From Spiroplasma culicicola AES-1 (lineage in GTDB: Bacteria; Bacillota_I; Bacilli_A; Mycoplasmatales; Mycoplasmataceae), in contig NZ_CP006681.1 of assembly GCF_000565175.1 (NCBI RefSeq), forward strand, positions 62,001-126,000: DNA of 64,000 nt, written 5' to 3'. Below, one piece after another: positions 1-64,000 of this stretch. Positions within the stretch are counted from its first letter, which is position 1. Every line of letters starts with the position of its first letter. Below the pieces are notes generated by a model, which saw only the letters and a program-made list of their open reading frames with translations, was not told where the DNA came from and made no database searches. A program made the position numbers and the translations under genes.

Positions 1-3
1 TTT

Positions 4-969
4 TTAGTCTTTTAAGATATATTCATGTTTTAATTCTTCTAGACCATCAAGACGTTTTTTTCTTTCATCAATTTGGTTTAAAACTTTATTTTCAATAATT
101 CTTGTAAATGCTCACATTTTTTCACGTTTTAAAAATCCCATAAAGCGAATATAGTTAACTCTTAAAGGTTTAAAATTAATGCGTCCAATACTTACATTTT
201 TAAGAATTTTGGCAATTTTTTTATTTAAAAGAATTTGTTCTTTTGCTCTTAAAAGTTTTTCACGATGATCAATTGTAAAGTCATCTAAATTTTCAAAAAT
301 GTTTTCAACACAACCATATTTTTCAATTAATTTAATTGCAGTATTATAATGCATTCCTTTAACACCTTTGATGTTATCTGAGTGATCACCAATTAGACTT
401 TTCATATCAGGAATTTGACAAGGTTTGCAACCAAAACGTTTGAAAACTTCTTTTTCAGTAATAACTTCTCTTGAAGTTTTTTTAGATTGTTGTGAAATAA
501 CACAAACATCTTTAGAAACTAATTGATAAGTATCTTTATCATTTGAAATGATATCAACGCGATATCCCAATTTAACAGCAACTCTAGCAACAGTTCCCAT
601 AATGTCGTCACCTTCATATTGACATTTTTCATATCATGGTATATTTGCAGAAGTTAAAAAATCTCTAACCAATTGCATTTGGGGAATTAAATCACAGGGT
701 GTTTCTTTTCTTGTTGCTTTATATGCTGGATATAATTCTTTTCTTCAACATTCTTTTCCCACATCAAATGTAACAATTATTGTGTGATATTCATTTGACT
801 CAATCATTTCGTGAATTTTGGCAACAAATACATAAACTGCATTGATTAAAACCCCATCACGATTTACAGCTACTTTTTTACGTTTAAGTGAACCATAATA
901 ACCTTTATGTAATAGATGATAGCCATCAACTATAACAATTTTTTTCTTTAATTCTTGTTGTATATCCAT
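4..969 (-). CDS. 5'-3' exonuclease (stand-alone PolA-type N-terminal domain)
   Basis: Predicted 321-residue metal-dependent 5'-3' exonuclease/flap endonuclease, expected to remove RNA primers and flaps during replication and repair in the cytoplasm. The sequence shows the family's acidic blocks: VDGYHLLHKG near residue 13, EGDDIMGT near 119, SNDKDTYQL near 142 and the helix-hairpin-helix block GDHSDNIKGVKG at about 194. Length equals the exonuclease domain alone, with no polymerase domain attached, as is common in Mollicutes. Two internal TGA codons are read as Trp. The ribosome site AGGAG overlaps the stop of the upstream yigZ-family gene (12 bases between the genes), so the two are probably co-transcribed. 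The stop codon lies only 4 bases inside the window edge. Confidence 0.9.
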
Positions 970-981
970 TTTTGTTAACTC

Positions 982-1572
982 CTAATAATAACCGTTAGCT
1001 ATTGTTCTTTCTATAATTAATTTGTTGATTGAATTTAATAAGTTTAAGTCAAATAATAAAAATTCATAACTTACATTATCATTATCAAAGATTGAATTGA
1101 GCAAATCAATCTTATTTAAATGCACAAAATTGTTCACAAGTTTAATACTTGCAATATTAAAAACAATTGAGACTTTATTTGTTAAAATTAATTCTCTAGA
1201 AGTGATTTGTTTTAAAAGGTCAATAGCTCCGTTGCTATATGCTCTTTGTAAACCACCAGTTCCCAATTTGATACCCCCATAGTATCTCACACAAAAAATA
1301 ATTATGTTTGTTAAATCATTAATTTGAATTAATTTTAAAAGTGGTTCACCTGCAGTCCCAGTTGGTTCACCATCATTGTTATAACCATATTTAATATCAT
1401 CAACACCATATTGATAAGCTCAGCAATTGTGACGCGCATCAGGCTTAGAATATTTATTAATAAAATTATTGAGATCTTCTTTTGAATTTATGTAGCCTAT
1501 GTAAGTAATGAATTTTGATTTCTTAATTGTTTCTTGGAAAACATATACTTGTTTGTTATCAAGAACTTTCAT
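982..1572 (-). CDS. YigZ/IMPACT family protein (UPF0029)
   Basis: Predicted 196-residue cytoplasmic protein of the IMPACT/YigZ family, whose bacterial members have no settled biochemical role. The family signature is clear: HNCWAYQYG, then NNDGEPTGTAGEP, then VRYYGGIKLGTGGL followed by RAYS. One TGA (in WAYQ, about 1422) is read as Trp. The start at 1572 (MKVLDNKQVYVF) gives a normal family N-terminus; an ATG five bases further upstream is out of frame. It is the first gene of a two-gene minus-strand unit with the exonuclease and is divergent from secA. Confidence 0.88.
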
Positions 1573-1756
1573 TTCATGAAATCCCCTTCGTTACAAATAA
1601 TATTTTACCCTATTAAAGAAAAATTAAAACCCTAAATTAAATTTAATGTTAGTGATAATAATATATTTTTAAATCTAGTTAAAAACTACAAAATACAAAG
1701 AAAGTAAGCTTATTGCACTAATCATTTATTTGTTTTTAAAAACAGTTAAAAAACTA

Positions 1757-1762
1757 TATAAT
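1757..1762 (+). promoter_or_regulatory. Probable -10 box of the secA promoter
   Basis: A perfect TATAAT lies 46 bases before the secA start in an otherwise AT-rich divergent intergenic region. No good -35 box is visible at the usual spacing, so the call rests on the -10 match alone. Confidence 0.4.
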
Positions 1763-1807
1763 TAATATGTTGTTTATACAAATAAAAACAGAAGGGAAGA
1801 TGCTGTT

Positions 1808-4771
1808 ATGGCACGTGATACTGGTATTATTAAAAAACATGGTAAACTTGCAGACTTAATTATTGCTCAAGATGAAGTTTATTCAAAATTAACAGATCAA
1901 CAACTTAGAGATAAAACAGAAGAATTTAAAGAAAGATTAACAAAGGGAGAAACTCTTGATGATATTTTAATTGAAGCATATGCAACAGTTAGAGAAGCGG
2001 CATTTAGAGTTTTAAAAATGAAAGCTTATAAAGTTCAGTTGATTGGGGGTATTATTTTACACCAAGGAGATATTGCTGAAATGAAAACTGGGGAAGGAAA
2101 AACTTTAACAGGTTTATTTCCCGCATATTTAAATGCTTTAACAGGTTTAGGAGTTCATGTTGTTACAGTTAATGAATATTTATCTCGAAGAGATAGCGAA
2201 ATTAACGGTCAAGTTTATAATTTTTTAGGTTTATCTGTTGGATTAAATGGAAGAGATTTACCAAAGGATAAAAAAAGAGCAGCTTATGCTCAAGATATTA
2301 CTTATACAACTAACTCAGAATTGGGTTTTGATTACTTAAGAGATAACATGGTTTATAATTTTAACCAAAAAGTACAAAGAAAATTAAATTACGCAATTAT
2401 TGATGAGGCTGACTCAATTTTAATAGATGAAGCAAGAACACCATTAATTATATCTGGGGGAAGTCAAAACAGAATCAATATGTACAAAGCAGCTGATGCT
2501 TGCGCCAAAACTTTAAAAGAAGTTGAAGATGTAGAAATTGATTTAGAATCAAAGCAAGTTTATTTAACAGATGTAGGAATTAAAAAAGCACAAAAATACT
2601 TTAGTATTGATAGTTTATTTGATGTTAGAAATACAGAAATTTTTCACTTGGTAATGAATGCACTAAGAGCTAATTTTACTTTTAGAGCAGAAGTTGAATA
2701 TACTGTTCAAGATCGCGAAATTGTTTTAATTGATCAATTTACAGGAAGAACAATGCCAGGTAGAGCATATAGTGATGGATTACAACAAGCTTTACAAGCT
2801 AAAGAAGGTGTACCAATTGAAGAAGAAACTTCAACATTGGCAACAATCACTTATCAAAACTTCTATCGTTTATACAATAAACTTTCAGGGATGACAGGAA
2901 CTGCCAAAACTGAAGAAGAAGAATTTATTAAAATCTATAATACTAGAGTAATTGTTTGTCCTACAAATAGACCTATAATTAGAAAAGATGAACCAGATTT
3001 AACTTTTGGAACTCGTCATGCAAAATTAAAAAAATTAATGGTAGATATTCAAGAACTAAATGATATTGGAAGACCAATTTTGATTGGAACAACAAGTGTT
3101 GAATCAAGTGAACAAGTGGCACGTTATTTAGAAAAAGCTGGACTTACATATGAAATGATTAATGCTAAAAATCACCATAGAGAAGCCGAAATTGTTGAAA
3201 AGGCTGGTCAATTAAAAGCAATTACGTTAGCAACAAATATGGCTGGTCGTGGAACTGACATTAAGTTAACTGAAGAAACAAGAAATCTTGGTGGACTATT
3301 TGTTATGGGAATTGAGCGAAACGAAGCTAGACGTATTGATAACCAATTACGTGGACGTGCTGGAAGACAAGGAGATCCTGGTAGTTCAAGATTCTATATT
3401 TCAATGGAAGATGATTTAATGGTAAGGTTTACTGCTCCAAAAGTTAGAGAAATGTTTTTAAAACTTGGTGATGACCACATTAAATCAAAAATGTTTACAA
3501 GAGCAATTACTAATGCTCAAAAGAAACTTGAAGGTTTAAACTTTGATCAAAGAAAAAATGTTTTAGATTATGACAATATTTTAAGTCAACAACGTGAAGC
3601 AATGTATGCTCAAAGAGATGACATTTTATTACAAGAAGATTTAAAAGTAGTATTGTCAAAATTCCAATACACAATTGCATATGAAATAGTAGAAGAATGT
3701 TCTGAACTTGTAAGAGGTGAAAGGACAGTTAATGTTGCTCAATTAATTGAAGCTCTAAATGAAAAATATATCATTACAAATTCAATTGCATCAACTGATT
3801 TATTAGGTTTAGAAAAAGCTGCAATGGCTAGAATTATTCAACAAAAAATGATGGAGTTATATATTGGCAAAACTGGTTCAGTTCCAGAAAATGTAATTCA
3901 TGAAATGGAAAGAAGAACTATTTTACAAGCATTTGATAAACATTGAACTTACCATATTAACTTAAGTCAAAAATTGAGAAGTGGAATTTACTTGCAACAA
4001 TATGCACAAAATAATCCATTGCATGAATATGTTGAAGAGTCATCAAGATTGTTTAACAAAATGAAAGTTAATATTGCTAAAGATTCACTTGAGCGTTTAT
4101 ATGATTCATTTATATCTAATGGACAACCTCAAGAAAATAATAGTGAAGTAAAAATTAATCTTAAAAAAGAAGCTCAACCTCAAAAAATAGTTAATGTTAC
4201 AGAAAAAGACATTGATGCAATTTTAGAAGAGATTGGGATTGAAAAAGAAAAATTCTCAAGACCAAATGTTGAAAAACGTTTTGAAGAGTTAAGAGAAGAG
4301 GCCAAAGAAAAACCAGAAGTCTTACGTAAACTTGATTTACAATATCATGTTTTAAATGGGTTAATGACAAAATTAGATAATATGTTTGTTCAACAAAGAG
4401 ACATGATGAAAAATTTAAGTCAAGAACAAATTGATGGTATTGTTGAAAAGTTTGGTTTAAAAGAAAAAAACTTTACTCCTCAAGATGTTAGAAATAGTTT
4501 TGAAAAACTAATGAAAGACATTCCAGAGAATGAACATGATAAATTAATTTTAGAATCACAAATTTTATTAGCAGTTTCTATTGAGCTTGCAAAAAAACAA
4601 AGTGAAAAAAATAAAGAGTCAAAAGATCCTGTAGATAATAAAGGTGAATTTGTAATTAAAGATAAAGAAGGAAATGTTAAAAAAGTAATTAAAACAAATC
4701 CTGATGGTTCAATTGCAGATGATGAAATTGAAGATACAGAAAAAATTGTTACAAAAACAAAAATAGGATAA
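1808..4771 (+). CDS. secA: SecA preprotein translocase ATPase with extended C-terminus
   Basis: Cytoplasmic ATPase that drives proteins through SecYEG. 987 residues after reading TGA at 3944 as Trp (DKHWTYHINLSQKLRSG, the normal helical-scaffold motif). Walker A TGEGKT lies at residues 94-99, the DEAD-type motif IDEADSILIDEARTPLIISG near 200, and GTDIKL plus QLRGRAGRQGDPGSS mark the second ATPase lobe. The canonical SecA core ends near residue 770. There is no Cys-rich zinc-binding tail. Instead about 195 residues follow, made of two related 55-residue modules (801-856 and 874-930) and a Lys/Asp-rich end. AAGGGAAG precedes the ATG. A strong terminator follows directly. Confidence 0.97.
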
Positions 4772-4773
4772 TT

Positions 4774-4812
4774 AAAAACCACTTTACTATAAAGTGGTTT
4801 TTATATTTTTTA
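4774..4812. terminator. Rho-independent terminator after secA, probably bidirectional
   Basis: Perfect 13-bp stem (AAAAACCACTTTA paired with TAAAGTGGTTTTT, 3-base loop). It lies between two convergent genes and has A/T runs on both sides, so it can serve both strands. Confidence 0.85.
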
Positions 4813-4814
4813 GA

Positions 4815-5276
4815 TTATTCAACAATATTGTGTTTTTTTAATATTTGTTTTAATCTCTTTATTTCTTCACGATGCATTGATTTTTCTTTTTCAACTTTTT
4901 CAGTCAGAATTTTTATTTGTTCATTCATTGATTTATACATATCAATACATTGCTGTGATATTTTTGGCATTTTTAATTCCACCTTTAAACTTATAAATCT
5001 GTTATAGGAAAGAATAAATTTATTTATAATTTTAATTTTTTTACTTTCCATTTGCATTATATCATCAATGGTTAATTCTCAATTAAATAATGTATGATTA
5101 AATTTAATTCCAAAAGTAGTTTCAATAAATTGTGTGAATAGATAGTGGTTTTTATCAGTATCAAAGTAATCTCCAGTGAATCATTGTTTAACTTCTTTAT
5201 CAATTGGTTTACTTTGTTGGACAATTGCAGATAAAAATAGATTTTTATTTGATATTTGTTTTTTAAAACTTGTCAT
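4815..5276 (-). CDS. Orphan protein with C-terminal coiled coil; paralogue of the gene at 57760-58530
   Basis: Predicted 153-residue soluble protein that I do not recognise. The N-terminal half is compact (MTSFKKQISNKNL, KQWFTGDYFDTDKNHYLF). It passes through the block DDIMQMESKKIKIINKFILS into a strongly charged helical C-terminus (NEQIKILTEKVEKEK, HREEIKRLKQIL) that looks like a coiled coil. The minus-strand gene at 57760-58530 shares the central block (NDIMLMETQKDKLLGQYIKSYN) and the element upstream of the start. Two TGA codons are read as Trp. Start 5276 follows a GGGGGAAA ribosome site. No function is proposed. Confidence 0.75.
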
Positions 5277-5293
5277 ATTATTTTTCCCCCATT

Positions 5294-5329
5294 ATAGTTA
5301 TCGTTATAAAAAATCTGAAATTGTACAAT
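5294..5329 (-). promoter_or_regulatory. Conserved upstream element of the orphan gene (copy A)
   Basis: On the minus strand this reads TTGTACAATT, a T-rich spacer, then ACGATAACTAT. The same arrangement occurs upstream of the paralogous gene near 58581-58614. Its position just before the start fits a shared promoter or operator. The surrounding sequence is much less alike, so the block seems selectively kept. Confidence 0.5.
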
Positions 5330-5644
5330 AATTTTAAATTTAGAAGTTCCACATGATAGATCCACTTATAAGGAAACATTTTTAACCTTGCTTTTTTTTT
5401 TTTTTTTTGTATAAATAAGTTGAGCATATTTTTGATTAGAATCAAATACTAGGACATTTTATTATTTCTAGTATATTTTTAGAAACTATAAATTAATAAT
5501 AAAAAACTTTAATTAATTCAGCTTTTGAGTGGTAAATTTAATACAAGATAGATCATAGTTTTAAGAATATTAAAAACCCTATTGTTTTTAATATTTTAGA
5601 GAATAATAAAGATTTATTATTAATTTACGATTTAAAGGAGATAT
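5330..5644. other. Intergenic region with T17 tract and glp leader
   Basis: No gene seen. It holds a run of 17 T at 5392-5408 and a perfect inverted repeat at 5566-5595, annotated separately. The glpF ribosome site AAAGGAG lies at 5634-5640. The promoter of the glp operon must lie here, but I cannot place it confidently. Confidence 0.6.
5566..5595 (+). promoter_or_regulatory. Perfect inverted repeat in the glpF leader
   Basis: AATATTAAAAAC and its exact reverse complement GTTTTTAATATT are separated by six bases, ending 49 bases before the glpF start. No T run follows, so it is not an ordinary terminator. It could be an operator or an RNA hairpin controlling the glycerol operon. Confidence 0.45.
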
Positions 5645-6382
5645 ATGGAAAATTGATTTATACATTTTGGTACTGAAATATTAGGCACAATGTTATTAAT
5701 TATTTTAGGTAATGGTGTTGTTGCAAATATAATTTTAAAAGATACCAAAGGAGAAAATGGGGGATGAATAGCAATTACAGCAGGATGAGCTCTTGCTGTA
5801 ATATTAGCTGCAACAATTGCTTCGGGTTTAGATGGAAAAGCACATTTAAATCCTGCAGTAACAATTGCAATGCTTATTAATGGATGAGAATCAAATGTGG
5901 GTGATTTAGGTTTAATACCTTTATTCTTTATTGGACAATTGATTGGAGCTATTTTAGGTCAAATCATTGTAGATATTTTTTACATTAAACATATAACACA
6001 TACAATTTCTTCAGGAGCAGCTGCTAATGTATTAGGTATGCATAGTACTGGTCCAACCCATAGAAATGTATTCTTAAACTTCTTTGCTGAATTTGTTGGA
6101 ACAGCTGTACTAGTTTGTGCAATATTTGCAACAACTGTATGATTTGGACTTAGTGGATGAATGGGTCCAATATTTGTTGGTCTAACTGTTTTTGGAATAG
6201 GATTATCACTTGGAGGTACAACTGGTTATGCTATTAATCCAATTAGAGATTTAGCACCAAGAATTGTACACCAATTATTGCCTGTAAAAGGAAAAGTAAA
6301 ATCAGATTGAGGTTACTCTTGAATTCCTGTTGCAGCTCCACTAACTGCAGGAATTGTGGTTGGTGCATTATTTTTAATATAA
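5645..6382 (+). CDS. glpF: Glycerol uptake facilitator (aquaglyceroporin)
   Basis: 245-residue MIP-family channel in the membrane, expected to admit glycerol by diffusion. Both half-pore motifs are visible: an NPA in [10 protein letters not shown] near residue 68 and a second, substituted one as [10 protein letters not shown] near 199 (NPI in place of NPA, with the following RD typical of glycerol channels). Six hydrophobic spans alternate with short loops. Many Trp are encoded by TGA. ATG at 5645 follows AAAGGAG. First gene of the glp operon; glpO starts 22 bases downstream. Confidence 0.93.
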
Positions 6383-6404
6383 CAAGATAGAATGAGAGAA
6401 ATTT

Positions 6405-7592
6405 ATGAACAAAAATTTATATGACATTTGTATTATTGGAGCTGGAATAATTGGTGCTTCAATAGCAAGGGAATTATCTAAATTTGATATCAAAGTTTTA
6501 ATTTTAGAATCTAATCTAGGATTTGGATTAGAAACAACATCGGGTAATTCTGGAGTAATACATGGTGGATTTGACCCAACTCCAGGAAAACTAAATGCTA
6601 AATTGAATCAACTAGGTAAAAAAAGATACCAAAATGATTGATTTAAGGAAATGGATTTTAAGCATGAACAAATAAATTCATTAGTATTAGCTTTTAATCA
6701 AGAAGAAGAAAAACATTTAGATATGTTAATTCAGAGAGGAATTAGTAATGGATGCACTGAGAGTGAAATTTATTTAATTTCAAAAGAACAAGTAAAAGCA
6801 ATGGAACCAAAAATTAGTGATGAAGTTTCCAAAGCTTTACTTTGCAATAGTTCGGTTGTAATTGATCCTGCTGAATTAACAGGAGTACTTTTAAAAAATG
6901 CTAAAAAAAACCAAGTAGATATTATATTTAACCAAAAAGTAATTGAAATTACAGAAAATGAAACACAATATGAGATTAAAACTCTAAAAGATGTATTCTA
7001 CTCACAAATGATTATTAATTGTGCTGGGCATTTTGCAGATGAAATTTCAAAATTGGCAGGATATGCAGATTTTGAATTGAGTACAAAAAGAGGAGAATAT
7101 ATTGTTTTAAAACCTTCTCAAAATAATAAAGTAAATAATGTTTTATTTATGGTCCCTTCAATTCATGGTAAAGGAGTTATTATTGCTCCTATGTTAGATG
7201 GAAATTTATTGGTTGGTCCAACAGCTGAAGATGGTGTTAATAAAGAGGCAACTCGCTTAATTACAGATGCAAAGTTAAATGAAATAAAACAAATAGGGAA
7301 AAAAATTATGCCTAATTTAGATACAGAGAAAATCACTTTACGATTTGCTGGTTCTCGAGCAATTTTTAAAGAGACAGATGATTTTTATATTGAGTATGCT
7401 AAATCTAATAACAAGTTTATTAATGTTGCTGGTATTAAAAGTCCAGGAATTAGTGCAGCCCCTGCAATTGCTGATTATGTAATAGAGATGGTAAAAAATG
7501 TAAGGCCCCTTAATTTAAAACCTGATTGAGATCCTTATGAAAAAAACATTTTATATAACGAAGGGAAGTTAAATGATGCTAATAGCGCATAG
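6405..7592 (+). CDS. glpO: Glycerol-3-phosphate oxidase (FAD-dependent, GlpO type)
   Basis: 395-residue flavoprotein expected to oxidise glycerol 3-phosphate to dihydroxyacetone phosphate. The Rossmann FAD motif IIGAGIIGASIAREL starts at residue 11, followed by SGNSGVIHGGFDP, the DAO-family block. The C-terminus carries GSRAIFKETDDFYIEY and VAGIKSPGISAAPAIADYV. Length matches the short mycoplasma oxidases rather than the ~550-residue GlpD dehydrogenases, and in mycoplasmas that enzyme passes electrons to oxygen and makes hydrogen peroxide. TGA at 6639 and 7527 are Trp. The 3' end overlaps the glpQ start by 20 bases. Oxidase versus dehydrogenase activity is inferred from family, not visible directly. 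Confidence 0.9.
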
Positions 7593-8286
7593 AGGTTTTA
7601 GAAATCCCAATGGTGAAAACAGAATGGTTGATTTTATAAAGGCTTTAAAAGTATGTAAAGGTGTTGAATTTGATATTCGAATGACAAAAGATAAAAGAAT
7701 AATCATTTTTCATGATCATAATTTTAAAAGAATTGGCAATGTTGATAAAACAATTCGCAATTTTACATATGAACAAATTAAAGAACTACCTTTTTTTAAA
7801 AATAACCCTGAGTGATTGCCTCCTTTATTTATAGAAGATTTTATTGATAAAATTAGTGATCAATATAAAGTTATAAATGTTGAAATAAAACCTGACAGAT
7901 ATTCTGAGCAGGAATTTGAAATTATTAAAAATGCATTAAATTATTTGGCTTCAAAAACGAATGCAGAAATTATTGTTTCTTCATTTGGTCTTAATGCTTT
8001 GCAGTTTATTTCTCAATTAGATAATCATTTTAAAAAAGGATATTTATTTGAGTTTATTAGTCAAATTGATATGTCTTTATTACAAGAATTTGATTATATT
8101 CATCCTTATGTTGGTTTTTTAAAAAGAAAAAATAATATTGAATTTATAAAAAAACTTAATAAAAAAATGAACATTTGGACATTTAAAAATAATAATAATG
8201 ATGTAAAAATCTTACATAAAATTTATGGTCCAGAACTTATATATGCTTATATAAGTGATATTCCAAATTTAGTTATTAATCCCTAA
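7573..8286 (+). CDS. glpQ: Glycerophosphodiester phosphodiesterase
   Basis: 237-residue GDPD-family enzyme expected to split glycerophosphodiesters such as glycerophosphocholine into glycerol 3-phosphate and an alcohol. Key family residues appear early: LIAHRGFRNPNGENR at residue 3, EFDIRMTKDKRIIIFHDHNFKRI near 36 and NVEIKP near 100. There is no signal peptide or membrane span, so it should act in the cytoplasm on imported substrate. TGA at 7813 is Trp. Two adjacent ATG codons (7573, 7576) follow GAAGGGAAG. It overlaps the end of glpO, and its product feeds that enzyme directly. Confidence 0.92.
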
Positions 8287-8304
8287 AAAAGGAGGAATAA
8301 AATT

Positions 8305-9708
8305 TTGGAGACAAAAGAAATTGTTAAAAAAAATAAAATGAGTAGAAAAACAATTCAAATAATTTCAATTTTAGCATTAGCTGATGTTTTAGTTATGGCT
8401 GTACCATTCTATTTAAAAAATGTAATGTCTTCTGTTTTAATTTCAGAATCACTTGGAATATTACCAAGTCAATTTTCTCAAGCTAATTCAATTTATGGCT
8501 ATGTTGCTTTATTGAGTTATTTTGCAGGAGGTTATTTAGCTGACAAGATTAGTTTAAAAAAATTATCACTTGTTGGTTTAGGCTCTGTTGGAATTATTGG
8601 AATATGATATGGATTTATTCCATTTATTGAGTCGGGTAAAGTTGCCCAAGTGTATATTATCTTTTCACTATGATCATTTGTAACATGCTTTATATTTTGA
8701 AGTGCATTGTGAAAATTATTATCAGAACAAGGAACAAAAGAAGAAAATGGTACTTTGAATGGAGTTCATGGTAGTTTAAATGGATTGATAGGAAGTGCAA
8801 TCATTGCGATTGCATATCTTGTATTTTGATTAATGAATGATATATGAAATGAAACATTAGGAGCATATGCTTTTAGTGCCTTAGTATTTGTTTTTAGTGG
8901 ATTTATATTATTAAATTGTTTTTTATTATGGTTTTTTGTACCAGAACATAAAAATGAATCACAAGAAAATGGAGAAAAAGTTAAATTTGAATTACATACA
9001 CTTATGGTAGTTTTAAAAAATTATAAAGTTTGACTTGCTACATTATTAATTATGGGTGTTTATATGTTTCAATCAGGATTAAGTGTTTTTGTAACATATA
9101 TCCAAGATGCCTTATTAGTCACAGGTGTGGTAGTTGTTATATTGGGAATATGTCGAACTTATTTATTTCGAGCATTTTTCTCAGTGCCTGCTGGTAAAAT
9201 GGCTGATAAAACGCAAAAATATGTTTTATTTATAACTATTGGTTTAGTTATCTCTTCAATTTTATGTGTTACAGCAACCCTTTTACCTGGTTTTACAGAA
9301 ACTTCATTTACTGATATGTCAAAAGGAATACAAATTTTAATTCAAGTATTGGTTAGTGCTCTTTACTTAATGTTAGGTATCACTTGTTGAGCACTTGTTA
9401 CAAATAGATGAGCAACTATTTATGAAATAAATGTAGATCACAAACAATATGCAACAGCTGTTGGGTTTATTTCATTTTTAGCATTCTCACCAGATGCATG
9501 ATTTTGACAAATAGATTCAATTTTATTGAAAAATTTTGGAACAGAAAATGGATATCAAGATAATAAGTTAGCAAATCAGATTAGTCTTTTTATTATTACT
9601 GGAATCGGTCTATTGGCTGCAGTTGGAGGAATAATATTAATGATTTGTTTAAAAAATGAAAAGAAAAAAGTAAATCTAAAAAGTGAGCAAGTTGCTCAAC
9701 ATTCATAA
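8305..9708 (+). CDS. MFS transporter, probably for glycerophosphodiester or glycerol 3-phosphate (copy 1)
   Basis: 467-residue polytopic membrane protein with about 12 hydrophobic spans and the MFS loop signature GGYLADKISLKKL after span 2. Start is TTG at 8305, chosen because GGAGG sits 9 bases upstream; the next ATG is at 8338. It lies between glpQ and glpK and has a close paralogue (11312-12754), so a substrate in the glycerol/glycerophosphodiester pathway is the natural inference. The sequence itself does not fix the substrate. Shared landmarks with the paralogue are NGVHGSLNG and CWALVTNRWATIYEI. Confidence 0.82.
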
Positions 9709-9728
9709 AAGAAAGAAAGTGATGTTAG

Positions 9729-11231
9729 ATGGAAAAATATATTATAACTTTAGATGAAGGTACAACAAGTGCTCGAAGTTTAATTTTAAATAAAAAAGGA
9801 GAAATTGTTGCTTTAAGTCAAAAGGAATTTCAACAAATATATCCTCAAGATGGTTGAGTTGAACAAGATGCAATTGAAATTTGAAACACTCAAAGAACTA
9901 CATTGTTATCAGTCTTAAATCAAAAAGACATTTCTCCAGAACAAATTGCTGCAATTGGAATTACAAATCAAAGAGAAACTGTAATTGTTTGAGATAAAAA
10001 TACAGGGAATCCAATTTATAATGCAATTGTTTGACAAGATCGCAGAACAGATGAATTTTGTATTGAACTTGCAAAAACACATAAAGAAATTATTCGTGAA
10101 AAAACTGGATTGGTAATTGATGCATATTTTTCTGCAAGTAAAGTAAAATGAATTCTTGATAATGTTAAAGGTGCAAAAGAAAAAGCAAAAAATAATGAAT
10201 TGTATTTTGGAAATGTTAACACATGATTGATTTGAAAATTAACTGGTGGAAAAACATTTTTAACAGATCATACAAATGCTTCTAGAACAATGCTGTATAA
10301 CATTAGCACTCATACATGAGATAAAGAATTATTACAATTATTTGATATTCCAGAGAGTATGGTTCCAGAAATTAAATCAAATAGTGAAATCTATGGATAT
10401 ACTTTCTCAGAATTGGTTTCTAAAAATTCAGATTATCAAATTCCAATTGCTTCTTCAATTGGAGATCAACAATCTGCTTTATTTGGACAAATTTGCTTAG
10501 ATCCAGGTGAAATTAAAGTCACATATGGAACAGGTGCATTTATTATTATGAATACAGCAGATAAAAAAATCGTTTCAAACAATGGTTTATTAACTGTAGT
10601 TTCTTATATGATTGATGGTAAATTTACATATGGATTAGAAGGTTCTGTAATGATGGCAGGAGCAACTTTGCAATGATTAAGAGATGAGTTAAGAATAATT
10701 TACAAAACTCAATTAAGTGAATGATATTCAGAACAAGTTGATGATAATCGTCAAGTTTATTTAGTACCAAGTTTTTCAGGATTAGGTTCTCCATATTGAG
10801 ATCCTTATTCTAGAGGAGCTATTTTTGGATTAGATCGTGGTGTTAAAAAAGAACATATTATTAAAGCAGCTCTTGAAGCTATTGCATTCCAATCCAATGA
10901 TGTATTTAAAGTAATGGCAGAAGATTCAAAAATAGAGATTAAAAATATTAAAGTTGATGGAGGAGCTTCAAATAATAATTATTTACTTCAATTCCAAGCT
11001 GATATTTCTAAAACAAAAATTATTAGACCTAAAAATGTTGAAACTACAGCAATGGGTGCTGCATATTTAGCAGGATTAGCTGTTGGTTATTGAAAAGATA
11101 TTGATGAAATTAGAGCCATTTGAGAAGTAGATAAAGAAGTTAAAGCTAATAAAGATATGTCAAAAATATTGAAAGGATGAAAAGAAGCAGTTTCAAGAAC
11201 AAGAAATTGATTGAAAGATATCAATGAATAA
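9729..11231 (+). CDS. glpK: Glycerol kinase
   Basis: 500-residue FGGY-family kinase that phosphorylates glycerol to glycerol 3-phosphate. The phosphate-binding [11 protein letters not shown] is at residues 9-19, [10 protein letters not shown] near 80, the adenosine-side [10 protein letters not shown] near 245, then YGTGAF and [17 protein letters not shown] near 415. Typical length. About a dozen TGA codons are read as Trp. ATG at 9729 follows a weak GAAAGAAAG ribosome site. Within the operon it receives glycerol from GlpF and supplies GlpO. Two tandem stops (TAATAA) end it. Confidence 0.96.
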
Positions 11232-11311
11232 TAACTTAAAGAGATCTTTAATAAATTTTCTATAATCTATCATTTGTAAGTATTTTAAATAGAATTATGG
11301 AAATAAGATAA

Positions 11312-12754
11312 ATGAAAAATAAATTAGAAAAAAAATGAGTTAGTAAACAAACCATGTGAATAATTTCACTTTTAGCTACTGCTGATGTTTTAGTCTTTAT
11401 TTTTCCCTCATATTTAAAAAATGTTATTAACCAAGAAGTTATTGCAATGAATTTAGGTATATCAAATAGTCAATTGGGACAAGCAACAGCAATATATGGA
11501 TATATTTCATTGGCAATTTATTTTTTTGGAAGTATTGTTGGAGATAAATTTAGTCTAAAATGATTAACAATTATAGGTTTATCAATTTTTGGTATATCTG
11601 GTATTTGATATGGAATGGTTGGTTTAACTTATGGAGGAGGAATAGTTTGAGATAATATCAATGATGTTGCCAAATTAAATTCTGGTGGTCAAACAGAACG
11701 TTTTGTTCAAGTGATGGTCATATATAGTATTTGAGCAGTAGGAAAAATTATATTTTGAGCTCCTCTTTGAAAATTATTATCACAACAAGGTAAACAAGAA
11801 GAAAATGGAATGTTAAATGGAGTTCATGGTAGTTTAAATGGATTTATTGGTACTATCTTTGTGGCATTTGGTTTTGCTCTTTTTACAGTGTTTACACCAA
11901 TTTTTGTAAATGAAACTACTTACTCTACTTGAGCTTTTACAATAATGTGCTGAATATTTTGTGGATTAATAGGTATTGATGTAATTTTATTAATCCTATT
12001 TGTAAAAGAACAAAAGAGTGATAACAAAATTGTAAATGAATTTAGTATCAAAGATTTAAAAGAAGTCTTAAAAAATGGAAAAGTCTGATTGCTATCATTC
12101 GTTATTATGGGCGTATATATGTATCAAAGTGGATTAAGTATTTTAGTTCCATTTATGAATTCTACTTTAATCATTGCTACAATTATTGTTTTTGTAGCAG
12201 GACTATTACGTACATATCTTTTTAGGTTTTTCTTTTCAGCATGATCGGGAAAAATTGCAGATAGGTCAGGTAAATATATAAAGTTCTTAATGATTGGGAC
12301 AATTATTGCAACTTTTCTAATTACAATATCTGCAATTCTGCCAGGATTTAAAACAGGTAGTTTTTATGATATGAGCAAAGGCTACAAATTATTTGTTCAA
12401 ATAGTAGTGTTTATATTTTACTTAGTTCTTGGAGCAATTTGTTGAGCACTTGTTACAAATAGATGAGCAACTATTTATGAAATTGGTGTTAGTCAAAAAC
12501 AATATGCAACAGCTGTTGGTCTAATAAGTGTGATTGCATTTTCTCCTGATGCATGATTTCAACAAGCAAATGCATCATTAACTAAAGTTTATAAAACCCC
12601 CGGTTTTGAAGGGATAACCCCAGATGGCTATAGTTATCAAATCGCATATCAATGATTAATGCTAATTATTGTGATTGGAGGAATCATAGGTATTGTTTCT
12701 GCTTTAATTTTAATGCAATGAATTAAAAGAGAAAAATTAAATAAAGCTTTGTAG
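11312..12754 (+). CDS. MFS transporter, paralogue of the 8305-9708 gene (copy 2)
   Basis: 480-residue MFS permease with about 12 spans, similar to copy 1 along its full length (start ISLLATADVLVF versus ISILALADVLVM; shared NGVHGSLNG, GVYMYQSGLSI, CWALVTNRWATIYEI). Short stretches are identical at the DNA level, including a 45-base run at 12439-12483 matching 9384-9428. The loop after span 2 is VGDKFSLKWL. It lies 80 bases after glpK, with weak ribosome site ATGGAAATAAG. Likely the last gene of the glp operon. Substrate unknown; a related glycerol-pathway compound is inferred from position. Confidence 0.8.
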
Positions 12755-12859
12755 ACAAAATAAGCAGAAGTAAAAATATAAATCACATACAATTAAGTTT
12801 GAATTAAAATTATATGATAAATAAATCTTTAGAGAAATTTTAGTAACAAACTAAATTTA

Positions 12860-12895
12860 CCTTTTAATGAGATAATAATTTTATAAATTAAAAGG
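12860..12895 (+). promoter_or_regulatory. Leader hairpin covering the ribosome site of the next gene
   Basis: CCTTTTAAT (12860-12868) is the exact reverse complement of ATTAAAAGG (12887-12895). The second arm overlaps the AAAGGAG ribosome site of the gene starting at 12908, so the fold would hide it. Could be chance in AT-rich DNA. Confidence 0.35.
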
Positions 12896-12907
12896 AGAAA
12901 TACAATT

Positions 12908-13345
12908 ATGAGTGATTTAATTATGGATATACTATCAGCATATGACTGATTATTTGCAAAAAGAACAATAGCATATACAGAATTTACACGTAATTTTTGT
13001 GATAGTTTAAATGAGAAACTTAATTCAAATGTTATAAAACTTATACCAAAGAAAAAAGGTTATAAGCAAGCATATTTAGTATGCCAAGATTATAGATTAA
13101 TGTTGAACAAACATAATCAAAATAAAGATGTTAATAAAGCTTTGTATAACATGTATTATTATTACAATTCACTTGTATTGAAGAAAAACTATTCAATTAA
13201 TGAAGCTCTAATTAAAGCAATAATTGATAAAAAATTTCTTGAAGTATATTATAGAAATCTTATGACAATAACTAAAAAAGAGATGAGTTTTGAACAATTT
13301 GTAAAAAGTATGAATGAAAAAGATTTTGGATCAATTATTAAATAA
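12908..13345 (+). CDS. Hypothetical protein
   Basis: Predicted 145-residue soluble, basic protein that I do not recognise. It begins MSDLIMDILSAYDWLFAKRT (one TGA as Trp), is rich in Lys, Tyr and Asn, and ends FEQFVKSMNEKDFGSIIK. No signal peptide, membrane span or known motif is seen. ATG at 12908 follows AAAAGGAG with good spacing. It stands alone between the glp operon and uvrB and has its own strong terminator, so it is probably a single-gene transcript. Confidence 0.7.
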
Positions 13346-13347
13346 TT

Positions 13348-13380
13348 AAAGAGCGCTAAATATAGCGCTCTTTAAAATTT
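13348..13380 (+). terminator. Rho-independent terminator
   Basis: AAAGAGCGCTA pairs perfectly with TAGCGCTCTTT around a 4-base loop; T-rich sequence follows. It lies three bases after the hypothetical gene's stop. Confidence 0.85.
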
Positions 13381-13437
13381 TTTTGAAAACATATTTTTTT
13401 AAATTTATGTTAATATCTATTCGTTGATATAGACAGG

Positions 13438-13463
13438 TCTAGGGCAAAACCCTAGAATTTTTA
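13438..13463 (+). promoter_or_regulatory. Hairpin in the uvrB leader
   Basis: TCTAGGG and CCCTAGA pair across a 5-base loop, followed by ATTTTT, 17 bases before uvrB. It looks like a small attenuator or a weak terminator. GC pairs are rare in this intergenic DNA, which makes it stand out. Confidence 0.4.
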
Positions 13464-13479
13464 CATAGGAGATTTTGTT

Positions 13480-15462
13480 ATGAAAAAAGAGTTTCGCGAA
13501 TTTGAACTAGTTACTGAATTTAAACCAGGTGGTGATCAACCAGCTGCTATAGCGCAATTGATTGAAGGTTTAAAAGAAAACAAAAAGCATCAAGTATTAC
13601 TTGGAGCAACAGGAACTGGTAAAACTTTTACAATGGCAAATGTGATTAAAACTATTAATAAACCAACTTTGGTTCTTGCTCACAACAAAACTTTAGCTAT
13701 GCAATTGTATATTGAATTAAAGGAATTGTTTCCCAACAATAGAGTTGAATACTTTGTATCAAACTTCGACTTCTATCAACCAGAAGCATATATTCCAGCT
13801 AAAGATTTATATATTGATAAAGATGCAAAAAGAAACAATGATTTAGAAATGATGAGACTTAGTGCAATGAATGCATTAACAATTCGCCAAGATACAATTG
13901 TTGTAGCATCAGTGGCAGCAATTTATGCAACTCAAGATCCAAAAGAATATAGTGAAGTGTTTTTTGAACTTGCAGTGGGACAAGCAATTTCAAAAAAAGA
14001 ACTTTTAACTTTCTTAGTACAAACTGGTTATACAAGAAATGATGATAACTTGGAAATGGGATGCTTCTCAGCTAAGGGAGATGTTATTAAGATTGCTCCA
14101 AGTTGAACTGATGAATATCATTTAAGAGTTTCAATGTTTGGTGATGAAATTGAAGCGTTAGATATTGTTGATACATTAAATAATAATGTAAAAGATAGAT
14201 TAAGATTGTTTACAGTTTATCCTGCAGCTGCTTATGTAACTAACTTTGACAAAATTAAAACAGTATGTGCCAATATTGAAAAAGAATTAGAACAAAGAGT
14301 AGCACAACTTTTAGAACAAGGCAAAATGTTAGAAGCAGATCGTTTAAATAAAAGAACACGTTATGATATTGAAACTTTATTAGAGTTTGGGATTTGTAGT
14401 GGTATTGAAAACTATTCTGCACATTTGGACTTTAGAGCATCAGGAGTTGCTCCATTTAGTTTAATTGATTATTTTGGAGATGACTTTTTGACAATCATTG
14501 ATGAATCACATATGATGATTCCCCAAGTTAGAGGAATGTTTAATACTGATAGAAGTCGTAAAGAAACTTTAGTTGAGCATGGATTTCGATTACCAAGTGC
14601 ATTAGATAATCGTCCACTTAACTTTGAAGAGTTTGCAAATAAATTGAAACAAGTAATTTATACTTCAGCAACTCCTGGAGATTATGAATTACAATTAACA
14701 GAACATAAAGTCGTTGAACAAATCATTAGACCAACAGGTTTAGTTGATCCAATTATTGAAATTAAATCAACAGTTAATCAAATGGAAGAAATTATTTCAA
14801 TGATTCATCAAGTTTCTGAAAAGAAACAAAAAGTTTTTATAACAGCATTGACAATTAAACAATCAGAAGCAATCACAGATTTTTTAATTCAAAGAAATAT
14901 TAAAGTTGCGTATTTACATTCTGAATTAAAAACTTTAGAACGAAATCAGATTTTATTTGATTTAAGAAAAGGTGTTTATGATGTAATTGTTGGAGTTAAC
15001 TTATTAAGAGAAGGAATAGATGTTCCTGAAGTTAGTTTAGTATGTATTCTTGAAGCTGATAGACAAGGGTTCTTGAGAAATACAAGAAGTTTAATTCAAA
15101 CTGTAGGAAGAGCTGCAAGAAACTCAGAAGGAAAAGTTATTTTCTTTGCAGATACTACTTCACCTGCAATGGCAGAAGCAATTGAAGAAACTTCAAGAAG
15201 AAGAGAAAAACAAATTGCATATAATAAAGAACACAATATTACACCAACAACAATTATCAAAAAACTTTCAGACTTTGGAATGTCTGCATCTGTAAAAAAT
15301 CAATTAGATGCAATTAATAAGAAATCAAAAAAAGAAAGATTAACAGAAAAACAAAAATTAATTGAGGACATCAGAAAGCAAATGCTTGAAGCTGCCAAAG
15401 AACAAAATTATGAAAAAGCTGCTGAACTTAGAGATTTAATTTTAGAGTTATCTGCAGAGTAA
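13480..15462 (+). CDS. uvrB: Excinuclease ABC subunit B
   Basis: 660-residue DNA-damage helicase-like subunit of the UvrABC nucleotide excision repair complex. Walker A GATGTGKT is at residues 42-49, the beta-hairpin region YYQPEAYIP-like (FYQPEAYIPAKD) near 97, the DEAD-type DESHMMIPQ near 341, and the helicase motifs GVNLLREGIDVPE and QTVGRAARN follow. The C-terminal UVR motif (EQNYEKAAELRDLILEL) that contacts UvrC is intact. One TGA at 14104 is Trp. ATAGGAG precedes the ATG. uvrA follows after 13 bases. Confidence 0.97.
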
Positions 15463-15475
15463 AGGAATTAAAATT

Positions 15476-18319
15476 ATGAGTATAAATAAAATAACAGTTA
15501 AAGGTGCAAGAGAACATAATTTAAAAAATGTTGATATTGAATTACCTAAAAATAAATTGATTGTATTTACAGGATTATCTGGAAGTGGAAAATCTTCATT
15601 AGCTTTTAATACAATTTATGCAGAAGGAGAAAGAAGATATATTGAATCTCTTTCTTCATTTTCTCGTCAGTTTTTAAAGTCAGTTGAAAAACCAGATGTT
15701 GATGAAATTGAAGGATTGAGTCCAGCAATTTCAATTGATCAAAAAACTACAAGTCACAATCCACGTTCAACTGTAGGGACAACAACTGAAATTCACGACC
15801 ACTTGCGTTTATTATATGCCAATATTGGAACTCCATATTGTATTAATGGTCATGGAATTATTAAGTCACAATCTTTAAAAGAAATTATTAAAACAATTAA
15901 AGTTGAAACTCAAGAAGAAGAACAAATTTATATTTTAGCTCCAGTTGTGAGAGATAAAAAAGGAACACATAAAGATTTATTTTTAAGATTAAAAAAAGAA
16001 GGATTTATTCGTGTTCAAGTTAATGGAGAAATTCAAAATCTAGAAGATGAAATTGAATTAGAACAAAACAAAAGACACAATATTGATATTGTAGTTGATC
16101 GAATTATTTATAAAGCAGAAGATGAAGATTTACAATCAAGACTTTATTCTGCAATTGAAATTGGTTTAACTTATTCAAATGGTTTAATAAAAATTTATTA
16201 TCCAAAACGAGATGGCTTTACTAGATTATATTCAACAAAATATTCATGTAATATTTGTGGATTTATAATTCCAAATTTAGAACCAAACTTATTTTCATTT
16301 AATAAAAAAAATGGTGCTTGTGATACTTGTGCTGGTCTTGGTGTTAACTTAGAAGCAGATCCAAGTTTATTAATTCCAGATCCAAAACTTTCAATTAGAG
16401 GTGGAGGAATTTTATATTATAAAAATTTAGTTGATTCACAAAATATTGAATGACAAAAATTTAAAATTTTATGTGATTATTATTTAATTGATTTAAATCA
16501 ACCAATCTCTGCACTAAAACAAAAACAACTTGATATGGTTTTATGAGGTAGTGATGAACCAATCGAAATTAAAATTGAAACATCAAGTGGTAATGTTTTA
16601 AATTCATTTGATTACATTGAAGGAGTTGGGAGTTTAATTGAAAGAAGATTTGTAGAAACTAAATCTGAAGACAATAGAAAATATTATGGTAAGTTTATGA
16701 CTTCAAAAATTTGTAAAACTTGTGAAGGAAAAAGATTAAATCCAACAGCTTTAAGTGTCAAAATAAATGATTTAAGTATTGCCGATTTTGTTGAATTAAC
16801 AATTGAAGATGAATTAGAATTTTTATTAAACTTAAAGTTAACAGAACAAGAAGAAAAAATTGCTTCATTAGTTTTGAATCAATTACTTTCAAGAATTAGT
16901 TTCTTAAATGAAGTTGGTTTAAATTATTTAACACTTTCAAGAAGCGCAACAACTTTATCTGGAGGAGAATCACAAAGAATTCGTTTGGCAAAACAATTGG
17001 GATCAAAACTTTCTGGAGTACTTTATGTTTTAGATGAACCTTCAATTGGATTACATCAAAGAGACAATGATAAATTAATTGCAACTCTAAAAAAATTACG
17101 AGATTTAGGAAACACATTAATTGTTGTTGAACATGATGAAGATACTATGAAAGAATCAGATTGAATTGTTGACATTGGTCCTGGTGCTGGAATTAATGGT
17201 GGAGAAATTGTTGCTCAAGGAACTTATGATGAGATCATTGCACATCCAACTTCATTAACAGGAAAATATTTATCAAAACAATTATCAATTCCTGTTCCCA
17301 AAAAAAGACGTGGGGGAAATGGTAAGAAGTTAGAAATTGTTAGTGCAAGTGAAAATAACTTAAAAGATATTAATGTAACAATTCCTTTAGGAAAATTTAT
17401 TACAATCACAGGAGTTAGTGGTAGTGGAAAATCAACCCTAGTTGAAGAAATTATTTATAAAGGATTAAGAAAAGAATTAGCACAAGAATTAATTAGTCCA
17501 GGTAAATATAAACAAATTAAAGGATTTGAAAACATTGATAAAATTATTTATGTTTCTCAAGATCCAATTGGAAAAACTCCAAGATCTAATCCAGCAACTT
17601 ATACTTCTGTATTTGATGACATAAGAGATTTATTTGCAGAAATTCCTGAATCAAAAATTCGTGGATATAAAAAAGGAAGATTTAGTTTTAATGTTCCTGG
17701 TGGAAGATGTGATGCATGTCAAGGTGATGGAGTTGTACGTGTTGATATGCAATTCTTAGGTTTTGTTGAAGTAGTTTGTGAAGTTTGTGAAGGTAAAAGA
17801 TATAATGATGAAACTTTACAAGTTAAATATAAATCAAAAAACATTTGAGATGTTTTAAGTATGACAGTTGATGAAGCTTGTGAATTCTTTGCCAACATTC
17901 CAAAGGTAAAAGAAAAGTTAGATACTATTCAAGCAGTTGGTTTAGGATATATTAAGTTAGGACAAAACGCAACAACTTTATCTGGAGGAGAAGCACAACG
18001 TGTTAAGCTTTCAACATTTTTAGCAAAACGATCAACAGGAAAAACTTTATTTTTATTAGATGAACCAACAACTGGTTTACATATTGATGATGTTAAAAGA
18101 TTAATTGAAGTTTTAAATATTTTAGTTGAACAAGGAAATACAGTTTTAACAATTGAACATAATTTAGATTTCATTAAAGTATCAGATTATTTAATTGATC
18201 TAGGACCAGAAGGTGGAGCTGGAGGAGGGCAAGTACTTGCAACAGGAACTCCTGAGCAAGTGGTACAAGTTTCAACAAGTTATACTGCAAAATATTTGAA
18301 AGAATATTTAAATGATTAG
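15476..18319 (+). CDS. uvrA: Excinuclease ABC subunit A
   Basis: 947-residue damage-recognition ATPase of nucleotide excision repair. The first Walker [10 protein letters not shown] begins at residue 33 and the second, GVSGSGKST, near 645. ABC signatures [12 protein letters not shown] and [12 protein letters not shown] are both present. Zinc-finger cysteine pairs are visible: CNICG...CDTC in the first half, CKTC, and CDAC...CEVC in the second. Seven or so TGA codons are Trp. AAAGGAATT precedes the ATG. The stop overlaps the start of folC in ATGATTAG, implying translational coupling. Confidence 0.97.
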
Positions 18320-19403
18320 TGTAAATGAAATTATTATTGATACCAATTTATTATTTAAACGTCAATATAATTTAAAAAAACTTTTAGTTGACCAAGGCAA
18401 TCCTCAAAATAATTTCCAAGTCATTAATATTGTGGGAACTAATGGAAAAGGTTCGACATCAAATTATATTTATAAAAATTTAAATAAAAAATATCAAAAC
18501 TATGGATTATTTATTTCACCAGCTTTTTTATATCATAATGAGCGTGTCCAAGTAAATGGAAAGTGAATTGATGATGAAACACTTTTAAAAATTATTGAAG
18601 ATAATAAAGAATTATTTTTAAAATATGAATTAACTTTCTTTGAAATTTGAACTTACATTGCAATTATATATTTTAATTTAAAAAAAATTGAGATTGCAGT
18701 TATTGAAGCTGGAATTGGGGGAGTTAAAGATTCAACTAATTTATTTGAAAATCAAATCTTAGTTGGTCTAACTTCAATTGGCTATGATCATACAGAAATT
18801 TTAGGAGAAAGTATTGATTCAATTATTGAAAATAAAGTAAAAATTGTAAAAAAAGATAATCCATTGTTTACAATTGAAAAAAATTTAAAGTATAAAAAAA
18901 TAATTGAGCAATATTGTAAAAATAAAATTATTTATTGTTCAAGTGTTGCAACTGAAACTGGCTATCAAAAATATAATAAAGGACTTGCAAAAGCAATTTT
19001 AAATTATTTAGAGATTGATTTTGATTTAAACACTGAAGCGCCATTAGGAAGAAAAACAATTTTAAGAACTAATCCTTCTTTAATAATTGATGGATGTCAC
19101 AATCTTGATGGAGTTGAGGAATTAATTAATTCAATTGAAAATATATCAGAGTACAAAATTTTATTTGCAACAAGTAATCACAAAAATTATCAAGAAATGA
19201 TTGATTATATTAAACAATATAATGATCAAATTTATATTTGTGAATTTGATCATTTCAAAACATGGTCAATTGAAAATGTTAAATATGAAAATAAAGTTAA
19301 TGATTGAAAACAATGATTAACTGAAAATAAAGATAGTAAAATATTGGTGTGTGGAAGTTTATACTTTATCCCATTAGTCTATCATTGACTCCAAGGAGAA
19401 TAA
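18312..19403 (+). CDS. folC: Folylpolyglutamate synthase-like ligase
   Basis: 363-residue Mur-ligase-family enzyme expected to add glutamates to folate, which traps it in the cell. The ATP loop [10 protein letters not shown] is at residues 41-50, [12 protein letters not shown] near 135 is the family block with the Mg-binding Glu, and [10 protein letters not shown] near 261 carries the catalytic-site His (DGAHN in most relatives). It is somewhat shorter than typical FolC (about 420). It overlaps the uvrA stop by 8 bases, and folT follows immediately, supporting a folate role over a Mur role. Confidence 0.88.
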
Positions 19404-19407
19404 AAAA

Positions 19408-20076
19408 ATGAATTGATATTTAATTACAAATATAGCCGCAGTTATTTTAACAATTGTAGTTTTGCTAATTGCTTTAGCAATGGAAGACTTTTCTTTTAAA
19501 AAAATAAGTTTAAAGCATTTGACTGTCATTTCAACATTTGGAGCTGTTAGTGTAGTATTAACAAATATTGTTGGATATTCAATTCCGATTTTGGGAAGTA
19601 TTCGTTTAGCATTTGGAGATTGAATCATTTTCATGTTGGGAATGATGTTTGGTCCATTATGTGGAGTCATTAGTGCTATTTCAATTGACACTTTAGGAAG
19701 TGTCATTCCCAATTCATTTGGATATCATGCAGGATATATGTTTAATAAAACTATTTTAGGATTATTTGGATCATTAGTTTATTTTTCAAAATCAAATAAT
19801 AGATTATTATTAAAAATAATTATTTTATATTCAATTGCCTATATTTTTCAAAGTTTATTATTCAACCAAATTTGAATGATGTCTTGAAAAGGACAAGCTG
19901 CATGATTTGATTTTGTTGCCAAAATTATTAAATTACCAGTAGTATTACCAATTTATATTACTGTTACTTATGCAACTTTTAGAACAATGTTACCTTTATT
20001 GAATCGTTGAACAAATGTTGAACAAATATGATGTTTTAGACATAAACAATTTAATAATCTTCAAACCAACATATAA
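19408..20076 (+). CDS. folT: Folate-specific ECF transporter S component
   Basis: 222-residue integral membrane protein with about six hydrophobic spans, expected to bind folate and pair with a shared ECF energising module encoded elsewhere. The pattern VLTNIVGYSIPILGSIRLAFGD and the following GMMFGPLCGVISAISIDTLG is typical of folate/hydroxymethylpyrimidine S components. Being directly behind folC favours folate. AAGGAG at 19393-19398 lies inside the end of folC. The stop codon is embedded in the terminator hairpin. Confidence 0.85.
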
Positions 20077-20090
20077 AATATGTTGGTTTT
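20063..20090 (+). terminator. Rho-independent terminator overlapping the folT stop
   Basis: AAACCAACATAT pairs perfectly with ATATGTTGGTTT around three A. The folT TAA lies in the stem and loop region. A T-rich tail follows. Confidence 0.75.
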
Positions 20091-20108
20091 ATATTTTAGT
20101 AAATGTTA

Positions 20109-20114
20109 TATAAT
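20109..20114 (+). promoter_or_regulatory. Probable -10 box of the hprK operon
   Basis: TATAAT, preceded by TGTTA as in extended -10 promoters, lies 19 bases before the hprK start and just after the folT terminator. Such a short leader is normal for Mollicutes. Confidence 0.5.
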
Positions 20115-20133
20115 ACAAATAGTGAGGTTTGAT

Positions 20134-21063
20134 ATGAAAAAATTAACAGTTGAAAAAATAAAAAATAAATTTGCTTTAAATATTTTGTCTGGTTTTCAAA
20201 GCTTGGATAATATAATTGAAGTTTATGGACTAAATAGAGCTGGTCTTGAATTGACAGGATATTATGAAGATGGTCAAAAATCTCATAGACTAATCTTAAT
20301 GTCAACAAAAGAATATAACTACATCATGAACTATGATGAAGAAGAAAGAAAAAAGAGATATAAAAATTTACTTTCAAAAAACATACCAGCTGTTATTGTA
20401 ACTGAAAAGTTTATTGATAAAATTTTTTTTGAAGTTGGAAAAGAATTAGACTTTCCAATTTTACAAACCAACTATGAATCTACAAGTGACTTTACAAAAG
20501 ATGTACTTGATTTAATGGATGATTACTTTGCACCAAGTACAGAAATGCACGCTTCATTTATGAATATATTTGGTAAGGGAGTAATTATTATTGGAGAATC
20601 AGGTATTGGTAAATCAGAATTAGCAATGGATCTTGTAAAATCAAACCACTTATTTGTGGGAGATGATCGTATTGTAGTTGCTAAAAAATCTGGTCAACTT
20701 TATGGAAGAAGTCACGAGATTCTAAAAAACTTAGTTGAAGTTAGAGGGATTGGAATTATTGATATTGCCAAAACTAATGGATATAAAGTTATTATGGATG
20801 AATCAACAATTGACATGGTAATTGAATTGTCAATTTTTAAGAAAAATGGTGTTGATGACTCAGACAGACTAGGACAAGGTTTTAATACTTATTCAATTTT
20901 GGGAACAGAAGTTCCATATATGAAAATTCCTGTGTCGTCTGGACGAAATATTCAAAATATTATTGAAACAGCTGTTTCAAAATTAAAAATAATTCAAAGT
21001 GGATTATATAAAGATGATGCAACTTTATTAACAGAGAGAGCGATGGAGTTCAGCGATGATTAA
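20134..21063 (+). CDS. hprK: HPr kinase/phosphorylase
   Basis: 309-residue bifunctional enzyme that phosphorylates and dephosphorylates Ser46 of HPr, linking sugar flux to PTS activity. Walker A GESGIGKS is at 154-161, preceded by the catalytic-site MHASF (His139), followed by DDRIVVAK, LVEVRGIGIID and PVSSGRNIQNIIE, all family landmarks. The ATG at 20134 is chosen over upstream in-frame codons because GTGAGG precedes it and the -10 box lies inside any longer reading. Its partner HPr is encoded at 61998-62261. lgt1 overlaps the stop. Confidence 0.95.
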   Translation: MKKLTVEKIKNKFALNILSGFQSLDNIIEVYGLNRAGLELTGYYEDGQKSHRLILMSTKEYNYIMNYDEEERKKRYKNLLSKNIPAVIVTEKFIDKIFFEVGKELDFPILQTNYESTSDFTKDVLDLMDDYFAPSTEMHASFMNIFGKGVIIIGESGIGKSELAMDLVKSNHLFVGDDRIVVAKKSGQLYGRSHEILKNLVEVRGIGIIDIAKTNGYKVIMDESTIDMVIELSIFKKNGVDDSDRLGQGFNTYSILGTEVPYMKIPVSSGRNIQNIIETAVSKLKIIQSGLYKDDATLLTERAMEFSDD

Positions 21064-22438
21064 TTTTTTAGCAACAGATAATCCAATCTATGATGCTGAA
21101 GCTGATTGATTAAGTTTTATGTATCCAATTCTTTTAACAATTGGAGCATTTTTAGTAATTGCAGCTTCAACAACTCAATTGGTAATGCGCAAAATTCCTT
21201 TAAAAGATTTTATGAATGCAATTTATATTGTTATTCCCTTAGGAGTTTTGGGTGGATCTATCTTTGGTAAATTGGGAACGGGAGTTCCTTTTTATGAAAT
21301 ATTTTATATTTGAGAACCAGGAATGAGTTTCTTTGGTGCTTTTGTAGCTGGTTTTGCTGGGGGATTTGCTTGATTGTGATCTCGTAAAGGCAATACTAAA
21401 ATTTCAATTTGAACTTATGCAGATTGTATTGTTCCAAATGTTTTATTAGGACAATCAATTGGTAGATGAGGAAACTTGTTTAATCACGAAATTATGGGAA
21501 AAGCAACTGATATTGAAAAATGAAAGTGATTACCTGATTGAATGTGACAAAGATTTTTCTATTATATTGATCCATCAAATCCATATGATCAAAATGGTAA
21601 TCCTATTTTTATTCCATTAGAATATCGTGAACCATTATTTTTATATGAATCAATTGCTACTTTAATGGCTTGAGTTTTAATTGTTTTTATTATTCCACTT
21701 ATTTTTAAAGCAATTAGTAAAAAACCATGACAAATTGCACCATTAACATTTCCAGTTAATAAAGCAATCGCATTTGATGATATTCAAAATTTAACAACTT
21801 ATATTGAAATTTATTATAAATCAGTTGAATCAGCTAATGGTGAAGAACTTTATTATATGTCAAAAAGACAAGCATGATTAAAAGCGTATTTTGCTTATGA
21901 AGCTGATTTAAAACAAGCAGAAATTTTACAAGAGCAGATTGATTTACATAAACAATCATGGGAAAAAAATAAGGAAAAATATTTGAGTTCTAAATATAAA
22001 TTAAATGAAAAAATTGAACTATTAAACACAAAATTAAAGAAAGAGCAGATTGATAAAAAACAATATAAACAAGAAATAAAAATATTAAAATCGGAATTTA
22101 AACAGGCAACTGCAAGTTTAATTAAAAATAAATCAAGATTTACAAATTGGTTAACTTTAGATTCTAGTGAATTGTATAAATTGAATAATCCTCAAAATTA
22201 TAAAGTGATGCATTCTGGTGTAATGGCTTCAACTTACTTTGTAATTTATTGTATTATTAGAATAATACTTGATTCATTTAGAAGCAATTATGAATTAGCT
22301 TTTAAATGAAGTCCAGTTATGAATTACATTTCAATCTCTTTAATGTTATTATTAGGAATATTGATTTTAATCTGTGCTCAATGAATAGCACCAAAAAAAT
22401 GGAGAGAAGAAGGTTGACTATATGAAAAATCATATTAA
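21056..22438 (+). CDS. lgt: Prolipoprotein diacylglyceryl transferase, divergent copy with coiled-coil insertion
   Basis: 460 residues against about 270 for ordinary Lgt, which moves diacylglycerol onto the lipobox Cys of prolipoproteins at the membrane. The core motif IGRWGNLFNHE is present (Arg137). However, the position holding the conserved His in WEPGMSIHGA of the second copy is Phe here (SFFGAF, residue 93), and the late R-x-x-x-E motif reads RIILDSFR with Asp. Between about residues 235 and 400 lies a long charged insertion, likely a coiled coil (KLNEKIELLNTKLKKEQIDK). It overlaps hprK by 8 bases and trxB by 17. It may be an altered or inactive paralogue. Confidence 0.85.
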
Positions 22439-23354
22439 GACAGATTATGATTTAATCATTGCTGGAGCAGGTCCAGCAGGCTTAACTGCATCAATTTATG
22501 CAGGAAGAGCTGGATTAAATGTATTAATTTTAGAAAAAGAAGCACCTGGAGGGAAAGTCATAAAAACAGGAGAAATTGAAAATTATCCTGGGTTTACAAT
22601 GATTAATGGTCCAGATTTAGCAATGAAGTTTTATGAACAAGCAATGGCAATGGGAGCAAATCTTGAATATTCTGGTTTAAAAGAATTTAAAAAAGATGAA
22701 GTATTCTATGTATCTTTAGAAAACGGAAAAGAAGTTACAAGTAAGGCTTTAATAATTGCAACAGGAACAAAAGAAAATTTATTAGGTGTTCCTGGGGAAA
22801 TTGAATTATATGGAAAAGGAGTATCTTACTGTGCTGTTTGTGATGGAAGTTTCTACAAAGAAATGCCTGTTGCAGTAGTTGGAGGAGGTTATTCTGCTGT
22901 TGAAGAGGCAATCTTTTTAACAAGATTTGCTTCAAAAGTATATTTAGTTCACAGAAGACAAGACTTTAGAGTTGATCACAAGACTTTAAACAAAGCAAAA
23001 AACAATGAAAAAATTGAATTTATTTTAGATACAGTTGTTGAAAAAATCAATGGAAGCAATAAAGTTGAAAGCATTGATATTAAAAACACAAATGATAATT
23101 CAACACAAAACATTAAAGTTGATGCTATTTTCCCATTTATTGGACAATATCCAATTACTCATTTTATTAAGCAAGCAGAAATTTTAAATGATGAAAAACA
23201 TATTAAAGCTGATGAAAATATGAAAACTGCAATTGAAGGATTATTCACAGCTGGAGATGTTAGAAATACACCATTTAGACAAATTGCAACAGCTGTTGCT
23301 GATGGAGCTTTAGCAGGGCAAAATGCAGTTACATACATTGAAAACCTTGAATAA
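22422..23354 (+). CDS. trxB: Thioredoxin reductase
   Basis: 310-residue FAD/NADPH enzyme that keeps thioredoxin reduced. The FAD Rossmann motif IIAGAGPAGLTASIYAGRAG starts near residue 13, the redox pair is C137-AV-C140 (YCAVCDG), NADPH-binding VVGGGYSAVEEA follows near 150, and the C-terminal FTAGDVRNTPFRQIATAVADG is intact. It lacks internal TGA. The start lies within the end of lgt1, suggesting coupling. In this lineage trxB sits between two lgt copies, so membrane lipoprotein maturation and thiol redox are co-transcribed. Confidence 0.96.
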   Translation: MKNHIKTDYDLIIAGAGPAGLTASIYAGRAGLNVLILEKEAPGGKVIKTGEIENYPGFTMINGPDLAMKFYEQAMAMGANLEYSGLKEFKKDEVFYVSLENGKEVTSKALIIATGTKENLLGVPGEIELYGKGVSYCAVCDGSFYKEMPVAVVGGGYSAVEEAIFLTRFASKVYLVHRRQDFRVDHKTLNKAKNNEKIEFILDTVVEKINGSNKVESIDIKNTNDNSTQNIKVDAIFPFIGQYPITHFIKQAEILNDEKHIKADENMKTAIEGLFTAGDVRNTPFRQIATAVADGALAGQNAVTYIENLE

Positions 23355-23372
23355 ATAATTCAAGGTTTTTTA
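23341..23372 (+). terminator. Rho-independent terminator after trxB
   Basis: AAAACCTTGAAT pairs perfectly with ATTCAAGGTTTT, followed by TTTATTT. The trxB stop is inside the hairpin. Confidence 0.8.
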
Positions 23373-23407
23373 TTTGTGTTAAAATTTAAAAGATTAGAGG
23401 TGAAGTC

Positions 23408-24769
23408 ATGGAAGAGTGACAAGGAAGTTGGTTTAGTCAGCCAAGTGGTATTTGAAGTGTTGATAGTGAATGAGGTTTTATTCATATATATGCTTTAACA
23501 ATGACATTAGGTGTGCTTGTTGCAATCGCAATGGCAGCTATCCAATTTAAAAGAAAAGGAATTAATACAAATGATCTTTTAATAACAGCGATTGTTGCTG
23601 TACCAATGGGATTATTTGGAGGAAGTTTCTTTGGTAAATTAAATGCCCAAGGTGTTGGTTCAAATGCTGGTGGTGTTGGTTTTTGAGGCTTATTTGCATT
23701 CTGAGAACCAGGAATGTCAATTCACGGAGCATTATTATTTGGTGCATTTAGTGGAATTCTAATTGTTTATATTATTGGAAGAAAAACAAGAGTAAGTACA
23801 TATGTTTATATGGACTGCATTTTGCCAAATATTTTAATAAGTCAAGCAATTGGAAGATGAGGAAATTTCTTTAATCATGAAATTGTTGGAAAACCATTAG
23901 GTCTTTATAATGATTCAAGTGTTGCAAGTTGAATGCCAGCTTGATTAAGAGATAATTTGACTTTTAGATATACTGGTGGGGGACCTTCAACTTTAAATGG
24001 TGTTGAGATGATTAATGGAGAAAACTATGTAATGACTCCTTTATTCTTAATTGAATCAATAACATTTTTAGTTGCATGAATTATAATAGTTTTTATTATT
24101 CCAGGATTTGGAAGATGAATTAGTAAAAAACCATGAAAAATTAATTCACAAGAATTTAGTTTTTCATGAAAATACTCATGAAAACGTGCTTTTTTTGGGC
24201 AAAAAGAAGAAGGCCAACAAACTTATTTTGAAGTTTGAGACAAAGCATACTATAAAAATAAAAATGAACAATCAATTGAAGCTTATAAACAAGAGTATAA
24301 AAATATAAATGAAGATAATTATTTAAAACGTAAATGAAAACAAGGAGTCTTGTTAGAAAAATCAAATAATCCAGAAGGATATACAATTATTAAAGCTGGT
24401 GTTCAAGCTGGAATGTATTTCTTCTTTTGAAATCTAATTCGATTCTCATTAGAATTAGTTAGACCAATTGATCATTTATTCTTGAATAATTTACCAATGG
24501 CATCATATGTACTTGTAGGATTAACAATGGTATTTGGATTGGGATTAGCTATTTTATGTCAATTTGTAACACCATATTTATTTAGAAAACCAGGTTTCTT
24601 ATTTGAAAAACAATATTTCTATACAGAAGAAGTTATTGATCAAATTATTAAAACTAATAACCCAAGTGGAGATAAACCAAAAGTTGAGAAAAATTCAATT
24701 GATAAAAAAGCATTAAAAGAACAGAAAGCAAAAGAAAAACTAGATAAGATTTTAAACAAAAATAAATAG
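23408..24769 (+). CDS. lgt: Prolipoprotein diacylglyceryl transferase, canonical-motif copy
   Basis: 453-residue Lgt. It keeps the conserved His106 (EPGMSIHGAL), Arg150 in IGRWGNFFNHE, and the late motif RFSLELVR, all of which fit an active enzyme that lipidates prolipoproteins such as the BMP lipoprotein at 39038. Like copy 1 it has a large insertion (about residues 235-345, KINSQEFSFSWKYSWKRAFF and a Lys/Glu/Tyr-rich part) before the last spans, and also a charged C-terminal tail (KKALKEQKAKEKLDKILNKN). GAGGTGAAG precedes the ATG. whiA starts 9 bases after the stop. Confidence 0.92.
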
Positions 24770-24777
24770 GTGATATT

Positions 24778-25716
24778 ATGTCGTTTGCAAGAGAAGTCAA
24801 AGAAGAAATTTTAACTCATACATTTACACAAGACCAGACGATAGCCTTATTGTCTGGTTTTATTAAGTATAATGGAGAATTAATTTACACCAATCATGGT
24901 GCTTGTTTGCGTTTGGCTTCATCTTCAAACAATGTAATTAGAAGATTGTTTAGTTTGATAAAAACAATTTATTCAGGTAATATTGAAATTTCGATTATTC
25001 AAACTCAAAAATTAAAAAAGAATAAAGTTTATGAATTATTATTAACAGATAATGTTATTGAATTTTTAACTAAATATTCTATATATGACATAGCTAAAAA
25101 TGATAAAATAATAGAGATTAATTTAAGTGGGGATTTAAATCAAAGTCTAGTTAGAGCATATATTTCTGGTGTATTTATTGCAATTGGGAGTGTTAATTCA
25201 CCAGAAACAACTAATTATCATCTAGAGTTTCAGACAAAAGAGTTAGAGTCTGCAAACTATTTAAAAGAAATCTTGGAACAATATGATTTCCATTTTAAAG
25301 TAATCGCTAAAAGAAGTAAGTATATTTGTTATATTAAAAAATCGTTAGCAGTCTCTGATTTTTTAAAGTTTGTAGATGCTCCAATAGCAGTAATGAACTT
25401 TGAAAATACAAGAATCAATCGAGACTTTAGTAATAATGTTAATAGAATGATAAATATTGATATTTATAATCAGCAAAAAACATTATTTACAGGAACAAAG
25501 CAAATAAATCAGATAAATCTTATTAAGCAAAAAAATCTTTTTAGTGAATTATCTGAAAAAGCGCAAATGTTAGCGAATATTCGTCAAAATAATCCTGAGG
25601 CATCATTTTCTGAATTAGAAATCATGATGAATGAAAAAGGGATTGCCATCACTAAGTCGGGAATAAGTAATTTATTTAAAATTATTTCAAAATTGGCAGA
25701 AAGCATTGGTGGATAA
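24778..25716 (+). CDS. whiA: WhiA-family DNA-binding protein
   Basis: 312-residue WhiA (DUF199). It opens with MSFAREVKEEILTH, the normal start of the LAGLIDADG-like N-terminal domain, with SGFIKYNGEL and VRAYISGVFIAIGSVNSPETTNYHLEF as further landmarks. A C-terminal helix-turn-helix follows (NNPEASFSELEIMMNEKGIAITKSGISNLF). In Firmicutes WhiA affects division and chromosome segregation; in mycoplasmas it has been linked to ribosomal protein operon control. No Trp codon is used. A short GGTGATATT precedes the ATG. Confidence 0.93.
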   Translation: MSFAREVKEEILTHTFTQDQTIALLSGFIKYNGELIYTNHGACLRLASSSNNVIRRLFSLIKTIYSGNIEISIIQTQKLKKNKVYELLLTDNVIEFLTKYSIYDIAKNDKIIEINLSGDLNQSLVRAYISGVFIAIGSVNSPETTNYHLEFQTKELESANYLKEILEQYDFHFKVIAKRSKYICYIKKSLAVSDFLKFVDAPIAVMNFENTRINRDFSNNVNRMINIDIYNQQKTLFTGTKQINQINLIKQKNLFSELSEKAQMLANIRQNNPEASFSELEIMMNEKGIAITKSGISNLFKIISKLAESIGG

Positions 25717-25719
25717 AAG

Positions 25720-25941
25720 ATGAAAAAAAACGATGTAGTAGCTATTTTTAGTCAAAATATGAAAGAATTTAGAGTGAAAGCGGGTTTAACGCAAGAAGAA
25801 CTTAGTTTTAGAGCAGGACTACACCGTAATTACATTTCAGACACTGAGCGTGGGAGAAGAAATGTTTCCCTAAAAGCTGTTGAAAAAATAGCTGAAGGGT
25901 TGGGAGTAGAGGTTTGTGAACTCTTTAAACATAATGAATAA
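25720..25941 (+). CDS. XRE-family helix-turn-helix regulator
   Basis: 73-residue DNA-binding protein consisting of one HTH domain: NMKEFRVKAGLTQEELSFRAGLHRNYISDTERGRRNVSLKAVEKIAEGLGV. The wording (LSFRAGLHRNYISDTERG, NVSL) resembles controller proteins of restriction-modification systems, yet no methylase or nuclease is adjacent. It starts three bases after whiA stops and ends in a terminator, so it is the last gene of the hprK-lgt-trxB-lgt-whiA cluster. Target genes cannot be read from the sequence. Confidence 0.88.
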   Translation: MKKNDVVAIFSQNMKEFRVKAGLTQEELSFRAGLHRNYISDTERGRRNVSLKAVEKIAEGLGVEVCELFKHNE

Positions 25942-25942
25942 A

Positions 25943-25978
25943 AAAACAAAATCATAAAAGCATGATTTTGTTTTTTTT
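25943..25978. terminator. Rho-independent terminator, shared by convergent genes
   Basis: AAAACAAAATCAT pairs with ATGATTTTGTTTT, followed by T8 on the plus strand and A-rich sequence on the other side. It separates the XRE gene from the convergent rhodanese-like gene. Confidence 0.8.
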
Positions 25979-26375
25979 ATTTATAGATAAATAAACGTGT
26001 ATGATTATCAACTTGAGGATTTTGGCATAATTGATCAAAATTAGTATAAAGAATATAAACTTTAAATCCTTTAACTTTTAATGTGTTGTAAATATCTAAG
26101 TTACTGCGATAGTTTTTATTAACTAGTAAAATTTTTTTATTTTTATCAATTTTTCGATAATAATTATAATTAAATCCCACAACAGGGACATTAATTGAAT
26201 CAATAATATGTTTTTCTTGATAACTAACATTGTTTCTTAAATCAACAACTTGTCAGTTTTTACTTTTTAAGATTTTTAAAAATTTCTTTTCTGATTTTGT
26301 TTTGTATTTTCTTTTAAAACTATTTGTTTTAAAAATTCTTTCAATAAATTTTAAGACATAATCAAGTCATTGCAT
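25977..26375 (-). CDS. Rhodanese-like domain protein without catalytic Cys
   Basis: 132-residue protein with a rhodanese fold pattern: WQVVDLRNNVSYQEKHIIDSINVPV near residue 43 matches the family's DVR...GHI.GA.N.P block, and KILLVNKNYRSNLDIYNTLKVKGFKVYIL covers the active-site loop. That loop has Asn (VNKNYRS) where sulfurtransferases have Cys, so it is probably not a sulfurtransferase. The first 35 residues are basic (ERIFKTNSFKRKYKTKSEKK) after a short hydrophobic start. GGTGATAATATG gives the start. Role unknown. Confidence 0.72.
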
Positions 26376-26500
26376 ATTATCACCTATTAATTATTATAGC
26401 CTTCATTGGTTTTAAATTAAAGAGACAATAAAACTTTCTAATTTTACTAAAATTCAACTATGAAATGTAGTATCATTATAAGTGAATTGGGGGCAAAATT

Positions 26501-26794
26501 ATGCTACAACTACTTGCAAGTGTTGCAGAAACTAGACTTGGAAACTGAATAATCTTTACATTAGAAATTACAGCTTTAGTTGTTTCTGTATTAATGATAA
26601 TAGTGGGTATGATTCAAAACAAAACATCACAAACTGGTTTAAGTGCACTAAACGGGGGAAATGATGAACTATTTTCAAACTCAAAAGAAAGAGGTATGGA
26701 TAAAACCATGTCAATCTGAATGTTTAGTTTGGGAATAGCAATGTTTATTATTACAATAGTAATTGGTATAATCACAAACACTGTTTTAGCATAA
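26501..26794 (+). CDS. secG: SecG translocase subunit
   Basis: 97-residue membrane protein with two hydrophobic spans (WIIFTLEITALVVSVLMIIVGMI and MFSLGIAMFIITIVIGIIT) around a polar loop containing QTGLSALNGGNDELFSNSKERG, the typical SecG loop. It supports SecYE-mediated export driven by SecA (1808-4771). Two TGA are Trp. The ribosome site is GGGGGCAAAATT. It is followed by rnr and smpB, the classic Firmicutes order secG-rnr-smpB. Confidence 0.88.
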
Positions 26795-26837
26795 TGGTGT
26801 TTTTTTATTAAAGAGAAAACATGGAAAAGAAATTACA

Positions 26838-28931
26838 ATGAGAGAAAAAATATTACAGAAATTAGAAAAAGACGAACGAGTACATTTAAATGATTTATTA
26901 AAACTAAGCAATAGTGATCAAGAATTGGTAACAAATGCTTTAAAAGAATTACAAGCTGAATATCAAATTGCATGAACTAAAGAAAATGTTGTTTATAAAA
27001 TTGGTGACAAATATAAAATTGGTTCTATTAAAATCAATGATAAAGGTTTTGGATTTGTAAAGGATTTAAATGATATTGAAAATGATTATTTTGTAGCTCC
27101 AAATGCAATTAATGGAGCAATTTCAACAGATGAAGTTGTCTTTACATTAGAAAAAGAAGCAGACGGTCGTTTAAAAGCAAACGTCGAAGAAATCGCTTTA
27201 AGAACCAAAACTTATTTAATTGGAGAAATCCATGAAAGTAAAGATGGTCGTTTTTTAGATTTCGTGGCAAATGAACCAGGGTTTAAAAATTATCGTATTG
27301 TCATGGTTAACTCAAAGGACTATAAGTTAAAAAAAGATTTAATTATAAAGGTAAAAATCCTTGATGTTAGAGAGCGAAAACTATTTACAAGAATTCAAAA
27401 AATTATTGGTGATGCTAATAAAGCCATTGATAGAATTATTTCAATTGCTTATGAATTTGATATTAAACCAGATTTTAATAAACAAACAATCGATAATGCA
27501 CAAATGGTTGCAAAACCAATTGATTATAATGATCCTTTAGTTAAAAGACGTAAAAAAATAATTACAGATAAAAATTTAGTAACAATTGATGGAGCTGACT
27601 CAAAAGATTTAGATGATGCAGTTTATGTTGAAAAAACAGCAACTGGATATAAATTATTTGTAGCAATTGCTGATGTTAGTTATTATGTGACACCATTTTC
27701 TCCATTAGATAATACTGCTTTATTTAGAGGAAACTCAGTTTATCTGGCCAATAAAGTAATTCCAATGTTACCAGAAAAGTTATCAAATGGAGTATGTAGT
27801 TTAAATCCAAATGAAGATAAATTATGTATGGTTGCAGAAATGGATTTTGATATGAATGGAAATATGATTCACAAAAAAGTCTATGAATCAGTTATGAATT
27901 CAAAAGCACGTTTAACTTATAATGAAGTTAATGAATTATTTAGTAAAGGTACTTCTTCAAGAAGCCAAGAAATTATTGATATGTTAATGGTGGCCAAAGA
28001 ATTACATGAATTAATTGATGCAGAGCGTTCAGCAAGAGGTGCCATTGAATTTGATGTTCCAGAACCAAAAATTATTTTAGATAAAGATAGTAATGTGATT
28101 GATATTGTTCCAAGAGGAAGAGGAGTTTCAGAAAAACTAATTGAAAACTTTATGGTTAGTGCTAATGAAGCAGTGGCTCAAGTAATTTTTGAAAAAGAAT
28201 TACCATATGTTTATCGAAACCATGGAATTCCAAAAGAAGAAAACTTAATTGAATGACATACAATGATTAGAAATTTAGGGATCAATGTTAAATTAACTGA
28301 TCTAGATAAAATTAATCCAAAAACAATTCGCAGTGCTTTAAAACAAATTGAAGAACAAGTTACAGATCAAACAGAAAGAGATGTTATTAATGTTACTTTA
28401 TTGCGTTTTATGGAAAAAGCCGCTTATGAATTAGATAACATTGGTCACTTTGGATTGGCAAGTAGATGTTATACTCACTTTACAAGTCCAATTAGAAGAT
28501 ATAGTGATTTAATGGTACATAGATTCTTAAAACAATATTTAATTGATAAAGATTTAAGAGACTTTAAGTTAGAGCAAAATACTAAGTTTATTAATAAAGC
28601 ATGTAATATAATTAATGAAACAGAAAAACAAGCAGTTAATGCTGAAAGAGAAGTTAATAAAGTGTGTATGGCTGAATATATGACCCATCACATTGAAAAA
28701 GAATATACTGGAGTTGTTGCAGCTGTTTTAAAATTTGGTCTATTTATTCAATTAGAAAATTGTGTTGAAGGATTAATTCATATTTCAGAATTACCAGATT
28801 ACACTTTTGATGAAAAAGCCAATATTATGGTTGATAAACAAAATAAAATGTTTAGATTAGGACAAAAAGTTAAAATTAAAGTCAAAAATGCAGATGTTAA
28901 GAAAAGAATCATTGATTTTGTTTTAGCTTAA
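26838..28931 (+). CDS. rnr: Ribonuclease R
   Basis: 697-residue 3'-5' exoribonuclease of the RNB family that degrades structured RNA and, with SmpB/tmRNA, defective mRNAs. An N-terminal helix-turn-helix-like region is followed by cold-shock OB folds (GSIKINDKGFGFVKD near 55), the RNB catalytic block IDGADSKDLDDAVYVE near 252 with its Asp cluster, FTSPIRRYSDLMVHR near 550, and a C-terminal S1 domain (YTGVVAAVLKFGLFIQLENCVEGLIHISELP). TGA codons at 26974 and 28254 are Trp. The ATG at 26838 has only a weak ribosome site; an ATG at 26821 is in another frame. Confidence 0.95.
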
Positions 28932-28950
28932 AAAAGTGAGGAATTAAAAT

Positions 28951-29391
28951 ATGGGAGAACATGTAATTTTAAAAAATAAAAAAGCATATTTTAATTTTGA
29001 AATTTTAGATACTTGAGAAGCTGGAATTGTTTTGACAGGTCCAGAAATTAAATCAATTAGAGCAAAAGAAGTTTCAATTAATGAATCATTTATTTTAATT
29101 AGACGTGGTGAAGTTGAAATTTTAAATATGAATATTAAAAAATATGAATTTGCTCATCATGTTAAACAAGATCCAATAAGAAATCGTAAATTATTACTTC
29201 ATAAAGAAGAAATTAAAAAAATTTTAAAAAGAATTCAATTAGAAAACTTAACTTTAGTTCCTTTAAAATTGTATTTTAAAGGAAATTATGCAAAACTAGA
29301 AATAGGATTAGCAAAAGGTAAAAAGCTAATTGATAAGAGAGAGACTATTAAAAAAAGAGATGTAGAAAGAAAACTTAATAAAATTAAGTAG
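28951..29391 (+). CDS. smpB: SsrA-binding protein SmpB
   Basis: 146-residue tmRNA partner that delivers SsrA to stalled ribosomes. Landmarks are [29 protein letters not shown] at residue 8, [12 protein letters not shown] near 61 and [12 protein letters not shown] near 75, and the basic tail [20 protein letters not shown]. One TGA is Trp. GTGAGGAATT precedes the ATG. Its RNA partner lies 4.2 kb downstream at 33568-33983. Confidence 0.95.
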
Positions 29392-29399
29392 GTGGAAAT

Positions 29400-29648
29400 A
29401 TGAGTCAAGATCAATTAATTAATTTAATTTGTGCCGTTATATTTTACACAATTGCAGTAATTTGCTTAATTTCATTATTAATTGTTAAACGTAAGCAAAA
29501 TGTATCAGGTAATGTTACTTTAAAACAAGCAAATAAAACTGGATTAAGTGGAATATGAGATTTTACAAAACGTAATATATTGCCATTTGCTACTATAGTT
29601 TGTTTTGTAATGGGTATAACTTTTACTATTATGATATTTAGTCTTTAA
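29400..29648 (+). CDS. Small two-span membrane protein, SecG-like in layout
   Basis: 82-residue protein not recognised by family. Two hydrophobic spans (residues about 8-29 and 61-81) flank a polar loop with KQANKTGLSGIWDFTKRN. This topology and the TGLSG loop resemble SecG encoded at 26501 (SQTGLSALNGGND). It starts 8 bases after the smpB stop with GTAGGTGG as ribosome site, so it belongs to the secG-rnr-smpB transcript. A SecG paralogue is possible but the similarity is short. Confidence 0.65.
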
Positions 29649-29650
29649 AA

Positions 29651-29697
29651 ACAATATTTATATTTGTTATAAATATTGTTTTTTTTTTTTTTTTTGT
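29651..29697 (+). terminator. Strong rho-independent terminator with T17 tail
   Basis: ACAATATTTATA pairs perfectly with TATAAATATTGT (5-base loop), then 17 consecutive T at 29679-29695. Ends the secG-rnr-smpB unit. Confidence 0.9.
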
Positions 29698-29809
29698 AGT
29701 CTATAAGTGTATATCTAAGTATACGCTATAAATTAAAAAGATAAAAAATGGATAATATACTTATAATCTAAAGTTGGGTTTTGTTAATAATTCATTTTAT
29801 CAGTGCTTT

Positions 29810-29869
29810 ATTGGAAAATATTTCCTTTTATTACAATAAAATGAGTAAATATTTGAAAAATTTTCCAAT
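29810..29869 (+). promoter_or_regulatory. Separated inverted repeat in the PTS gene leader
   Basis: ATTGGAAAAT (29810-29819) and its exact reverse complement ATTTTCCAAT (29860-29869) are 40 bases apart, with the last arm 51 bases before the PTS start. A further small dyad GGAAAATATTTCC overlaps the first arm. It fits paired operator half-sites or a folded leader, and no regulator is identified. Confidence 0.4.
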
Positions 29870-29920
29870 TTGTATTAAACTAAATATGAGATTATTCTCA
29901 AAGAAAGGTTATTAACAATA

Positions 29921-31687
29921 ATGGCAGAAAAAGTAATTAAAAAAGAAAAGGTTGCCAATACAGGTAGCGGTTGACATAAATTTAAAGCTGCAACTGGTGC
30001 AACATTTTCTAAATTAAGTAAAGCATTTCTACTACCAATCGCTTTATTGCCAATTGCGGGGGTTTTCCTTGGAGTTGGAGCTACAATTGCAAATGAAACT
30101 GCTGAAGGTTCATTTATTTGATTCTTAGGTAAAACAATGAATACTATGGGTGATGTTGCTTTTGGTAACTTACCAATATTATTTGCAATATCAGTTGCGA
30201 TTGCTTATACTGAAGATTCAGGAGTTGCTGCAATTACTGCAGTAGTTGGTTTTTTAGTGTTAAATGGAATTCAAAAAGCTTTAATCGTAGAAACTGATGA
30301 TGGATCATACAACATGTTATGATGAAAATCAATTCCTGCAGGATTAATTACAGCGAATGTTGGAATTACTTCTTTAAATACAGGAATATTTGCAGCAATC
30401 TTTGTTGGAGCAATTGTGGCATTTATGTACAATAAATTTCATAAAACACAATTACCACAATTTATTAGTTTCTTCTCAGGAAGTAAATTAGTGCCAATTA
30501 TGACATTCTTTGCAGTTATTCCTTTATCATTTATTTTCTTATTTATTTGACCACCAATTGGTCTAGGATTAGAATGATTTGGAACTAACTCAGGGAAATT
30601 ACCAGTTGGTCTTGATTCATTAGTGTATGAAATTATTGAAAGATCATTAGTACCTTTTGGTTTACACCACGTATTCTACGCACCATTGTGATGAACAAGC
30701 GCGGGGGGGTCAATCATTGATACTTTAAGTAAAAACCCAGATTACATGCTAGAATCTGGTATAAAAGCTTCTGAAGCTTTAACAGAAATTTTGGCTTTAG
30801 AAGATAAATCTCTTTTAATTGGGGATCAATATATGATGTATTGAGTAATGAGTGGAGATAACAAATGATTAACATTTACTGATTTACAAAATATGGGATT
30901 AAACTTAGGTAGATTCCAATCAGGTAAATTTGGATTTATGTTATTAGGATTACCAGCAGCTGGAGTTGCTATGTGATTAAATGTTCCTAAAGAAAATAGA
31001 CGTAATGTAATGGGAATTTACTTCTCAGCTGCATTCACTTGTTTCTTAACAGGAATTACAGAACCAATCGAATTTACTTTCTTATTCTTAGCTCCATGAT
31101 TATTCTATGGAGTACATATGCCGTTAGCATCAATTTCATTTATGCTAACTGGATTAATGAAAGTTCACGTATCAATGACTGTTAGTGGAGGATTTATTGA
31201 CTTTGTTGTATTTGGATTAGTTCCAATGAAATTAGGAACAAACTGATTCCACGTATTATGAATTGCAGCAATTATGTCTCCTGCCTATTTCTTTGCATTC
31301 TACTTTGCAGTAAAATTTGGAAATGTAAAAGTTCCAGGTAGAGAAGATGGAGCAGTTGAATTATATACAAAAGCAGACGTTAAAGCTAAAAAAGGTGGAA
31401 ACGCTGCATCAAATACAAAATTAGAAGATCAAATTACAAAAGCAACAAAAATTATTGAATACTTAGGTGGTGAATCAAATATTACTGCTGTAGATTCTTG
31501 TGCATCAAGATTGAGATTAACTGTTGTTGATGGAACAAAAGTTAACAAAGACGGTATTATGTCTCTTGGAGGATGTACAGGAATTATTATTAAAGGTACA
31601 AGTGTTCATGTTGTTTATGGGGGAGAACAAGAAGTTATTAAACCTCATATGAGAGAAATCTTAGCGCAACAAAGAGCTGCTAAATAA
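29921..31687 (+). CDS. ptsG: Glucose-type PTS permease, IICB
   Basis: 588-residue membrane permease that imports and phosphorylates a sugar, probably glucose. A ~430-residue IIC domain with about ten spans (start [21 protein letters not shown]; sugar-site region [14 protein letters not shown] near 380) is followed by a IIB domain with phosphorylated Cys527 in [12 protein letters not shown]. No IIA domain is attached, so a separate EIIA-Glc is needed. GlcNAc specificity is an alternative. About 13 TGA codons are Trp, and ldh follows, fitting glucose fermentation to lactate. Confidence 0.9.
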
Positions 31688-31704
31688 TTTGATTAAATAT
31701 ACAA

Positions 31705-31738
31705 AATAAACTCTTTTTTATGGAGTTTATTTTATTTT
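31705..31738 (+). terminator. Rho-independent terminator after ptsG
   Basis: AATAAACTC pairs with GAGTTTATT around a T-rich loop, followed by TTATTTTT. Confidence 0.75.
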
Positions 31739-31851
31739 TAAAAATTAGAAAAAAATTCTAAAAAGAGATATATTTTCAAAAAATTTTTAAGGGTCATACT
31801 TCATACTTGCTATGTTAATATGAAGGAGTAAATAAAAGGAGATATTCAAAT

Positions 31852-32805
31852 ATGACAAACGATAGAAAAATAGTTTTAGTTGGATGTGGAGCTGTTGGTA
31901 CAAGTTTTATCTATTCAGCAATTAATCAAGGAATCGCACAACACTATGTGTTAATCGATGTAGTTGCAGATGTTGCTGAAGGAAATGCAATGGATTTAAC
32001 TGATGCACATGCAGTATTGCCAAATCCATTTAGTACAGTTAAAGCTGGAGATTATTCAGATTGTAAAGATGCAGATATTGTTGTAATTACAGCTGGAAGA
32101 CCTCAAAAACCAGGGGAAACAAGATTAGAAATGATTGCAGATAATTCAAAAATTATGAAAACAATCGCATCTGAAATTAAAAAATCAGGATTTAATGGAA
32201 TTACTGTTATTGCTTCAAACCCAGTTGATGTTTTAACACATGTATATCAAAAAGTTACAGGATATCCTGCAAATAAAGTTATTTCTTCAGGAACAACTCT
32301 TGATTCATCAAGATTAAGAAAATTATTAGGAGAAAAATTAGGTGTAGCACCAAGATCTGTTAAAGCATATCTTTTAGGAGAACATGGTGATTCTTCAGTT
32401 GCTATTTGAAGTAGATCAACTGTTATGGGGAAAAGCATTTTAGAATATTTAGAAGAAGGTAAATTAACTTCAGAAGAATTAAAACAAGTAAAAGATGATG
32501 CAACTCATATGGCCTATAAAATTATTGAGAAAAAAAGAGCCACTTTCTATGGAATTGGTGCTTGTTTAACAAGAATAACAAAATCAATTTTAAATGATGA
32601 AAAATCATCATTAATGGTTGGTGCCTATTTAACAGGTCAATATGGACTTGATGATGTTTACATTAGTGTTCCATGTATTGTTGGAGCAAATGGTATTGAA
32701 CAAATTATTGATTGAAAATTATCAGCAGAAGAGTTAGCAGGATTACAAGAATCTTCAAATCAATTAAAAGAAGTATTTGCAACTGCAAGCGAAGCTATTA
32801 AGTAA
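31852..32805 (+). CDS. ldh: L-lactate dehydrogenase
   Basis: 317-residue NAD-dependent enzyme that reduces pyruvate to L-lactate and regenerates NAD. The Rossmann motif VGCGAVGTSF is near residue 10, the substrate loop TAGRPQKPGETR carries the Gln that marks lactate rather than malate specificity, DSSRLR supplies the substrate Arg, and GEHGDSS the catalytic His. TGA at 32407 and 32713 are Trp. AAAGGAG precedes the ATG. It has its own terminator, and the arrangement after a glucose PTS gene suits homolactic fermentation. Confidence 0.96.
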
Positions 32806-32818
32806 TATAAAAAAAGAA

Positions 32819-32850
32819 AAAAAACAACTCAATTAATTGAGTTGTTTTTT
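32819..32850 (+). terminator. Rho-independent terminator after ldh
   Basis: AACAACTCAATT is directly followed by its exact complement AATTGAGTTGTT and a T run, flanked by an A run upstream. A bidirectional role for the convergent gene is possible. Confidence 0.85.
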
Positions 32851-32864
32851 AATGCATAAAATTA

Positions 32865-33167
32865 TTATTCCATTGAACATCCAGATCATCTTTCAGCAAA
32901 TGAATCATTTCCTGAACATAAGAACACGATGTCAATTACTCACATTATTCCAAATGTAAGTACTCAACAGAATCCCACTAAGAATTGCATCATTCATAAT
33001 TGACCTGATTTATCTGAATTACTGAAGTCAACTCCAATAACTTTCATACCAAGGTCTGCATTACCTCTAGCTCATCAAATAAACATAACGATACCATAGA
33101 TACCAAATGTAATAAATGTTAAACCAGTGTTAATTAATACTCTTAATAAACGTTTAAGTCCTCTCAT
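32865..33167 (-). CDS. Small membrane protein, unknown
   Basis: 100-residue protein visible only when TGA is Trp (seven in-frame TGA). Starts MRGLKRLLRVLINTGLTF. Two hydrophobic regions: LINTGLTFITFGIYGIVMFIWW and FLVGFCWVLTFGIMWVIDIVFLC, separated by a polar loop (GVDFSNSDKSGQLW). The C-terminus SGNDSFAERWSGCSME is short and polar. AGGAGG lies 11 bases before 33167; an in-frame ATG at 33176 is only two bases from that site and so less likely. Family not recognised. Confidence 0.7.
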
Positions 33168-33266
33168 CTCACACATTTCCTCCTTTAAAATATTATAATA
33201 AATTTTAAAGCCAAAATGGAAATAATTTCTATTTCTTCATTGAATTATTACAAAGTTTTTTAAATA

Positions 33267-33470
33267 TTAGTTTTCTGGAATTAAAGTTAAAATTCCAGAA
33301 ATAATATTTGTAAAAAATAGTGAACATACTCCAAAGGCAACATGTTCTTGACCATCACCAATAATTTTCTTAGATTTAATTGTCATAGGTATAGTTCAAA
33401 TTAATGGAATTAGTACTATAGCAGTTGCTATAGTACTAATAATATTTAAAATATAAGCTGCTTTTCTCAT
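33267..33470 (-). CDS. Small two-span membrane protein, unknown
   Basis: 67-residue protein: MRKAAYILNIISTIATAIVLIPLIW forms one span, a loop KSKKIIGDGQEHVAF follows, and CSLFFTNIISGILTLIPEN forms a second. One TGA is Trp. GAAGGAGAAAG precedes the ATG at good spacing. It is upstream of, and on the same strand as, the small membrane gene at 32865-33167, so they may share a transcript. No family recognised. Confidence 0.65.
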
Positions 33471-33504
33471 TTTTTTCTTTCTCCTTCTATAAACGTGATT
33501 ATAC

Positions 33505-33524
33505 TTTTTTTTTTTTTTTTTTTT
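33505..33524 (+). repeat. T20 homopolymer
   Basis: Twenty consecutive T in the intergenic region between the small membrane gene and tmRNA. No hairpin precedes it on the plus strand; on the minus strand it is an A20 in the leader of the 33470 gene. Confidence 0.9.
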
Positions 33525-33553
33525 CAAGTTTATATAATTTTTGATATTTGTTC

Positions 33554-33559
33554 TATAAT
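33554..33559 (+). promoter_or_regulatory. Probable -10 box of tmRNA
   Basis: TATAAT ends 8 bases before the first base of mature tmRNA, which is a sensible distance if transcription starts close to the mature end. No clear -35 box. Confidence 0.5.
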
Positions 33560-33567
33560 AAGGTTAT

Positions 33568-33983
33568 GGGGGTGTCCCGGTTTCGACAGGATACAATCTA
33601 ACCCATAACTGCAGTGGTTTGGTAGACCTTAATACTTCTAGGTTTGATAAAATGCAAACGAAGAAAAAAATGAATTTGAAATGCCAGCATTTATGATCAA
33701 TAATGCATCAGCTGGAGTTGCTTTAGCAGCTTAATTAGACTTTAAGTTTAATAGCATTCAACGTTAATTAAGTGTCTTTGTACTTCATTTAGTAAACGTA
33801 TTTACCCAAGTACAATAGGTGATGTGATTTTAGCAATAAGCATCATTGAAATTTTATTGCTAACACTATAAATTAAATCTAGTTGTTTCTGTTGGTTTAT
33901 AGTGTAAGTTAGAAACAGCTAAACTGTAGACGTTATGGTTCGGAGTATTTTGGACGCGGGTTCGATTCCCGCCATCTCCACCA
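33568..33983 (+). ncRNA. ssrA: Transfer-messenger RNA (SsrA)
   Basis: 416-nt tmRNA that rescues stalled ribosomes with SmpB. The 5' end GGGGGUG pairs with CAUCUCC before the 3' ACCA (acceptor stem), the T-arm GGTTCGATTCCCGCC is near 33959, and GUCCCGGUUUCGACAGG is the classic 5' domain. The CCA is encoded. The tag reading frame is 33654-33734: resume codon GCA, tag beginning ANEEKNEFEMPAFMINN and ending ASAGVALAA, stop TAA. The EMPAF core resembles Spiroplasma tags I remember and differs from the Mesoplasma florum tag ending YAFA. Confidence 0.97.
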
Positions 33984-34032
33984 TTTTTTTATGTTTAATT
34001 GAATTATAAGAAAGGAAAGTGAGCTACGCTTT

Positions 34033-35976
34033 ATGAATATTGGTTCCGCTTTAATCGCTTGTCTTTCTTATACTTTAATTACAGCTTTTGTTTATACAAT
34101 TACTTGAGGTTTATCTAGACATTTATTTACTAAGGTTAAAATTTATTATGAAATGATTTTAGGAATTAGTTTAGGAGTTATTTCAATTTTTGGAGTAATT
34201 ATTTTGTCATTAACAATGGGAGAGAATAAAAATTTACAATTAACAATTCTATTGCCAATGTTTTTATTTTGAACTTCAATCTTTTTTATTTCAATTTATT
34301 CAACTATTGGTATTTTAGTTTCTAATATCTTGTCATTATTTGTTTTTTCTACAATCTTTCCTCAATACTTTGGAAAATTAGAAGATATGAATATGATTAT
34401 TTTGATTGTTGTAGGTTATGTTGTGCCAATTATAATTTACTTCTTAAATGCATTTTGAAAAAAAATTAATGCTTGAAGTTCATGATCGCTTACAACCATA
34501 GCTTGTCTTGCAACAGCAATGGTGTTTGCATTTCCAACAATTAATGAAGGTGAAACTATTAGTTATTTAATGACAATCTTATTGTGGTTGGGTACTGGAT
34601 ACTTCACGTATGGATATATTACTTTAATTGATCAAATTTATATTCATGCTTTACAATTGCAAAATATTGTTGCCTATGATGATGTTTATTATTTAAATCA
34701 ATCAAGTGCACACGAACAATTGTTAAAATTTATTCAAACTAATAAAGTTAGATCGGGATATTATGTAACATTCTTTATTAGTCACTATGATATGTTTGAA
34801 AAGAAAGTAAGTAACAATATTAAAGATATTGTTGTTAGTTCAGTTTCAAAACAAGCCTATGAATTATTTAATGAGCAATTTAAAGACTTAGTATTTTTTA
34901 AACCAAACTATAAAACTTATGGAGTTTTTATTCCAATTGAAAATGAAGTTGTTTTTTCAAAAGAAAAAAATGAAACTAACATTGAAAATATCATTAAACC
35001 AATCTTTTCAAAGATTGATAATAAATTTACAGTTGAAAATTTTAAAATTACAGTTAGTTTAAAAGCAATTGTTTCAATTTATGGACTACATTCTAATAAC
35101 CTAGATAATTTATATGAACTAAATAATTATGTTAGAAATGATGTTAATTTAAATAATCAAGATTTAATTTTAGTTGACCCAAAAGAAGTTGTCTTAGAAA
35201 AAAATAAAAATAAAAAAATTCTAACTTTAAATGAAATTGTTTCATTGAACCATGTTAGTTCAATCTTTGACCCAATTTATGACTCAACTATTAATGATTT
35301 TGAATATTTGAATATTAACAGTATGGTTGAAGGAATTGAAATGAACTCAAGTTTATTTAAACCAAAAGCAAAAGATATAAATGAATATGGTTTAAGCTCG
35401 TTATTAAAAAGATATACAGCTTTAACTTCAATTAAAGATATTCATAAATATAAAATTACTAGTCAAAAAGTATTTTTAGAATATGATACAAATTATATTG
35501 CTACAGAAGAATTTGATATAAAAGTTTTTCTTGCGAAATTAAAGATGAATAAAATTAAATTAAATAATTTAATTTTAAAATTTAATATTCAAGACGAAAT
35601 CGATAATAGAGAAATGTTGGCTAAAAATTTAAATGCTTTAAAAGAATATGGAATTAAAACAGCAGTTGATGATTTTGGTGCAGAAAATTGTGATTATAGT
35701 TTATTGTCAATTTATCAACCTGAATTTATTTTTTTACAAAAAACTATCTGTAAAAAAGTTAATATAATAAAAGAAAATGAAAAGATAATTAAGAATTCAT
35801 TAAACATTGCTAATAAAATTGATGCTAAATTAATTGCAACCAATATTGATAGTTACATGATATTTAAAACAATTAAAGAATTGGGAGTTACTTTATTTAC
35901 AGGAGAATTAATTGGATCAAGTGGAGAGCCAAAATTAGATATTTCAACTGAATTAAAATACTTACTAACAAAATAG
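34033..35976 (+). CDS. Multispan membrane protein with degenerate GGDEF- and EAL-like domains
   Basis: 647 residues. About the first 200 form six or seven membrane spans (SALIACLSYTLITAFVYTI onward), in the style of sensor inputs. Residues about 215-350 follow a weak GGDEF-like pattern (VAYDDVYYLNQSSAHEQLLKFI, then YYVTFFISHYDMFEKK, FKPNYKTYGVFIP) with no GGDEF active-site motif. Residues about 480-640 resemble EAL: LKEYGIKTAVDDFGAEN keeps DDFG (Asp546-547), but the usual EAL, IKID and AEGVE sites read differently (IFLQKT, ATNIDS). Catalysis of cyclic di-GMP turnover is thus unlikely; a sensor or scaffold role is inferred. It lies directly behind tmRNA and 16 bases before mgtE, so it is probably co-transcribed with it. 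Confidence 0.75.
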
Positions 35977-35992
35977 AAAGAGGAACTAAGTT

Positions 35993-37453
35993 ATGGATCA
36001 CAATATTATAAATATTGAAGAACTTTCAAATAAAATTGAAACCTTAATTGATGATAATAAAGTTTCTCATTTAAGAGAATTAGTCGAAGATCACTATCCT
36101 GCCGATATTGCAGAAGCAATGTCAAAGTTAGAAGAGAAAAAAATTATTGTTGCGTTACGATTATTATCAACTGATGTAGTAGCAGAAATTTTTACTTACT
36201 TTGATTATGATATTCAAGAAGAAATTATTAATACTTATTCAAGTCAGCAAGTTAAAGAATTGTTTGAAGAAATTTTTACTGATGATATTGTAGATATTTT
36301 AGAAGAGATGCCTTCAAACATTGTTAAAAAAGTTTTACGTAACTCTTCTCCTGAGTCACGTTTACAAATTAATAGTATTTTAAAATATGAAGAACAATCA
36401 GCTGGAAGTATTATGTCAGTTGAATATACAAAATTGCGTACAACTTGAACTGCAAAACAAGCAATTGAAGTTATTAAAGAGCAAAGAGAAGAAACAGAAG
36501 AAATTAGTTCCTTTTATGTAGTTGATGGTTTAAATAATTTAAAAGGAATTATTGAATTAAAAACTTTATTCTTTGCAAAACCTGAAACTTCAATTTCTAA
36601 CTTAATGGATGAAAGAATTGTTTATGTTTATACTTCAACAGATCAAGAACATGTTATTGAGCAATTCAAAAAGTATGACATTATAACTTTGCCAATTTTA
36701 AACAGTCAAAATAAATTAGTAGGAATTATTACTGTTGATGATGTAATTGATGTAATTGAAGAAGAAGCAACAGAAGATATTCACAAGATGGCAGGGATTA
36801 GTCCCACAGAAGATGCTTATTTTAAAACTAGTGTTTGAAAAATGGTTCGTTCAAGAAGTGTATGATTATTATTCTTAATGATTTCAGCAACTCTTTCTCA
36901 AATTGTTATTTCAGTTTTTATGAAAATTTATAATAGCAATTCTACAGGAGAACAACAAGTTGAACAATGAAGTATTAGTTACATTGTAACAATGTTGTTA
37001 ACACCATTATTGACAGTTATTTCTGGAACTGCAGGAAATGCAGGAAGTCAATCATCAACGATGATTGTACGTGCCTTATCTTTACGTGAAGTTGAGACTA
37101 AAGATTTTGCAAGAGTAATGTGAAAAGAATTGAGAGTTGCTTCATTAACTGGATTAATTTTAGTAAGTGCAAACTTTATTAGAATGGTTTCAATTTATGC
37201 TGTTGAATATAAGGGAGATATTAATCATCCTGAATTATGATATTCAATTGCAACTCTTTCAATTGCAATGTATTTAACTTTAATTATTTCAAAATTAATT
37301 GGGGGATTATTGCCAATTCTTGCTAAAAAAATTAAATTAGACCCAGCAGTAATGGCAGCTCCATTACTAACAACAATTGTAGATGCACTTTCAACTGCAA
37401 TCTTCTTTTCAATTGGTTTGATTTTCTTTTGACAACAAATACAAGGAGGATAG
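35993..37453 (+). CDS. mgtE: MgtE-type magnesium transporter
   Basis: 486-residue Mg2+ channel/transporter. The N-terminal superhelical domain (HYPADIAEAMSKLEEKK, FTDDIVDILEEMPSN) is followed by two CBS domains (SAGSIMSVEYTKLRTTWTAKQAIEVIKEQ; LVGIITVDDVIDVIEEEATEDIHKMAG), then a C-terminal membrane domain of five spans with TPLLTVISGTAGNAGSQSS and LDPAVMAAPLLTTIVDALST, the pore motifs. The plug helix DVIEEEATEDIHKMAG is normal. AAAGAGGAAC precedes the ATG. trmB starts three bases after its stop. Confidence 0.95.
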
Positions 37454-37456
37454 TTT

Positions 37457-38101
37457 ATGAGATTAAGAAATAAAAATTGAACTAAAGATTATATTTTAGA
37501 AAATCAAAAATATATGATTGAAACTACAGCAAAAATTAATCCAAAACAATTCTTTAAAAATGAATATCCAATTTATTTAGAGATTGGATGTGGCAAAGGC
37601 CAATTTGCAATTGGCAATTCTTTGAAGTATAAGAATAAAAACTTTATTGCAATGGAAAAAGAAACAACTGTAATTGGAGTAGCACTTAAAAAAGCAATTA
37701 CAACAATTGAAGACGATTTTGAAAATTTAAAGTTTTTAAATAAGTTTGCAGAAAATTTACTTGATATTTTTGAACCACATAGTTTTGATGGAATTTATTT
37801 AAACTTTTCAGATCCATGACCTAAAGCAAAGCACTATAAAAAACGCTTAACGTATATTAAGTTTTTAGATATTTATTGAGATTTATTAAAAGATAATGGA
37901 ATTATTGAAATTAAAACTGATAATGATAAATTATATGAATTTAGTTTAGAACAAATCAATGATTCAAGATTTGAAATGTTATTTAATACAAATAATTTGT
38001 ATAGTGATGAAAATAATTTAGTTGATAATGTAGCAACTGAATATGAACAAAAGTTCCATGCAATGGGAAAAAATATTAATAAAATCATAATTAAAAAGTA
38101 G
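37457..38101 (+). CDS. trmB: tRNA (guanine-N7)-methyltransferase
   Basis: 214-residue SAM-dependent enzyme that methylates G46 of tRNAs. The SAM motif LEIGCGKGQFAIGNS is near residue 42, and the family signature NFSDPWPKAKHYKKRL follows near 118, then GIIEIKTDN. Four TGA are Trp. AAGGAGGATAGTTT precedes the ATG, overlapping the end of mgtE. Standard length. Confidence 0.95.
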
Positions 38102-38123
38102 TTGATTACTCAACTACTTTTTC
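38093..38123. terminator. Bidirectional rho-independent terminator
   Basis: AAAAAGTAGTTGA pairs perfectly with TCAACTACTTTTT around a 5-base loop. It overlaps the ends of trmB (plus) and the convergent membrane gene (minus), terminating both. Confidence 0.85.
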
Positions 38124-38663
38124 TTTATTTTCAATTGTTTGCTTATTATTTTTTAAATTAGTTAAGTATTCATCTTTAAATTCTTTACTTTCATTTAATA
38201 AATAAATTAAAATGTAAAAATATAAGTATAAAAAGATAGTGTTAATTAAATATACTATTAAAAATAATCATCATTTTTGAGCTGCATATTGTGCAAAACT
38301 AATTTCACCAATCATTGAACCACTTGTTAAATGAATAAAAAAACATGCAATTGTAAAAATATTAATGAAGATATGTAAATATCGACTTGGTTTTACTTCA
38401 ATACTTTCTTGTTTTTGTTCATCTTCAAAAACAAGAATATCTGTAAATAAGGAAATACTTGATCTTTTATTTCCTAGAATACAAGCAATTAAATAAACTA
38501 ATAAAAAGTTTAATGTTATTTGACAACTAATAATTATTTTTTGATTCTTTTCCAAAGGAAGAGTCAATATAATAATTAATGAAATCATAATTAAACCAAA
38601 AATAATTGAACCAGTTCATAAAACTGGTTTTTTTAATAGTGGTTTTACTTTTTTAAAATCCAT
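38106..38663 (-). CDS. Four-span membrane protein, unknown
   Basis: 185-residue integral membrane protein that I do not recognise. Spans: IIFGLIMISLIIILTL, IIISCQITLNFLLVYLIACILG, HIFINIFTIACFFIHLTSG and WWLFLIVYLINTIFLYLYFYILIYLL. A cytosolic loop of about 35 residues (FEDEQKQESIEVKPSR) separates spans 2 and 3, and the tail is charged (ESKEFKDEYLTNLKNNKQ). Three TGA are Trp. Start ATG at 38663 has a weak GGTGAATAGTT site. Convergent with trmB. Confidence 0.7.
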
Positions 38664-38827
38664 AACTATTCACCTAGTATGATTATATAGATTATTCTTA
38701 ACTATAATATTTCAAAATTATATTTTATTGATATTTTGATTACTGCTGTAAAATATTCCAAAAATTTTTATAAGTTTAAGTTGTTTTTTCTAAAATAAAA
38801 GTTAAAATTAAATTGTAAATACAATAG

Positions 38828-38896
38828 AAGCTTGTATAAGTCAACATAAAGGGTTGATGTTTCTACGCTAGACCAATCTAGCTGCTATGGGTTAAC
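38828..38896 (+). promoter_or_regulatory. Purine riboswitch aptamer, guanine class
   Basis: Three-way junction with core UAUAA at 38834, J2/3 UUUCUAC and J3/1 UGCUAUG. P2 is UCAAC/GUUGA, P3 is GCUAG/CUAGC. Loop L2 (AUAAAGG) and L3 (ACCAAU) keep the GG-CC kissing pairs. The specificity base before UAU is C, which pairs guanine (U would mean adenine). The two bases before it are UG rather than the usual GA. It sits just upstream of the BMP lipoprotein and nucleoside transporter genes, which fits purine-responsive control. A 2'-deoxyguanosine variant, known from Mesoplasma, is possible but J2/3 looks like the guanine type. Confidence 0.88.
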
Positions 38897-38950
38897 GGAG
38901 GTTTTTAGTAAATTAATATATTAATTTCTAAGAAACCTCATTTTTTTATA
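38896..38950 (+). terminator. Riboswitch expression platform terminator
   Basis: GAGGTTT near 38898 pairs with AAACCTC ending at 38939, with an AT-rich inner stem (AAATTAATATATTAATTT), followed by ATTTTTTTA. It follows the aptamer immediately, so ligand binding that protects P1 would favour termination, an off-switch. Confidence 0.75.
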
Positions 38951-39037
38951 GCTTTTTATTGTTGAGCTAGCTATTTATTTACACTAAAAAGATATATATA
39001 ATACAAAGAAAAAAACTTATGGAGGAAATAATTAATT

Positions 39038-40384
39038 ATGAAAAAATTATTATCTAGTTTAATGGCGGCAGTTGTCGTTGCATCAAGTGCATCAACTGTA
39101 GTTGCGTGTGGTGGAGGTGTAAATACTGATCCTATTACAGGTGAAAAAATATGATTAGTAACAGATGCAGGAAAAGTTAATGATAAATCTTTTAACCAAT
39201 CTGGATTTGAAGGTGGAAATCACTTTAATAAAGAAATTTTAGGTAAAAATGAGGAAATTGGAAAAACTGAACCAAACGATTTAGCTGAATTAGTTTCTGC
39301 ATATGAAAATGCAAAATTTGATGGAGCTGGAACATTAATCTTACCAGGATTCCATCATGCTGTTGAAGGTGAAAATAAAGCAGCTGATATTATGAATGGT
39401 GGAACAACTATTATTTTAGATAGTGATCATGCTGGTAAAGATAATCAAATAGGAATTATGTTTAGAGGAGACGTTTCAGGATTTTATGCTGCAATGTCAT
39501 CATTAATTACATTATCAAACAAAGACGGATGAGATCAAAAAGAAGTAAAAGTAGCAACATTTGGTGGAAGTCATAATGCTGGTGCTGTTGATAACTTTAT
39601 GGTTGGATATTTAGCAGCAATTGAAGTTTTTAATGAAGCTGTTAAAGATGCAAATTTAAAAGCAAATTTAGGAATTGGAGATAATGTTACTAGTGCTACA
39701 AGAGTTAAATCACAAATAGCTGCGCCAACAAGCGATAGCGATACAAAATGATTCACTAACTCATTTAATGCAGGAGATGGAAAAACAATTTCTGAAACTT
39801 TAACAAATAAAGAAAATGATGCAAACTTATTAATGGCTGTTGCAGGACCCCAAACAAAAGATTCATTAGATGTAATAAAAACAATGGATAATAAATTTGT
39901 TATTGGTGTTGATACAGATCAATCAACTATGTACTCAGATTATGATGGAAAAATTATTACTTCAGCAGAAAAAGCATTAGTTGATGCAACAGTAATTTCA
40001 TTGGGTCACTCAAAACTTTACAATGAAATTGAAGGTGTTCAAGATAAAACAGTATCTTATGCAACAGAAAAAGCAGCATCATTTACAGTTGAAAATGAAA
40101 ATGGTGAATTTGAAGCATATGATTTAGCTGCTAAAAAAGCTGAATTGTGAGAAGGAAAAACAATGTGAATGGGTGGAAAAGCATCTGTAGATGGAAAAAA
40201 CCTTGTTACAGGAGATCTTTACAATAAGATGATTTCAACTATTACTGGATCAGTTATGGAAACTGCTTCAATTGAATTATTTAAAACAATTGCAAAAGAT
40301 GGATCAGCTATAAATGTATTATCTAATGCAACAATTTCTGCATATGCAGACTCAATCTTAGATGATATTTTAACTAGTGAATAA
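39038..40384 (+). CDS. BMP-family nucleoside-binding lipoprotein
   Basis: 448-residue lipoprotein: signal peptide of 23 residues ending STVVA before lipobox Cys24. The BMP/PnrA domain follows, with LVTDAGKVNDKSFNQSGFEGG near 44 (the family's DxGxxxDxSFNQ block), FRGDVSGFYAAM, and KFVIGVDTDQSTMY near 287. It should capture nucleosides outside the membrane and hand them to the ABC transporter encoded next. Lipidation would be by Lgt. Ribosome site GGAGGAAATAATTA. Under the guanine riboswitch. Confidence 0.9.
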
Positions 40385-40461
40385 TATAATAAAATATTAG
40401 TAACAACAAAAAATGATATTTTTGAAACAAAATATCATTTTTTAATGAGGGGACGAAAAAC

Positions 40462-41994
40462 GTGATAAAAGATAATAATATTATTGAAATGAAAAACATT
40501 TTAATGGTTTTCAATAAAAAAATTATTGCCAATGATGATGTTAATTTTTCTGTAAAAGAAGGAGAAATTCATGCATTAATGGGTGAAAATGGAGCGGGTA
40601 AATCAACATTAATGTCAATTTTATTTGGAATATATAATCCTACAAAGGGAACAATTAAAATTCGCGGAAAAGAAGAAGTAATTACAAGCCCCATTAAAGC
40701 AAATAAATTAGGAATTGGAATGGTCCATCAGCATTTTAAAATGGTTGATATTTTTCCTTTATGGAGAAATATTTCATTAGGTTCTGAAGAAACTATTGGA
40801 AAAACTATTATCAATTCAAAAAAAATAAAAGAAGATATAACAGAAATTATGGAAAAATATAATTTAAATGTTGATCTAAATATAAAAGCAGAAAATGCAA
40901 CAGTTGGAATGAAACAACGTGCTGAAATTTTAAAAGTCTTATATCAAGGAAATGAAATTTTAGTCTTTGATGAACCAACAGCTGTGTTAACTCCTCAGGA
41001 AATAGATGGTTTCTTAGAAGTTTTATTAGAGTTGCAGAGAAACGGAAAAACAATTATTTTAATTACTCATAAACTACAAGAAATTAAAAAAGTTGCTAAC
41101 ACTGCGACAGTTTTAAGAAGAGGAAAATCTATTGGAACATATGATGTTGCTAAAACTTCTGTTGAGCAATTATCTGAAGCAATGGTTGGAAGAAAACTTG
41201 TAGAAATTAAAAATAATTATGATACACCTTCTAATGAAGTAGCATTAGAAATTAAAAATCTTTCTGCAACTAAATATGGTTTTAGAAATATTGATGCATT
41301 AAATGATGTTAGTTTTAATGTAAAAAAAGGTGAAATAGTTGCAATCGCTGGAGTTGAGGGAAATGGACAATTAGAATTGGCAAATGCAATTTCTGGAATG
41401 GTTCATGCTCATACTGGTGAAATAATTTTAAATGGAAAAAGTATTACTAAAGATAGCGTGTCAAAAAGATTTGTTGAACATAAGATGTCACATATTCCAG
41501 AAGACAGACATAAATATGGCTTAGCTTTAGATTGAAACTTAATCAATAATGCTGCATTTGAAGATATTGATACACCAGCTTTCTCATACAAAGGTTTAAT
41601 GAGAAAAGGAAAAATACAACAGCATGCACAAGAGATTATTGAAAAATATGATGTTAGAAATGCAGATTTTGGTTTTGCAATAGCAAGACAACTATCTGGT
41701 GGAAATCAACAAAAAATGATAGTTGGTAGAGAATTTTCAAGGGATGCAGATTTCCATTTAATCTTTCAACCAACAAGAGGACTTGACGTTGGATCAATTG
41801 AATTTATCCACTCTCAAATTCTTAATTTAAAATCTGAAGGAAAAGCAATTTTATTAATTTCATATGAGTTATCTGAAATTATGCAACTTGCTGACAGAAT
41901 TATTGTTATAAATGCAGGAAATATAATTGGTGAACTTCCTGGAAATAAAGCAGATCGAAATCAAATAGGTAGAATGATGATGGGGGCAGAATAA
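40462..41994 (+). CDS. nupO: Nucleoside ABC transporter, tandem ATPase subunit
   Basis: 510 residues with two ABC domains. The first has Walker A GENGAGKST at 41-49, the Q-loop region VHQHFKMVDIFPLWRN, ATVGMKQRAEILK in place of LSGGQ, and Walker B ILVFDEPTAVLTP. The second has GVEGNGQLEL instead of a true Walker A, signature LSGGNQQKMIVGRE and Walker B LIFQPTRGLDVGS, as is usual for NupO/RbsA-type proteins. Start GTG at 40462, 9 bases after GAGGGG. TGA at 41533 is Trp. Its stop overlaps the start of the permease gene. Confidence 0.92.
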
Positions 41995-44306
41995 TGAAAT
42001 TTAAACTAAAAACATGAGTTAGAAATATGAAGTTGAATGCTCAATTAAATTCCCCAGAAATTAAAAAGACTGCTTCATTTTTTAAAACAAGTGTAATTTC
42101 AATTCTTGTTGGAACAATTTTAACAATGCTTTTAATTGCGGGACTTGGAGCTAATCCAATTGCTTTCTTTATAAAATCATTTGATGTTGTATTTACAAGA
42201 GATGTTAACTTACAAAATGCATTTTCATGATTTGCAGTCTATGGATTATTTGCAATTGGTCTTGCAATTGGTTTTAAAGTTGGACTATTTAATATGTCTG
42301 GTTCTGGACAAGCAATTCTTTCTATGGGTATTACTGGATTAATGTTAATTTCATTATTTGGAAATACTCAAGTGGAAATTAATAAAGCTGGAAGTTGAGT
42401 AATAATTTTGATTTTTATTGTTATGGTAACAATGTCAATGTTGCTTTCATCAATTACTGGAATATTGAAAGTATTTTTCAATATCCATGAAGTTGCAACT
42501 TCAATTTTATTAAACTGAACAGTTTGATATTTAATGAAATGAGCCTTTGGTTTAGAAGGATTTATTTCTTCTAGTCCAAGAATACCAACTGAGTGAATAG
42601 CACTTGCGGGTATTAAATGATTAATACCGATTATATTAATGACATTAGTATTTGTTGCTACATGATTTATTCTAACATTTACAACTTTAGGTTATAAATT
42701 TAAACTAGTTGGAACACAAAAAGATGCAGCGCACTATGTTGGTATTAATTACAAAAAATATATAATTAGTGCAACTGCTATACAGGGATTTTGTATAGGA
42801 ATTGGTTCATTTGTGTATTGATGTGCAATCAAAGGGCAATATAGTTTAGGTAATGATATTATTCCTACAATTGGATTTGATGCAATTGCAATTAGTTTAA
42901 TTGCTTTTAATAATATTTTAGGAATATTACCAATTTCATTCTTATGAGCAATTTTAACTGTAGGAATGCCTGTTGCTGTAACTTCATTTAATGAATTAGG
43001 AAGAGAAATTGCACCATTAATTTTTGGTTTCATAGTATATGCTTCAACATTTGCTTCATTATTTGCAAGATTGCAACCAATGAAATGAATAAGATTTAGC
43101 ATATATTACTTTAGAGATATTCCTACTCAAATTGAAATTAAAAATATTAACAAACAAATTAAGGATATAAAACAAGAAATTAAAAATATTAATAGACGTA
43201 ATTTTGAAAATCATTTACAATTAAAAGCATTGGTATCTGAAATTGAAAAAAATATTGAAGATATCAAAGACTTAAAATTTGAATTAAATAATACTAATAA
43301 ACTTGATCCAACTAACGAATCAAAGATCAAAGAGCTTAAAGATAATTTCAGTAAACTTGTTGAAACAAATAAAAGATTGAGTGAACAATTTGAACATTCT
43401 AAAAAAGAAATTATTATTGTTTTAAATAGACATATAAAACAATTAAAAGGAGATATTCAATATCTTAAAGATTCAGGATCTGAAAAATACTTTAAATCAA
43501 GTTATTATTCAATAAAATCTTCATTTAAATTTAAAACAAAAAGAAATGCGTGAGATCTATTAAATCCTGCAGTTAAAGATTTAAATGCAATTGAAGAAGA
43601 AAAAATTAATATACTACTTGAAATAAAAAGATATAAAAAAGCAAAATTCAATTCGGAATTAAAATTTATTAAAGAAGTAAAAGCAAAATATAAATTAGAT
43701 TTAAAACAATTAAAAACAGAATATCAATTAAATATTAAAAAAATAGCAAATGAAATAAAAAGTATTAAAAAAGAAGAATTAGAAAATAAAGATGCACAAC
43801 TTGAAGTTCTTAGATTAAAAATAGTTGAATTAACTAGTGAATATAATCAAAAAATAGATTCACTAAGTAATGACTTAAATCAAAAATTAGTAATTTCTGA
43901 TAATCAAAGAATTAAATTTGCAAAACAAGATGAAATTGATAGAGAAAATAAAATTGTTAGACTTGCACAATTGCATAAAGATTTTGAAGTTTGAAAAGAA
44001 AAAGAACAAGTTTTAAATCAAAAATGAGCTGTCAAAATTGCTAATTTAAAAGAAACAAATGTTCAATTAATGAAGAAAAAAGAAGAAAATTGAATTTTAG
44101 CAAAAACAGAATTAATTTCATTAGAAAATAATATTAAAGTATCGATTGAAAATACTAATAATCAAATTAAAATGAATTTAGAAAATGAAACAAATGAGCA
44201 AAGAATTTTAGACTTAAAACTTGAAAACAAAGAATTTATTGTCAATCAAAAGGCAATGAGATATGAAAAAATCTTAGAATTGGGTGAGAAATATGGATGT
44301 AATTAG
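41994..44306 (+). CDS. nupP: Nucleoside ABC transporter permease with giant coiled-coil tail
   Basis: 770 residues against about 350-370 for the family. Residues 1 to about 375 form the permease with roughly eight or nine spans (GLFAIGLAIGFKVGLFNMSGSGQ, NIHEVATSILLNWT, AGI... and GTQKDAAHYVGINYKKYIISATAIQG). From about residue 380 to the stop the sequence is almost entirely charged and polar (ETNKRLSEQFEHSKKEIIIV, KKIANEIKSIKKEELENKD, ENETNEQRILDLKLENKEF), heptad-like and free of membrane spans, so a cytoplasmic coiled coil of about 390 residues is predicted. The frame is continuous with the permease and runs into the nupQ start, with no sign of a broken gene. Confidence 0.88.
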
Positions 44307-45216
44307 TTTATTTCAATATACAGCTGAATTCTTTGTAGTAATTTCATTAGCAGCTCTTGCTGGAATGATAGCTGAAAGAGCTGGAGTTGTAAATATTGCA
44401 ATTGAAGGTTTCATGACAATGGGTGCGTTATTATTTGCTATATTAGGAAATTTAACATATTCCCAAGATAAAAATTGAATGCAATTAATTTGATTTGTAG
44501 TAATCTTTATAGCTGGAATGTTAATGTCATTAATGCACTCATTTGTAGCCATTAGATTGAAATGTGATCAGATTGTTTCGGGTACTGCTATTAATCTATT
44601 TATGCAAGGTTTAGCATTATTTATAGTAACTGCTAAATTAGTTGGAAATGATGATACATTTATTTATGGAAAATATACAAATATGTCAATAGATTCAGGC
44701 CATATATTAAGTAGTTATTTAATAATTACAATATTAGTAACTTTAATATTGGGATTCTATTTTACATTTACTAGAACTGGAAATAGACATATTTCTGCTG
44801 GAGAAAATCCAAATGCATTAGATGCAGTTGGAATTTCAGTAATTAAATATAGATATCTAGCAACAGCTATATCAGGGGGGATTGCCGCAATTGCTGGTGT
44901 ATTCTTTATAATAGTTGTTAAAGCCTCAACTTTTTATGGAAGTGTTGATGGATTTGGATTTATTGGACTGGCATTAATGATTATTGGGCAATGAAGAGTA
45001 AAATTCATAACACTGTTCTCATTATTGTTTGCATTTGTATTTGCTTTTGTAAGAATTGCGGGTGTAAGTTCAGGAATGCCAGAATTTATTTCTAAAAACA
45101 ATATCTTATTAAAAGCGTTACCATTTATTCTATCTCTGGTAGCAATGGTTATTATTTCTAAATGAAGTAGACCTCCTGCTGCATCAGGAAAACATTTTGA
45201 TAAATCAAAACGTTAA
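44293..45216 (+). CDS. nupQ: Nucleoside ABC transporter permease, second subunit
   Basis: 307-residue permease with about eight spans. EFFVVISLAALAGMIAERAGVVNIAIEGFMTMGALL near residue 11 and the late SAGENPNALDAVGISVIKYRYLATAISGG are characteristic of the NupQ/YufQ type. Pairs with the 41994 permease and the tandem ATPase. ATG at 44293 is preferred (GGGTGAG just upstream); it overlaps the preceding stop by 14 bases. Four TGA are Trp. A terminator follows, separating it from the phosphorylase genes. Confidence 0.92.
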
Positions 45217-45228
45217 AAAATAATACTT

Positions 45229-45260
45229 AAAAAATCTATCTTTATGATAGTTTTTTTTAT
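45229..45260 (+). terminator. Rho-independent terminator after nupQ
   Basis: AAAAAATCTATC / GATAGTTTTTTTT hairpin with 5-base loop and T8 tail. Confidence 0.75.
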
Positions 45261-45289
45261 TACAATAGTAGTAAAGAGGACTTGAAAAC

Positions 45290-46096
45290 ATGAAAAAAAT
45301 TGAAGAAATAGTAAATTATATTAACAAAGAATTTGATCAACCAATTGATATAGCAATGATTTTAGGAAGTGGTTTGGCAACTTTAACAGAAGAGTTTGAA
45401 GTAATTAAAGAAATTAGTTACATCGATATTCCTCACTTTAAAGCAAGTGAAGTTGTTGGTCATGCTTCAAAATTAGTATTTGCAAAGCATAACAATAAAA
45501 ACATTTTATTTTTTAAAGGAAGATTTCATTACTATGAAGGTTATGAAATTGATGAAGTAGTTTTGCCAGTTAGAGTTGTAGCCCAATTAAAAGTTAAAAA
45601 CTTAATTGTGACAAATGCTTGTGGGGGAGTTGCTGACTTTTTAAATCCAGGTGATTTAATGTTGATTAATGATCACATTGGTCTATTTTGTCCTTCACCA
45701 CTAAGAGGGAAAAATTATGATAACTTTGGAACAAGATTTCCAGATATGAGTCAAGCATATGATAAAAACTTACAAACTTTAGCCTTAACTTGTGCAAAAG
45801 ATTTAAGTATTGATTTAAAACAAGGAGTTTATGCATACTTTAAAGGACCAATGTATGAAACACCAGCAGAAATTAGAGCATATAAAGCTTTAGGAAGTGA
45901 TGCTGTTGGAATGTCTACTGTTCCTGAAGTTATTGTGGCTCACCATGCAGGAATTAAAGTATTGGGAATTAGTTTAATTACTAATAAAGCAGCTGGACTT
46001 GGGGGAAATTTAAATCATCAAGAAGTAATTGAAGTTGCTGGACAATCTGAAGTTAAATTTAAAAAACTTGTTAAAGAAATTATTGAGAGAATTTAA
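45290..46096 (+). CDS. punA: Purine nucleoside phosphorylase, trimeric type (PNP-I)
   Basis: 268-residue enzyme splitting purine (deoxy)nucleosides with phosphate. MILGSGLATLTEEF near residue 23, FKGRFHYYEGY near 77, NACGGVADFLNPGDLMLINDHI near 107 and YFKGPMYETPAEIRAYKALGSDAVGMSTVPEVIVA near 184 define the trimeric family, guanosine/inosine preferring. Late TNKAAG followed by an Asn-His pair (NLNHQEV). No Trp in the protein. AAAGAGG precedes the ATG. It processes the nucleosides imported by the transporter encoded just upstream. Confidence 0.93.
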   Translation: MKKIEEIVNYINKEFDQPIDIAMILGSGLATLTEEFEVIKEISYIDIPHFKASEVVGHASKLVFAKHNNKNILFFKGRFHYYEGYEIDEVVLPVRVVAQLKVKNLIVTNACGGVADFLNPGDLMLINDHIGLFCPSPLRGKNYDNFGTRFPDMSQAYDKNLQTLALTCAKDLSIDLKQGVYAYFKGPMYETPAEIRAYKALGSDAVGMSTVPEVIVAHHAGIKVLGISLITNKAAGLGGNLNHQEVIEVAGQSEVKFKKLVKEIIERI

Positions 46097-46118
46097 TAAC
46101 TTGATTACTATTAAATTC

Positions 46119-46140
46119 ATATTGTAAAAACAATATTTTA
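46119..46140 (+). terminator. Weak terminator-like hairpin between the two PNP genes
   Basis: ATATTGT pairs with ACAATAT around AAAA, followed by TTTTA. All-AT stem apart from one G-C pair, so it may be leaky. Confidence 0.4.
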
Positions 46141-46177
46141 AGTTAAAATTTTAGTAATTATTAAAGGAGACAAAAGA

Positions 46178-46888
46178 ATGACACCACATATTAGTGCAAA
46201 AAAAGAAGATATTGCAAAAGTTGTACTTATGCCAGGAGATCCACTTAGAGCTAAAAAAATAGCAGAAACATATTTAACAGATGTTAAATTAGTAAATGAA
46301 GTTAGAAATATGTTCATGTATACAGGAATGTATAATGGTAAAAAAGTAACCATTGCAGGAAGTGGAATGGGATGTCCAAGTATTGGAATTTATTCATATG
46401 AACTATACAAATTCTATGATGTAAACCATATTATTAGAATTGGATCTGCTGGAAGTTATAAAGAAGGAATTAATGTATATGATGTGTATAACGTTAAAGA
46501 AGCTTTTGGAGAAAGTGACTTTGCAAAAATAGCTGCTAATATTGATTCAAAAATTATTCCAGCGGGGGAAAAATTATTTGATTTAATTGAAGCAACAGCA
46601 CAAGAAAAAAATATTAAAACACACAAAGGAATAGCACATTCATCTGATGTTTTTTATCGTTATGAAGATTCACTTGAATTTGCAAAGAAAAATAATTTAG
46701 ACGTAGTTGAAATGGAATCATTTGCTTTATTTGCAAATGCAATTGCTACAAATAAACAAGCTGCTTGTTTATTAACAATTTCAGATAGTTTTATTACAAA
46801 AGAAGTAACAACTGCTGAAGAAAGACAAAACAACTTTATGACAATGGTTGAATTAGCTCTTGATACAGTTGTAAAAGTAGCAGACTAA
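46178..46888 (+). CDS. deoD: Purine nucleoside phosphorylase, hexameric type (DeoD)
   Basis: 236-residue PNP-II. MTPHISAKKEDIAKVVLMPGDPLRAKKIAETYL is the standard start with the phosphate-binding GDPLRAK, GSGMGCPSIGIYSYELYKFYDV near 63, RIGSAGSYKEG near 87, and VEMESFALFANA near 179 plus TISDSFIT near 203. This form typically accepts adenosine as well as 6-oxopurines, complementing the trimeric enzyme upstream. AAAGGAGAC precedes the ATG. Its stop lies in the terminator loop. Confidence 0.95.
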   Translation: MTPHISAKKEDIAKVVLMPGDPLRAKKIAETYLTDVKLVNEVRNMFMYTGMYNGKKVTIAGSGMGCPSIGIYSYELYKFYDVNHIIRIGSAGSYKEGINVYDVYNVKEAFGESDFAKIAANIDSKIIPAGEKLFDLIEATAQEKNIKTHKGIAHSSDVFYRYEDSLEFAKKNNLDVVEMESFALFANAIATNKQAACLLTISDSFITKEVTTAEERQNNFMTMVELALDTVVKVAD

Positions 46889-46903
46889 TCTGCTACTTTT
46901 TTT
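46873..46903 (+). terminator. Rho-independent terminator after deoD
   Basis: AAAAGTAGCAGA pairs perfectly with TCTGCTACTTTT, T7 tail; the loop contains the deoD stop. Confidence 0.85.
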
Positions 46904-46932
46904 AAAAATATTTTGAAAGGAGGTTAGAAAAA

Positions 46933-47889
46933 ATGAAAATACTTGCTATTGAATCAAGTTGTGATGAATTTAGTGTTGCTATAATGGTTGAAGGGCAGAT
47001 TAAAGCAAATATCATATCTTCACAAATAAATGAACATACAAAATATGGGGGAGTAATTCCTGAATTGGCTTCAAGATTACATGTAAAAAACTTTTCTTGG
47101 GTTTTACAAGAAGCATTGAAAGAAGCACAAGTTGGTTTGGAAGAAATTGAACAAATTGCTTATACTGCAAGACCTGGATTAATCGGAAGTTTAATTATTG
47201 GAAAATTAGTGGCACAAACTTTAGCGCTCTATTTAAATATTCCTATTATGGATTTAGATCATGTACAAGGGCATATTTATGGAGCAAATATTGATGAAAA
47301 ATTTAAATATCCTGTAATGGCTCTTGTAGTATCAGGAGGACATACTCAAATTCAATATTTAAAAAGTAGTTTAGATTTTCAAGTGATTGGAACAACTCAA
47401 GATGATGCCATTGGTGAATGTTATGACAAAGTTGCTAGAGCCTTAGGAATGGGATATCCTGGAGGTCCTAAAATAGATGAGTTAGCTCAACAGGGAGATG
47501 AAAATGCATATGCATTACCACTTGTAAAAAATGATGATACCTATGATTTTTCGTTTTCAGGCTTGAAAACTGCTAGTTTAAATTTAATTAATAAATTGAA
47601 ACAAAATAATGAAGAAATTAATTTGGAAAATTTTTGTTCTAGCTTCCAAAAAACTGCAATTGATTGTTTATTTTTAAAGTTAGAAAAAGCCCTTAAAAAC
47701 TATCCTGTAGAGACATTAACAGTTGCTGGAGGTGTATCTGCTAATAAAAATTTAAGAAAAAGAATTTTTTCCATTTCATCAATGTATAATATTGATAGAT
47801 TAGTAATACCAAACATGGCCTATTGTACTGATAATGCAGCAATGATTGCAGAATTGTGCAATGAATACATAATAACTAGTGAAAAATAA
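46933..47889 (+). CDS. tsaD: tRNA threonylcarbamoyladenosine synthase subunit TsaD
   Basis: 318-residue ATPase-fold protein that transfers threonylcarbamoyl to A37 of ANN-decoding tRNAs with TsaB/TsaE. ILAIESSCDEFSVAI at the start, GGVIPELASRLHVKN near 37, the metal-binding LDHVQGHIYG near 110, LVVSGGHTQI near 133, and KVARALGMGYPGGPKIDELA near 166 are all present, with VAGGVSANKNLRKR and the CTDNAAMIA end. AAAGGAGG precedes the ATG. Contains a true TGG Trp (FSWVLQE). Confidence 0.96.
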   Translation: MKILAIESSCDEFSVAIMVEGQIKANIISSQINEHTKYGGVIPELASRLHVKNFSWVLQEALKEAQVGLEEIEQIAYTARPGLIGSLIIGKLVAQTLALYLNIPIMDLDHVQGHIYGANIDEKFKYPVMALVVSGGHTQIQYLKSSLDFQVIGTTQDDAIGECYDKVARALGMGYPGGPKIDELAQQGDENAYALPLVKNDDTYDFSFSGLKTASLNLINKLKQNNEEINLENFCSSFQKTAIDCLFLKLEKALKNYPVETLTVAGGVSANKNLRKRIFSISSMYNIDRLVIPNMAYCTDNAAMIAELCNEYIITSEK

Positions 47890-47907
47890 AGGGGGTAGTA
47901 CTTAAAA

Positions 47908-48693
47908 ATGAGATCTTTTTTAAGTAAGTTAACTACAATTGATGACAAAGACTTGACTTTAAAGGAAAGAAAAATTGTCGACTACATTAAAACACATTTA
48001 AAAGAAATTGTAGAAACAAATATGAAAATTGAAAGAATGGCACAAGAAGCTGGTACAGGTTATAGTGCTATTTATGGACTATTAAAAAAATTAAATATTA
48101 AGGGATTTAGAGATTTTGCAATTTCACTTGCAAATGATGCAGAAAATCAAGAAATTACTATTGCAAAAAATGACGAAAATGTTGTGTCTGGATATATTAA
48201 CTTAATCAAACAAAATTATGCTTTAATTGAAAAACGATCAATCTTTGATACTTTAAACATTATTAAAGATGCTCAAAAAGGAAGAATCTTTTTCTGCTAT
48301 TGAGAAAACTTACTTTCTGGACCAGCACAAGAGTTATCAAACTTTTTCTATAAAGAAGGATATAATTCTTATTTATTAGATAGTGATCAAGAAATTTTAA
48401 AAGATAGAATTAATACATCTACAGAAAATGATATTTTTATTTTCTTTACACGTTATGGAAATTCTACAAGATTAGATGGGTTCATTGAAAAAATTGGAGA
48501 AATGAAAAGAAAAATTATTTATGTATCTGGAAAAATTGCATCAAATGATATAACAAAATATTTAAATTCAGTACATACATTAATTGTTGACAATCCAGAC
48601 CATTCAATCTATGAAGGACATATTTCACATTCAGTTCCATTTAATTATTTTAATGATTTATTAATTTATCATTATTTAAATTCAGGAGTGTAA
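47908..48693 (+). CDS. RpiR/MurR-family transcriptional regulator
   Basis: 261-residue regulator: N-terminal helix-turn-helix of the RpiR type (LTLKERKIVDYIKTHLKEIVETNMKIERMAQEAGTGYSAIYGLLKKLNIKGFRDFAISL, residues 18-77) and a C-terminal SIS-like sugar-phosphate domain (RIFFCYWENLLSGPAQELSNFFYKEG; FIFFTRYGNSTRLDGFIEK; KIIYVSG). The SIS residues around GNS are kept. It lies before manA and the fructose-type PTS, so those are likely targets. The gene follows tsaD by 18 bases with GGGGGTAG as ribosome site. Confidence 0.85.
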
Positions 48694-48701
48694 GTAAAAC
48701 T

Positions 48702-49592
48702 ATGAGTAATGTATTTAAAATTGAACCTCATTTTTCTGAAAGAATTTGAGGAGGAACCAAACTGAAAGAATTTGGTTTTGATATTCCAAGTGACAATATT
48801 GGTGAAGCTTGGGTAATATCTGCGCATCCTAACGGAATGGGATATTTAAATGTTGATAACAAAAGAATCAGCTTGAAAGAATTTTTTGAAACAAATGAAG
48901 TTTTTAAAAATTCTGGAACTGAATTTCCATTGTTATCAAAAATCATAACTGCAAATGATTATTTATCAGTACAGGTTCACCCAGATGATAAATATGCTTT
49001 GCAACATCACAATTCATTGGGAAAACCAGAAAGTTGATATATTTTAGATTGTCCAAGTGATGCCAAATTAATTTATGGACATCATGCAAAAACAATTGAA
49101 GAATTTAAAGATGCTATTGAAAATAATATATTGGATGTACTTGAATATGTTGAGATTGCTCCAGGAGATTTTATTTATGTTGAACCTGGAAAAATTCATG
49201 CAATTACTCCTGGAGTAACTTTGTTTGAATTGCAAAGATCAAGCGACATTACCTATCGATTATTTGATTATAATCGTCTTGAAAAAAATGGCGAACCAAG
49301 AGAATTACATATTGATCATTCGTTAGCAAATATTAAAATTCCCGATAGTGAAGGTTTAATAATTAGATCTGCAAAAGCTATGATATTTGAATCACAGTAC
49401 TTTAATTTATTTTTACACGATAGTGAACATAAATTTGAAATAAAAAATCAAAAATGAATTCAATTTACAGTAATTGATAAAAATTGCATTGTTAATGGAA
49501 TGGAATTTAAAACAGGAGAATCAGGGATTGCTATTATTGATAATAATTTCCAGATATCAGGTCAAGGCAAAACCCTTATTTCTTGGGTATAA
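48702..49592 (+). CDS. manA: Mannose-6-phosphate isomerase, class I
   Basis: 296-residue Zn-dependent isomerase interconverting mannose 6-phosphate and fructose 6-phosphate. Metal-site motif LSVQVHPDDKYA near residue 88 is intact, IEPHFSERIWGGTKL opens the protein, EAWVISAHPNG near 35, and EPGKIHAITPGVTLFELQRSSDITYRLFDYNR near 164 holds the other active-site residues. Three or four TGA plus genuine TGG Trp codons occur. It is 8 bases after the regulator gene and before the PTS, forming a mannose/fructose uptake set. Confidence 0.94.
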
Positions 49593-49609
49593 TGGAATAT
49601 TTTTCCAAA

Positions 49610-49657
49610 AAAAGCAAGTGTTTTAGAAAAACACTTGCTTTTTTTTTTTTTTTTTTT
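49610..49657 (+). terminator. Strong rho-independent terminator with T19 tail
   Basis: AAAGCAAGTGTTTT pairs perfectly with AAAACACTTGCTTT around two bases, then 19 T (49639-49657). It separates manA from the PTS gene 27 bases further on. Confidence 0.9.
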
Positions 49658-49684
49658 GTACATTCAAATCATAGGAGGTAGGAA

Positions 49685-52174
49685 ATGAAAATTTTAAAGA
49701 AGGAAAATGTGTTTTTAGATGTTGAAATAAAAAGTAAACAAGAAATGTTTGATTTTATTGCAACAAAAGCTGTTGAATTAAAAATTGTTAAAGATAAACA
49801 AAATCTAATTGATATGTTTAATAAACGTGAACAAGAAAGTTCAACAGCCTTTGAAGATGGTTTTTCAATTCCACATGCAAAAATTAGTGGAATTAAAAAT
49901 GCATCTATTATTTGTGTAAGATCATCCAAAAATCTTGAATGAGAATCACTTGATGGTAAACCAACCAATATTTCTATTGCATTGATTATTCCAGAAGATG
50001 GTGCAGAAGAACACTTAAGTGTATTAAGTGATATTGCAACAAAATTGATGAGAGATGAAATAAGAAAAAGTTTAAAAGAAGCAAAAACAAGTGAAGACTT
50101 TGTTAATGCTTTAAATGCAAAGGTTGAAAAAAAAGCAACAGTTAAAAAAACAGATAAAGATTTAAAAATCGTTGCTATTACTGCGTGTGTAGTGGGGGTT
50201 GCACACACTTATATGGCAGAAGATAAATTATTAGAAGTTTTGGGAGCCGAAGGTTATAACATAAGAGTTGAAACTCAAGGTTCAAAAGGAGTTGGAACTC
50301 CTTTAACAAAATCAGAAATTGATCAAGCTGACATTGTAATTTTGGCAACAGACACAAAAGTTGATACTTCAAGATTTGTTGGCAAAAAACTATATTCAAC
50401 TCATGTAGCAAGAGCTATTAAAGAACCATTAAAAGTATTAAAAGATGCTTTAGATAATGGAAAAATATTGGCTTCAACAACAGGAGAATTTTCAAATGAA
50501 AATGGTGTTGCTAAAGAACGTGAAGGTGTCTTAAAACACATTCTTGCTGGAATTAGTTACATGATTCCAATTATTATTTTAGGAGGAATTATGTTAGCTG
50601 CCTCAATTGGAATTGCAAAAGCAATTTGAGGATATGATGCTGGAACAAAAGGACCTGCAATTGAATTTGACCCAATAACTGGTGAAGCAATAGCATGAAA
50701 ATATCCATGAAATCCATTAGCAATTATGGAAATGATTGGAGGAGCTTCATTTACATTAATGATTCCAATTCTTGGAGGATATATAGCTTATTCTATTGCT
50801 GGTAGAGCTGCGTTAGCTCCAGCAATGGTGGGTGCATTTATAGGAAATAGTGCTTCAAACTTCATGCCATTACCAGGAATGGATAATGTAACAACACCAA
50901 TGGGATTTATTGGAGCAATTATTGCTGGACTTTTAGTAGGTTACTATGTTAGATGAGTAAATACTTGAAATGTTCCAAAATCATTAAGAGCTGCGATGCC
51001 AATATTCTTTATACCAATTACAGCTGGAATTGGAATATCAATCCTATTTATTTATGTACTTGGAGGACCAATTGGTTATGTAATGCAAGAATTTTCATTA
51101 GTAATTGAAAATGCATATACTGATCCTAAATTTGGAGTAGCATTAGGAATTGGTTTAGGTTTATTAATTGGAGCAATGGCTTCATTTGATATGGGAGGAC
51201 CAATTAATAAAATTGCCTTTGTTACTTGTTCTGCATTAATTACTCAAGGTATTGCATATCCAATGGGAACAATGGCAGCTGCAATTCCAGTTGCTCCATT
51301 AGGAATGGGATTAACTTCATTAATCTTTAAAAGATTCTTTACAAAAGATGAACAAGGAATGGGAACTGCTGCAGTTATTATGGGAACAATCGGAATCTCA
51401 GAAGGAGCTATCCCATTTGCAATTCGTGATCCAAAAAGAGCCATCGCATGTAACATCTTAGGTGGAATGGTTGCAGGAGCAATTGCAGGAGCATTCAAAA
51501 TTGAAGACTTTGCAGCACACGGAGGGCCAATTGTTGCCTTCTTAGGAGCAGTTCCATATGGATGACAAACTGTTGTTTACTTTGGAGCAGTTGCTGCAGG
51601 AGTTACAACTATTGTATTAGTTTATGGACTATGATTAGTAGCTTCATTAGGGAAAGTTGGAAGTTTAAAGGAAGCTCATGTAAATATGATTGAAGAGTTA
51701 ATTAATGAAAGAAATGATGAAATTACCAAATTGAAAATGGAAATTTCAAATGCCAAAAAAACTATTAAAAATTCAACTGTGCAAAGTGAAATTGATAGTT
51801 TAAATAAATTAATTTCAACTAATATGGATGAAATTAAAAATATTAAAGAACAATTTAAAATAAAAGTAGAAACTGCAAAGACTGCTTATAAATCAATTAA
51901 ACCTGAAGAGTTGAATTATTTAAAAGCAAATAAAGAAAATCTTAAATCATTTATGGATTTACAAAAACAAGAAAAAAATGCTCAGTTAGCAGAATTAAAA
52001 AATCAAAAAACACAAGTATTTAGTTCATTAAATCCATTGCAAAAAAAAGAATTTAATAAGAACTTTATAGTTTCAAAAGAAGCAATTGATATAAATTATA
52101 CAAATAACCTTTATGAGAAACATGTTGAGATGAGTAGTAAATTTGTAAACCAATATAAAAACAATTTAAAATAG
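49685..52174 (+). CDS. fruA: Fructose-type PTS permease IIABC with coiled-coil C-terminal extension
   Basis: 829-residue permease that imports and phosphorylates fructose or mannose. IIA occupies residues 1-150 with active His in FSIPHAKI near 61; IIB about 160-260 with the Cys in ITACVVGVAHTYMAED; IIC about 285-660 with spans such as MIPIIILGGIMLAASIGIAKAIW. After the last span (LVYGLWLVASLGKV) about 165 residues of charged sequence follow (NDEITKLKMEISNAKKTIKN, LKSFMDLQKQEKNAQLAELK), probably coiled coil, absent from usual FruA. TAGGAGGTAGGAA precedes the ATG. HPr at 61998 is its phosphate donor. Confidence 0.92.
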
Positions 52175-52176
52175 TT

Positions 52177-52208
52177 AAAAAACTGGTAGGTAGTGCCAGT
52201 TTTTTATT
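52177..52208 (+). terminator. Rho-independent terminator after fruA
   Basis: AAAAAACTGG pairs with CCAGTTTTTT, 9-base loop, T tail. Confidence 0.8.
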
Positions 52209-52263
52209 TTGGGTTAGTAAATATTTACTTAATGCTATGATAAAATCTATATGAAATTGTATT

Positions 52264-52300
52264 TTTAAAATAGTTGTTTAAAATGAGCAACTATTTTAAA
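52264..52300 (+). promoter_or_regulatory. Perfect hairpin in the hydrolase leader
   Basis: TTTAAAATAGTTG pairs exactly with CAACTATTTTAAA (13 bp, 11-base loop), ending 23 bases before the hydrolase start and just before its ribosome site AAAAGGAAG. No T run follows, so it is not a typical terminator. Could act as a leader element. Confidence 0.4.
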
Positions 52301-52322
52301 TTGAAAAGGAAGTGCCTCGGGA

Positions 52323-53399
52323 ATGAAAAAGAAAATTAAAAAACCAAAAGTAACATTGATTAATAACATTAAAAAAGGTTTTAGAAGAATTTATGGAAAT
52401 ATGGAAAGACCTTTTAAACCTTCAAAAAAAACAATTAAAAAAAGTACTTCTCCAACTGTTGATCTTTTAACTACAAATAATATTTGTAAGAAATTTTATA
52501 AACGTCCTCAATTAATGATTGAAGATTTTGAAAATGTTAAGTTAATTGATTTTCAATCAAGAGATGGTTTAAAACTTTCTGGACTTTTATATACTCCAAA
52601 TAAAGATAGTAATAAATGAGTGATTGCTTGTCATTGATTTGCAGGACACAAAAATTGAGGTTTACATCATGCAAAAGTATTTGCAAAACTTGGTTATAAC
52701 ATTATGGCTTTTGACTTTCGAGGACATGGTGGTTCACAAGAAGATTCAACAACAATGGGAGCTAAAGAACATTGAGATTTAATGGGAGCAGTTGATTGAT
52801 TAAAAGCAAATCAAAAAATTGATTTATTGGCATTTATGGGAACAAGTATGGGAGCTTTTACTGTTAACTATTGTTCTTTAAAATATGCAGATGAATTAAA
52901 AGAAGTTAACTTTAAATTTGTAGTTTCAGATTGTACTTATGGAAGTATTTTTAGATTATTAATTCATGTAAGAAACATTTATTTGTGAATTATTCCAAAA
53001 AGAAGAATCAAAAATATTGTTAAAAAAATTATTGAAAAGCATAATAAAAAAGAAATTGAAGTTGATTTTAATCAAGCAAGTATTTTTGAGTTATTAAGAA
53101 ATGGATACAAACCTCAATTTCCTACTTTATTTTTACATAGTAAAGATGATAAAGTCACTCCACCAACTGATACTTATGAGTTAATGTTGGAAAGAAGTAA
53201 ATATATTGAAGATGATCATTTGGTATATTCATTTTCAATGCACACACAAGGAATTAGATATCATTTTAAAACTTTTAATTATAAAATAGCTGAATTCATT
53301 AAAAAAAATGATGATGAAGTTAATTTTGATCAAATTGTTGATGAATGAGAATTATTAGAATTTAATAAATTAGATAGATTATCACTAAAACTAAAATAA
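52323..53399 (+). CDS. Alpha/beta hydrolase
   Basis: 358-residue serine hydrolase of unknown substrate. A basic N-terminal 80 residues (KKKIKKPKVTLINNIKKGFRR) precede the fold. ACHWFAGHKNWG forms the oxyanion region, FDFRGHGGS follows, the nucleophile elbow is GTSMGAF near residue 178, the acid is probably Asp in LHSKDDKVTPP and the His lies in SMHTQGIRYH. Eleven or so TGA are Trp. There is no signal peptide, but a hydrophobic NIYLWIIPKRR follows the elbow. Lysophospholipase-like activity is one possibility. Confidence 0.85.
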
Positions 53400-53442
53400 T
53401 TGTATAAAATATTTATGATATATAAAAAGGGGAAAAACAAAA

Positions 53443-54807
53443 ATGGAAATCAAACAATTAGTTGATACATATCAAGAATATGATCAAAAAGAGATTACTT
53501 TAATTGCAAGAACAAGAAACCATAGACAGGGAAAAGCGGTTAACTTTTTAATTGTAAATGATGGAACAACAATTAATGATGTTCAAGTTGTCTACAAAAG
53601 TGATGTAAAAGGATTTGATTCAATTAGTGAAGCAAGAATTTCAAGTATTGTTGAAATTACTGGAATTGTAAATTTGACTCCAGGAAAACAACAAGAATTT
53701 GAAATTCAAGCAACAAGTTTAGAATTATTAGACCAAGCTGTTGAAGATTATCCATTACAAAAAAAAGAACATTCACCAGAATTTTTAAGAGAAATTGCTC
53801 ATTTAAGAGCAAGAACAAAAACATTTCAATCAATTTTTAGAATCAGAAGTGTTGCTGCGTTTGCAATTCATGAATTTTTTAACAAAAATAACTTTGTTTA
53901 CGTAAATGCCCCAATCATTACAGAAAATGATGCAGAGGGTGCAGGAGAATCATTTATTGTTACAACAAGAACTGATGGAGATTATGAACAAGATTTCTTT
54001 GGTAAGAAAGCAGCTTTAACAGTTTCAGGACAATTAAATGCAGAGTCATATGCACAGGCGTTTAAAAAAGTTTATACATTTGGACCAACTTTTAGAGCAG
54101 AAAATTCACATACTTCAAAACATGCTGCTGAATTTTGAATGATTGAACCTGAGGTTGCTTTTAATGATTTAGCTCAAAATATCGAATTAATTGAAGCAAT
54201 GGTTAAATATACAATTAACTATTTATTTGAAAATGCAAAGGTTGAATTAGAATTTTGTGAAGCAAACTTAGAAGAAGGTTTAATTGCAAAATTAGATAAC
54301 GTTAGAAATTCTAAATTTGCAATTAATACTTATGCACAAGTAATTGAAATTTTACAAAAAGCAGTAGCTGATGGACATGTTTTTGAAGAATCAAATATTG
54401 AATTTGGACTTGATTTAGGAACAGAACATGAAAGATATATTTGTGAAGTTGTAAACAAATGTCCTACATTTGTTACAAATTATCCAAAAGATATTAAAGC
54501 ATTTTACATGAAACAAAATGATGATGGCAAAACAGTTGCTGCAGTTGACTTGTTAGTTCCTGGAATTGGAGAACTAGTAGGGGGTAGTCAAAGAGAAGAT
54601 GACTACGATAAACTAATTACTAGATGTAAAGAAATGAATATTGATCCAGAAGAATTGTGATGATATAACGATTTAAGAAAATATGGTTACTATAAATCTG
54701 CTGGATTTGGACTTGGCTTTGAAAGATTAATTATGTATGTAACAGGATCTGCAAATATTAGAGATGTTATCTCATTCCCAAGAACCCCAAAAAACTTATC
54801 TTTCTAA
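53443..54807 (+). CDS. asnS: Asparaginyl-tRNA synthetase
   Basis: 454-residue class II synthetase. N-terminal OB fold ([27 protein letters not shown]) binds the anticodon; motif 1 is around [18 protein letters not shown], motif 2 is [21 protein letters not shown] near 222 (with Trp as TGA at 54136) and motif 3 [12 protein letters not shown] near 422. [10 protein letters not shown] is typical for AsnRS, separating it from AspRS. AAAAGGGG precedes the ATG. Stands as its own transcript or leads the next gene. Confidence 0.95.
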
Positions 54808-54873
54808 TTTTTAATAAAAGATAATTGAAAAAAATGATAGAATAATAATGATGTGAAAATAGGAGGAATTAAT

Positions 54874-55839
54874 ATGTTAATTTCGTTTGTTGTAGTTTCA
54901 CAAGAGGTTGAAGAAAGCATTGAAAATACTATGAATAGTATTGCTTATCAAACAGATGACGATTATGAAATCATACTTGTTTCTGATAGATCAATTGTAG
55001 AAAATACAAAAGAAACATTTGGAAAAGATAAATTCTGAGCAAACAACAATTTTAAATTAGTTTTAAATAATTCAGTACAAGGAGTTTCAGTTTCATGAAA
55101 CTCAGCAATTGACTTAGCTGAAGGAAAATACATTAAGTTTGTAAATCAAGGAGATACATTGGATCAAAACTTTGTAGCTACAGTGAAAAAAGAACTTGCA
55201 AAACATGCAAAAGAAGAAATTGATGTTGTTGAATATAAAGGCAAAATGTTTGGTTTAAATGATTCAGAAACAGATATTTTCTTAGAACCAGATAAAATTT
55301 ATGATTTAAGTCAAGAATTTTGTCCGTATGCATTTACAAATGTAACTTTATTTAATAAATTGTTTAGAACTAAATTGTTACAAGAATTTGGCTTTAAATT
55401 TAGAAGATTTGTTAGATTTGACTTATTATTTGTATACAAAGTATTGGGACAAACAGAAAAATACCTATACTTAGATTCACCAGCAATTGAAAACTATTTA
55501 ATTGAACCAGTTGCCTACTCAGCATTTGATTTAGTAAATCAATGAACACATATTTTAAACTACTACAGAAGAATTGCAAAATTTAAAGAATTAAAAGATC
55601 AATTAAATTATGCATATTATAAAACTATGGTTCACATTTGATTATGATTGATTAAACAATATAATAATAAATTATTGATGAAAAAAGCAACTAATTTTGC
55701 AAGTAGAAAATTTGAAGATAAAAAAGCTGATTTTATCAAAAACAATTCTGTTTTTGTAAACACACCAGATGAAAAATTTAAAACAATTTGTCTTTCATTT
55801 GAAAAATACATCAAAGAAATTCTTAAATTAGCTAAATAG
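54874..55839 (+). CDS. Glycosyltransferase family 2-like protein with altered DxD motif
   Basis: 321 residues. Starts MLISFVVVSQEVEESIENTMNSIAYQTDDDYEIILVSD, a clear GT-A/GT2 nucleotide-binding pattern. The usual GxYIxFLDSDD metal-binding block reads GKYIKFVNQGDTLD, so the first two Asp of the motif are lost. The middle (EFCPYAFTNVTLFNKLFRTKLLQEFGFKF) keeps the GT2 acceptor-domain look. No membrane span is obvious. It may be an inactive or altered sugar transferase for glycolipid or capsule synthesis. AGGAGGAAT precedes the ATG. Confidence 0.75.
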
Positions 55840-55851
55840 GGAGTCTTGAAA

Positions 55852-56568
55852 ATGTCATTAGACAATAACTTAGGCATTTATAATACTAAAACCTCTTCTT
55901 GAATGTGTGAAAAACCGCATTTAGGAAGAGTTTTTTTTGCTAGATTAATTGATGTAATTATTGTTTCAATTCCTTTGGTTTTGGTTTTGGTGTTTTATAG
56001 AGCAAGTAACTTAACAAGCGCAATTATTGTTTCGTCAACTAACTTTGTCACTTTATTTTTGTATTTTGTAGTACTTGCAAATTTCTTTAATGGCAATAGT
56101 CTTGGAAAACTAATTATGAATTTAAGATTAGTCAAAGAAGAAAAACAAAAAATTAAGTTTAGCGAAATATTGCGCAGAGAAATATATTATGTTTTTATTC
56201 CTTTTTTTATTCAAATTATTTTTCAATCATTAATTGTTATTGTCTTTTATACTTTAAATAAGGATAATGATGGTGAAGAAACTATTGGAAAATCAACAAT
56301 TATACTTTTACAAAATTTAAGTTATCTATTATATACATGTTGATTTATGTATATATGTATAACAATTTGATTACAAAAAAATTATCAATCAGCAATTGAT
56401 CATAAACTTAAAATATTTGCAGTTAAAATTAATTGAAATTCAAAAACTCAAACTGAGATTAAAGTTGTTGATCAACAAAAAAATAACCATGTACATTTAA
56501 AAGATAACAAACCAGGATTAGTTAATCTTGATTTACTAGAATTGGAAGATGAAAATGATGAAGAATAG
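55852..56568 (+). CDS. RDD-family membrane protein
   Basis: 238-residue membrane protein. The RDD signature appears as RVFFARLIDVIIVSIPLVLVLVFY near residue 26 (Arg and Asp kept), followed by NGNSLGKLIMNLRLV, the second family landmark, then two further spans (YVFIPFFIQIIFQSLIVIVFY, LLYTCWFMYICITIWL). The C-terminal 60 residues are polar. Family function is unclear; small-molecule or ion transport has been proposed. It follows the glycosyltransferase by 12 bases and overlaps the next gene. Confidence 0.82.
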
Positions 56569-57721
56569 TATAAAAAAAATTAATGAATTTATTGAGAATA
56601 AATATTTTACTGGTGCAAGTCTTATTGTTTCAAAAAATAAACAAATTATTTTTAAACAACATTTTGGTTTGAATGATGTAAATTTAAAAACTCAATTTAA
56701 TGACAAAACTTTATTTAGAGCATATTCAATGACAAAGCCTTTAACTGTAATTGCATTTTTGATACTTGTTCAACAAAACAAACTTAATTTTGATACTTTA
56801 TTAGAAGATATTTTTCCATGTTTTAAAAATCAAACTCAATTAGTAAACCAAAATAGTAAAGAAACTCAAATTGTAAACCAAAAAATTACAATGCATCATT
56901 TATTAACAATGACAGCTGGAATGACTTATCATGGAAACAAAAATCAAACTCAAATTGAAACTGCTAAATTTATTAAAGACTTTTCTTCTAAAAAGGACTT
57001 TTGAGATTATGAAACATTTTGTAATAATTTATCACAAATTCCATTATTATTTGAGCCAGGTAGTTCATGACATTACGGTTTATGTTTGGATGTAATTAGT
57101 GCTGTTGTTGAAAAAGTAAGTCAACAAAAATTTAGTCAATTTATTGAAGAACAAATTTTTAATAAATTAAATATGTTAGATAGTGGATTTTATGTTAAAG
57201 ATAAAACTAATGAAGCTAAAATTTATAACTGATCATTTGATGGAGAAAATAATAAATTAGATATGATAAATGATTTTAATTTTTTATTTCAAGATATTTA
57301 TCAAGATACACCAATTTCTTTGGGAGGAGCTGGATTAATAACTACTGCTTTGGACTATAATAAATTTTTAAACTTTTTACTTGATGGCAAAGATGAAAAT
57401 CAAAAACAGATTCTAGATTTTAAATTCATTAAAAAAATGTCTCAAGATCAACTTAAAGATTTAAGACAATATTTTAAATGAACTTTAAATGAAGATTATA
57501 GTTATGGATATGGAGTAAGAGTTAGAATTGAAAATGAAAGTTATCCTAAAACTCAAATTGGAGAATTTGGTTGGGATGGTTTACTTGGCTCAACTGGATT
57601 GGTTGATCCAAAAAATAAAATTACAATGAATCTAATGTTAAGTTCTAAACCAGGACATAATAAAATGATTGAATCTGAATTTTTTGATTCATTTTATAAA
57701 GATGTCTTAGAAATAAAATAA
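56555..57721 (+). CDS. Beta-lactamase/transpeptidase-like serine hydrolase
   Basis: 388 residues of the class C beta-lactamase/esterase family. The catalytic Ser-Lys pair is in FRAYSMTKPLTV (SMTK) near residue 56; the Tyr motif is probably WHYGLCLDV near 172, and FGWDGLLGST near 335 replaces the third motif. In an organism without peptidoglycan this is better read as an esterase or peptidase. No signal peptide. Start 56555 has GGAAG six bases upstream; an in-frame ATG at 56549 is too close to it. Overlaps the RDD gene by 14 bases. Confidence 0.83.
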
Positions 57722-57752
57722 AAAGTTGAATGTAATCATTCAACTTTTTAAT
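57720..57752. terminator. Rho-independent terminator, between convergent genes
   Basis: AAAAAGTTGAATG pairs perfectly with CATTCAACTTTTT around a 4-base loop; A and T runs on each side allow use from both strands. Confidence 0.82.
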
Positions 57753-57759
57753 TAGAAAT

Positions 57760-58530
57760 TTAATTTACTAGTAATTCAATTTCTAAAGGTTCATAATTTT
57801 TTTCAATAAAAATTATTTTAGCTGCACCAATTTTTAATGCATGAATATTAAATTCTAATAAATTTGTATCTTGATCTGATTTTAACTTTGTAACTTTAAT
57901 AATATTTTCATTACTTGAAATAAATTTAATTTCACTATTTGTTTCTAATTTTAAAATTTTCATTTCTCCTGGAGAAAATATATTTGATTCTAAAATATAA
58001 TTTAAAGTTCGCGTTTTATTTTTATTTAAGCCATTGGCTTCTAAAATTAATTTTAATTTATTAAGTTCTCAATTAGTGTTATTGAGTTCAATTTGTTGAT
58101 TATCAATCTTGTCGTCTTTCATTTTTAAATCTAGTTCTATTTTTTTCATATCATTTTTCTGTTCGATATAAAGTTTTCGACACTCAAGTGTAAAACGAGG
58201 CATAAGTTCACCTTTATCTATGGAAACATAATCATTATAAGATTTAATGTATTGGCCAAGCAATTTATCTTTTTGTGTTTCCATAAGCATTATATCATTT
58301 TCACGAGTACTCACTCATTTTCCTTTACTGATACTTTTTGGATTTGTAAACTCAAAATCAACATTAAAATTAATTTTGACAAATTTCAAAAATATTTGAT
58401 AATCACAATTGAGATTAAATTTATTTTCTTTTTGCCAATTAAGTACAAATTGATCAGGAATACTTTGATGATAAATAATATGTATTAAAGTTTCTTTTTG
58501 ATTAAGGATAATATTTTTATTGTCATTCAT
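57760..58530 (-). CDS. Orphan protein with coiled coil and C-terminal beta domain; paralogue of the 4815-5276 gene
   Basis: 256-residue soluble protein, not recognised. The first ~165 residues parallel the protein encoded at 4815-5276, sharing the block NDIMLMETQKDKLLGQYIKSYNDYVS and a following coiled coil (KKIELDLKMKDDKIDNQQIELNN). The last ~85 residues (LETNSEIKFISSNENIIKVTKLKSD ... AAKIIFIEKNYEPLEIEL) look like a small beta-rich Ig/BIg2-type domain absent from the paralogue. Two TGA are Trp (KGKW; NTNWEL). AGGAGAAAATAAAA precedes the ATG. Role unknown. Confidence 0.75.
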
Positions 58531-58580
58531 TTTTATTTTCTCCTATTCTTATGACATATGAAGAGTTTTTTTCTCTCAAT

Positions 58581-58614
58581 ATAGTTATCGTCATAAAAAA
58601 CATGAATTGTACAA
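58581..58614 (-). promoter_or_regulatory. Conserved upstream element of the orphan gene (copy B)
   Basis: On the minus strand: TTGTACAATT, T-rich spacer, then GACGATAACTAT, the same arrangement as at 5294-5329. The distance to the start is about 50 bases here and about 18 in copy A, so it is more likely a transcription signal than part of a translation leader. Confidence 0.5.
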
Positions 58615-58697
58615 AAATATTAATTTGAAAAAAATTATTGAACTCATTTTTCTTTTTTAAAAGTGATATTATAAATAAGTTATAAGGAGTATTTAAC

Positions 58698-60869
58698 ATG
58701 AATGAATTATTAAAGAGTTTGAATGATCCTCAATTAGACAGTGTAATTACAACTGATGTTCCTTTAAGAATAATTGCTGGAGCTGGTAGTGGTAAAACAA
58801 GAGTTATTACTACTAAAATTGCATATTTAATTGAAAAAGAAAATTTAAATCCATATAAAATATTGGCAGTTACATTTACAAATAAAGCTGCCAATGAAAT
58901 GAAAGAACGAGTAAGAAAAATTACTCAAGATAATTTTAGAACACCTTATATCATGACCTTCCACTCATTTTGTGTAAGAGTATTAAGAGAAGATTTTGAA
59001 TATGTGGGACTTCCAAAAGAATTTACAATTATTGATACAAGTGATCAAACAAAAATTGTGAGAAAAATATTAAAAGATTTAGACATGAATGATTCTAAAT
59101 CAAAACCAGAAAAAAAGATTTTAGCAAAAATTAGTAATTGAAAATCAAGTTTTACAACTTGACAAGAAGCATATGATGAAAGTTTAAATCATTTGTATAA
59201 AAGTTATGCAAAGGTTTATCGCAAGTATAACGAGTTTTTAGAAGAAAAAGGTTATGTTGATTTTGATGATTTAATTTTAAAAGTGCATACTTTATTTAAA
59301 ACAAATATTGAAATTAGAAGTAAATGAGCAAATCGCTTTGATTATATTTTAGTGGATGAGTTTCAAGATACAAACTATACTCAATTTGATTTAATTAAGT
59401 GATTAACATCTGGAAGAAATTGTTTAACAGTGGTAGGAGATCCTGACCAAACAATTTATTCTTGAAGAGGTGCTAAAGTTAATATTATTTTAAACTTTGA
59501 AAAAGAATTTAAAAATGCAAGAACTGTCATGTTAAAACAAAATTATCGTTCAACAAAACCAATCTTAGATTTAGCAAATGATTTAATTGATAATAATAAG
59601 AATCGAGAAAAAAAAGATATTTTCACAGAAAAACATGAAGGTGAAAAAGTATCAATTAAAGAAGCAAATTCAAAAAACTTTGAAGCAAAATATGTTTCAA
59701 AAAAAATTAAAGAACTTGTTGAGTCAAAACAATATAACTATTCAGATATATTTGTTTTATACAGAACAAATGCTTGATCATTTGAATTTGAAAAGGAATT
59801 TGCAAATAATAAAGTTCCGTTTCAAATGGTTGGGGGATTTCAATTTAGAGATAGAAAAGTAATTAAAGATACAACAGCGTTATTAAGAGCAATTGTTGTT
59901 AAAGATGATTTATCATTTGATCGTATATTTGGCTTTATTCCTAAAGTTGGAGCTGTTACTAGTGAAAAATTATTTAATTTAGCACATGAAAATAATTTAA
60001 ATATGTTTGATTTGTTAGTAAATCATTTAGATTTAGTAAAAACAATTACTAAAAACTTAAATGACTTAAGTTATGCTTTAAGTTATGCTGCAAAAATGTT
60101 TGAAGAAAATAAAAACCTAATTGATATTTGTCAAACTTTAATCAAGACAACAGGTTATCAAGATCGATTAGATTTAAAAGATAAAGAAGATGTTGAATCT
60201 TTGCAAAACTTAGAAGCATATTATGATCAAATGAAACAATTTGATTTGGATTATGATAGTGAACCTCAAACTTTAAAACGTTTAGTAAAATTTTTACAAG
60301 AAGAATCACTTGGTGATGCAGAACAAGAAATTCAAGTTCCAAACAAAGTAACATTATTAACAATTCATGCTGCTAAAGGACTTGAAAATAAAATAGTTTT
60401 TATTACAGGTGTAAATAAAGATGTCTTTCCTTCAAGGATGAGTTTTAGTTCAATTGAATCATTAGAAGAAGAAAGACGTGCTTTTTATGTTGCAATTACA
60501 AGAGCACAAGAATTGCTATATATTTCGTATGTTTCAGGAGAATATTCATATATATCTGGGGGAAGTTTAAGTCCTTCTAAATTTATTGGAGAGCTTGATC
60601 CAAATTTATATGAAATTGAAAAAAATATCTTTTTCCATTCTCCAACAGAAATGTCAAGTCAAAAATATGATTCAGGAGTCATTCATACTAAACCAGAAAA
60701 ATTAGATGCTGGAGTTAAAGTTGGTGACGCTATTGAACATATGATGTTTGGAGAGGGAATTGTTACCAAAGTATTAGATAAATTTATTTCAGTAAGTTTT
60801 AAAAAAGCTGCATATGGTACAAAAACTTTACCTATTAATACAACAGCTTGAACCAAAAAAGATTATTAA
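58698..60869 (+). CDS. pcrA: ATP-dependent DNA helicase, UvrD/PcrA family
   Basis: 723-residue 3'-5' SF1 helicase for repair and for clearing conflicts on DNA. Walker A GAGSGKT at 28-34, TFTNKAANEMKER motif Ia, ILVDEFQDTN motif II near 218, GDPDQTIYSWRGA motif III, LKQNYRS motif IV, LTIHAAKGLE motif V and EEERRAFYVAITRA motif VI are all present. The C-terminus has the short tudor-like KVGDAIEHMMFGEGIVTKV. TAAGGAG precedes the ATG. Standard length, no oddities. Confidence 0.96.
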
Positions 60870-61337
60870 ACGAATCTTTTTAAACTGTAAAAAATTAATT
60901 ATTTGCATCTCTCAATAATAGTTTTGATGCTTTATTAAAGAAAAATAGAGAATAAATAATTCTCTATTTTTATGTTATAGACATTTGTATTTTGTATTTT
61001 TATACTCAACTATATTTTCAATTTGTCAATACTAGTTTCTTTGCTTGTGCCAATTTTTTAATTAAATCTCTAAATAAGATATTATATAAAATTATTCATT
61101 TTTTGTTTTTAATTCCTTGTTTAAAGAGAACACATCCCCTATAAATTTCTAAAGTATCCCAATTAAATGCATACTAATTTTAGCACATGCTATTGAATTA
61201 TTATGATTTTCAAAGTTACCTGAATATAAATATTTATAAAAATAGAAAAAATTATTATATAATCCTAAGGTGAAATAGAATAAAGAGTGGACACCTAAAA
61301 ATATATTTGATTCTAAATATTGAAAGAGAGTGAAAAA
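60870..61337. other. Intergenic region of 468 bases
   Basis: A terminator for pcrA lies at 60941-60975. The rest is AT-rich with no open frame, tRNA or recognised RNA. GAGTGGACACCT at 61286-61297 resembles the ends of some IS3-type elements, but no transposase frame is near, so I give it no weight. Confidence 0.5.
60941..60975 (+). terminator. Rho-independent terminator downstream of pcrA
   Basis: AAAAATAGAGAAT pairs perfectly with ATTCTCTATTTTT around a 5-base loop, about 70 bases after the pcrA stop. Confidence 0.75.
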
Positions 61338-61442
61338 ATGAAAAATTTATTAGCAATTTTAGACTCTGTTACAATTATAAGCAGTGTCGTTGTAGCAAAT
61401 GTTGCAGTGACATTTAAATTTAAAGGATTAGCAGAAAAATAA
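61338..61442 (+). pseudogene. Short frame resembling a decayed lipoprotein signal peptide
   Basis: 34-codon frame MKNLLAILDSVTIISSVVVA followed by NVAVTFKFKGLAEK and a stop. The start is in the style of Mollicutes lipoprotein signals (compare MKKLLSSLMAAVVVASSAST at 39038), but no lipobox Cys follows. GAAAGAGAGTG precedes the ATG. It may be the remnant of a lost lipoprotein gene or a genuine small membrane peptide. Confidence 0.4.
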
Positions 61443-61454
61443 ATATATATTTGT

Positions 61455-61784
61455 ATGAGCAAAATTGATTGAATTATATTTGGTTCATCTTTAGGAATAA
61501 TTCTATTTTTTATATTATATGTACAAAGTATAAAATTATGAAGAAAAATGAAATTAGGAAAAGCTAAAAGAGTAATCCAAATTTTATTGTGACCATTTGC
61601 ATTGATTGCATTAATATTTTTCCCAATATTTATTTTAATAAGCATATTTCATTTAGGAAAAGGTCCAGGACCACCAAGGGATCCTGGTTTTGCAATTGGG
61701 GGTTTACTTTGAAAGTATCTTCCAACAATGAAGAACGCCAATAATGCAAAACAAAAAGAGATGGAAGATGTTTTTCAAAAGTAG
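61455..61784 (+). CDS. Small two-span membrane protein, unknown
   Basis: 109-residue protein seen only with TGA as Trp (four). IDWIIFGSSLGIILFFILYVQ forms span 1, a basic loop (KLWRKMKLGKAKR) follows, and VIQILLWPFALIALIFFPIFILISIF forms span 2. The tail is GPGPPRDPGFAIGGLLWKYLP then KNANNAKQKEMEDVFQK. No strong ribosome site precedes the ATG. It lies 12 bases after the short lipoprotein-like frame and 213 bases before ptsH. Family not recognised; the region looks less conserved than its neighbours. Confidence 0.6.
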
Positions 61785-61997
61785 AACCGGAATGATAAAT
61801 TTTAAATAATAGCAAATTAAACAAATAAATAAGAGTACTACTAGGTAAATAATATAGACGATTTTGTTCTTTTTATTTTCATATTTGAATAGTAATTCTA
61901 AACCTAAATTATTAAAGTAGATTTTTTACAAAAGAATTAATTATTTATTTAAAATATACATTTATATATATAATATATATGTTAGGAGGAATTGAAA

Positions 61998-62261
61998 ATG
62001 ACTTCATTTACAGCAAAAGTTATTGATCCAGTTGGGTTACATGCAAGACCTGCATCAGTTTTAACAAAGGAAGCTTCAAAATTTGCTTCAGAAATTAAAA
62101 TAATCTGTGGGGAAAAAGAAGGTAATCTAAAATCAATTATGAACGTAATGGCTTTAGCAGTTAAATCAGGGGCAGAAATTACTATTGAAGCAACTGGTGA
62201 TGACGAAAAAGAAGCTATTGCAGCTATTGAGCAAGCAATGAAAGATAATTCAATTATCTAA
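61998..62261 (+). CDS. ptsH: Phosphocarrier protein HPr
   Basis: 87-residue phosphocarrier that passes phosphate from enzyme I to PTS permeases. His15 in DPVGLHARPAS is the catalytic site, and Ser46 in NLKSIMNVM is the regulatory site for HPr kinase (20134-21063). ATG at 61998 follows AGGAGGA with 7-base spacing; an in-frame TTG at 61992 is too near the ribosome site. It is single, with its own terminator, and not linked to ptsI here. Confidence 0.97.
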   Translation: MTSFTAKVIDPVGLHARPASVLTKEASKFASEIKIICGEKEGNLKSIMNVMALAVKSGAEITIEATGDDEKEAIAAIEQAMKDNSII

Positions 62262-62286
62262 TTTAAAATTTTATTTAAAAGTATTG

Positions 62287-62316
62287 AAAAACACCATTTT
62301 AATGGTGTTTTTTTAT
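62287..62316 (+). terminator. Rho-independent terminator after ptsH
   Basis: AAAAACACCATT pairs with AATGGTGTTTTT around two T, T tail. Confidence 0.85.
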
Positions 62317-62386
62317 TTTTTAAACTTATAGTGTTTATATAAAGTTATCTTGAAACATAGTATAATAATTATTAAGGAGGAATAAA

Positions 62387-63127
62387 ATGATAGAGATAAA
62401 AAATGTCTCAAGGAAACTGGGTAACTTTGGTTTACAAAATGTTAGTTTTAAAATCAAAAAGGGTTCAGTTGTTGCCTTTGTTGGTGACAATGGAGCTGGA
62501 AAAACTACAACAATCAAAGCATTATTTGGTGAATTGAAGATTGATAGCGGTCAGATTTTAATTGATGGTAAAAATATCTTTGAAAATAACAACTTAAAAA
62601 AAGTTGCTTTTTTTCCAGATTCAAATAACGTACCAATGAATATTAAAGTCCATGACTATATGCATTACATTTGTGCTGCCAATGGTATTACAAGTGATAT
62701 TGCAAACAAAAAAATTGATAGTGTTTATAAATTATTAGAATTAAGACCTTACAAAAACAAAAAAATCAAAGAACTTTCATCGGGTTGAAAGAAAAAGGCT
62801 ATTATGGCAAGTGTTCTTATTAGAACACCAGAATATATTGTATTTGACGAACCAACAGCAAATGTGGACGTTGAATCTAAATTATATTTTATGAATATTT
62901 TAAAATTATTAGTAAGACAGGGAATTACTGTTTTAATTACAAGTCATATTATTGAAGAACTTCAAGAAGTGGCAAACTATTTAGTATTAATTAAAAAGGG
63001 TGAAATTGTTTATGAAAATGATTTTGACAACCAAAAAGAGCAAATAATGGATGTATACAAACAGCATATGAAAAGTCCAATTAAGGATTTAAGAATTTTG
63101 CAAGAATTGTATCGTGGAGAAATTTAA
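62387..63127 (+). CDS. ABC transporter ATP-binding protein
   Basis: 246-residue ABC ATPase. Walker A GDNGAGKTT at residues 33-41, signature LSSGWKKKAIMASVL near 133 (an LSSGW variant of LSGGQ; the Trp is TGA), Walker B YIVFDEPTANVD, and switch His in TSHIIEEL near 186. The YydI/BcrA-like size and the downstream membrane gene suggest an exporter of the ABC-2 type. TAAGGAGGAAT precedes the ATG. Substrate unknown. Confidence 0.9.
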
Positions 63128-63128
63128 G

Positions 63129-64000
63129 ATGAAATTAAAATTAGACAAAAGGAAAGCAAATGTTGAAAAACAAGCGTCTGCTAACTTTACAATTATTTTT
63201 AATATCAACTTAAAAATGGCTCTTAAAAACGCGGGTATTTTAGTTACTAAATTAGTTTATATTTTTGCAATGATTATGATTTTAACTTTTGAGGTATCTT
63301 CAGCAATTAAACCTCAAGATGTAGATTCATTAGCAACTTTTAAATTGATATTTTATATATTTTCAACCATTTTAACAGTATTTTATACTATGGTTATTAC
63401 TATATATTTACTTAAAAAACAGTGATCTGATGGAATTCATTCGATTGAATCAAGAGCTGGATTTAAACCATGAAAATCTTATTTAATTCGTGCTCTTGTA
63501 CAATTTACTGTAATGTCAATTTCAAATGCAATTATTTTATTTTATTGCATTGTATTGCAATTTATATCTGCTGCAAACACAGAAATTTATTTTGCATATG
63601 TGTATTCACAAATGTTTTTCTTAGTATTTTTATCAGTTGTAGTAACTTTAATGTTATTAGTAATATTTGCAGTATGTAATACACTAGTAGGAACAATGTT
63701 ATCAACAGTATTAATGTTCTTTATGGCATTTTCACCATTATTTGCATCAATTAAATCTCTACTTTCTGGAGATTCATCAATTGATTATGGATTAAAAATG
63801 AATGCTATAGATGCTTTTACACGTTCAACATTAAGTGATGGTAATGTAAAAGTTAATTCATTGTATAAGGATCAATTAAACAATGATCAATCAATATACT
63901 TAACACAATTTAAAGATAATTTAGAGGGTCTAAGTGAAACATTAAGTGAAGAAATAGATATTAAATATCTTGGTTTATCACAAATACCATTGGAAGCTCG
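63129..64000 (+). CDS. ABC-2-type permease, truncated by window end
   Basis: At least 290 residues, continuing past the window. A basic start (MKLKLDKRKANVEKQ) is followed by spans such as LVTKLVYIFAMIMILTFEVSS, FKLIFYIFSTILTVFYTMVITIYLL, SISNAIILFYCIVLQFISAA, MFFLVFLSVVVTLMLLVIFAVC and TMLSTVLMFFMAFSPLFAS, then an extracellular-looking polar stretch (SLYKDQLNNDQSIYLTQFKD). ATG at 63129 lies one base after the ATPase stop. It is the membrane partner of the ATPase. Confidence 0.8.

Follow-up and report, generated by a model that had tools for sequence, protein, structure and literature searches.

A degenerate GGDEF-EAL membrane protein encoded beside mgtE in Spiroplasma culicicola and beside diadenylate cyclase genes in distant relatives

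The protein that we call EALp in Spiroplasma culicicola AES-1 joins a predicted membrane part to a GGDEF-like and an EAL-like domain, and the sequence evidence supports its description as a non-catalytic, degenerate GGDEF-EAL membrane protein in a mollicute. With mgtE as its neighbour in the window and a diadenylate cyclase gene next to it in many distant relatives, EALp is probably a regulator left over from an operon for c-di-AMP and magnesium ion control. Throughout, the window is the whole 64,000-nt stretch of DNA analysed (contig NZ_CP006681.1, positions 62,001 to 126,000), f1 is the family to which it belongs (the window genome and 59 relatives, 60 genomes; to judge by genetic code 4 and gene content, the Spiroplasma / Entomoplasma / mycoides group), and EALp residue numbers are counted from window position 33991.

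The EALp reading frame is intact in genetic code 4 from 33991 to 35976, its best start lying at 34033 to give about 647 residues, and this start position is common to the relatives, with a conserved ribosome-binding site, AAGAAAGG, just 5' of it. Family-averaged hydropathy predicts six to seven spans at residues 15–214, in agreement with the seven or so of an initial annotation made from the letters and open reading frames alone. The features of the locus are as follows.

26838–28931, plus strand: rnr (RNase R), Pfam RNB; part of the putative ancestral order rnr-smpB-ssrA-EALp
28951–29391, plus strand: smpB, PF01668; part of the same putative ancestral order
33568–33983, plus strand: ssrA (tmRNA), found with ARAGORN; directly 5' of EALp and an old neighbour by synteny
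34033–35976, plus strand: EALp, a membrane protein whose GGDEF and EAL domains are both degenerate; preferred start at 34033 in a frame that opens at 33991
34033–34632, plus strand: EALp membrane part with 6–7 predicted spans, residues 15–214, from family-averaged hydropathy
34654–35196, plus strand: GGDEF-like domain lacking the active site, residues ~222–402, from hhalign with shuffle control and the site table
35233–35973, plus strand: EAL-like domain in which catalytic residues are not conserved, residues ~415–661, from Pfam, hhalign and the site table
35993–37453, plus strand: mgtE (MgtE_N, two CBS domains and the MgtE membrane domain), from Pfam; 16 nt 3' of EALp
37457–38101, plus strand: trmB, PF02390; 3 nt after mgtE and last gene before the terminator-like stem
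38093–38122, bidirectional: terminator-like stem, from terminator prediction

The only significant Pfam match of EALp is to the EAL domain (PF00563), at residues 461–642 (E 1.4e-18, 67.6 bits against a cut-off of 31.3). Comparison with 18 intact EAL domains of the same class aligned about 230 columns (hhalign, Prob 99, pairwise E ~1e-19), and the best PDB matches of the C-terminal part are EAL structures, so that the EAL fold proposed in the initial annotation is significant at the profile level. EALp thus aligns to the fold of the EAL phosphodiesterases but differs from them in that metal and catalytic residues are replaced. When sites were mapped through the profile alignment, with about 48 aligned EALp relatives in the site table, the E of EAL, the N of INLS, the E of EITE, the K of IKID, both E of AEGVE and the Q of QGY proved unconserved in the family; the changes noticed earlier at EAL, IKID and AEGVE were therefore correctly read. 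The segment GIKTAVDDFG, which had been taken to be kept at the right place for an EAL domain, is indeed present in the window protein, but its DD (residues 560–561) is found there only and is no feature of the family, the relatives having mostly S or K, then N. In the EALp families linked to a diadenylate cyclase (DAC), the EAL barrel lacks its C-terminal end.

Evidence for the GGDEF-like domain comes from the wider family, because the profile of the window's own family reached only Prob 4 against GGDEF; the window EALp alone had no Pfam GGDEF match. With divergent relatives included, the EALp profile matched GGDEF over 148 columns (Prob 94, E 1.4e-7, score 50.6), as against a mean score of 11.4 (sd 1.9, maximum 16.7) for 100 column shuffles in the same comparison, hhalign E-values being pairwise and used only alongside this shuffle control. 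The match spans the whole-domain profile of the GGDEF diguanylate cyclases (PF00990) in the expected register, the ITVSIG strand aligning with the conserved SIYGxHSN strand of EALp. EALp differs from these cyclases in falling below Pfam detection and in having lost both the metal Asp and the GG[DE]EF motif, whose position reads NYKTY within FFKPNYKTYGVF and NYKT[FY] or similar across the family. A GGDEF-like fold without its active site in the middle part of the protein, as first suggested from the window sequence, is thus well supported by these comparisons once divergent relatives are brought in, and both halves of the protein have profile matches. Because the sites of both domains are replaced or unconserved, catalysis by either of them appears very unlikely. 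AF2 predictions made without an alignment from the window sequence had pLDDT values of 31 for residues 200–661 and 34 for residues 400–661.

Other proteins with weak EAL matches were not taken as EALp orthologues. These were a second degenerate family of 580–660-aa proteins with few spans in f5 and f15 (L086:3897-5690, L089:4091-5872, L182, L183), and proteins of about 1000 aa in f12. The gene of the second degenerate family adjoins that of prolyl-tRNA synthetase in f5, with a PLD-type synthase nearby, and in L182 and L183 it adjoins a gene for 475–478 aa. Large EAL-like proteins of about 955–1006 aa, with weak EAL matches and no clear catalytic motifs, are encoded in other families of the class, where their gene neighbourhood is conserved (L176–L181, L184, L185).

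All 20 genomes of the genus encode a full-length EALp, with relatives at 39–53% identity, and dN/dS values of 0.04–0.38 over five pairs indicate purifying selection. Across the order, a wider profile (A3) found it in 89 of 298 genomes. Searches of a genome-contig collection gave chance matches only, the window's relatives being apparently absent from that collection, and searches of viral contigs gave no matches. The only broken copy seen is that of genome G196, split by a rearrangement (L093, L094) that placed its N-terminal fragment about 200 kb away from the remainder. All 60 f1 genomes have at least one MreB match, and copies number about 4–9 in those with EALp versus 1–3 in most lineages without it, a difference that may simply follow phylogeny.

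Gene order in f1 runs rnr-smpB-...-ssrA-EALp-mgtE-trmB. The 16-nt gap between EALp and mgtE holds no terminator-like site on the plus strand, consistent with the co-transcription of the two genes that the initial annotation had predicted. A transcript shared between tmRNA and EALp is also possible, because the tmRNA ends 49 nt before the EALp start codon (window 33568–34033). On the minus strand, positions 33267–33527 encode a small predicted membrane protein that starts MKKKKKKKYNHVYRRRKKKM and has up to three tandem relatives in L104.

Twenty-eight of the 60 f1 genomes contain both EALp and mgtE, and the two genes are adjacent in all 28. Thirteen genomes have EALp without mgtE, 18 have mgtE without EALp and one has neither. 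The 13 all belong to genus g8, where the order in the loci read is EALp-trmB (one copy, that of G196, being the split one); of the 18, nine loci were read, and in each the gap is closed, with ssrA-mgtE-trmB in the corresponding position. No MgtE domain was found in any of 14 genomes of g8 (G026, G034 and 12 others). In genus g11, MgtE is strongly diverged (Pfam E ~1e-6) and still adjoins EALp (L099:8652-10076, L101:8957-10378).

Outside f1 we read 47 EALp loci, and in 25 of them the next gene after EALp is a same-strand DAC gene, mostly at a gap of 14–60 nt (6/6 loci in f11, 12/15 in f3 g36, 2/2 in g45 and single loci in g14, g40, g42, f7 and f10). Two genes separate EALp from DAC in the two f8 loci, so that gene linkage with a cyclase is conserved in 25 of 47 loci by adjacency and in 2 more at close range. 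In six further loci, all in DAC-less genomes, mgtE directly follows EALp (five of five in g33 and one in g37), the neighbours are unrelated in 12 loci, and in two the contig ends. EALp-DAC-mgtE or EALp-DAC-x-mgtE arrangements occur in f3 (g40, g45), f7 g44, f10 and f11, and mgtE is the commonest neighbour homologous to a window gene (19 of the 47 loci), followed by rnr and smpB with 12 each. The DAC domain beside the divergent EALp copies was identified by hmmscan of the adjoining genes at E-values of 1e-30 to 1e-34; the EALp-linked proteins are CdaM-like, having one N-terminal span, and 27 of 28 have intact DGA and RHR motifs, the sole exception being a 141-aa ORF.

DAC was found in 200 of the 298 genomes of the order and in 0 of the 60 f1 genomes, and c-di-AMP synthesis seems to have been lost across the whole of f1; absence of DAC is less certain in f3, since many f3 genomes are incomplete. 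With no DAC in 60 of 60 genomes, the EALp-mgtE pair of f1 can therefore be read as an EALp-DAC-mgtE operon minus its cyclase. The simplest history suggested by these gene orders would have an ancestral cluster rnr-smpB-ssrA-EALp-cdaM-mgtE, of which the window would represent the state after loss of cdaM, and g33 would have lost cdaM in parallel. Part of the synteny (rnr-smpB-ssrA and trmB) is plain conserved gene order, and order in reduced genomes is partly kept without functional reason; the argument for EALp rests on linkage that survives rearranged surroundings.

These gene orders bear on the proposal of the initial annotation that the silent pair is a sensor for MgtE. A dedicated sensor or regulator, with silent domains that bind metal or nucleotide and gate MgtE directly, would account for adjacency in 28 of 28 co-occurring f1 pairs, for the parallel EALp-mgtE pairing in f3 g33 after loss of the cyclase and for the prominence of mgtE among the neighbours elsewhere (19 of 47 distant loci). 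The linkage to mgtE thus stands, but the dedicated role fares worse: as a test of it, co-presence and co-loss with mgtE in the 60 f1 genomes failed, with 13 genomes having only EALp and 18 only mgtE. Such independent loss of EALp and mgtE speaks against an obligate pair, and the partner of EALp in f3 g36 is the cyclase, not mgtE. A dedicated MgtE sensor is therefore unlikely. Independent losses, and retention of EALp without DAC and MgtE in the 13 g8 genomes, would suit an independent membrane sensor with some other partner, the neighbours of which reflect only frozen gene order. Yet DAC or mgtE linkage survives in f3, f7 and f10 despite different surrounding genes, and we do not find this a likely account either.

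Among known proteins, LapD and CsrD resemble EALp in combining a membrane part with a silent GGDEF-EAL pair, and they act by contact, not by catalysis; EALp differs from both in that its host has no detectable c-di-GMP synthesis, its scores are far below the family cut-offs and its gene is linked to those of a c-di-AMP synthase and MgtE. Degenerate GGDEF/EAL proteins of E. coli act through contacts, and CsrD is itself one of them (PMC5635695). A CsrD-type adaptor of RNA decay, working with the genes for RNase R or trans-translation, would be in keeping with the rnr, smpB and ssrA neighbours common to f1, f8, f11 and part of f3, and EALp has a weak CsrD match. We judge this reading highly unlikely: the match, at 30.8 bits, compares with an NCBIfam equivalog cut-off of 663, genomes that lack EALp also keep rnr-smpB-ssrA in order, and EALp retains its DAC or mgtE partner where rnr or ssrA has moved away.

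A LapD-type c-di-GMP receptor has the same domain order (membrane part, degenerate GGDEF, degenerate EAL) and EALp gives a weak LapD match, but this scores 22.7 bits against an NCBIfam equivalog cut-off of 1020, and the EAL active-site residues are replaced. Moreover, a Pfam search of the window genome returned 0 GGDEF matches and EALp as the only EAL match, hence no source of c-di-GMP was found, in line with the initial remark that signalling by this nucleotide is not expected here; a LapD-type role is correspondingly very improbable. Mollicutes are said not to use c-di-GMP, Acholeplasma laidlawii excepted, and a mollicute from coral is reported to have a single gene with an EAL-like domain (PMC11535214). 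This coral gene is the only related mention that we found in open-access papers, and searches of these for c-di-AMP or c-di-GMP in Spiroplasma returned no description of the EALp family. As for a decaying pseudogene or a chance resemblance, loss of all catalytic sites is what it would lead one to expect, but it is refuted by conservation, with full-length copies in 20/20 congeners, dN/dS of 0.04–0.38, a Pfam E of 1.4e-18 and a single broken copy seen (G196).

Comparison with systems of c-di-AMP biology is closer in setting than in domains. CdaR, a YbbR protein, is a membrane protein encoded beside a diadenylate cyclase, CdaA, which it regulates; EALp is alike in both position and membrane location, but its domains are unrelated and it has no YbbR match in Pfam. 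GdpP (YybT), like EALp, is a membrane protein with a degenerate GGDEF domain, and it belongs to c-di-AMP biology (PMC10720645), but it carries DHH-DHHA1, for which EALp has no Pfam match, where EALp has its EAL-like domain instead. The cyclases adjoining EALp have the plan of mycoplasma CdaM, one span plus DAC (PMC5508000); no EALp-like partner is described in the CdaM papers that we read, and f1 has no DAC. From its domains EALp would thus work like a degenerate GGDEF-EAL adaptor, the novelty lying in the genes to which it is linked, those for c-di-AMP synthesis and Mg2+ transport.

We therefore favour, if tentatively, a role for EALp as a non-catalytic GGDEF-EAL membrane adaptor in an ion-homeostasis module with CdaM and MgtE. 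Both active sites of its GGDEF-EAL ancestor would have been lost ahead of the order's diversification, and EALp would originally have belonged to an ion-homeostasis operon EALp-cdaM-mgtE, in which CdaM would make c-di-AMP and MgtE would provide an Mg2+ channel whose CBS domains are of a type to which c-di-AMP binds in Bacillus. The 6–7-span part may sense membrane or ionic state, and the signal would reach the silent GGDEF-EAL pair through the linker IxxIYxHAxxLQNIVxYD; the pair could then tune CdaM, and possibly MgtE, by protein–protein contact, much as CdaR acts on CdaA or degenerate GGDEF/EAL proteins act elsewhere. After loss of CdaM in the window's lineage, EALp would act without c-di-AMP, beside MgtE in most species.

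We read EALp as part of a regulatory unit because the operon combines a cyclase with the channel that is its likely target and with a membrane protein whose signalling domains are silent. An adaptor is supported by the intact ORF, which is under purifying selection though the catalytic residues of both domains are unconserved, and a module by the 25 of 47 non-f1 loci in which DAC follows EALp and by the DAC-less genomes in which EALp abuts mgtE (f3 g33 5/5, g37 1, f1 28/28). c-di-AMP is, moreover, a K+ and osmotic signal. It binds MgtE of B. subtilis and tracks Mg2+ during osmoadaptation (PMC8844918), and an mgtE missense mutation is present in a cdaA mutant of Borrelia (PMC8316131). Against an adaptor of CdaM, most DAC-bearing genomes (for example those of family f7) have no detectable EALp, so that CdaM works without it there, and the 12 of 47 non-f1 loci with unrelated neighbours likewise count against it. 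Conversely, EALp occurs without DAC in 41 genomes of f1 and about 9 of f3; 13 of those in f1 have neither DAC nor MgtE, and a further role must therefore exist in them.

Control of CdaM, the essential c-di-AMP synthase of mycoplasmas, has been stated to be an open matter (PMC5508000), and a conserved GGDEF-EAL protein with silent domains, encoded together with CdaM and MgtE in one operon, is a concrete candidate for it. That EALp is the missing CdaM regulator itself, a c-di-GMP pair stripped of catalysis, reused for c-di-AMP synthesis and Mg2+ uptake and outliving c-di-AMP in Spiroplasma-type lineages, is conceivable, though we regard it as rather doubtful. The gene order of the EALp operon joins Mg2+ uptake to c-di-AMP, and one signalling fold would have been reused around another signal; f1, from which c-di-AMP synthesis seems to be absent in 60 of 60 genomes, keeps EALp in most of its lineages.

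Follow-up and report, generated by a model that had tools for sequence, protein, structure and literature searches.

A long, predicted coiled-coil tail on the NupP-type permease of a putative Mollicute nucleoside importer

The window analysed here, a stretch of 64,000 nt from the genome of Spiroplasma culicicola AES-1, contains an operon for an ABC importer, with all of its genes on the forward strand. The first gene (P0005, 39038–40384) encodes the probable substrate-binding lipoprotein, an assignment based on its position and on the start of the protein, which we take to be lipoprotein-like. For this protein, a candidate for the PnrA/BMP type, Pfam yielded no match at E ≤ 0.1, although the neighbours match clearly, and the sole NCBIfam match is a 30-residue signal-peptide stretch far below the cut-off. 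It is followed by nupO (40462–41994, GTG start), which encodes an ATPase with two ABC domains (ABC_tran, two stretches) and has a B6 ABC ATPase as its closest NCBIfam model, under the cut-off of that model. Two permease genes come next, nupP (41994–44306) and nupQ (44293–45216); the latter encodes a tail-less protein of 307 aa from its ATG (BPD_transp_2, E = 1.9e-32). Downstream, there are genes for a purine-nucleoside phosphorylase of the inosine/guanosine type (45290–46096; NF006054 and TIGR01700 above cut-off) and for a DeoD-type purine-nucleoside phosphorylase (46178–46888; NF004489 and TIGR00107 above cut-off). The nearest NCBIfam models of the transporter proteins bear the names of B6 transporters, all far below cut-off. 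The neighbouring phosphorylases and the published Mollicute orthologues, such as the M. agalactiae locus in the available text of PMC12892991, point to nucleosides as the substrate. On this basis, the operon would encode a Mollicute nucleoside ABC importer, with nupP as the probable gene for its NupP-type subunit.

Homologues of the ATPase and of NupQ are present at 18 of 18 loci of relatives and a homologue of P0005 at 16 of them, and phosphorylase genes adjoin the nup operon at just 5 of the 18. In M. bovis (L193), the homologue of P0005 is on the opposite strand; p48 is likewise placed on the opposite strand in the available text of the mBio paper (PMC12892991). Two genomes carry two tailed copies of nupP each, with tails of 194 and 263 aa in one (G046; L032, L059) and of 472 and 472 aa in the other (G057; L047, L051).

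The nupP gene is a single open frame of 770 codons in genetic code 4, in which 16 TGA codons are read as Trp. The first-pass annotation had described this frame as a permease with a tail that exceeds it in length, and indeed the 372 residues of the permease domain (41994–43109) are followed by 398 residues of tail. Residues 73–346 match Pfam BPD_transp_2 (E = 8.3e-30; 104.3 bits, compared with a cut-off of 26.8), and the sole further Pfam match listed falls far below its cut-off. The permease part of the AlphaFold model resembles the PsaBC permease 7kyp (Foldseek probability 1.00, TMt 0.58, E = 3.4e-3); Foldseek of the whole model gave nothing useful beyond this match. The chain does not end shortly after the last TM helix: the hydrophilic tail (residues 373–770) starts directly after that segment, and no meaningful Pfam, NCBIfam or PDB sequence match was found for residues ~373–770 (best PDB E-value 0.23). 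The nupP protein with its tail is a variant of the BPD_transp_2/NupP-type permease and not a non-member.

The tail had also been described as coiled-coil-like, and this was borne out by a COILS-type score that was calibrated against shuffles. In the tail, 203 of the 398 residues score above p 0.5, compared with a mean of 60 ± 37 and a maximum of 148 in 200 composition shuffles, that is, the tail has a heptad pattern beyond its composition. None of the residues 1–372 reaches this score, nor does any residue of NupQ. A simpler Fourier test for a periodicity of 3.4–3.7 residues was not significant on its own (5.3, compared with 3.4 ± 1.2 and a shuffle maximum of 8.1). The tail carries a net positive charge (81 K/R versus 66 D/E). 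Positive residues come after the last TM segment, and RbsC-like permeases have cytoplasmic C-termini; both are consistent with a tail that probably lies on the cytoplasmic side. AlphaFold, which the first-pass annotation had proposed as a check, predicted a helical tail, with no more than moderate confidence, both for the window's NupP, from a 16-row alignment, and for that of Mesoplasma grammopterae (L185). For the former, the pLDDT is about 39–82 per 10-residue block, with a helix break in a poorly defined stretch (pLDDT < 50) at residues 487–516.

Predicted coiled coil is widespread among related tails. We counted coiled-coil residues in 98 tails with a length of 60 aa or more, from which identical tails had been removed beforehand, although some stem from near-identical genomes (e.g., L104 and L105). 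At least one coiled-coil stretch is predicted in 86 of the 98 tails and none in the other 12. Relative to its own shuffles, the score has a z-value above 2 in 70 tails and above 3 in 51, leaving 28 at or below 2. A TM-like stretch was found in none of the 98 tails.

In the predicted structure, a first helical, coiled-coil-like arm (residues 373–494, 43110–43475) and a second one (residues 531–762, 43584–44279) are separated by a joint (residues ~495–530, 43476–43583). A shared element, about 48 aa long (SIKGLKxxY...FxxLDxxV in Mesoplasma), occurs in the tails of several genera, and in the 246 aa tail of M. grammopterae the helix break predicted by AlphaFold, at 120–126, lies inside this element. 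An iterated joint HMM matches 51 of the 98 tails, in two families, and misses 47, among them the tail of the window. None of 1,960 shuffled tails was matched at a sequence E-value ≤ 0.01; under less strict settings, the best domain among the shuffled tails had E = 0.004. Across the 60 genomes of the family, every match at E ≤ 1e-5 lies inside nupP, and only four weak matches (E = 0.0035 to 0.038) lie elsewhere. The joint is located at a median of 87 aa past the permease.

The tail of the window was nevertheless counted as joint-bearing, based on four observations. MAFFT aligns its residues ~499–528 under the joint element of M. grammopterae, the helix break coincides with this region, and the joint contains an island (KRxxWDLLNPAVKELN) that the window shares with the two relatives nearest to it. 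In addition, profile comparisons of the tail of this trio with ten other family groups all scored higher than all 20 column-shuffled controls, with g11, a group of the own family, doing so barely. Homology of the trio tail to the tails of other families was unsupported, as f5b and three f7 groups failed to beat the shuffles and f5a and f3 beat them only marginally. A symmetric hairpin was set aside, as the lengths of the two arms correlate negatively (rho −0.46). Two helical arms around a conserved joint are likewise a feature of SMC/Rad50 proteins, but the arm lengths of NupP are unmatched, and no SMC model match was found in the tail with Pfam or NCBIfam.

We then determined tail lengths on the frames in fetched sequence stretches. 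The permease was matched in 60 of 60 genomes of the family, with tails of 194–539 aa in the 59 genomes that were read directly; the sixtieth (G021) is covered by the locus L190 (345 aa), which lies on a contig of equal length. Throughout the order, 251 genomes match the permease, 191 of them outside of the family, and all 57 of these 191 that were opened are tailed. In 37 of the 57, the tails comprise 89–562 aa. The other 20 had been picked for short listed frames, in a search for a tail-less nupP; 19 of them have tails of 144–321 aa, and the twentieth (L294), in which the script split the domain, encodes a protein of 616 aa. At 15 named Mollicute loci (Spiroplasma, Mesoplasma, Williamsoniiplasma, Acholeplasma multilocale, Ca. 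Mycoplasma mahonii, Mycoplasmopsis bovis and M. agalactiae), the tails have 205–539 aa. The first-pass annotation had suggested looking for the tail in other Entomoplasmatales; it is present there, but not confined to them, as it was found in every genome of the order that was opened.

Outside of the order, the permeases measured are short. At seven of seven loci of a first set the protein ends 11–56 aa past the domain, and in a second set, with a complete domain at 62 of 65 loci, the median is 32 aa and the maximum is 93 aa, with four loci over 60 aa. Together, the 69 loci of the two sets, which may overlap in part, end 11–93 aa after the domain. In a class-level search, frames outside of the order had at most 489 aa among the matches listed, in which the frame lengths are shortened. 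In these wall-less bacteria, the tail is therefore a feature of the whole order as far as it was examined and not peculiar to this genome; both its structure and its distribution are well supported. NupP/NupQ-type importers such as Bacillus NupNOPQ, JCVI-syn3A Rns and the P48-associated importers of M. agalactiae and M. bovis agree with the present case in the permease domain and in an operon of a (here probable) lipoprotein, an ATPase and two permeases, and the nucleoside phosphorylases adjoining the operon here are a further point of agreement; what distinguishes the present case is a long coiled-coil tail that is absent at the 69 loci measured outside of the order. The JCVI-syn3A genes 0008–0011 are named as a nucleoside importer in the available text of PMC6609329.

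The sequence of the tail drifts fast. Values of dN/dS were computed for 26 pairs, of which 14 are close (tail dS of 0.05–0.9 and tail identity of at least 0.59). In these, dN/dS is 0.12–0.39 for the tail versus 0.02–0.31 for the permease, that is, in most close pairs several-fold higher for the tail, yet below 1. The closest pair of all (tail dS 0.02) has a tail dN/dS of 0.58, three pairs with dS of at least 1.15 have 0.14–0.16, and seven pairs of lower tail identity, the window's among them, have 0.47–0.84; the last pair stems from the outgroup and has no tail. The tail of the window is 36–38% identical to those of the two relatives nearest to it, and dN/dS within this trio is 0.65–0.84 at a dS of 0.74–0.92. 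Selection on the tail is purifying, albeit relaxed.

These results are best explained by a stalk at the C-terminus of the NupP-type subunit that is both genuine and old. On the cytoplasmic side, such a stalk would consist of a helical arm, the joint and a second helical arm. As NupQ has no stalk, each importer would carry just one, provided that the assembly is the usual NupP-NupQ-NupO. The stalk could reach past the ATPase domains as an arm for protein-protein contacts, and it may connect importers with one another, through self-association of the coiled coils, or with a soluble protein such as an enzyme of nucleoside salvage. We favour this reading of the tail as a contact stalk of the Mollicute nucleoside importer, linking importers mutually or to a partner, albeit with slightly less than even confidence. 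The first-pass annotation had suggested docking or a cytoskeletal tether; docking or self-association may apply, but no partner was found. A bolder form of the contact reading, which we consider conceivable but rather doubtful, is that an undescribed module arose a single time at the root of the recoded Mollicutes and made the importer a membrane-anchored scaffold. A jointed coiled-coil arm, one per importer, would then cluster importers or keep salvage enzymes close to the point of entry, and might also signal to the cytoplasm in which state the nucleoside-binding lipoprotein is. The two phosphorylase genes downstream of the operon make a hold on salvage enzymes attractive, but such an adjacency was seen at only the 5 of 18 loci mentioned above. 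Most Mollicutes cannot make nucleotides themselves. If the scaffold reading is true, the stalk would characterise a whole lineage of minimal cells and would have been missed since annotation stops at the permease domain.

The strongest rival to a contact arm is an arm that regulates its own ATPase, with the tail folding back onto NupO or sensing ionic strength or nucleotides and thereby gating import. C-terminal regulation is known for some other transporters, for instance for ProP with its coiled coil, OpuA with a pair of CBS domains and MetN with a C2 domain. ProP, an osmosensory transporter, shares with NupP a cytoplasmic C-terminal coiled coil, but has the MFS fold and a much shorter coil. 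It would suit a regulatory role that one of the two permeases is tailed, that the tail begins right after the last TM segment, and that among the genomes of the order that were opened the presence of the tail is universal and its length free. However, lengths from 89 to 562 aa suit a fixed intramolecular contact poorly, and no ligand-binding domain was recognised in the tail (in Pfam and NCBIfam nothing, CBS and ACT/C2 included, exceeds its cut-off there, and the PDB sequence search was without a significant match). Altogether, regulation of the own ATPase appears unlikely.

It is improbable that the tail is a weakly constrained spacer that has no specific partner, was accreted once and is kept since it does no harm or does no more than make the importer soluble. 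The fast drift and the large changes in length would be expected of such a spacer. However, Mollicutes keep very few genes, yet the tail was retained in every genome of the order that was opened (none tail-less among 60 of the family and 57 others) despite genome reduction and was absent at the loci measured outside, which implies a function in a system on which these cells depend. The dN/dS values of close pairs well below 1, the coiled-coil pattern beyond composition and the conserved joint also argue against a mere spacer.

Cytoskeletal links often involve long coiled coils, and several MreB genes are present in the genome of the window and in other Spiroplasma-like genomes, so that the tail might be a tether to MreB or to the fibril. 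However, the tail is not restricted to MreB-bearing genomes: in 16 of 30 genomes scanned, the only matches to the MreB model are DnaK-sized (called DnaK by frame length), and all 16 are tailed. Fibril protein, to our knowledge, is restricted to spiroplasmas, which also counts against a tether. As a general explanation, the cytoskeletal half of the first-pass proposal is thus weakened, and we regard it as quite improbable.

The tail might also matter mainly at the level of the gene, by carrying the ribosome-binding site of nupQ and coupling nupQ translation to the completion of nupP. The start of nupQ lies −40 to +30 nt from the stop codon of the first permease gene at 101 of 105 loci, with an overlap at 67 of them, and GGAGG-like sites are found within the last tail codons at many loci. 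In the window, the stop codon of nupP (44304–44306) lies within the nupQ frame, which starts with ATG at 44293 (overlap of 14 bp), so that the last tail codons (44280–44306) are also the upstream region of nupQ. Conserved tail ends (LGEKYG/EVxxKYG) are explained by the fact that they encode this ribosome-binding site; a docking peptide in this position was therefore dropped as the poorer explanation. However, a few codons suffice for coupling, not hundreds, and the tail-less outgroup loci (L109, L110, L111 and L148) have equal nupQ spacing, which makes a role solely at the gene level very improbable. There is virtually no room for two separate proteins, a frameshift or an assembly artefact, the last two of which the first-pass annotation had already disfavoured from the overlap with nupQ: no point in favour was found, the same single frame recurs throughout the relatives opened, none of which has a split frame or a separate start for the tail, and none of the ten in-frame ATG, GTG or TTG codons after 42960 in the window gene has an upstream Shine-Dalgarno-like match of at least 4 nt.

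Published transposon insertions bear on the orthologous locus of M. bovis RM16. According to the available text of a 2025 mBio paper (PMC12892991), insertions at this locus led to resistance to the acquisition of a conjugative element; the resistance was complete for an insertion at 96.9% of the first permease gene (FWK06_000100) and, for two insertions in the next gene, intermediate at 31.4% and complete at 73.0%. The positions given there imply a length of ~976 bp for the second gene, compared with 978 bp for the NupQ frame of M. bovis L193, of which NupP has 676 aa and a tail of 271 aa. The first insertion is calculated to lie about 63 bp from the end of a ~2.0 kb gene (last ~3%) and, by this arithmetic and the gene order rather than by sequence, would fall into the nupP tail. 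As the cause of the resistance, loss of the tail is no more likely than a polar effect on the coupled nupQ. When the second permease of M. agalactiae was disrupted, nucleoside analogues were no longer toxic, but the element was still acquired (available text of PMC12892991). As far as its text was available, the open-licence literature on coiled-coil tails of Mollicute transporters and on the locus names held no description of the nupP tail that we found. A coiled-coil survey of 22 proteomes including M. genitalium lacks the term 'ABC transporter' in the available main text (PMC1322226), and the available text of PMC12838404 treats a different nucleoside transporter of M. bovis.

A cytoplasmic, coiled-coil-like C-terminal tail was also observed on a fructose-type PTS EIIABC protein of the same genome (49685–52174), with a sequence unrelated to that of the nupP tail. 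It has ~170 aa, of which 97 are predicted coiled-coil residues (shuffle mean 18, maximum 94), and at least 25 other places in the family align beyond residue 780 of this protein. Nine PTS EIIC proteins of the genome (L278–L284, L286 and L287, with L282 being that of the window) extend 168–220 aa past the last TM-like segment. A coiled coil is predicted in each of the nine tails, most of which are alike, and none is like the nupP joint. The joint was discarded as a module common to PTS tails, as no nupP-joint match below E = 0.2 was obtained in the nine. In a near relative, a fructose PTS gene (G045:C2:101888-103728) is interrupted by TAA. A further permease of the genome, of the BPD_transp_1 type (L267, C1:167462-168022), has a frame that runs 488 aa past its last TM-like segment and off the stretch; it may be a permease fused to a binding protein, as in PotCD. 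Finally, the prolipoprotein diacylglyceryl transferase Lgt encoded in the window (21032–22435) contains a predicted coiled coil of ~80 residues (frame residues 288–369).
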